Shown: piece after piece, positions 1 to 27,607 of the stretch
Position numbering within the stretch: position 1 is the first letter of the stretch
How the letters are laid out: every line of letters begins with the position of its first letter
IMG/VR virus record: IMGVR_UViG_3300021197_001037
Coordinates: 1-27,607 of that record
Strand: one strand, 5' to 3'
Origin: a virus
DNA length: 27,607 nucleotides
The notes under the pieces: generated by a model
Told to the model about the DNA's origin: nothing
The model's database searches: none
The model's input: only the letters and a program-made list of their open reading frames with translations
Made by a program: the position numbers and the translations under genes

Positions 1-132
1 GCCTATGATCCAACGTTTAATATGACGCAGTTCAGGATTTGTATATCGTGCATAAACAATACCGTTAGCACGTTCATATACTAGTTCTTCGCCTGGTATG
101 TTGTGATCAGGATTGGTATTCTGTTGCCGCAT
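1..132 (-). CDS. Hypothetical phage protein, N-terminal part (runs off window)
   Basis: An open frame starts at an ATG at 132 and stays open to the window edge, giving 44 residues beginning MRQQNTNPDH, then a stretch rich in Glu, Tyr and Arg (GEELVYERANGIVYARY). It overlaps the last 26 bases of the adenine phosphoribosyltransferase gene in another frame, in keeping with the tight packing of the region. Nothing else fills these bases. The protein resembles short uncharacterised proteins of T4-like marine phages in style only, and no domain can be named from this fragment. It would be the last visible gene of the purine-salvage transcription unit. Confidence 0.6.
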   Translation of the reverse strand, partial: MRQQNTNPDHNIPGEELVYERANGIVYARYTNPELRHIKRWIIG

Positions 133-628
133 AAAAAGGTATTCCTTGCTGTATAATGCTTTTACTACCACCTAAAAAACTTAAATCCATTGCTACTGCT
201 ACTGCAATAGGAGTAGCGTGTAGTTCATAAATCATGTCTATAGCGGCTTGCATAGTACCTCCAGTAGCCATTAAGTCGTCTATAATAATAACTCTATCGC
301 CTCTGTTGATACTATCTTTTTGTATTTCCATTGTAGCAGTACCATACTCTAGTTCAAATGTGTTGCTTACTGTAGCACCAGGTAGTTTGCCTTGTTTACG
401 GCATAGTACAAGACTGCCTCTTGTTCTATGTGCAAGCACTGCACCAAATATAAAACCTCTTGCATCTAAACCTACAATTTTATCCACAGGACAATACTTG
501 AGTAGGTTATCATACATGTAGTTGTTTGTAAGTTTAAATCCTTCACCTGCACATAAACTTGCTGTGCATTTAAAGTCCACGCCCTTTTTAGGGAAGTCTG
601 GATAACTTTTGATATACTGTTTAATCAT
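107..628 (-). CDS. apt: Adenine phosphoribosyltransferase
   Basis: Condenses adenine with PRPP to AMP and pyrophosphate in the cytoplasm (purine salvage). At 173 residues it is full length for the family. It begins with the typical YPDFPKKGVDF opening. It carries the GLDARGFIFG segment at residues 53-62, the KQGKLPG and FELEYGT segments (about 78-96), and the PRPP-binding motif VIIIDDLMATGGT at 113-125. These together separate APRT from hypoxanthine and orotate enzymes. The ATG at 628 overlaps the stop of the upstream PRTase gene by 8 bases, so the two are probably translationally coupled. Its place below a secreted nucleoside-type binding protein suggests salvage of imported purine into nucleotides for phage DNA synthesis; that link is inference. 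No key residue appears to be missing. Confidence 0.93.
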   Translation of the reverse strand: MIKQYIKSYPDFPKKGVDFKCTASLCAGEGFKLTNNYMYDNLLKYCPVDKIVGLDARGFIFGAVLAHRTRGSLVLCRKQGKLPGATVSNTFELEYGTATMEIQKDSINRGDRVIIIDDLMATGGTMQAAIDMIYELHATPIAVAVAMDLSFLGGSKSIIQQGIPFYAATEYQS

Positions 629-1034
629 ATTGGTTATTTGCTGTTGGCATAGTAAACAGTGCTTTTACAAATCCACCTTCTACTGTATCACTTGGTTTGC
701 GAGCAAACACACACCAACGAAACCCTTGTTGCATTGTCCACATAGGATAGTTCTCTGCAATAAATTCTCGGAAACTTGTACCAGTGGTGTAAACATCATC
801 AACAACCATTACTTCATCTGTAGGAACACCGCTGGCATACTTGTTAAGTGCATCTGCAAACTTGACACCACCTCTTGGGATACCTACTGCTTTGTAAAAA
901 GGACGGTTTTGATATTCCATAACCATTTTTGCACATGCGGCCCATTCTGCATCTGTAAGTGCATCCATTTCAATTTTCCATGTCATTGGAATGCCTGCGT
1001 GTGATATAAAGTCTTGTTCTTGAAATAAATCCAT
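621..1034 (-). CDS. Phosphoribosyltransferase-domain protein
   Basis: A 137-residue type I PRTase-fold protein. The PRPP-binding loop is visible as VMVVDDVYTTGTS at about residues 75-87, preceded by the GIPRGGVKFA segment (51-60), which corresponds to the usual pyrophosphate loop. The N-terminus (SHAGIPMTWKIEMDAL, residues 11-26) is a hallmark of a small PRTase family found in phages and bacteria, related to orotate PRTases but shorter (orotate enzymes run about 200 residues). The substrate base cannot be read from the sequence. It lies one base after the oxygenase stop and overlaps the start of the APRT gene, so both PRTases are made from one message. A role in nucleobase salvage is likely; a regulatory or degenerate role cannot be excluded. 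Confidence 0.85.
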   Translation of the reverse strand: MDLFQEQDFISHAGIPMTWKIEMDALTDAEWAACAKMVMEYQNRPFYKAVGIPRGGVKFADALNKYASGVPTDEVMVVDDVYTTGTSFREFIAENYPMWTMQQGFRWCVFARKPSDTVEGGFVKALFTMPTANNQYD

Positions 1035-1035
1035 G

Positions 1036-1893
1036 TTAATAACTCTGTGCTAATCGCCACATCAAGTATTCCTTGCTTTCAATAGGATCATACTTGTTTG
1101 GCTCGTTACGCAAGTTCTGCACAATAGTTCCTGGTGTAGGATCTACGAAGTGTGGCATGCTGTAACGTGTTTGGTCAATGTGTGTGTTTACTACTCTGTG
1201 CTTAGTGCTAACAAAGTAATCGTTTGTCCAACGCTGTAGTAAGTCACCAATGTTGACCACGACACCATCTTCTGCATAGGGTACGGGATGCCAAGCACCT
1301 CCTAAATCCTGTACTTCAAGTCCTGGCACATTATTAATCTGCCATAACAGTGTGATGGTGCCGTAGTCACTGTGTTCACCAATGCGCATTTGCTTGTCCT
1401 CTAGTGGACCAGTGTATGCAGGGTAGTGAATTACTCGTGTTGTATTATATGGATCCTGATGCGCATCTACTAGTGTAGTACCGCAGTCTAGGATAGTATC
1501 AAACTTAGCAAGTATACGCAGTGTTAGATCATCTGCAATACGAATAGTTTGTAATCCTGTTGTACGAAGGTCAACTTCCTCTGGCCATAACGCTTCTGGC
1601 ATGCGTGTATTATTGTAGTTGAAACTTTCTTTCATATCTTTAGGAGCAGTTGGGTCTACATTTTCTGCACCCATAACACTATATCCTAAATTGTTTTCTG
1701 CTTGATAACTATATTTCTGCTTTTTATCCAAGTCCAGTTCAAAGAACTGCTTCATGTAATCAAACCAGTTTTTCATAGTTTGTTGATCAGTTGGATCTAA
1801 TGTATTAGTGAAGACTGCGAAGCCCACTGAGGTGTAGGCTTCGCGAATCTCGTCCAATACTGATTCACTTGTGAAATCAATAACTGGAATCAT
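1036..1893 (-). CDS. Isopenicillin-N-synthase-like 2OG-Fe(II) oxygenase
   Basis: A 285-residue non-haem iron oxygenase of the isopenicillin N synthase / flavonol synthase superfamily. It opens with the typical MIPVIDF followed by a DIOX_N-like half (residues 1-110). The catalytic double-stranded beta helix follows: H174-x-D176 in GEHSDYGTITLL, H232 in STKHRVV, and the 2-oxoglutarate-binding R243-x-S245 in TRYSMPHF. All iron and cosubstrate ligands are present, so it should be active. The substrate is unknown. Its gene begins inside the TAATG that ends the BMP-family binding-protein gene and is followed at once by two PRTases. The sequence context therefore points to oxidation of an imported purine, nucleoside or base, but this is inference. 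An unrelated hydroxylation is the alternative. Confidence 0.88.
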   Translation of the reverse strand: MIPVIDFTSESVLDEIREAYTSVGFAVFTNTLDPTDQQTMKNWFDYMKQFFELDLDKKQKYSYQAENNLGYSVMGAENVDPTAPKDMKESFNYNNTRMPEALWPEEVDLRTTGLQTIRIADDLTLRILAKFDTILDCGTTLVDAHQDPYNTTRVIHYPAYTGPLEDKQMRIGEHSDYGTITLLWQINNVPGLEVQDLGGAWHPVPYAEDGVVVNIGDLLQRWTNDYFVSTKHRVVNTHIDQTRYSMPHFVDPTPGTIVQNLRNEPNKYDPIESKEYLMWRLAQSY

Positions 1894-2963
1894 TACTTAG
1901 GTACCGTTGCGTCAATACCCTCAACATAGTAATTCATTGTGTTGAGGTGTGCATCATCAGCAACAACACCATCTGCAAGTTGCAGTTTGCCAGTGTTGTC
2001 TTTGATAGGACCTGTAAATGCAAAGTACTCGCCTTTAGAGATAGCATCTTTAATTGCTTGTGCTTTTGCTTCTACGTCTGCTGGCATATTTGTAAACGGT
2101 GCCATTTGTACAGCATCTTCATTCATATGACCAAAGTAATCCTCAACTTGCCAGTTACCATCAATAACTTGTCCTACTTTCTTAATATAGTAAGGACCCC
2201 AGTTGTCAATAGTTGCTGTAAGTTGTGCTTTAGGAGCAAACCTGATCTGATCGCTTGCCTGACCAAAGCCTAATTTGCCTTTTAGTTGTGCAGCCTGCAA
2301 CGGAGCAGGACTATCAGTGTGTTGTGCCATCATATCACAGCCTTCAGCCATCATAACGTTTGCAGCATCTGATTCTTTACTAGGATCATACCAAGTGTTT
2401 ACCCAAATGATGTCAATATCAACTTTAGGATTTACACTCTTTGCACCCATGTAATAGGTGTTAATTTCACGGATAACTTCCGGAATAGGGTACGCACCAA
2501 CATAACAAATCTTGTTTGTCTTTGTCATTAGTCCTGCAATAACACCTTGCACATGGCGTGCTTGATACAAGCGCAAGCCATATGTACTCATATTGTCTGC
2601 ACGTTTGTAACCTGTTGCATGTTCAAACTTTACATTTGGAAAGTCTTTTGCAACTTTAAGCATTGGCTCCATGTAACCAAAACTGGTTGCAAAAATAATA
2701 TCTGCACCATCTTTTGCCATCTGACGAATCACACGTTCTGAATCAGGACCATATTGTACGCTTTCGGCGTAGATTGTTTCAACTTTGTCTCCGTATGCTT
2801 CTTCTACTTGTTGACGACCAATGTCATGACGATATGTCCAGCCATGGTCACCGATAGGCCCGACATATACAAATCCAACCTTTACTTTGTCTGCTGCAAC
2901 TGCACTAAATGTCATGCCAAGCACAACTGCTAGTGAAATTACTAGTGTTTTAATCATATTCAT
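1893..2963 (-). CDS. Secreted BMP/PnrA-family nucleoside-type substrate-binding protein
   Basis: A 356-residue periplasmic binding protein of the Bmp/Med/PnrA family, whose known members bind purine nucleosides for ABC importers. Residues 1-23 form a signal peptide: Met-Asn-Met-Ile-Lys, a hydrophobic core, and an AVA cleavage site before ADK. There is no lipobox cysteine, so the mature protein is predicted to be soluble in the periplasm. The family pattern follows: VGFVYVGPIGDHGWTY, an IRQMAKDGADIIFATSFGYM segment, and GLRLYQARHVQGVIAGLMTK. No permease or ATPase gene is in the window, so it would have to plug into a host transporter. The ATG at 2963 has an AGGAA Shine-Dalgarno at 2974-2978 right after the pseudoknot leader. 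The stop overlaps the oxygenase start as TAATG. A substrate-binding protein gene in a T4-like phage is unusual; the PstS of some cyanophages is the nearest precedent. Confidence 0.92.
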   Translation of the reverse strand: MNMIKTLVISLAVVLGMTFSAVAADKVKVGFVYVGPIGDHGWTYRHDIGRQQVEEAYGDKVETIYAESVQYGPDSERVIRQMAKDGADIIFATSFGYMEPMLKVAKDFPNVKFEHATGYKRADNMSTYGLRLYQARHVQGVIAGLMTKTNKICYVGAYPIPEVIREINTYYMGAKSVNPKVDIDIIWVNTWYDPSKESDAANVMMAEGCDMMAQHTDSPAPLQAAQLKGKLGFGQASDQIRFAPKAQLTATIDNWGPYYIKKVGQVIDGNWQVEDYFGHMNEDAVQMAPFTNMPADVEAKAQAIKDAISKGEYFAFTGPIKDNTGKLQLADGVVADDAHLNTMNYYVEGIDATVPK

Positions 2964-2975
2964 TTTCGATCTTTT

Positions 2976-3013
2976 CCTTTCGAGGGTTTTTACTGGAGGT
3001 GCTCGAATCCTCC
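2976..3013 (-). promoter_or_regulatory. H-type pseudoknot leader (candidate riboswitch) before the BMP gene
   Basis: The 56-base gap before the BMP gene can fold into a compact H-type pseudoknot on the transcribed strand. Stem 1 pairs GGAGG (3013-3009) with CCUCC (2999-2995). Six loop bases UUCGAG (3007-3002) pair perfectly with CUCGAA (2984-2979) downstream. A ten-base A-rich linker AGUAAAAACC (2994-2985) crosses stem 1. The last pseudoknot base is immediately followed by the AGGAA Shine-Dalgarno of the BMP gene, so stem 2 formation would block ribosome access. The architecture recalls preQ1-I and SAM-II class translational riboswitches. However, the base before the stem 1 3' strand is A rather than the guanine-reading C of preQ1-I, so it is not a canonical member. 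The ligand, if any, is unknown. Confidence 0.5.
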
Positions 3014-3019
3014 GTTTTT

Positions 3020-3199
3020 TTACTTTGTTAAGGGTACTACAATAGTACTATCGTTATAGTCGCCGTCGCTACTATACGTTCTCTCAACAGTGTGTTTGAT
3101 TAACTTATCATCACGCATGTAGTATGATGTTAGTTCTTGTCGAATAACCCCGTCGGGTATATTGTTAAATGCTTGTAAAAGTGGTCCGTCACGATTCAT
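3020..3199 (-). CDS. Small hypothetical phage protein
   Basis: A 59-residue protein starting MNRDGPLLQAF at the ATG at 3199. A GGAG Shine-Dalgarno lies six bases upstream, and the start overlaps the end of the radical SAM gene by 11 bases. An in-frame TTG at 3211 could extend it by four residues but has no comparable ribosome site. The body is polar and beta-rich in character (VIRQELTSYY, HTVERTYSSDGDYNDS), with no membrane segment, cysteine or recognised motif. It ends with TAA just before the A-rich run that leads into the pseudoknot. No function can be assigned. Confidence 0.65.
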   Translation of the reverse strand: MNRDGPLLQAFNNIPDGVIRQELTSYYMRDDKLIKHTVERTYSSDGDYNDSTIVVPLTK

Positions 3200-5057
3200 G
3201 GTCAACTCCAATAATTGATTTACCCCACCCTTGACGTCTGCGATAATACAGTCTATTTACATACTCGTCATGTGGTAGGTCTGGTTCTTGAATGTTTATT
3301 ATATAAGATGTAGGAGTCTTTGTCAATTTGTTTCCTCTGAGAAACTCTTCGAAGTTATATTTACTTTCAACTTTATACGGGTAATTAGTATAGGGATCAG
3401 TTGTAAATATACGTTGATAATTCACTAATTCCTGCCATAACTCAGGATCTACGTCAAGTATACCTTTGAAAACACTGCTTAGGAAACTTGTTATATCATG
3501 TTTGTTTTCATGGAAACTTGTTTGTGCATCCCACATTAATGTATGTCCATCAAAATGTTGATGTCCGGAAGTGCCACCAGTTCCGTGTGTAAGGTAATAA
3601 GTTATATTTGTTCGCGCTTGCTGGTATACTGTATTGACTAATCCTTGGTCTTGTTTTATAGCAATCATCAATTTATCATACATGCTTCTATAACTTGTAC
3701 CCTGACTATTTGCATATCTAGTATATACTTGTGACCAACCGAAACAATGAAAATTGGTTATCATCCAACTATATAACCAACTATCTACTAGATCGTCAAA
3801 AGGCATATACTTTGTGCCTACTACAAGCTCTGCACTTTCTTCTACATCATCTTCTTCTTCGCTACCACTTACATAACCATGTGCTGTCACTGTTTTAAAA
3901 CCATGTAGTTCGCGTTGTTCTGGTTTGTTTAATTCAGCATTTTCTAACAACTGTAGTAGCCAACTTTCAATTGCACCATGTTGTCCCGCTTCAAGAATCG
4001 CACACTGTCCGTTTGCCCATGAGTCATAAGTTTCTTCAGGCAATCCAAGAATAGTTTCTGTATAACTCTGGATGCCTTCCTTATTGCACTGAGCAAACAT
4101 ATCTTTGAGACTGCTAATCTCCATGTTCTTTCTTTTAATTGATGTAAGTACTGCATCGTCCATGCTTTGAACACTCAACGTCATACCTCGATTGGATTGT
4201 TCTGAGCTTGTAAACTTCTTTACAATCTGTAAAACTTTTTCACTTGAATTTTTATACCACGCAGTATCTACTACTTTGGGAAATCCGTAAAGTTTTTGTA
4301 GCCTTAGAAGTTCATCAGTTATTGCCATATCTCGTTCAAAGAACACACCAAAGTTTGCATCAGCAATGGTGCAAAAATCAATACCATTTTTTGCAATCCA
4401 TTCCAATTCTGCAAATACTTTTTCCAATTCAAATTTACGAATCTTTGCGTAGGTAAGACTTCCCCAGTCGCAAAACGTACACTGAAAAGGGCACCCTCTG
4501 TTTGTTTCCAGTGTAGCATTAAAAACAAATTTAGAATTATTTTTCATTATATCGTCAAATACTCCAGTGAGGTAAGGACTTGGAATATCTAAATTGTTTA
4601 AGCGAGCACCCTGATATATGGGTAAAAGATCTCTTCCATCCACAACAGTTTCTAATATTTTAGTAAAAGTCTCTTCTCCCTCAGTCAAACAAATTGTATC
4701 AATATAATTATGACTACTAAAGAATTCGTCTGTTGGTCTATCTGTTATTTGTGGACCACCCATTATAATCTTACAGTCCGGAAACTTTGTTTTAATGCTT
4801 TGGGCAAGTGCTTTGTTGTATTCCCAGTTCCACATATAACAACTTAAAAAACACAGATCTAGATTATCTAAACGTGCAACTAGTCTACTAATGCGTTCTC
4901 TGCGAAATATAATATCTACTAATTCAAAGTTTTCCTTAACAAAATCAAACTGTTTTGCATAACTCCAAAGACAGCCAACACTGTAAGGCAACCAGTATCC
5001 TTGTAGACTACCGATACCAATCTTAAAGTTAGGTTGAACTAAAAGTACTTTAATCAT
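3189..5057 (-). CDS. B12-binding-type radical SAM enzyme
   Basis: A 622-residue class-B radical SAM protein. The N-terminal Rossmann-like part (residues 1-150, MIKVLLVQPN and later IIMGGPQITDRP) matches the cobalamin-binding domain of this class, though a classical DxHxxG is not visible. The [4Fe-4S] motif is C189-x3-C193-x2-C196 in NRGCPFQCTFCDWGS, followed by a TIM-barrel domain through about residue 420 and a long C-terminal extension of unknown role. Relatives do methylations, ring closures and C-C bond chemistry on tetrapyrroles, lipids, sugars and antibiotics; the substrate here cannot be read. The start ATG overlaps the amidinotransferase stop as ATGA. It shares an operon with GTP cyclohydrolase I and an amidinotransferase, so the three may act on one small molecule; that is inference. 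Confidence 0.85.
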   Translation of the reverse strand: MIKVLLVQPNFKIGIGSLQGYWLPYSVGCLWSYAKQFDFVKENFELVDIIFRRERISRLVARLDNLDLCFLSCYMWNWEYNKALAQSIKTKFPDCKIIMGGPQITDRPTDEFFSSHNYIDTICLTEGEETFTKILETVVDGRDLLPIYQGARLNNLDIPSPYLTGVFDDIMKNNSKFVFNATLETNRGCPFQCTFCDWGSLTYAKIRKFELEKVFAELEWIAKNGIDFCTIADANFGVFFERDMAITDELLRLQKLYGFPKVVDTAWYKNSSEKVLQIVKKFTSSEQSNRGMTLSVQSMDDAVLTSIKRKNMEISSLKDMFAQCNKEGIQSYTETILGLPEETYDSWANGQCAILEAGQHGAIESWLLQLLENAELNKPEQRELHGFKTVTAHGYVSGSEEEDDVEESAELVVGTKYMPFDDLVDSWLYSWMITNFHCFGWSQVYTRYANSQGTSYRSMYDKLMIAIKQDQGLVNTVYQQARTNITYYLTHGTGGTSGHQHFDGHTLMWDAQTSFHENKHDITSFLSSVFKGILDVDPELWQELVNYQRIFTTDPYTNYPYKVESKYNFEEFLRGNKLTKTPTSYIINIQEPDLPHDEYVNRLYYRRRQGWGKSIIGVDHES

Positions 5058-5929
5058 TTTCTGTGTAAATCCAATGTTGTGCAGTGATGTCCACCTCCTA
5101 GTGTTCTCGAATGTGCAAATGGTACAGTGTAACTTAGTACTCCATTTGCTCGCAGTGCTTGCTCTAGTTTAGGACAGTCATCAATAACAGCCAGGTCTGG
5201 ACGAATCATAAAGAAATTTAATAGTATATAATTACTTGCAAATGCTTCGCCAGAAAAACTTTTGTGTGTTAAATCTTCATCGCCTAACCAAATAACTTCC
5301 CAATCTTTAAAGCATTTAGGCAATGTTTTCTTATTTACTCTATCCTTATTTACAACAACAAGTCCATCTGCAACAGGACTAAACGTGCTATCAATATGCA
5401 CACCACCATAAGTTTTGGTAACTTCTACTGTATGATTTGGAAACTGTTCTTGTAACCAATTTGCACCTGCTCTTGTGCCGCTGACGCTTTGTAGATATAA
5501 CAGTGTTTGGCCCAGTCTACAAACATTAGCAGCATCAAAACGCACCCATCTATTGCGTGGGGCAGTAATAACACGCTTTGCACTTTTGAGAACGTAGTCA
5601 TAATAACGGCTCTCTTGCTCTCTGCATGCATACTGCATGTTACAATCAACAACAGTATTACCAACTACTAACAGCCTATCTCTTGGACAATAGTTGTACA
5701 TGCCGCCTGTTAGTGAAAAGTTATGATACTTGGGTCTGTGTACTTTTACACCTTCTTGCTCCAGTGTTCTAGCAAAGCGATCCAAGTCCATGTCTGCTTG
5801 TGCAGTTACATGTCCTGGATATGCACCAGGCTGAGCAAAATGGCAACCCTCAGGCTTGTTAGCACCGGCTGCCATTCCTACTACCACACTACGAAGTGGT
5901 GACCATTCGTTGTGCGAACTTATTTTCAT
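5054..5929 (-). CDS. Arginine:X amidinotransferase-like protein
   Basis: A 291-residue member of the amidinotransferase / dimethylargininase (pentein) superfamily, closest in motif to arginine:glycine amidinotransferase and StrB-type inosamine-phosphate amidinotransferases. These move the amidino group of arginine to an amine. Visible motifs are the opening HNEWSPLRSVVVG, the Asp-containing FDAANVCRLG (D132), the catalytic His in VHIDSTFSPVADG (H178), and the nucleophilic Cys near the end in GGGHHCTTLDLHR (C283). It is shorter than StrB or AGAT (about 350-420 residues) but keeps the Asp-His-Cys triad. It begins within the TAATG that ends FolE. The acceptor is unknown; candidates are an amino-sugar, a polyamine-like metabolite or a modified base. 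Confidence 0.85.
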   Translation of the reverse strand: MKISSHNEWSPLRSVVVGMAAGANKPEGCHFAQPGAYPGHVTAQADMDLDRFARTLEQEGVKVHRPKYHNFSLTGGMYNYCPRDRLLVVGNTVVDCNMQYACREQESRYYDYVLKSAKRVITAPRNRWVRFDAANVCRLGQTLLYLQSVSGTRAGANWLQEQFPNHTVEVTKTYGGVHIDSTFSPVADGLVVVNKDRVNKKTLPKCFKDWEVIWLGDEDLTHKSFSGEAFASNYILLNFFMIRPDLAVIDDCPKLEQALRANGVLSYTVPFAHSRTLGGGHHCTTLDLHRK

Positions 5930-6618
5930 TATTTACAAACAAAACTTTGCTGTAGTTTGATGTTATCCATAAACTCTTTTTTAGTGGCACCATCATTAAA
6001 GAAACTACCGCGTAGCACAGTTGTTTGTGTTAAACTGCTAGTTGCCATGATGCCTCTGTTTTCACAACAACCATGTGTTGCTTGAATGTAAACACCAACG
6101 TCTTCACTACCTGTTGCACGTTGGATCTCTTTGCAAATATCCATGGCGAGTTCTTCTTGTAGTGTACCACGTCTTGCACACCATTGTGCGATGCGTGTAT
6201 ACTTGCTAAGTCCAATAAGTGTATCAGCAGCAATAATACCAATATACGCAACACCAGTTACTGGCTGGTGATGATGGCTGCAAACACTTTTAAGTTCACT
6301 TCGCACAACGAGCATGCCATCATAGGCATCATCTGTATGATTTGGAAACGCTGTTGCGTTTGGACGAGGATTATAGCGTCCTGCCATTAGTTCATTGATA
6401 TACATCTTTGCCAAACGTCTTGCAGTATCCTGACTGTTAGGATCATTTGCTCTATCAATGATAAGCCCATCAAGAACACCTTCAAAGTTTCTTGTTACTT
6501 CTTCAATAAGTTGTTCTTTTTCACCATCATAGATATAACCTGAGATATTATCACCTGCCCAGTATCTACCGCCCGCGTGTTCAATTCGTGTTTTAATAAG
6601 TTCGGAAGTCTTTCCCAT
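5929..6618 (-). CDS. folE: GTP cyclohydrolase I
   Basis: Converts GTP to 7,8-dihydroneopterin triphosphate, the first step of both folate and 7-deazaguanine (preQ0/queuosine) synthesis. The protein is 229 residues, full length. Zinc ligands are in place as C113 and H116 in SVCSHHHQPVTG and C184 in THGCCENRG, the same spacing as the E. coli Cys110/His113/Cys181 set. The family segments RRLAKMYINELMAG, GLSKYTRIAQWCARR and TQTTVLRGSF are all present. The ATG at 6618 has an AGGA Shine-Dalgarno and lies below a sigma-70-type promoter (6651-6679), so it heads its own transcription unit. With the DpdA-like and PTPS-like genes in the window, supply of deazaguanine precursor is the favoured role; boosting folate for thymidylate synthesis is the alternative. 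Confidence 0.95.
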   Translation of the reverse strand: MGKTSELIKTRIEHAGGRYWAGDNISGYIYDGEKEQLIEEVTRNFEGVLDGLIIDRANDPNSQDTARRLAKMYINELMAGRYNPRPNATAFPNHTDDAYDGMLVVRSELKSVCSHHHQPVTGVAYIGIIAADTLIGLSKYTRIAQWCARRGTLQEELAMDICKEIQRATGSEDVGVYIQATHGCCENRGIMATSSLTQTTVLRGSFFNDGATKKEFMDNIKLQQSFVCK

Positions 6619-6650
6619 GTACTAAGTTCCTTTTCTAATAATGTATACAT

Positions 6651-6679
6651 ATTATATGTTTATTTAGGCAACAGGTCAA
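6651..6679 (-). promoter_or_regulatory. Sigma-70-type promoter for folE operon
   Basis: On the minus strand a -35 TTGACC (6679-6674) and a consensus -10 TATAAT (6656-6651) are separated by exactly 17 bases. The box pair lies in the 64-base gap between the glycosyltransferase-like gene and folE, about 33-60 bases upstream of the folE ATG. An imperfect dyad TCAAT...ATTGA (6676-6690) overlaps the -35 edge and the upstream gene's stop. Confidence 0.8.
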
Positions 6680-6682
6680 TAT

Positions 6683-7750
6683 TTAATTGATTGTGGCTTT
6701 AATTTTTTGCACAATTAAATCCTCTACACGAGTACTATTGACTAGCTCGTAGTTATGTTCTATCTCTTCTAAGTGGTCAAAGTAAAAATCTCGCACAAAC
6801 TCCCTGCCCTTTGCTACTGTTGCTACAATTGCGTCAATCTTTTGCAGGGTAGGCATATCATCATATCCTGCAGGCAATATATCTTCCATCATTTCAAATC
6901 CCAAACTCTTAAGATAAGCATAATGCCCTCGAGCACCTAAAACTATGGGTAGTTGTCGTGTTTGAAAAGGTTTAAATGATTTTTCAGTTACTATAGGCAA
7001 ATTTTCATTACGTTCATATGGATATTCTTCACATTCTGTTTCTGTAACAATAAAACAATACGCATTGCTATGTGCAGATAATTCCCAGGGAATATAAAAC
7101 CAATTCTCAGGATGATTGTCAATACCATAATCCATGTGATTACTATGCTTTTCTTCTTCTAATTTTATAGGTAATAATTTTTTATATTCATGAAACTTTG
7201 GCAAATCAAAACTACTGTACAGGTCGTTTAAGTCTTCTTCTAATCTGCCTGTCTGATCTTGAACCAAATTTTGAGAAAAAATTATTGTTTCTAGTAAATT
7301 ATTAAGGTAAAGATTGTGCCCTAGTATAAATCGGCTCATACTAGTCACATTGTTTAAGCAACTAAATCCATAGTCCAAGTTAGATGATAGTGGTATAAAT
7401 TTTTTATTGACAATCTCACGTTGCCAATACCATATCGGAAGTGAAATATGATAATGCATGTCGTTATATTTTATATTAGTGTAGCCAAGTGACTGTAGGA
7501 AAACAGTCTTATTAGCAAGCGCAGGGTGATTAAAAATGTCTTGCTCTGCTGAATAGTATCTCCATATATCACCGTTTAACAGTAGAACTGAATCAGATTC
7601 TATTTGTTTATTATATAGAGTATCCGATATTTGCGCAGGCATTTCACTACTAATGTTAAACTGTGTTGCGCAGTAAATCTTATCATTAATTTTTTTCAGC
7701 GTTGATGATAAGATTTTTGGATCTGGTATATCAAACGGATGAGTAATCAT
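6683..7750 (-). CDS. Putative glycosyltransferase (GT10/fucosyltransferase-like)
   Basis: A 355-residue protein with the C-terminal segment VTEKSFKPFQTRQLPIVLGA (about residues 255-274). This segment matches the donor-binding E-K-x-F-x-P signature seen in GT10-type fucosyltransferases and in a large family of phage glycosyltransferase-like proteins. The rest is divergent, with WQREIVNKKF and LPIWYW segments of the N-terminal half. I chose the ATG at 7750, which forms an ATGA overlap with the preceding stop; an in-frame TTG at 7756 would add two residues. It is the last gene of the carbohydrate block and probably transfers the finished sugar or a late residue. Donor and acceptor are not identifiable. 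Confidence 0.55.
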   Translation of the reverse strand: MITHPFDIPDPKILSSTLKKINDKIYCATQFNISSEMPAQISDTLYNKQIESDSVLLLNGDIWRYYSAEQDIFNHPALANKTVFLQSLGYTNIKYNDMHYHISLPIWYWQREIVNKKFIPLSSNLDYGFSCLNNVTSMSRFILGHNLYLNNLLETIIFSQNLVQDQTGRLEEDLNDLYSSFDLPKFHEYKKLLPIKLEEEKHSNHMDYGIDNHPENWFYIPWELSAHSNAYCFIVTETECEEYPYERNENLPIVTEKSFKPFQTRQLPIVLGARGHYAYLKSLGFEMMEDILPAGYDDMPTLQKIDAIVATVAKGREFVRDFYFDHLEEIEHNYELVNSTRVEDLIVQKIKATIN

Positions 7751-8865
7751 TCCCAAACATAAGGTCCTAATTTTTCCACTGCAAAGTTTAAATAAGTTTC
7801 TACTTTTTCTAAATCTTCCTGTGTTTTAAGTATAGTCAGTTCATTTGCAAAATGTAATTCTACACCTAAATCTATTGCTAGTTTTAGTAACTGTGTTCTG
7901 CGGTCTGCGTCGTCAGTTAGGCTGTACATACTGTTAAGAACAACTACATCAGGCTGTTGTTTAATAAAATATTCTAAACTTGGTTGCCAATCGCAATGAT
8001 CATTTTCAAATTCATAACTGGTGTATTGGATATTAGCTCTTTCGCAGTACTGATCAATAATGGCTCTCTGCATGGGTAGTGTAACATTTCTTGAAAAATT
8101 ACTAGCCCATCCTGCATATGTAATAGCACTTTTGCCTGCATAGTCTCCTAGTTCTGCTACTTCATGATCTCCAGGCAATCGCATAAAGCCTCCAGGATGT
8201 CTGCGTCCGTATTCTTCACCTTCAATTAAAATTCGCATATCCATGCTTACGCGAGTATAACCTTCTTCATTATTGACATTGCCGTGTAACATTTCTTGGA
8301 AAAATAAGTGACTCTGCCCTGGCTTAAGAGTAACAGGGAACGCAACTTTTAAACATTCATCTTCCATGCGTTCGAGACTCCATTTTTCTGTAACAAAGTC
8401 TTTAGTGATACGGCGACTGTTTTCTAGGTCAACCATCCACATTGTGTTAGTGCCACGGGCTTCAGTAAACGGTGTCCAGATAGTTCTACAACCTCTACCA
8501 TTGCCTACAAAAATGCCCTGATGAAACTGCAAGCGTCTGCCTACTCGTGCTTGATCTGGAATAACAACACGCAGAGTGCCCTGACGCTGAATCATGTAAC
8601 GTTTACCAGCAATTTTTTCTGGAACAAATCCTTCTACAAATTCATCAAATCGTTCCATAAAATCTTTTCTACTGCAAGCATTTTGTACATGACGACTAAC
8701 TTTCACAATTTCACTGGCAGTCAGTACAGTGTGCAGTGTTTCCAGTTCTGTAACCTGTGGAGCAACTTCCTGTACTACACTTAATGCCCATGCTGGCCAG
8801 TTGTACTTTTCTAAATCATAGTCAAGTGTACAATTATTCCATTCAATTTGCGTATCAGTTAGCAT
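7747..8865 (-). CDS. Fusion: sporadic-carbohydrate-cluster 2OG-Fe(II) oxygenase + LIC12192-family domain
   Basis: A 372-residue two-domain protein. Residues about 90-215 look like a PhyH-type 2OG-Fe(II) oxygenase: LQFHQGIFVGNG (H115), TPFTEARGTNTMWMV, QEMLHGNV (H194) and the YTRVSMD arginine (R205). The expected HxD acid is replaced by H-Q-G, so iron binding may differ. Residues about 248-365 resemble the LIC12192 'sporadic carbohydrate cluster' family: a Y-A-G-W-A-S opening, QRAIIDQYCERANI, then DVVVLNSMYSL and a helical end with ELHFANE. These two families normally occur as separate neighbouring genes in scattered bacterial surface-sugar clusters. Here they are one chain. The gene overlaps the epimerase end by 11 bases. 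The biochemical role of either family is not established. Confidence 0.65.
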   Translation of the reverse strand: MLTDTQIEWNNCTLDYDLEKYNWPAWALSVVQEVAPQVTELETLHTVLTASEIVKVSRHVQNACSRKDFMERFDEFVEGFVPEKIAGKRYMIQRQGTLRVVIPDQARVGRRLQFHQGIFVGNGRGCRTIWTPFTEARGTNTMWMVDLENSRRITKDFVTEKWSLERMEDECLKVAFPVTLKPGQSHLFFQEMLHGNVNNEEGYTRVSMDMRILIEGEEYGRRHPGGFMRLPGDHEVAELGDYAGKSAITYAGWASNFSRNVTLPMQRAIIDQYCERANIQYTSYEFENDHCDWQPSLEYFIKQQPDVVVLNSMYSLTDDADRRTQLLKLAIDLGVELHFANELTILKTQEDLEKVETYLNFAVEKLGPYVWE

Positions 8866-9781
8866 TTTTATAGTTCTTCTTCCATACTTCGATAGTTTTA
8901 TCTAATCCTTCACCTAAGCCTGTTTTAGGTTCCCAACCAAGTAGTTGTGTAATGAGATTGTGATTACTATTTAACCAGTAAATTTCACCGTCTCTGATTG
9001 GACGTTTGTTCCAGTGAATTTCACCTTGCCAGTGTAATTTAGTTGCTATCTTTTCTGCATAATCTCGAATACTCAGCGCATTGTCTGGACCGATGGTTAA
9101 GATTTTACCGTCATTGACTTTATCTGGATTTGTAATAACAGCCATCCATGCATTGATAAGATCATCAACATAGATAAAGTTACGCCAAGGCTCTGCATAT
9201 CCCATGTCAATTTCGTGTGGATTTTTTAACATACGACTAATAATTGCTTCAGTTACAAAGAAATTATTATCATGTCTGCCATATGCATTTGTTTGTCTTA
9301 TTGCTGTAAACGGTAATCCCAAACAACGATGTGCATACTCCAGATACTTTTCACAACCATACTTTGCTACAGCATAAGGTGCGTTAGGATTAGGAATTGT
9401 GTTTTCATCAAACGCTACCCGTTCTGTATACATGCCAGTATGTTGAATCTCATCACTGATAGGTTGCCAACCATACACTTCCATGGTGCTTGCAAACACA
9501 AAATTTTTGAGATGCTTTAGTGTTTTAGCACACTCAATTAGGTTAAGTGTACCAATGTAGTTTACTTCACTGAAACTGATTTGTTCATAAAAACTTTTTT
9601 CAACTTCTGTACGAGCAGCAAGATGTACAATAATGTCTGGATCAACGCTGTTAACTTCTGCTTTAACTGCAGCATGGTTTGTTAGGTCACTTGCCAAGTG
9701 AAATAACTGATATTCTTTTTGTAGTTTGGGAGTAATTGCTTGACCTATAAAGCCACTACTTCCAGTTAGTAAAATTTTCAT
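8855..9781 (-). CDS. NAD-dependent sugar epimerase/dehydratase (extended SDR)
   Basis: A 308-residue extended short-chain dehydrogenase. The NAD-binding G-S-S-G-F-I-G is at residues 7-13 (LLTGSSGFIGQA). The active site is Ser/Thr in ASTMEVYG (about 98-104) with Y136-x3-K140 in PYAVAKYGCEKY. The substrate-side segment TAIRQTNAYGRHDN matches nucleotide-sugar epimerases such as GalE, RmlB and CDP-tyvelose types. Length is normal. The ATG at 9781 forms an ATGA with the stop of the upstream PLP enzyme. With the UDP-sugar dehydrogenase upstream it likely acts on a nucleotide-activated sugar; which one cannot be told. Confidence 0.9.
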   Translation of the reverse strand: MKILLTGSSGFIGQAITPKLQKEYQLFHLASDLTNHAAVKAEVNSVDPDIIVHLAARTEVEKSFYEQISFSEVNYIGTLNLIECAKTLKHLKNFVFASTMEVYGWQPISDEIQHTGMYTERVAFDENTIPNPNAPYAVAKYGCEKYLEYAHRCLGLPFTAIRQTNAYGRHDNNFFVTEAIISRMLKNPHEIDMGYAEPWRNFIYVDDLINAWMAVITNPDKVNDGKILTIGPDNALSIRDYAEKIATKLHWQGEIHWNKRPIRDGEIYWLNSNHNLITQLLGWEPKTGLGEGLDKTIEVWKKNYKNAN

Positions 9782-10656
9782 TGAGAAACCTCACTGAGAT
9801 ACTTGCTAAAACAAAGTCTATTTGTTTTTCCGCCTCTGTTATACTCGTCATACTTATTTAGGTGGTCAACACCTAGTATAACACAATTACTTGGAGCAAC
9901 TCCAAGTTTATTGCATATATCATGTTGCCTTAGATGGTATTTGTCCCATAACCATTGTGGCTTGTATAGTTTTATCAGCCTGTGTCCTAAATGGACACTG
10001 CTTGTATTTAGGTAGGGCGTTGCTTGATTACAGTATGCACTAAGCGTGTCATCTACAAAGTTTTGCATTAAACGCATGCCAATACGCATATGACTAACAG
10101 GAAACACTTTACTAAGGCTAGTTGCAATTACTTCAATACACCTAAAATCTATATTAAAGTTAGTGCTCTTACTTAGGTTGACATACGCCATGTCTATCAT
10201 TACAGGCACTGCTAACTGTTCACACTGTTCCATTACTAATTGATACCCCGGTGGAATGCCGCCTGTGTCACTGAAGGGCATGCTTACTGCTAGTACATCA
10301 TTTTCCTCTATGTCACCATCTTCAATCCAAGCCCAGTCGTCGAACAGTTCTCTTGCTTGTATTTGATGATAAAAATATTCACCACGCCACAATCTTAATC
10401 TCCGATTGGTGTGTCGCTGATAAAACTTATCAAATACCTCAGTAGTGCCGTTAGCATATGCAAGATGCGTGAAGCGTTCTATACCATGTATGTTGTGTCC
10501 TTTTTGCATCCACTCAGCATAGTCGTGTAAAAACTCCTGCAAATCTGTGGTGTTGTAAGGACGATGTTCTATTTTTACAGTAGCAATAGCATCAACATCA
10601 TCTATACTCCAAGCACCACCATAGGGTTTATCTTTTAAGTTTGGAAGTGTGGTCAT
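9778..10656 (-). CDS. PLP-dependent aminotransferase-like protein (fold type I), short
   Basis: A 292-residue protein with fold-type-I PLP signatures. An Asp for the pyridine nitrogen is in VMIDMAYVN (D155). The Schiff-base lysine K183 lies in IATSLSKVFPVSHMRIGMRL, with the following arginine typical of class I/II aminotransferases. It is about 80-100 residues shorter than standard class I/II enzymes, and the N-terminal arm is reduced. It may therefore work as a trimmed aminotransferase or have lost activity. Position between a 2OG oxygenase and an epimerase suggests amination of a keto-sugar or an amino-acid side branch; this is inference. The ATG at 10656 overlaps the upstream stop as ATGA. 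Confidence 0.7.
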   Translation of the reverse strand: MTTLPNLKDKPYGGAWSIDDVDAIATVKIEHRPYNTTDLQEFLHDYAEWMQKGHNIHGIERFTHLAYANGTTEVFDKFYQRHTNRRLRLWRGEYFYHQIQARELFDDWAWIEDGDIEENDVLAVSMPFSDTGGIPPGYQLVMEQCEQLAVPVMIDMAYVNLSKSTNFNIDFRCIEVIATSLSKVFPVSHMRIGMRLMQNFVDDTLSAYCNQATPYLNTSSVHLGHRLIKLYKPQWLWDKYHLRQHDICNKLGVAPSNCVILGVDHLNKYDEYNRGGKTNRLCFSKYLSEVSQ

Positions 10657-11378
10657 GTTTTTTGCCTTATATCATAGGGCAGTTTTTCTTTGCTATTAAA
10701 CCAATACAAACTACGATGCGGAGGATTTTCAGCATCAGGTTTACTTCTACTTTGATAGTAGAACAATCTCATGCCTTTACGACTTTGGTCTTCTGGACAG
10801 GTCATCGGATCTGGATAGCCGTGATATACTAAATTATGATAATTCCAAACTAACATATTTCCCCAGTCTGGTTTTATTGAACTAAGCAGTGCTTCGTTTT
10901 TAAAATCATAAAAGTTTAAACAGCCGCCCCAGTCTGCATTCCAATCCTTGTTAAAGTATATAATAATGCTTACTGCTCTGTGCAAGTGTATTTCTTCTAC
11001 CCAATTAAAATCAGTATGCACTTTAAGACTATCACCAGCAAAGGATTTCATGTACCCTGCACCAACTAAGTGAGGATCAGGCAGTAGTTTTTCAACACCA
11101 GTCAAATGTTCTAACCAGTGCAAAAATCTACTGCTATGAAATTCATGCACTAGTCTTTCTTGTACAGGTGTAATTGACAGGTCGTTGTACTCATACATGC
11201 AACTGCCTTTGCGTGTAAAGTGTTTGCCTTTGTCTAGTTGCAAACCTTCAAGTTCATCTGCACATTGTTGTGTCATGTCGTCAGATAAAAACTCAGGTAT
11301 GTTTATAAGTCCATAACTAGGGTGCTGTTGATAATTCAACTTCAAACTGGCTATATCAAATTTATTGTAGTTTATCAT
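10653..11378 (-). CDS. 2OG-Fe(II) oxygenase (prolyl-4-hydroxylase-like)
   Basis: A 241-residue 2OG-Fe(II) dioxygenase of the P4Hc type common in T4-like marine phages. The iron triad is H121-x-D123 in KVHTDFNWVEE and H186 in LVYHGYPDP, and R204 in GMRLFYYQSR would bind 2-oxoglutarate. The core strands IIIYFNKDWNADWGG and LNFYDF are typical. All ligands are present. It overlaps its neighbours by ATGA at both ends. It is one of two stand-alone oxygenases encoded back to back, so sequential hydroxylations of one sugar or lipid product are possible; protein hydroxylation is another option. Confidence 0.8.
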   Translation of the reverse strand: MINYNKFDIASLKLNYQQHPSYGLINIPEFLSDDMTQQCADELEGLQLDKGKHFTRKGSCMYEYNDLSITPVQERLVHEFHSSRFLHWLEHLTGVEKLLPDPHLVGAGYMKSFAGDSLKVHTDFNWVEEIHLHRAVSIIIYFNKDWNADWGGCLNFYDFKNEALLSSIKPDWGNMLVWNYHNLVYHGYPDPMTCPEDQSRKGMRLFYYQSRSKPDAENPPHRSLYWFNSKEKLPYDIRQKT

Positions 11379-11929
11379 CTGTGTCCGGTAATTTGCAATG
11401 TGTATCTATGATCTACGCCCATATTTCCAGCCATATGTGAGGTATCACTTTCCCAGAAGACGTAGTCACCAGCCCGCCAGTTTGTTAAAGGAACACTATC
11501 TATTTCACTGATATGACCACTACGCCAATCTTCTAGAAATACTATTACTCTAAAACAATCTTTCAATTTACAGTTGAATAATTTCCTGTACATGTCATAT
11601 GTATCACTGTGGTTAGGCAAGTAAGAACAAGTTTCCATTTTAAAATAACTTGTTCCCACATCTTTTGCTTTGTAAGTATCCTCAAACCAAGCGATAATAT
11701 CATTGTTCCAAATAGTTTGTTTTTGAGTCATATCGCATAACAGACCACCATAGTGTCTTTTATCCTGCCAGTATCCTTGGCGTTTCCATCGTATGAAGTC
11801 TTTTTCATTGTTAAACGTTTTACGTTGGTAGTCTAATCTACTAAAACTTTGCTTTGACCAAAAAGGTTCAATGTGGCCTTTATGCCAGCGTTCGTGTGTT
11901 TCCGTAATGGATGACTTTATATCGTTCAT
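11375..11929 (-). CDS. 2OG-Fe(II) oxygenase-like protein
   Basis: A 184-residue protein with the ligands of a small 2OG-Fe(II) oxygenase: H107-x-D109 in SYLPNHSDTYD, H165 in SDTSHMAGNM, and R175 in DHRYTLQITG. The FRVIVFLEDW and WRAGDYVFWE strands frame the barrel. I start it at the ATG at 11929 (MNDIKSSITE), which has a GGAGA upstream. A longer frame to 11956 lies further inside the preceding gene and has no better ribosome site. The first 50 bases overlap the UDP-sugar dehydrogenase gene in another frame, the longest overlap in this part of the window. Substrate unknown; by position it belongs with the sugar pathway. Confidence 0.7.
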   Translation of the reverse strand: MNDIKSSITETHERWHKGHIEPFWSKQSFSRLDYQRKTFNNEKDFIRWKRQGYWQDKRHYGGLLCDMTQKQTIWNNDIIAWFEDTYKAKDVGTSYFKMETCSYLPNHSDTYDMYRKLFNCKLKDCFRVIVFLEDWRSGHISEIDSVPLTNWRAGDYVFWESDTSHMAGNMGVDHRYTLQITGHR

Positions 11930-13103
11930 CTTTAAATTTTCTCCAAGGATCAACAACTACACTGCCGTCACTTAGATAGCAGTATAGTGTATCTTCATAG
12001 TTTTGTCTGGTATATTTGTATGTTGTCTCTGCACTATGTCCTAACAATACTACTGCTTTGAATGGGCCACGTTGAGGACTTGTATGAGGATCTACCATAA
12101 TAGGATAATAGCCTAGTTGTTCACAATAGTGTGCAACTAGTAAACTGTAACTGCCATCTTTGTATGGAACATCTGGCTTGTATGCTTCACCGTGGATAAG
12201 CACAGGTAGTTCATGTAGTTTTGCTTGCGCTACTAAAAATTCTGCTAGGTTCTTCGCCTGTATCTCGCGGGCATTCATAATTGCATCAAAAATGTCATAG
12301 CCTAAGTCTAGTTCTTGTGCCATGAAACGCAGGGCAATATTGTCTCTAGGATGGCAAGCACCGCCATCACCCATCCCTGCAGTCATATACTGCGGGCTCA
12401 TGATCCGTTTGCTTGACTCTGCCAGTGCCTGGGTAACCACATCAACATTGATATTGCCCTGCTTCATTGCGACATCTTGTATCATATTTGCCAGTGTAAT
12501 CTTCGTACTGATAAACGTGTTATAAAACACTTTGATACATTCGCACTCATCCCAGGTACCAACTACATACCGGGGATCATTCTCAATAACAGTTTTGTAT
12601 AGGTTAATTAGTTCTCGTGCATCACCTGTTTCGTCACCATCTTCAGTGCCGATCATAACCATTTCGGGATTTCTAAAGTCCCAAGCAACACTGCCCATAG
12701 CAATAAGATATGGATTGTATACAAAACGTGTGTTGGTAACAAGAGGTGCCAGTTCTCTGCGAACTGTGCCAGGTAACACTGTGCTAATAAGCACAATCAT
12801 TTGTGCAGGATTCATTACACTATCGCATTCACGCAATACATCTTTTACAATGTCGTAACTAAAGTCTTTAGGTTCTAAGTGTGCAGTAGGTGCACGACCA
12901 TCGTAGTCTGCATCATGCGGAGTAGGCACAGCAACAAAAACAATCTTTGCAAACTTTACTGCGTCTGCAATAGTGTCTTTAACTTCTACTAGTTTACTTT
13001 TTACTTTAGCAACATCATAGCCTGTAACACTATGTCCTGCTTTTGCTATTTCTTCTGCACACGGCATACCTAGTTTGCCGCAACCAATAAAGGCGATGTT
13101 CAT
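11880..13103 (-). CDS. UDP-glucose/GDP-mannose dehydrogenase family protein
   Basis: A 407-residue NAD-dependent sugar-nucleotide dehydrogenase, which oxidises the C6 hydroxyl to a carboxylate in two steps. The N-terminal Rossmann motif is MNIAFIGCGKLGMP. The central domain has ECIKVFYNTFISTKI with the conserved lysine (K191) and asparagine. The catalytic cysteine is C250 in MGDGGACHPRDN, replacing the more usual G-G-S-C-F-P-K-D. The C-terminal UDP-binding half follows (PVLIHGEAYKPDVPYKDGS). Length is slightly short of the usual 430-450 but all catalytic parts are visible. The ATG at 13103 forms an ATGA with the glycosyltransferase stop. It supplies an acidic sugar to the block, either uronic acid or aminouronic acid. 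Confidence 0.88.
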   Translation of the reverse strand: MNIAFIGCGKLGMPCAEEIAKAGHSVTGYDVAKVKSKLVEVKDTIADAVKFAKIVFVAVPTPHDADYDGRAPTAHLEPKDFSYDIVKDVLRECDSVMNPAQMIVLISTVLPGTVRRELAPLVTNTRFVYNPYLIAMGSVAWDFRNPEMVMIGTEDGDETGDARELINLYKTVIENDPRYVVGTWDECECIKVFYNTFISTKITLANMIQDVAMKQGNINVDVVTQALAESSKRIMSPQYMTAGMGDGGACHPRDNIALRFMAQELDLGYDIFDAIMNAREIQAKNLAEFLVAQAKLHELPVLIHGEAYKPDVPYKDGSYSLLVAHYCEQLGYYPIMVDPHTSPQRGPFKAVVLLGHSAETTYKYTRQNYEDTLYCYLSDGSVVVDPWRKFKDERYKVIHYGNTRTLA

Positions 13104-14176
13104 AAGATACTTTCTCGAATATGTTTATACAGTGCTTCACCACTGAAGAATTCAGTTTCTAGTTTTTTAACTTGTGTATGGATTGCTGGGAGAAATCTTG
13201 AGTAGTTCTCCATGTAGTCTTGAATTCTAGCAACAATTAATTTTTTGTGCTGTAAATATTTATCATAACTCTCTGTCCATTCGCTAGGATATACAAATTC
13301 TCTTACAGACATTTCACTGTAACTAAGTCTGTCAGGCACCATAGGAATAGCATCTACAAGTGCGCCTTCATACCAACTAATACCAAGTGTCTCTTGTAGG
13401 TTAGCACTAAACACAAGTTTAGCCTCACCTAACATATTATGATACTCGTTTTTTGTAAGTTCTTGTTCTTGACAAACTACAAACTTATATTCGGGTAATG
13501 CTTCTGCAAGATCTCTAAAGATATCTACTTGCTTCTCTGGTGCTACGCGATGTGGAAAAAGTATTAAATTTTGCTTTTCCATACCTGCATAAGCAGTTAA
13601 ACTATTACGCAAATACTCCATGGGCCAGCCTACTTGCACTGGTAAATGATTTTCTAGTTCATTTGTGTATGTTTCTTCAAACAGATCAATATGAAACTGT
13701 GTAGCAAAGTAGTTGTCATCATAACAACTATACATACTACGTTCAGCATCTCTTACCCAAGGTTCATCGCCAATTAGTCTACCCAAAAAGTCTTGCGGGT
13801 CATAGCTACCAGCATGCCACATGCCACCGATGCGAATGTCAACCCCAAGAAGCCTAGCCATGTACTTGAGCTGAATAACAGTAGGATTCCAAGCATCAGT
13901 ATAGAGAAAGTAATCGCCACTTCTAATACGCCCACTACAAAACAGAGTAGCAATCTGCATAAGTTGATTACTCTTGTATACATTAGTACCTCCAAAGTTT
14001 AAGAACGCACCCGGTGTTGTAGATTGTGGAACATCTCCGCCGCTAATAACTTCTACTTCACTTAGTACTGCCGCATCATTTACTAATGCACGTTGCAGTT
14101 GATCTGGAAGATGTTCTTTCCATTGTTTAGTGTAGCGAGTATCAACTGCTTCGATGTCCACAATATACACAGTCAT
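13100..14176 (-). CDS. Glycosyltransferase, GT-B type (GT1/GT4-like)
   Basis: A 358-residue GT-B fold glycosyltransferase. The C-terminal donor half shows LILFPHRVAPEKQVDIFRDL (about residues 206-225), FVVCQEQEL, and the E-x7-E-like region ETLGISWYEGALVDAIPMV. This is the nucleotide-sugar site of GT4-like retaining enzymes. The N-terminal half contains SGRIRSGDYFLYTDAWNP and IRIGGMWHAGS. This resembles a glycosyltransferase family frequent in T4-like marine phages, where targets are thought to be DNA or surface sugars. It follows the small 86-residue gene with TAA directly abutting ATG. Donor and acceptor cannot be deduced. Confidence 0.75.
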   Translation of the reverse strand: MTVYIVDIEAVDTRYTKQWKEHLPDQLQRALVNDAAVLSEVEVISGGDVPQSTTPGAFLNFGGTNVYKSNQLMQIATLFCSGRIRSGDYFLYTDAWNPTVIQLKYMARLLGVDIRIGGMWHAGSYDPQDFLGRLIGDEPWVRDAERSMYSCYDDNYFATQFHIDLFEETYTNELENHLPVQVGWPMEYLRNSLTAYAGMEKQNLILFPHRVAPEKQVDIFRDLAEALPEYKFVVCQEQELTKNEYHNMLGEAKLVFSANLQETLGISWYEGALVDAIPMVPDRLSYSEMSVREFVYPSEWTESYDKYLQHKKLIVARIQDYMENYSRFLPAIHTQVKKLETEFFSGEALYKHIRESIL

Positions 14177-14437
14177 TTAGTTTCTCCGTCCGCTTTGGAA
14201 ATTACCACCACTGCGATTATCTTGATATTGACTTAGTCGAAACTTTGCATCACGCATCCAGTTTTTAGGAATACGAGTGCCCTGCTTAAATCTTGTATAC
14301 TCTGCATAACCAGGCGCATCTGCACGATATAAGTCTGCTTCATTATATGCCCAGCCAAACTCCTTACAGAAACGCAAGTAGTCATCTAGGTCGTTAAATA
14401 CTTTAATAATTTCATTACTCATTGGTTTTCCAGCCAC
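14177..14437 (-). CDS. Small conserved phage protein of unknown function
   Basis: A protein of up to 86 residues. The GTG at 14437 has a strong GGGAGA six to seven bases upstream. The ATG at 14422 (MSNEIIKVF) has only a weak GGA, and I cannot settle between them. The body (LDDYLRFCKEFGWAYNEADLY) is amphipathic and acidic, then becomes basic near the end (RRN with Gly, Ser and Gln). No catalytic motif or membrane segment is seen. The N-terminal pattern is like small proteins found beside replication genes in marine T4-like phages. It sits between the PTPS-like gene and the first glycosyltransferase. Confidence 0.65.
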   Translation of the reverse strand: MAGKPMSNEIIKVFNDLDDYLRFCKEFGWAYNEADLYRADAPGYAEYTRFKQGTRIPKNWMRDAKFRLSQYQDNRSGGNFQSGRRN

Positions 14438-14449
14438 GATAGTTCTCCC

Positions 14450-14896
14450 TTAGGCTTTTGGAAAGGTGACAACACAACCGTTCTCACCATCTTCGCTCAC
14501 TTCAATGTGAACTTCTCTGTTTGATCCATACTTTTTACGGATCTCTAAAAACATGTCGTCTGCAATCATTTCACAAGACTTATAGTCCAGTGTCATAACG
14601 TTTTCACTAAACAATCGTTGCAGCCAACGACTAAATTGTATAAACTCTACTTCACGATCATCATGGAATACTTCAATGCTTACACGGAAGTGAAACATGT
14701 GACGATGTGGATATCCTAGGAATGAAACATCATCCCAGTCACCTGTTGCTAGTTTTGGATCATCCAGTGCAGCAGGATATTTATGAATACCCTCTTTCTG
14801 AAATGTAACCCAAATCATACGCTTGCTTTTATGTAGTTGTAGACGCATAGCATCTTCTCGCATTGCTTCTAACATCATGTTATCCATTTCTGCCAT
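14450..14896 (-). CDS. PTPS/QueD-like T-fold protein (tentative)
   Basis: A 148-residue protein that fits the 6-pyruvoyltetrahydropterin synthase / QueD pattern. A histidine cluster in LGYPHRHMFHFRVSIEVFH (H64, H66, H69) resembles the zinc His-x-His. VEFIQFSRWLQRLF resembles the 'DF..lk..l' strand-helix. KSCEMIADDMFLEI resembles the 'PT.EnlA' helix, and VHIEVSEDGENGC resembles the terminal glutamate strand. The upstream zinc His and catalytic Cys of QueD are not obvious, so it may be a non-catalytic relative. I start it at ATG 14896, two bases after the preceding stop, with AGGA upstream; an in-frame ATG at 14917 would overlap. If it is QueD, it joins FolE and the DpdA-like enzyme in one deazaguanine pathway. 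Confidence 0.5.
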   Translation of the reverse strand: MAEMDNMMLEAMREDAMRLQLHKSKRMIWVTFQKEGIHKYPAALDDPKLATGDWDDVSFLGYPHRHMFHFRVSIEVFHDDREVEFIQFSRWLQRLFSENVMTLDYKSCEMIADDMFLEIRKKYGSNREVHIEVSEDGENGCVVTFPKA

Positions 14897-14898
14897 TT

Positions 14899-15660
14899 CT
14901 AATATTCCTGTTTCCAAAAGTGTGCATAGTAGCCTTTGCCGTTGGTATCGCCACCATAATTGTCTAAGTCTTGGCCATCATACTCTACGCCGTATACTAG
15001 ATCCTCACCGTCCGGTGCTTCCTCTGTAGCAAATTTTAACAGATTTTGATTAAAAGGTAAAGCAGTTTCTATCATAGCCTCAAAGAAAGTTCCTTTCTCC
15101 TGGCTTTGGAACTGGCAGATGTATGTCCCTTTTGGAGGATACTTATTGCCATGTTCGTGACCTTCAACATACCCATCATGTTCCCAGTCGCTTTCTTCTC
15201 CAACACGAGATAGAAAGTCATTTAGGTCTTCATTTTCGATAGTATCCTCTAGAACTTCTGCATCGTATTCTTCACTGCTGACTTTTTCTACAGTGAGGTA
15301 TGCAGCATCCTGTGCAATATTGTAGGTTGCATCAAATTGATCTACTGGCTCGTAGTAAGTACTGCCAACACCATCTTCGTCATGCATAAACAATGCTTCG
15401 CGAGGAATAGTTGCAGGATCTAACTCATCATAATCTTCTTGCTGTGCAATATCATCTGCCTCAACATCTTCAGCGTTGATAATATAATTCACAACATCAC
15501 TGTCGCCATGTTCTTCGCCATGTGCTTTCCAGAAGTCATATGCTTCTTTGCTGATTTTCATGTAACTAGTTTCTGCACCATATCCCCAAAGACGGACACG
15601 ATAGAAATGTGGGCCTTTAAAGGCCTCGATTAAGTTTTCTTTTTCCTTTAGTGTAGCCAT
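14899..15660 (-). CDS. Acidic phage protein of unknown function
   Basis: A 253-residue, strongly acidic protein: Asp plus Glu greatly outnumber Lys plus Arg. It starts MATLKEKENLIEAF at ATG 15660, with a GAGGG ribosome site upstream. The N-terminal 60 residues (FYRVRLWGYGAETSYMKISKEAYDFW) look folded. The centre is nearly all Asp, Glu, Tyr and small residues, and the last 70 residues are richer in aromatics (GTYICQFQSQEKGTFFEA, GKGYYAHFWKQEY). No known domain is recognised. It is the first gene of a unit behind a palindrome-bearing promoter, suggesting early expression. Acidic early phage proteins can act as DNA mimics, but nothing here proves that. Confidence 0.7.
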   Translation of the reverse strand: MATLKEKENLIEAFKGPHFYRVRLWGYGAETSYMKISKEAYDFWKAHGEEHGDSDVVNYIINAEDVEADDIAQQEDYDELDPATIPREALFMHDEDGVGSTYYEPVDQFDATYNIAQDAAYLTVEKVSSEEYDAEVLEDTIENEDLNDFLSRVGEESDWEHDGYVEGHEHGNKYPPKGTYICQFQSQEKGTFFEAMIETALPFNQNLLKFATEEAPDGEDLVYGVEYDGQDLDNYGGDTNGKGYYAHFWKQEY

Positions 15661-15699
15661 TACACTACCCTCATATGTTGTTAACAGATAATATACTAT

Positions 15700-15727
15700 A
15701 TAATAGCACAACTTGCAAACTTGTCAA
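15700..15727 (-). promoter_or_regulatory. Sigma-70-type promoter with palindrome on the -35
   Basis: On the minus strand TTGACA (15727-15722) is followed after 16 bases by TATTAT (15705-15700), one base off the consensus -10. It lies 40-67 bases upstream of the acidic-protein ATG. The -35 sits inside the palindrome at 15718-15730, so a repressor or activator site is possible. It heads the long unit that includes the carbohydrate genes. Confidence 0.65.
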
Positions 15728-15730
15728 GTT
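15718..15730. repeat. Perfect 6-bp palindrome AACTTG-T-CAAGTT
   Basis: Bases 15718-15730 read AACTTGTCAAGTT, a perfect inverted repeat around one base, with a further AACTTG half-site at 15710-15715. The whole -35 hexamer of the adjacent promoter is covered, as is part of the stop codon of the DpdA-like gene. This is the layout of an operator. Confidence 0.5.
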
Positions 15731-17225
15731 AAACTTCCTCAAAAAGACTGTAAAACTGTGTACTGGCGTTTACTGTCTTTTTGCCAATAGCACCACGGCT
15801 ACCAACTACACGCATCCACAAACGACTATGATCATCAATAAGTTTCATTTGTTTGTCAAAATCATCCAGTTCAAATATGCGAGCGATTACATCTTTAACT
15901 GCAGTTGCTTCAAAGTTGTCATCAACTAGTTGATAAGGATAACTACCTTCGTCATAAAGTCTATTAGTTTCTTGTACACTGCGAATATGGGTGTAAACAT
16001 TATGATTCATTAACAGTGCGTAACTGAATGTATCCCAACTAGTTTTACCTTCAAGTCCATTCTTATTGAGATCACCTGGTGCATATACACAAATATCTTT
16101 TAGAGTCATGTTCTGCGTAATAGGACTTGGCATCCAATTACTGTATAGTTTTGCGCAATAGTCATCCCAGGGTGTTGTATCATTACTGAATGCTTTATCA
16201 TCTGGAGCATTTTCCATAATGTATCCCCACTTTTCATTTTGTGGATGCTTGTAATATGTGTACTGTTGTCCATTACTTGTTGCTAAGAAAGGACTTGCGC
16301 AATCAAAACTAATAGTAAAGTTTTCATTATATAATTTACGAACGCCACGTTGAATAGCAGTAAGTACACCTGCCCATTCAAGTTTGCCTGTACCCAGAAC
16401 GTGCATCCAATCATGCTGTCCTTTTTCAAGTAAACCATCATGCATCAGTGTTACTATACGTTTGAGGATAAGATGTACATCACATGCATTTTGTCCACCC
16501 ATAGCATAGCCTTCAAAATGTGCATCTGGATAAACACTGGAATCATTAAACACTTTCATCTGTTCATACCAAGCATCTGCTTGTGCATGATTCTCACCCT
16601 GTAGTACATTTAAAAACTTACAATCACCATTGCGATTTTTGATAAAGTATTCATTATTAAATGCAGTTGCGTCTGCTGCTTCTTGATATGAACTAATCTG
16701 TGAGGCTGCAGCACCTTCTGGACTACGACTTAACCAGGCTGGCACATCTAGGATCATGCCATAGTCCATATACTTGTCCATCCAACGTAGTACACCATCA
16801 CGCTTCTTTTGTGCCTGTGGACAACCACTGCCTGCTTTCCAATCACCTGGCCATTTACCCTTACCAATCTGAAAGCCACCACTGTCACCCAGCATAAAAC
16901 TGTTACTGCGATCACGTTCACGATACATCATTTCACGCGGCAAGTCTTTTTCAATATCCAAACTACTATGACCAGCACTGTGCAAACTCCATTTGTAGTG
17001 CCAGACTGGATTAGGTTTTAGATAGTCCATATTAATTGCTGCAGGACCCAGGCATTCAGGGATGCGTTCCTGCAATACACTGGGATTATTGGATCCTGCA
17101 CTGTGCCGCGCCTTTCCAGTTACATTCACGTAGAATGAACTAAGTGCTGGAAGAAACACTGCGTAGTCATTTTGTAGTTCAGTTAGGTTAGTTGGTAAAT
17201 TGTTCATATTTTTCAAACAGTTCAT
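15729..17225 (-). CDS. dpdA: DpdA/TGT-like 7-deazaguanine transglycosylase
   Basis: A 498-residue TIM-barrel protein of the tRNA-guanine transglycosylase superfamily, best matched to phage DpdA, which swaps guanine in DNA for a 7-deazaguanine. Key TGT sites are present. The base-binding Asp is in LGDSGGFQIG (D114), the glycine loop in GYAMGGQ (about 239-245), and the HVLGTGKLEW loop at about 275-284. The nucleophilic Asp is in SFDCASPF (D308). The C-terminal Cys-x-Cys-x2-Cys zinc cluster of tRNA enzymes is missing, while the LLMNHNVYTHIRSVQ helix that follows it is kept. Loss of the zinc site argues for DNA rather than tRNA, though this is inference. The start is at 17225 or the next ATG at 17207, both inside the sulfotransferase-like gene. 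Confidence 0.75.
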   Translation of the reverse strand: MNCLKNMNNLPTNLTELQNDYAVFLPALSSFYVNVTGKARHSAGSNNPSVLQERIPECLGPAAINMDYLKPNPVWHYKWSLHSAGHSSLDIEKDLPREMMYRERDRSNSFMLGDSGGFQIGKGKWPGDWKAGSGCPQAQKKRDGVLRWMDKYMDYGMILDVPAWLSRSPEGAAASQISSYQEAADATAFNNEYFIKNRNGDCKFLNVLQGENHAQADAWYEQMKVFNDSSVYPDAHFEGYAMGGQNACDVHLILKRIVTLMHDGLLEKGQHDWMHVLGTGKLEWAGVLTAIQRGVRKLYNENFTISFDCASPFLATSNGQQYTYYKHPQNEKWGYIMENAPDDKAFSNDTTPWDDYCAKLYSNWMPSPITQNMTLKDICVYAPGDLNKNGLEGKTSWDTFSYALLMNHNVYTHIRSVQETNRLYDEGSYPYQLVDDNFEATAVKDVIARIFELDDFDKQMKLIDDHSRLWMRVVGSRGAIGKKTVNASTQFYSLFEEV

Positions 17226-17808
17226 AATCAGTTTTGTGTAAATCTTTTAAAACACTATCTTTGTTAAATTGTACACTAAGTTTATTGTAGATTGCAAGTT
17301 TATTAGAATTATTTCTTGCAGGGTTTACGGGATCTTGCCAGTTATCAAAATTAGCAACACCGCCTGTACGTCTAATCCACGCTGCAAGTAATCTATAAAA
17401 TTCATTAGATCGTGTTCTTTGCATATAGATATATTCTAAGTTTCGTGCGGCGCCTATAAATCTATGTTGATATTCTGTATGATCATCATATACTGGATTC
17501 ATTCTTATAGTTGATACAAACATATCATTGTCTAACAAGTCTAGTATTTTCAAACTACCGGTATCACTCATACACTGTGCAAATCCACTAATCCAGCGTT
17601 CAACAGGATCGCGCAATGCTACAATTTTTTTTATACTAGGAGATTCTGCAATGCTACTAATTAAATCTTCAGGTACATTGTTCCAAGCATTATCGTCCAA
17701 CACCTTTTGTATGAAACTACTTCCATTTTTAGGAATGTTGATCCACGCATATTTCAGCGTAGGATCAACTTTCATTGCATAAGAACGAGGACAAAAGAAG
17801 TCTGCCAT
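17188..17808 (-). CDS. Sulfotransferase-like protein
   Basis: A 206-residue P-loop protein with both PAPS-binding elements of the sulfotransferase family: the 5'-phosphosulfate loop in WINIPKNGSSF (about residues 23-32) and the 3'-phosphate helix in ALRDPVERWISGFAQ (64-78). It is shorter than typical carbohydrate sulfotransferases (250-350 residues) but includes the catalytic front half. It would move sulfate from PAPS to a hydroxyl or amino group on a sugar, lipid or peptide. It lies between the sliding clamp (TAATG overlap) and the DpdA-like gene, away from the main sugar cluster. Target unknown. Confidence 0.75.
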   Translation of the reverse strand: MADFFCPRSYAMKVDPTLKYAWINIPKNGSSFIQKVLDDNAWNNVPEDLISSIAESPSIKKIVALRDPVERWISGFAQCMSDTGSLKILDLLDNDMFVSTIRMNPVYDDHTEYQHRFIGAARNLEYIYMQRTRSNEFYRLLAAWIRRTGGVANFDNWQDPVNPARNNSNKLAIYNKLSVQFNKDSVLKDLHKTDYELFEKYEQFTN

Positions 17809-18539
17809 TACTTGCTTTGTGCTGGAAGCAAGTAGCGATACTCTGCAAGTCCGCTGTCAACAACAATCTCTGCAACGCCATCGTCACTGATCTTGAATGT
17901 TGTATCGCCACCAAGGCTTAGAATCTTGCTGACCTGCTCAACGGGCCATGCCCATCCGCGTGTCGCCTCACCTGCAACATCATGTTGGAATACAAAGTTA
18001 CCAGCATGTGTGCTATGGTCACCAAAGTAAAACTTAAGGTTTCCATCTTCTGTCTTAGCAATGAATGTAGTCTCTTCACTGTTAGCACTAATCATAAACT
18101 TAAAACGCTGGATGCTTGCTACTGTAGGTTGGAACTGAATGCCCCAATTTACTTCACGCATCTTAACTGTTTTTAGTTTTTCGTTAATGATCTCACTTGC
18201 CATAAAGCGATAGTCATTCTTAAAGTCGCCGCTGGCATTTGCAAAAGCAATGCCAACAGGTACTGTTTCACCGTTGCGCTCTTGTGTGTTAATGCTAATG
18301 TTAGCATTTTCTGCATATTCTGGAATACGCAGGATAACACCCAGTTTGTCCAAGTTAGGCATACCAAATGTTCCCATGAAGTCTGCTACTGGTGTCTTAG
18401 TTGTGGCTTGAAGAATAACACTACGGTCTTCTGCAAGTCCTTCAAATGTTGTGGTTTTGTCTGTGCCTGTTACTTTAACAAGACTAATAAAGCCAAGCGA
18501 ATGTGTGTGCTTGACGATGTCGAGTAGATAATCTTTCAT
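17808..18539 (-). CDS. 45: Sliding clamp DNA polymerase accessory protein (gp45-like)
   Basis: A 243-residue trimeric-clamp protein of the T4 gp45 type (T4: 228 residues). It tethers the replicative polymerase to DNA and in T4 also links late transcription to replication. The sequence shows clamp features: HSLGFISLVKVTG near the N-terminus, the EYAENANISI strand, INEKLKTVKMREVNWGIQFQ in the middle and the EYRYLLP end. It starts at ATG 18539 with AAGGAA upstream, behind a perfect sigma-70 promoter at 18569-18597. In T4 the clamp-loader genes 44 and 62 follow; here a sulfotransferase-like gene follows instead, so the replication module is rearranged. Confidence 0.9.
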   Translation of the reverse strand: MKDYLLDIVKHTHSLGFISLVKVTGTDKTTTFEGLAEDRSVILQATTKTPVADFMGTFGMPNLDKLGVILRIPEYAENANISINTQERNGETVPVGIAFANASGDFKNDYRFMASEIINEKLKTVKMREVNWGIQFQPTVASIQRFKFMISANSEETTFIAKTEDGNLKFYFGDHSTHAGNFVFQHDVAGEATRGWAWPVEQVSKILSLGGDTTFKISDDGVAEIVVDSGLAEYRYLLPAQSK

Positions 18540-18568
18540 CGAAGTTTCCTTATGTTTGTAATAGTAGT

Positions 18569-18597
18569 ATTATATTTAGGTTTGAGGTTAATGTCAA
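18569..18597 (-). promoter_or_regulatory. Consensus sigma-70 promoter for the sliding clamp gene
   Basis: TTGACA (18597-18592), 17 bases, TATAAT (18574-18569) on the minus strand: a perfect match to both hexamers and to the optimal spacing. The clamp ATG is 30 bases further on. A host-polymerase-driven early promoter is expected for a replication gene. Confidence 0.85.
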
Positions 18598-18603
18598 TAA
18601 AAA

Positions 18604-19524
18604 TTATTTAGAAGTTTCAATTACAACAAGCGGTGAAGTTAGTTTTTGACTAGTAAGATCACCAGGTTTTTTGACTATCATCCAACTATGAGTATCTCTA
18701 TGGCTCTGTTCACTTACTATCTGGAATCCAAACATCCGCACCATATTTGTCATAAGCTCTTTAGTGTTATATGTACGGTAGCCTCTAGGTCCTGCACATA
18801 GGTCTAAACTTGCTAGTTGTTCACAATTGTTATAGGTAAAGATAAAATACCCGCCCGGCCGTAATAGATTGTATACTCTACTAATCTCATCCTTGATAGG
18901 ATCCATGGGCCAAAATTCATAACAGTTAATGCTTGTTGCCAAACCAAATTGATTTTGCGGAAAATTTTTTAAGTTGTTATAGAACATTAAACGTCTAGTT
19001 GAAAAAAAGCTGTTAAATTTACTGCGTATACTATCTGTGTCTGCGATATTGCCTGTGTATATATAAAGAGGATCACATGCCAGCATGCTTTCTGTAAGTA
19101 CTCCATTACTAGGATTAAGTTCAACACCTGCGTAATGCCAATCGCTATAGAATCCTACTTCGGCTGCAATCCTATTAATAATTTCAGTGTCACGATAAGC
19201 TCTTTCTTGCACTAGTTCTAGATTATGTTCTTTACTTTCAAATGTTTCATAATCTTTACGAAGTATAAGTAGCTCTTCTTTTCGCAAAAGATCGTTAGTT
19301 TTTTGATTTATGTTACCAAGTAAATCATTGTATCTAGCAGTAAGAGTCTGCATCTCACTAACAATGCTGTCTATTTCAGTGTAATCTGTTTTATCACGCC
19401 AGTAACGCGACTGTTCTTTGAAATACTCTTTTTGTGTTGTTAACAGAGTGTCTAAATCCAGCTCATGGTCTTTGTTATCACGCAAAAAGCGACTAAACAA
19501 AATTAATTTATCCACAAGTTTCAT
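18604..19524 (-). CDS. SAM-methyltransferase-like protein with coiled-coil N-terminus
   Basis: A 306-residue protein. Residues about 1-125 are charged and helical, including LTARYNDLLGNINQKTNDLL and EELLILRKDYETFE, and are likely a coiled coil. The C-terminal half looks like a class I SAM methyltransferase: YAGVELNP (acidic end of strand 2), LATSINCYEFWPMDP (motif region), RVYNLLRPGGYFIFTYNN (post-I strand) and a MVRMFGFQIV end. The usual glycine-rich motif I is not recognisable, so SAM binding may be altered. It has a T4-type late promoter 17 bases upstream of its ATG, unlike the replication genes on either side. Target unknown. Confidence 0.6.
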   Translation of the reverse strand: MKLVDKLILFSRFLRDNKDHELDLDTLLTTQKEYFKEQSRYWRDKTDYTEIDSIVSEMQTLTARYNDLLGNINQKTNDLLRKEELLILRKDYETFESKEHNLELVQERAYRDTEIINRIAAEVGFYSDWHYAGVELNPSNGVLTESMLACDPLYIYTGNIADTDSIRSKFNSFFSTRRLMFYNNLKNFPQNQFGLATSINCYEFWPMDPIKDEISRVYNLLRPGGYFIFTYNNCEQLASLDLCAGPRGYRTYNTKELMTNMVRMFGFQIVSEQSHRDTHSWMIVKKPGDLTSQKLTSPLVVIETSK

Positions 19525-19540
19525 AAACGTTCTCCAAGTG

Positions 19541-19548
19541 TATTTATA
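19541..19548 (-). promoter_or_regulatory. T4-type late promoter TATAAATA
   Basis: The exact T4 late-promoter octamer lies on the minus strand in the 32-base gap between polymerase and the methyltransferase-like gene, followed by a GGAGA ribosome site and the ATG at 19524. It is the only exact copy I found on this strand in a gap. Late promoters need the phage late sigma factor and the gp45 clamp in T4. Confidence 0.65.
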
Positions 19549-19556
19549 TGCGCATA

Positions 19557-22220
19557 TTACTCAAAGGAGAATAAATCATCAAATGTGTTTGCAGTTTGCG
19601 TTGCACCCTTTAAGTCCCAGTCCAGCACACTTAATAAGTTGTCAATCTTTTGATCTACAATAGTGGCTTCCATTAGTCCATTGTCAAAGGGCATTTCCTT
19701 AAACCACTGTGGCAAATGAGTCTCATCAGTTGGATAACCTATACTTGTATATCCTAGTGGATTGCTTTTAAGTTTGCACACAATAGTTTTAGCACCATCC
19801 ATAATCTCTTGGCTGTACTTGTCACCGTTCATCTTACGCATGTTGTTCCAGTTCATTGCTGCTCTAACGTGTCCTGGCATGTTTGCTTTGCCCAGTCGCT
19901 TTTCTTCTGCACTGTACTTGGTCAAGTTGTTAACACGCTTGGGTGTGCCTTTTTCCCAACCCGGACGCTCATGGAATGTATTCTTAAACTCTTTTACTTT
20001 TTCAATAATTTCTTCGCGCTGACAACCAGTAAGCACATCCAGTAGTAGTTCACTAAGGAAATCCTGCATAACTTTTGGCGTGTCACTGCGCTTCAAATCC
20101 AAGCCCATTGCTTTTACTTTGCCGGGCTTGCCATCTGTATCCAAACGGAAACCTTCTAGGTCATAGATCAGTGCAGCATAACGCTTCTTAGTAATGTACA
20201 GTCCTTTAGTTGCAACAATCTCTCTGCCACCTTTGATAATCTCACCATTTTCACGCGGACAGTGAAAAGCACGTTCCATAAAAATAGGAAACTCTATGTT
20301 CACTTGATCTGCAATACCATCATAGAGTTGTGCAACAATCTCTTTTGTCCACTCTTGCCTACCTGCCTCAACATCCTCTCGCATCATGGGCCATGCACTA
20401 AAGTACACACTATCAGTATCGCCATACACAATAGCATCGCCTGTGTATTCTTCTTTGCCTGTAAGTAATCCATTTACAGTTTCAGCCATGCGTTTTGTAA
20501 TACAACGTCCTGTAAGTGTTGTGCTTTGTCCTATACGGAAGTCATAAAATCTACAGCCAGGATTGAGTATGGCACCATACAAACTATTCAAGTTAATCTT
20601 CTTAACCAACTGTCGCTTGTCCCAATACTCAACATCGCCGCCTTCGTCCTTGGCTTTCTTTAGTTCTTTCTGCATAACTTTGCGTTCTGCATACCAACGT
20701 TCAAGCAGTGCAGGAATAACTCCCTTGCGTTCATATGTAAAGATAGTGCCATTAGCACTTAGCGTCCAGGGCTGGTTACTATCAAACATTAAACGCCAAA
20801 CATCATATGCACTTAGCGTATCTTCGTCACCGTTCTCCCAGTCAATAGTAATTTCAGTACCACGCTCCATTGCCATAACTGCACGATACTCTCTACTTCC
20901 AAATTCATTTTCCCAAGCCTGTGCAAAACTTGTACCACTTGCAGTCTTTTCACGCAACATGTGTTCAGTCATTGTTTGACGCAGTTGTCCTACCACAGTT
21001 TCTGGACCCATGTTAAGTGCGCGGATCACACTAGGATACAAACTGTTAATATCAATAGCACCAATCCAATCATGCAGTCCCTTTTTAGGATACGCAACAT
21101 ATGCACCCGCTGCTACTATCTTTGGACCATCGTCCCTGCTTTTGCGATTAGGAACAACCATACCACGACTATGTGCGTCATTGATAATTGCTTGCTCTGT
21201 TAGTGCAACAGCACCCATGGTAGTCATTAGTAGCACAGTGTTTTCATGTGCGAGAATGTTACTTAGATCAATAAAACGTAGTTTCTTATCCAGTTTGTTT
21301 AGCAGTGCAGTATCTTGCCTGTTATAGTCAATGAACTTTTCAAAGTCTTGATTGTATAACTGATCCAGTGTGCCTTCATATGCAACCTTGCGTTCATCTA
21401 GTTCATGTTCACCAATAGCATCCAGTGTATAACTGTGACGCTCTTCATAGGTGTATTTGCGATACAGTTGCATGTAGTCCAAGTGTACCCGCCCTACTAG
21501 ATCAAATGTATTGCTTTCTTTACCAAAGCGTTCAAATGTGCGCTTTTTAGGCTGTTGTCCAAACAAGCACCACTTGCGGTTGTCATCTTTACTAAGCACA
21601 CGGGTAATACGATTAATTGTATAGGGTATATCATATCCCTCACTGTTCCAACCACTTACAATATCTGCATCATCTAACAAGTCTAGGAATACTTCTAGCA
21701 TCTCTGCTTCACTTGTAAACAGGTATGTGTTATCGAATCGTTTTGTTAGATCCTTAGCAGTTTCCATTGTCATACCACTGGGCGGGATAGCAAGTGTTAC
21801 AAGCGTATCTGTCCAGTCTAAGTATATACTAATTGCTGTAATTGGATTAAAAGGATCGTCAGGACTACTGTAGCCTTTTTCTTTGTGAAAATCTACTTCA
21901 ATATCGAAAAAAGCAGTTTGCAGTTTAGGAGCATCTTTGCCTAAATAGTTTTCTTCCAAACAACGAAACACAGGATTAATGTCGCTTTCCCATGTGCCTT
22001 TGTCTCCTTGTATTTTTAGTTCACGCTGAAACTCTTTGCGATTGCGTGTTGCAAATCGACTTACTGGCGTATCAAAGATAGTTTTGTATTTGCCACGTTG
22101 ATCATCATAATAAAACACATAGTTGGCACTATACTCTTTGTATTCACGTTTGCCATCTACACGTTCCACTACATGGATACGATCACGTTCTCTATCAAAA
22201 TATGCGTCTACATAACTCAA
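19557..22220 (-). CDS. 43: Replicative DNA polymerase, family B (gp43-like)
   Basis: An 887-residue T4-type replicative polymerase with 3'-5' exonuclease. Exonuclease residues are D106 and E108 (FFDIEVDF), D197 (SGWNSEGYDIPY) and D303 (YNRQDTALL), close to T4 D112/E114/D219/D324. Polymerase motif A is AIDINSLYPS (D390), motif B KKINLNSLYG (540-549), and motif C YGDTDSVYF (D601, D603). The KKRYA element follows. The tail ends FDDLFSFE, a clamp-binding peptide like T4 gp43's, so it should dock on the gp45-like protein. The start is a TTG at 22220 with AGGA seven bases upstream and a TTGA overlap with the preceding stop. No ATG lies nearby in frame, so initiation is probably weak and coupled. 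Confidence 0.96.
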   Translation of the reverse strand: MSYVDAYFDRERDRIHVVERVDGKREYKEYSANYVFYYDDQRGKYKTIFDTPVSRFATRNRKEFQRELKIQGDKGTWESDINPVFRCLEENYLGKDAPKLQTAFFDIEVDFHKEKGYSSPDDPFNPITAISIYLDWTDTLVTLAIPPSGMTMETAKDLTKRFDNTYLFTSEAEMLEVFLDLLDDADIVSGWNSEGYDIPYTINRITRVLSKDDNRKWCLFGQQPKKRTFERFGKESNTFDLVGRVHLDYMQLYRKYTYEERHSYTLDAIGEHELDERKVAYEGTLDQLYNQDFEKFIDYNRQDTALLNKLDKKLRFIDLSNILAHENTVLLMTTMGAVALTEQAIINDAHSRGMVVPNRKSRDDGPKIVAAGAYVAYPKKGLHDWIGAIDINSLYPSVIRALNMGPETVVGQLRQTMTEHMLREKTASGTSFAQAWENEFGSREYRAVMAMERGTEITIDWENGDEDTLSAYDVWRLMFDSNQPWTLSANGTIFTYERKGVIPALLERWYAERKVMQKELKKAKDEGGDVEYWDKRQLVKKINLNSLYGAILNPGCRFYDFRIGQSTTLTGRCITKRMAETVNGLLTGKEEYTGDAIVYGDTDSVYFSAWPMMREDVEAGRQEWTKEIVAQLYDGIADQVNIEFPIFMERAFHCPRENGEIIKGGREIVATKGLYITKKRYAALIYDLEGFRLDTDGKPGKVKAMGLDLKRSDTPKVMQDFLSELLLDVLTGCQREEIIEKVKEFKNTFHERPGWEKGTPKRVNNLTKYSAEEKRLGKANMPGHVRAAMNWNNMRKMNGDKYSQEIMDGAKTIVCKLKSNPLGYTSIGYPTDETHLPQWFKEMPFDNGLMEATIVDQKIDNLLSVLDWDLKGATQTANTFDDLFSFE

Positions 22221-22843
22221 TTTTTTATCCTGTCATACCAAAGTTTATGCACTATTGTAGCATCTTTATAATTATTGTCAATGTCAAAATATTCTGTTGC
22301 AGCGTTGTAGAGTTCCTTATCTAATACTGGATCTAACAATCTTTTAGACTCTATCCTTAACCAATTTATATTACAACCTATATAATTTTCATGCAAATTT
22401 TTTTTAGTTAGCGACGGGCTGTCTTTGTTCATATCCTTGTAATGATTATTTGCAATTTCAACATCTACACACATCACTATTGTTTTCATATCTTGCTCTA
22501 GCATACTAGCAAGATGTTCTACTTTACAAAACATTTCTAACTTATTGCGAAACTTCCACTCATATTCTAACCAGTTTTGTTTACTTCTTTTTTTGTTATA
22601 TACATATTTTTTAATAAATTTAACTTTACTTTTTGGATTTAAAACTGCACTAGCAGGTAAATCTTCATAGGGCAAATTGTTAAATTCTTCTAGAGTATCA
22701 GGCCAACCATCATTGTGCATATTACGATAAACATCTTTTTGTGGAAACATAACACTGTGATGAAACGTTGGTTTATCTATTGTAAGCCATAATAGCCATC
22801 TCATGTGATTCATAAAACCGCCGCCAGGACCTAATATCTGCAT
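22217..22843 (-). CDS. Hypothetical phage protein upstream of DNA polymerase
   Basis: A 208-residue protein starting MQILGPGGGFMNHMRWLLW at ATG 22843, which forms a TAATG with the stop of the preceding membrane protein. A longer frame reaching 22933 would run deep into that gene. The glycine-rich opening and following amphipathic helix resemble a family of uncharacterised proteins in marine T4-like phages. The middle is strongly basic (KSKVKFIKKYVYNKKRSKQNW) and the end acidic. I see no catalytic motif. Tight coupling to the TTG-started polymerase gene suggests that its translation helps set polymerase level. Confidence 0.7.
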   Translation of the reverse strand: MQILGPGGGFMNHMRWLLWLTIDKPTFHHSVMFPQKDVYRNMHNDGWPDTLEEFNNLPYEDLPASAVLNPKSKVKFIKKYVYNKKRSKQNWLEYEWKFRNKLEMFCKVEHLASMLEQDMKTIVMCVDVEIANNHYKDMNKDSPSLTKKNLHENYIGCNINWLRIESKRLLDPVLDKELYNAATEYFDIDNNYKDATIVHKLWYDRIKN

Positions 22844-23067
22844 TAAAATAATCCTAAAACGTAAATCCCTGTGAGAAGTATATTCATCCAAAGTAAACTG
22901 TTTTCTCGCCATAGATACCCTACAGCAATCCAAAGTCCATTAGCAATAATAAATGCCCAGTGATGAAAATAAAGTTCGGGAACAAAACTTGCTAGACTAG
23001 CAGCAACTACTAGTGTTGTTGTTGCTAACCATGCTAACCACTGGTAGGGTTTTTTATCTACCACCAT
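22843..23067 (-). CDS. Small integral membrane protein
   Basis: A 74-residue, hydrophobic protein beginning MVVDKKPYQWL at ATG 23067, with a GGAG about ten bases before. It has three probable membrane segments (LAWLATTTLVVAASLASFV, WAFIIANGLWIAVGYLW, LWMNILLTGIYVLGLF). A reading to 23133 would overlap the neighbouring gene heavily. It overlaps the other small membrane gene by 10 bases and the next gene by TAATG, so the pair is likely made together. Role unknown. Confidence 0.65.
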   Translation of the reverse strand: MVVDKKPYQWLAWLATTTLVVAASLASFVPELYFHHWAFIIANGLWIAVGYLWRENSLLWMNILLTGIYVLGLF

Positions 23068-23339
23068 AGTGCCGCTACTCCATAGCCAAAAACATTGACA
23101 CATGCAAAGTAGGCAGTAAGCAACATAATCCATGCTGCACCTCTACGCCAACTTGCATATAGTTGTGTTACGCTTCCTACAAAAAATCCAGGATAAACAA
23201 GTAACATATTTGGATTGTCAGCATTTACTGCCAGTAACATACTTGCACCCACTGTGAAGATGAAACTAATCAACTCAAAGAAGAATGCGGTCTTATCGCT
23301 GGTATAACTGTTAATCCAAAATTGTTTTACTTTTTGCAC
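23058..23339 (-). CDS. Small integral membrane protein
   Basis: A protein of up to 93 residues opening at a GTG at 23339, directly after the TAA of the dsbA-like gene. Its ribosome site is weak, so it is probably read by coupling. After a short charged start (KTAFFFELI) come three hydrophobic stretches: ISFIFTVGASMLLAV, MLLVYPGFFVGSVTQLYA and WIMLLTAYFACVNVFGYGV. It and the next gene have the same size and segment count. They may form a two-part membrane complex such as a small transporter, but I recognise neither. Confidence 0.6.
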   Translation of the reverse strand: MQKVKQFWINSYTSDKTAFFFELISFIFTVGASMLLAVNADNPNMLLVYPGFFVGSVTQLYASWRRGAAWIMLLTAYFACVNVFGYGVAALWW

Positions 23340-23597
23340 TTAGATTTTGCCCACAGTAGCCAGGATGTTCTCAAGTTCACTGTATTCATCGCTATGCTTC
23401 TCGAAGTCTGCTTTGTATGCTGTGCGCAATGCTTTTTTAAGCACTGTTGGTTTAATCTGCATTTCTTCTGCAATTGCTTTGATTGTGTCGTTGAGACCAT
23501 CGTTTAGATCATCAACTTCCTGCATTACAGTGATGCCTTCATTTACTAGTTGTGTTAGTTTTGCTTTATCTTCAGTCGAAAAAACTCTGTCACTCAT
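23340..23597 (-). CDS. dsbA: DsbA-like dsDNA-binding late-transcription protein
   Basis: An 85-residue protein with the layout of T4 DsbA (about 89 residues), which binds double-stranded DNA and aids late transcription. Matching segments are FSTEDKAKLTQLVNEG, VMQEVDDLNDGLNDTIKAIAEEM, and IKPTVLKKALRTAYKADFE, whose basic C-terminal helix fits a helix-turn-helix. The ATG at 23597 has AAGGAG six to seven bases upstream and a perfect sigma-70 promoter 28-56 bases upstream. It heads the unit that ends in DNA polymerase. The match is by recalled sequence pattern, not by alignment. Confidence 0.75.
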   Translation of the reverse strand: MSDRVFSTEDKAKLTQLVNEGITVMQEVDDLNDGLNDTIKAIAEEMQIKPTVLKKALRTAYKADFEKHSDEYSELENILATVGKI

Positions 23598-23624
23598 GTG
23601 AATACTCCTTGTTGATTATGCTTT

Positions 23625-23653
23625 ATTATATATGTATGTGAGAGAAGTGTCAA
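23625..23653 (-). promoter_or_regulatory. Consensus sigma-70 promoter for dsbA-polymerase unit
   Basis: TTGACA (23653-23648), 17 bases, TATAAT (23630-23625) on the minus strand, a perfect match with optimal spacing. It is directly preceded by the long AT-rich palindrome at 23654-23673. Confidence 0.85.
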
Positions 23654-23673
23654 GTAATATTTTGAAATATTAC
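23654..23673. repeat. Perfect 9-bp AT-rich palindrome abutting the -35
   Basis: GTAATATTT and AAATATTAC flank a two-base centre, and the arm edge touches the -35 of the dsbA promoter. It includes the stop codon of the upstream capsid-block gene. It could be an operator, an UP-like element or a weak transcript-end hairpin; no T-run follows on the minus strand, so an intrinsic terminator is unlikely. Confidence 0.5.
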
Positions 23674-24533
23674 CACTTGCGACATGACCAATAACGTGCT
23701 TTTGTCTTAGGTCCTGGATTATCACAATTATGTCTTGCACGGAAACTCTTACGAGCTTTTGGATTGGACTTACGGATACTCATAGTTTTTTCACCGGCTT
23801 TCTTAGCACTAGTGCCTCCATGGCCAAAGTTCACTTTGATTACATTGCCTTTTTTATTCTTAACGTATACTTTAAACTTTTTAACATCACCACGCATTGG
23901 CTTGTTTAGTTTTACTTTACGTCCTTGGTACTCTGCTTCAAATAAGTCATTTTCATCAATGCTGTATCCTAGATACCCATACTCTTCATGGAAGTCTTGT
24001 GTATCCTCAAGTGTTACTTCATCTTCAAAGATGGCTTGTTCAAATGCTTCGTTAATGCCCATAGGTTTTCCACCTTTAGTCATTGACATTTTAGTAACAG
24101 GTTTAGCACCCGGCTTTGATATAGTTGATGTTGCACTGACTTTTTGATTGTTGCCCAAATTTGCACTTGCGCTAAACTCTTTCTGTCCACTATAGCGTTG
24201 CTTGGCTTGAACGTTCGTTCCAGCAACACTAGATCCAACTGTTTGAGTATACCCAGTCTCTGGACTACCCTTCACATCAAGCGTAGTGCCGCCTGACTTG
24301 TAAGTTGCTTGTTGATAACCTGGAGTAGCATCTGGTCTGAATGTTTGCTTTGCTTGAAAGCCGCCTATTTTAGGAGTACTAATACTGCGCATATTGCCAC
24401 TGCGATCTTTAACAACTGTGCCACCAGCATCACGAGTAGTAACTCTGTTTGCTGCTTTGTTTACAGTGGTAGTCACACCCTGTTTATTTGTTGTGGTAAC
24501 TGGTTGTTCTGTAATAAAATCACTTGCTCTCAT
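23670..24533 (-). CDS. Predicted prohead-core/internal protein with basic Cys C-terminal domain
   Basis: A 287-residue protein. It begins MRASDFITEQ, a match in style to T4 capsid-targeting sequences, with a likely gp21-type cut after I-T-E at residue 9. Residues 10-150 are low-complexity, rich in Thr, Gly, Ser, Lys and Gln (TTTNKQGVTTTVNKAANR), and an acidic linker follows. The last 90 residues form a basic domain (KPMRGDVKKFKVYVKNKKGN, then RKSFRARHNC and ARYWSCRKW) with two widely spaced cysteines, seen recurrently in proteins of marine T4-like phages. It starts as ATGA within the preceding stop. Likely role: packaged with DNA in the head and possibly injected. This rests on the N-terminus and context only. 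Confidence 0.6.
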   Translation of the reverse strand: MRASDFITEQPVTTTNKQGVTTTVNKAANRVTTRDAGGTVVKDRSGNMRSISTPKIGGFQAKQTFRPDATPGYQQATYKSGGTTLDVKGSPETGYTQTVGSSVAGTNVQAKQRYSGQKEFSASANLGNNQKVSATSTISKPGAKPVTKMSMTKGGKPMGINEAFEQAIFEDEVTLEDTQDFHEEYGYLGYSIDENDLFEAEYQGRKVKLNKPMRGDVKKFKVYVKNKKGNVIKVNFGHGGTSAKKAGEKTMSIRKSNPKARKSFRARHNCDNPGPKTKARYWSCRKW

Positions 24534-24820
24534 TTGTTTTTAACATTCTTTGCTTTGCCCTTGCGATTCTTCTTAGGGTCTTGTCTACGTTTTCTGTTTA
24601 CTGCTTTTGCAATTGCTGCCTTGCCACCACTGGCTCTTAAACTTGCAGCCTTTGATTTAGACAAACACTTTGGTTTGCCCTCACCTTTTTTTCTATCCCC
24701 ACACTTACCAATTCTTTCGCCTTTGGTATTATAACGATCCCAGCCGCCGCCTCCGGCGCCGCCCTTTTTGCCTTTGCCGAACCAAGAACGCAAGTCCTCA
24801 TGTAGTTCAACAATACGCAT
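24530..24820 (-). CDS. Small, highly basic Gly/Lys-rich phage protein
   Basis: A 96-residue protein starting MRIVELHEDLRSWFG at ATG 24820, which forms a TAATG with the upstream stop; a longer frame to 24868 is only overlap. It is extremely rich in Lys, Arg and Gly. It has a GGAGGGGWDRYNTKGE turn, two Cys in GKCGDRKKGEGKPKC, and a Lys/Arg tail ending NRKGKAKNVKNK. The L-H-E at residues 6-8 fits a gp21-type cleavage site. The family is common in marine T4-like phages but uncharacterised. The composition fits nucleic-acid condensation inside the capsid. Confidence 0.7.
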   Translation of the reverse strand: MRIVELHEDLRSWFGKGKKGGAGGGGWDRYNTKGERIGKCGDRKKGEGKPKCLSKSKAASLRASGGKAAIAKAVNRKRRQDPKKNRKGKAKNVKNK

Positions 24821-25644
24821 TATTTCTTCTTGCTGTTGCCCCAGTTGGCTGCACCAACTTTGCGGCATTTTACTAGTGCGCCACTAGCATATGCACTGGG
24901 CCATACTTTGTAGCGTGATTTTACTTTGCGATAGCAAGCATCTTTTTCGCCTGCTTTTTCATCAAACTGTTCTTCTGTAAGTGATTCTTCAACACTTTCT
25001 TTTAATGCACTCTTGTACATATCTACTGCTTTAGCAAAGTCATCATTTGTCATCATGCGTTTTGTTTCAGGATGATCTGGATTATCCACAGCCATGCGCA
25101 CACTACTACCATCTATGTCTTTTTCTTTCTTAAAGTCCATGTATGCTTGCATCTTTTTAGGATCTATTTCACGAGCTCCTTCTTCAATGTCTTCACTGGC
25201 TTTTTTAAACAAATCTAATTGTGTGCCCTTTGGAATCTCAATTACTTTAGGTTCTTTTGGTTTATTTCTGTCCTGCAATCTAGCCATTGCATCCAAACTT
25301 GACCTGTTGCGCAGACTTGCAATACTTTTATATTCTTCAAGTTCTTCTTCAGTAATGCCTTCGCTCATGCCAGTCACTGCTTTCATTGCACGATCCAGCA
25401 TGCCCATGTTTTGATCTACACTAATTTTAAGATCTGGATCATTGCGCTTTGCTTCTAGTTCACTTTTAGCAAGTGCAGTAATTTTCATAGCAAGTTCCAT
25501 CTTATCGCCCTTGCCCATCTGCACAGCACGAACAAGTTCAAGCACTTCTGCTTGCACTGCTTTACGCTCAGGACTGAATGATTTTTTCATAATCTCTACT
25601 GTGGCATCCATTGCAGAGTTTTCTGAGAACTGACGGAAACGCAT
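24820..25644 (-). CDS. Predicted capsid-internal protein with 'VWPSAYASGALVKCRKVG' tail
   Basis: A 274-residue, mostly helical, charged protein beginning MRFRQFSENSAMD, again like a capsid-targeting leader with F-S-E at residues 6-8. The body (about 15-200) is Glu/Lys-rich helices without a known domain. The C-terminal 45 residues carry the recurrent phage module with DACYRKVKSRY and VWPSAYASGALVKCRKVG, with two Cys and many basic residues, often found at the ends of marine T4-like phage proteins. The start lies in a TAATG overlap. Function unknown; head-internal placement is inferred from its leader and neighbours. Confidence 0.65.
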   Translation of the reverse strand: MRFRQFSENSAMDATVEIMKKSFSPERKAVQAEVLELVRAVQMGKGDKMELAMKITALAKSELEAKRNDPDLKISVDQNMGMLDRAMKAVTGMSEGITEEELEEYKSIASLRNRSSLDAMARLQDRNKPKEPKVIEIPKGTQLDLFKKASEDIEEGAREIDPKKMQAYMDFKKEKDIDGSSVRMAVDNPDHPETKRMMTNDDFAKAVDMYKSALKESVEESLTEEQFDEKAGEKDACYRKVKSRYKVWPSAYASGALVKCRKVGAANWGNSKKK

Positions 25645-26159
25645 TAGTCTTCCTCAGCCTGCTTTACTGCATACATGTGTGCATCTTTAAGAGCTTGGAA
25701 TGCTTCAGCAATCTTTTCATGTGCTACATTCAAGTAACTTTCGTCACCACCTTCAGCAATTACTCCGCCGCTAAGTTGTCCACCTTCTGATGTAATATCA
25801 ACAAGTTGTTCCATTACTTTGTATGTACTAGCAAACATGCGATCAAGTTTTGCTGCACCAATGTTTGTTTCTGCAACTGTTGTAGCAACTGTGCTAAGAT
25901 CATTACCAGCTTCAACTTCACTTTTCATAAAGTTACGATAGCGTGTTGCCATATCATCAGTTTCTTTAACTTCCGCTGCTTCAACAACAACTGGCTGGTA
26001 AGGATTCTCTGCACTGATAGCATTAAACTTGCTTAGTAGGTTTGCTGTTTCAGCAATCTCTACTGGCTTTGTGCTTGGAGCACTTTCAACAACAACTGAA
26101 GTTTCCTTGTTCTCTTCGATGTCGTTTAGTTTCTGTACTAGTTTAAAAAAGTCAGACAT
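25644..26159 (-). CDS. Predicted prohead-core protein, acidic helical
   Basis: A 171-residue acidic protein. I start it at ATG 26159 (MSDFFKLVQKLNDIEE), in a TAATG with the upstream stop and GGAG nine bases before; an extended frame to 26174 would add five residues. An I-E-E at residues 14-16 and several later V/I-x-E sites fit cleavage by a prohead protease. It is rich in Ala, Val and Glu with helical periodicity (NVAHEKIAEAFQALKDAHMY), as in scaffold or core proteins. No recognised domain. Confidence 0.65.
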   Translation of the reverse strand: MSDFFKLVQKLNDIEENKETSVVVESAPSTKPVEIAETANLLSKFNAISAENPYQPVVVEAAEVKETDDMATRYRNFMKSEVEAGNDLSTVATTVAETNIGAAKLDRMFASTYKVMEQLVDITSEGGQLSGGVIAEGGDESYLNVAHEKIAEAFQALKDAHMYAVKQAEED

Positions 26160-27235
26160 TATTTTTTGCTCCATTCTGAAAATTTACTCATTGTAAGTGG
26201 TCTTGTTGTATCTTGTGCCATACTCATATCAGGCTTTGATTTAGGAAGTGCCATTTTGTTTGCCATTTTCTGTTTTGTTTGTGCAGGCACTGCTGGTTTA
26301 CTTTTTGGCAACGGCATTCTTTCTTTAGTCTTGCTTAGACTCGCAATGATGTCACCAATTACATCTTCATCTTCTTCAATGTCTTGGTCTTCCATCATCT
26401 TCATATCAAAACCACTTACTTTAACACCATAGCGATCTTCTAGTTCGTCAGCAACCATATCAAAAATTTCATCTTCGCCGTCGCCAGGATTAACCATTAC
26501 TTTTACATTTACATCTGTTGGAAGTTTATCAAGTGCTGGTCCATCATATTCAATGTTTGTTGCTTTAACCATTACTTCACGATCTTCTATGACCACTGCT
26601 TCTTCAACATTTTCACGGATCAATCCCATTTTCATTGCAGCTCTGTACAATGCTTCTTGGTAGTCGCCCATGTCAGCGTACTTACTTTCAGGACCAACCA
26701 TTGCTTCAATTTTGCGAGCAGCATCTTTGTCCATGCTGGCAAGTTGTCTCATGCTCATGCGACCTTCTACAACTTCTGCTTCAGTAACTTCTACGCTTTC
26801 CGCATAAAGTCCATCAATGTCACCCAAATAACCATCACAAGCATTGTCCTCATCATTAGGACAATCGCCGCCACAATATCTGCACTCTTCTTTTTCTTCC
26901 ATTGTCATAGCGTCTGTCATATCACCAGCAACAGGAACAACTGCTAGTTCTACATCAGACATTGCTTGACCTTCCATGTAGTGCTTAACACTACCCAAGT
27001 AGTCAGCAGCCTTAGTAATCTTTGCTGCAACCCAACCATCAATGCCTTCCATCTCTGAGACATCTTTAAGCATCTTGTGAATTGCTACTGCATATTTTGC
27101 ACTCTTGTAGCAATCGCTTCGCGCCATTTGCACTTCATGATCCTTTTCAGCCTCATGAGCCATGTCAGCTAAACCTTCATTTAACTGTTCTTTTTCAACA
27201 TTAAGTTGTTCAAGTTTTGTAATAATATCACGCAT
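26159..27235 (-). CDS. Predicted prohead-core/structural protein, acidic
   Basis: A 358-residue, acidic protein, first gene behind a GATAAATA late promoter, with AGGAA eight bases before the ATG at 27235. The N-terminus is a helical leader with L-N-E-G at residues 18-21, an excellent gp21-type site. Then come a helical region (SAKYAVAIHKMLKDVSEM, KAADYLGSVKHYMEGQ) and a segment with Cys in EECRYCGGDCPNDEDNACDG that could bind metal. The end has a twice-repeated LPKSKP unit around residues 310-340. It resembles hypothetical virion proteins of marine T4-like phages. Exact role unknown. Confidence 0.65.
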   Translation of the reverse strand: MRDIITKLEQLNVEKEQLNEGLADMAHEAEKDHEVQMARSDCYKSAKYAVAIHKMLKDVSEMEGIDGWVAAKITKAADYLGSVKHYMEGQAMSDVELAVVPVAGDMTDAMTMEEKEECRYCGGDCPNDEDNACDGYLGDIDGLYAESVEVTEAEVVEGRMSMRQLASMDKDAARKIEAMVGPESKYADMGDYQEALYRAAMKMGLIRENVEEAVVIEDREVMVKATNIEYDGPALDKLPTDVNVKVMVNPGDGEDEIFDMVADELEDRYGVKVSGFDMKMMEDQDIEEDEDVIGDIIASLSKTKERMPLPKSKPAVPAQTKQKMANKMALPKSKPDMSMAQDTTRPLTMSKFSEWSKK

Positions 27236-27265
27236 TTTATTTGTTCCTGTTTTACTTGCTTTTTA

Positions 27266-27273
27266 TATTTATC
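27266..27273 (-). promoter_or_regulatory. T4-type late promoter GATAAATA
   Basis: GATAAATA on the minus strand, one base off T4's TATAAATA and within the looser marine T4-phage late consensus. It lies 31-38 bases upstream of the ATG at 27235 and overlaps the stop of the preceding small gene. Confidence 0.6.
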
Positions 27274-27484
27274 GTTTGACTAGTGGTGTGCCCATAATGT
27301 TAGACTTAACATCAAGTGCATTGACTGCAGTACCGTCTGGTTTTTTCTTTTGTGGTGCAGTTGGAATGCCGTTTTTGTCTCGCTTAATTTTAGCATGTGC
27401 TTGCACTGGATTTGCTACTGTAGCCATACTAGCACTTGCTGTTGCAGTTGCACTTGCTGATTCTGTTATTTCTTTAATTCTCAT
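27269..27484 (-). CDS. Small predicted capsid-targeted protein
   Basis: A 71-residue protein starting MRIKEITESASATATASASM at ATG 27484. This start is chosen over the ATG at 27490 because it forms a TAATG with the upstream stop and has GGGAGA at the right distance. I-T-E at residues 6-8 fits a head-protease site; an Ala/Ser/Thr repeat follows, then a basic, Pro/Lys-rich end (KIKRDKNGIPTAPQKKKPDG). It is probably an internal head protein by analogy to T4 IP leaders. Confidence 0.6.
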   Translation of the reverse strand: MRIKEITESASATATASASMATVANPVQAHAKIKRDKNGIPTAPQKKKPDGTAVNALDVKSNIMGTPLVKR

Positions 27485-27607
27485 TACCATGTCTCCCAGT
27501 CTGGTAGTACTGTATTTAAGTATTCTCTATGCATTTCAGTTGTAGGATGCATGTCCCCGCATGTATACAATTTTTTATCTATTATATCTTGTACATTTCT
27601 AACCTTA
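27484..27607 (-). CDS. C-terminal end of an unknown phage protein (runs off window)
   Basis: The frame entering from the window edge is open for 40 codons and ends at TAA (27486-27484), with the C-terminus TCGDMHPTTEMHREYLNTVL then PDWETW. It is coupled to the next gene by TAATG. Too little is visible to name it. In T4-like phages portal, protease and core genes lie in this kind of position, so a head-assembly gene is possible. Confidence 0.55.
   Translation of the reverse strand, partial: KVRNVQDIIDKKLYTCGDMHPTTEMHREYLNTVLPDWETW

Follow-up and report, generated by a model that had tools for sequence, protein, structure and literature searches.

The leader of a gene for a BMP/PnrA-like purine-binding protein (BMP) in IMG/VR virus record IMGVR_UViG_3300021197_001037 raises the question of whether a compact pseudoknot in front of the start codon is a regulatory RNA and, if so, of what kind and for which signal. 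The stretch of DNA analysed, here called the window, comprises 27,607 nucleotides (positions 1 to 27,607 of the record). The initial annotation described two perfect crossing stems of 5 bp and 6 bp, the last paired base of which abuts the Shine-Dalgarno sequence. Both stems are present on the minus strand, where 11 of 11 pairs are Watson-Crick and the final base of P2 adjoins AGGA (2978-2975). Within 51 nt upstream of the BMP AUG, P1 (GGAGG/CCUCC) crosses P2 (UUCGAG/CUCGAA), and the complete window form is GGAGG-A-UUCGAG-CA-CCUCC-AGUAAAAACC-CUCGAA-AGGA. A loop of 1 nt over a 6-bp P2 and one of 10 nt over a 5-bp P1 are normal for the sterics of H-type pseudoknots. The features are listed in Table 1.

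Table 1. Features of the BMP leader and its surroundings in the window, and loci of the class B leader
Feature	Position	Strand	Evidence or remark
P1, 5' strand GGAGG	3009..3013	-	sequence; P1 compensations in homologues
L1, 1 nt (A)	3008	-	sequence
P2, 5' strand UUCGAG, in P1 loop	3002..3007	-	sequence; complementarity kept in all aligned homologues
L2, CA, place of the preQ1-I ligand-reading base (relatives UC/AC/CC)	3000..3001	-	sequence comparison
P1, 3' strand CCUCC	2995..2999	-	sequence; homologue compensations
L3, A-rich linker AGUAAAAACC, 10 nt	2985..2994	-	sequence
P2, 3' strand CUCGAA	2979..2984	-	sequence; homologues
Shine-Dalgarno AGGA, abuts P2	2975..2978	-	sequence
BMP start codon AUG	2961..2963	-	sequence
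BMP/PnrA-like purine-binding protein, 356 aa, putatively regulated gene	1893..2963	-	Pfam PF02608 1.1e-52; PDB 3s99 1e-118, 6pi5 7e-104
2OG-Fe(II) oxygenase, downstream	1036..1893	-	Pfam
Phosphoribosyltransferase-like protein, downstream	621..1034	-	weak Pfam/NCBIfam
Adenine phosphoribosyltransferase, downstream	107..628	-	NCBIfam NF002636, above its cut-off
Small upstream ORF, 59 aa, stop codon 6 nt before P1	3020..3199	-	sequence
B12-binding radical SAM protein	3189-5057	-	relative of KedN5-type C-methyltransferases, below cut-off
Amidinotransferase-like protein	5054-5929		with the radical SAM gene, between FolE and BMP
TGT-fold protein, 498 aa, DSGGFQ	15729-17225	-	AlphaFold2 pLDDT 85; structure matches
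Class B leader	L038 4920-5000; L040, L042, L052, L058, L073, L278; L348-L351		L348-L351 are SAR116 single-cell contigs

Taken by itself the pseudoknot in the window is weak evidence, because perfect H-type pseudoknots of 5 + 6 bp are frequent in order-1 Markov copies of the window: with both strands searched under loose loop limits, about 8 occur per copy and about 6 in the window itself. A pseudoknot abutting a Shine-Dalgarno sequence with an ATG behind it was found in 6 of 200 copies. The P1 hairpin also appears in the nested minimum-energy fold, with a z of -1.3 that is not significant. It is the comparison with homologous leaders, and not the single pseudoknot, that argues for the element.

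Viral BMP relatives were gathered by four scans and their leaders were then read. They contain a compact family located directly 5' of the start codon, with the consensus GGCAG-AGU(AUCUCCUUA)CGAUC-CUGCC-uuAACACCC-UCGAAAGGA. The long form is GGCAG-AGUAUCU-CCUUACGA-UC-CUGCC-ACAACACCC-UCGAAAGG-A and the short form GGCAG-AG-UCGA-UC-CUGCC-UUAACACCC-UCGA-AAGGA; in two short-form types (L007 and L084/L094) an extra hairpin is inserted between P1 and L3. The window element is a diverged member of the phage BMP-leader family. The family members all come from metagenomic contigs, several of them from phages related to one another, and the window subtype consists of three near-copies. A gene-blind DNA scan of 2.9 million viral contigs with the pattern AACACCCTCGAN{0,2}AAGGA returned 64 stretches, of which 32 carry the P1 stem and all 32, by reading, stand before BMP; the remaining matches have no stem and look like chance. 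The window leader likewise lies immediately 5' of its BMP gene. Among the matches listed for a wider pattern, most were GC-rich chance occurrences, except for the known BMP leaders. A second UCGA is seen by the start codon (AUCGAAAAUG, AAUCGAUG), at 2965-2969 in the window and just before the ATG in L026, L084 and L094, and is not conserved in the remaining members; it could be an alternative partner for the loop UCGA, competing with the P2 3' strand, in a docking that covers the start site.

The initial annotation had proposed a test for compensatory changes in both stems and had named leaders that fail to keep both as grounds for rejection. In alignment A3, which holds 27 distinct leaders and excludes the window, both stems are kept and every P1 and P2 cell is a standard pair; compensation was found in P1, with two-sided changes at four of the five pairs, and P2 shows no two-sided change. 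The P1 variants are GGCAG/CUGCC, GGCGG/CCGCC, GGCUG/CAGCC, GCCAG/CUGGC, GGUAG/CUACC and AGCAG/CUGCU. No shuffle matches A3 in its paired cells, its covariation score or its number of two-sided pairs, and at most one such pair is obtained when the partner strand is slid along. Adding the window contributes a further compensation (A-U at P1 pair 3), the sole unpaired cell then belonging to L007, which is misaligned at its insert. P2 pairs perfectly with little variation (a single C-G to U-G change); its 3' side, the near-invariant UCGAAAGG, overlaps the Shine-Dalgarno sequence and is fixed anyway. The helix is formed with differing 5' strands in the long, short and window forms, and the two P2 flank changes of the window both extend it. 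Conservation and these flank changes, as distinct from covariation, are consistent with P2 rather than proof of it. A covariance model built from A3, and hence blind to the window, gives the window 17.9 bits (E 0.0048), the only significant match in 714 kb, although this is far below the 50-75 bits of core members; confident matches in viral loci sit at BMP starts.

Among 145 distinct BMP rows, nearly all of them viral, 23 have the long form, 11 the short form, 3 the window form, 11 the class B leader described below and 97 none. The family leader (long, short and window forms) precedes 37 of the 145 genes and spans two deep clades, with 23 label changes on the BMP tree against 46 in shuffles, and the distance from the end of the motif to the start codon is 7-13 nt in 37/37. 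Chance complementarity, which the abundance of such pseudoknots in Markov copies might suggest, or an operator at the DNA level, which would conserve sequence and not complementarity, is a very remote explanation: it is largely refuted by the P1 compensations, and strand specificity, the fixed spacing to Shine-Dalgarno and start codon, and the occurrence in 37 rows across two deep clades speak against it as well.

In the scans made here the family leader was not found at gene types other than BMP. The covariance model detected no motif at 75 bacterial BMP loci and no convincing match in 101 genomes of the SAR116 order, where only chance matches in coding sequence were seen, and the phages collection held neither a close BMP nor a copy of the element. 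Bacterial covariance-model matches in L534-L536 and L428/L429 were rejected because they fall within coding sequence, in two instances in a GyrB-like frame. An element confined to phages, as far as tested, would suit a translational operator, where an RNA-binding protein of phage or host origin would bind the pseudoknot and set the timing of BMP synthesis independently of any metabolite, as would the T4-like polymerase (family B) of the window phage; T4 controls translation by protein-bound operators, including the pseudoknot in the gene 32 leader. PMC3014915 belongs to this field of study. Such an operator is nevertheless rather unlikely here, since the BMP product is exported, which makes autogenous repression improbable, and since one would expect a repressor of general use to the phage to act at several genes and not at one gene type.

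Long-form leaders have a TATATA box within 60 nt in 22 of 30 cases, mostly 17-28 nt upstream of P1, and the predicted 5' UTR would therefore extend little beyond the pseudoknot. No such box accompanies the short and window forms (0/15), several of which sit between operon genes. The 59-aa ORF upstream of the window leader also precedes BMP in L009, L010 and L026. A constitutive structural element, giving low basal translation, coupling to the upstream ORF or protection of the mRNA 5' end with no switching, would accord with so short a long-form 5' UTR and with the position of the window P1 just past the stop codon, within reach of a terminating ribosome that would unfold it. We rate this explanation as unlikely, because the letters of loop and L3 (AGU, CGANC, ACCC) are over-conserved for mere stability and because the element occurs behind promoters as well as within operons.

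The window leader and signal-peptide region (2889-3013) are 99% identical to those of L009 and L010 (about 4950-5075), the gene bodies being ~80% identical. L001 and L002, on the other hand, are about 92-95% identical to the window in the body and 31-43% in the leader, with the motif absent. Because leader and body identities disagree in this way, leader and signal peptide are regarded as one recombining module. In L008 and L024 (4900-5000) the upstream ORF of the window is kept and is followed by BMP with a plain Shine-Dalgarno sequence, the pseudoknot being absent; from their sequences, these leaders would represent a natural deletion control.

The reading that we favour, with a probability of about 0.55, is that the leader is a cis-acting translational OFF switch of the 'direct occlusion' kind, as in preQ1-I and SAM-II, and that it probably senses a purine or 7-deazapurine. 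Both of these riboswitches share this architecture, and in them ligand-driven closing of the pseudoknot blocks the ribosome-binding site (PMC10907184). Conservation, P1 covariation, gene specificity and position on the Shine-Dalgarno sequence are apparent from the leaders compared, and the layout of direct occlusion, with two crossing helices and P2 on or against the Shine-Dalgarno sequence, is found in them, for P2 by conservation only. We infer that P2 would form in solution and stack with P1 as an H-type pseudoknot. Closure of P2 would pair the Shine-Dalgarno sequence itself in the long form (CCUUACGA with UCGAAAGG) and would place the helix against it in the short and window forms; loading of the 30S subunit would be blocked in both situations. 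Most likely a metabolite fitting the P1/P2 junction would stabilise the closed state, and abundant ligand would then repress the purine-binding protein. The chief rival is a translational operator that is protein-bound or purely structural. Metabolite sensing is favoured over a general phage operator because of the position on the Shine-Dalgarno sequence and the association with a single gene, and caution is called for because the element is phage-restricted and P2 shows no covariation. The lack of the element at the 75 bacterial BMP loci and of a convincing match in the 101 SAR116-order genomes would be unusual for a metabolite riboswitch and counts against one, as do the differing putative ligand-reading base of the window and the 97 of 145 BMP genes with no such leader.

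The candidate ligand follows from the gene content of the phage. The initial annotation had called the regulated gene a purine-type transport gene, and homology and pocket residues agree with a binder of purine bases. BMP is ~55% identical to the purine-binding proteins AtzT (matched at 7e-104) and Brucella 3s99 (1e-118), in which adenine was modelled. AtzT binds guanine at 110 nM and adenine at 2.5 uM, the base sitting between Tyr45 and Trp194 with Ser97, Phe98, Glu165, Asn218 and Asn220 (PMC6834077). The pocket of the phage protein (W42, W191, S94, F95, E162, H215, D217) is the set of 3s99, and QHTDS is present in 128/128 phage BMPs scored. In the long-form clade BMP occurs without the 2OG oxygenase and phosphoribosyltransferases alongside. 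Deazaguanine genes, also claimed at the outset, are borne out by FolE, encoded upstream in the window phage, and by the 498-aa TGT-fold protein (15729-17225). The latter has no Pfam, PHROG or PADLOC match, and 44 of its 44 PDB matches at E <= 0.001 are tRNA-guanine transglycosylase; its predicted structure makes it a candidate DpdA-like base exchanger. Because of the purine pocket of BMP, the phosphoribosyltransferases, FolE and the TGT fold, purine bases and 7-deazapurines are the first ligand candidates, and one of these is, by inference, most likely the ligand.

Some close relatives have a further conserved leader, class B (GGGUGANGCAUUUUAGUUAAAGAACACCCUCUA, stem GGGUG/CACCC), ahead of BMP. 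AACACCCUC is common to class B and the pseudoknot family, and Rfam gives no match to class B. The two are treated separately because class B has another stem and another loop and because a crossing helix there is doubtful on steric grounds. A search of SAR116 genomes recovered class B at no loci beyond the known BMP ones, other pattern matches being at about control level. L348 (3700-5940; also L349, L350 and L351) carries a truncated phage amidinotransferase gene followed by the class B leader, BMP and 2OG oxygenase, with cellular genes adjoining. From its gene order this arrangement suggests that genes have moved between these phages and SAR116, which is a plausible host.

Riboswitch-like RNAs known from phages are few. 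The present element is a compact pseudoknot that Rfam lacks; it accompanies a single phage metabolic gene in BMP lineages that are deeply separated, and its family of candidate ligands is chemically obvious. If purine binding is true, the leader would rank with the smallest known riboswitches, and marine phages would tune nucleobase uptake during infection. Only tentatively, at somewhat less than even odds, do we propose a new class of translational riboswitch of ~38-45 nt for purine uptake in marine phages, with a purine or 7-deazapurine ligand and a window type that may read a different one. The junction base, which is C in the family and A in the window, offers a ready-made natural contrast in specificity.

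Among known systems preQ1-I (RF00522, types I-III) is the first to be compared. A search with the Rfam preQ1 and SAM models, as suggested in the initial annotation, gave no match, and Rfam as a whole returned none for window or leaders at gathering or relaxed cut-offs; weak matches (DUF805 at 15.9 bits against a gathering cut-off of 51.1, DicF, snoRNAs) were dismissed as chance. The leader of E. coli yhhQ (L537 9160-9220), a queuosine-precursor transporter gene, which we take to be the E. coli example of preQ1-I type III, was missed by Rfam release 15 even at E 10. It shows the type III features described in PMC11625349. Because this leader is missed too, Rfam silence alone does not decide against preQ1-I type III, a blind spot wherever Rfam is used to exclude preQ1-I. 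Shared with preQ1-I are the H-type pseudoknot, a 5-bp P1, an A-containing L3 of similar length, a Shine-Dalgarno sequence in or at P2, a transporter-type gene downstream and the translational occlusion proposed above. The misfit at the ligand-reading base, noted at the outset, holds for the window, with CA in place of UC or AC before the P1 3' strand, and not for its relatives, which mostly have UC or AC (one CC) and an invariant C in 27/27 A3 rows; by sequence the window is thus an outlier of its own family at this junction base. The family differs further in that P2 is longer (UCGA core), the gene is another one, the UU flanking the P1 5' strand in types I and III is replaced by AG (AU in the window), and L3, A-rich in the window and uuAACACCC in relatives, ends in CC and not in A. 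A true variant of preQ1-I, close to type III and with preQ1, preQ0 or guanine as its ligand, would draw on the 5-bp P1, the 9-10-nt L3, the C in all relatives, the type III-like CCUU/AAGG pairing of the long form, FolE and the TGT-fold protein, and the equal blindness of Rfam to the E. coli leader. It is quite improbable in view of the L1 and L3 differences, the lack of the specificity C in the window, the failure of family model R1 to match the yhhQ leader meaningfully, and a gene, BMP, that is not a known queuosine gene. On the features compared, the leader would work like preQ1-I without being a member, as part of the OFF-switch reading favoured above.

SAM-II and SAM-V occur in alphaproteobacteria and marine sequences and share the H-type pseudoknot that buries the Shine-Dalgarno sequence; they differ in that their Rfam models, run without a positive control, gave no match in the window even at relaxed cut-off, and BMP lies outside methionine metabolism. 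The SAM/SAH riboswitch is likewise described as a small H-type pseudoknot with occlusion of the ribosome-binding site (PMC7367207), whereas the leader has no Rfam match to it and BMP is not a gene of SAM metabolism. An open-access literature search found no paper on a riboswitch of BMP or of SAR116 phages. The T4 gene 32 leader is a phage mRNA pseudoknot upstream of a Shine-Dalgarno sequence; there the product is its own repressor and the pseudoknot lies well upstream, whereas BMP is exported and P2 touches the Shine-Dalgarno sequence. The manA and wcaG motifs of T4-like cyanophages and the glutamine riboswitch of marine phage Melnitz (PMC2864571, PMC9004378) differ from the leader in sequence and architecture, and none was detected by Rfam in the window; like it, they are structured leader RNAs of marine T4-like phages and precede genes of metabolism or regulation.
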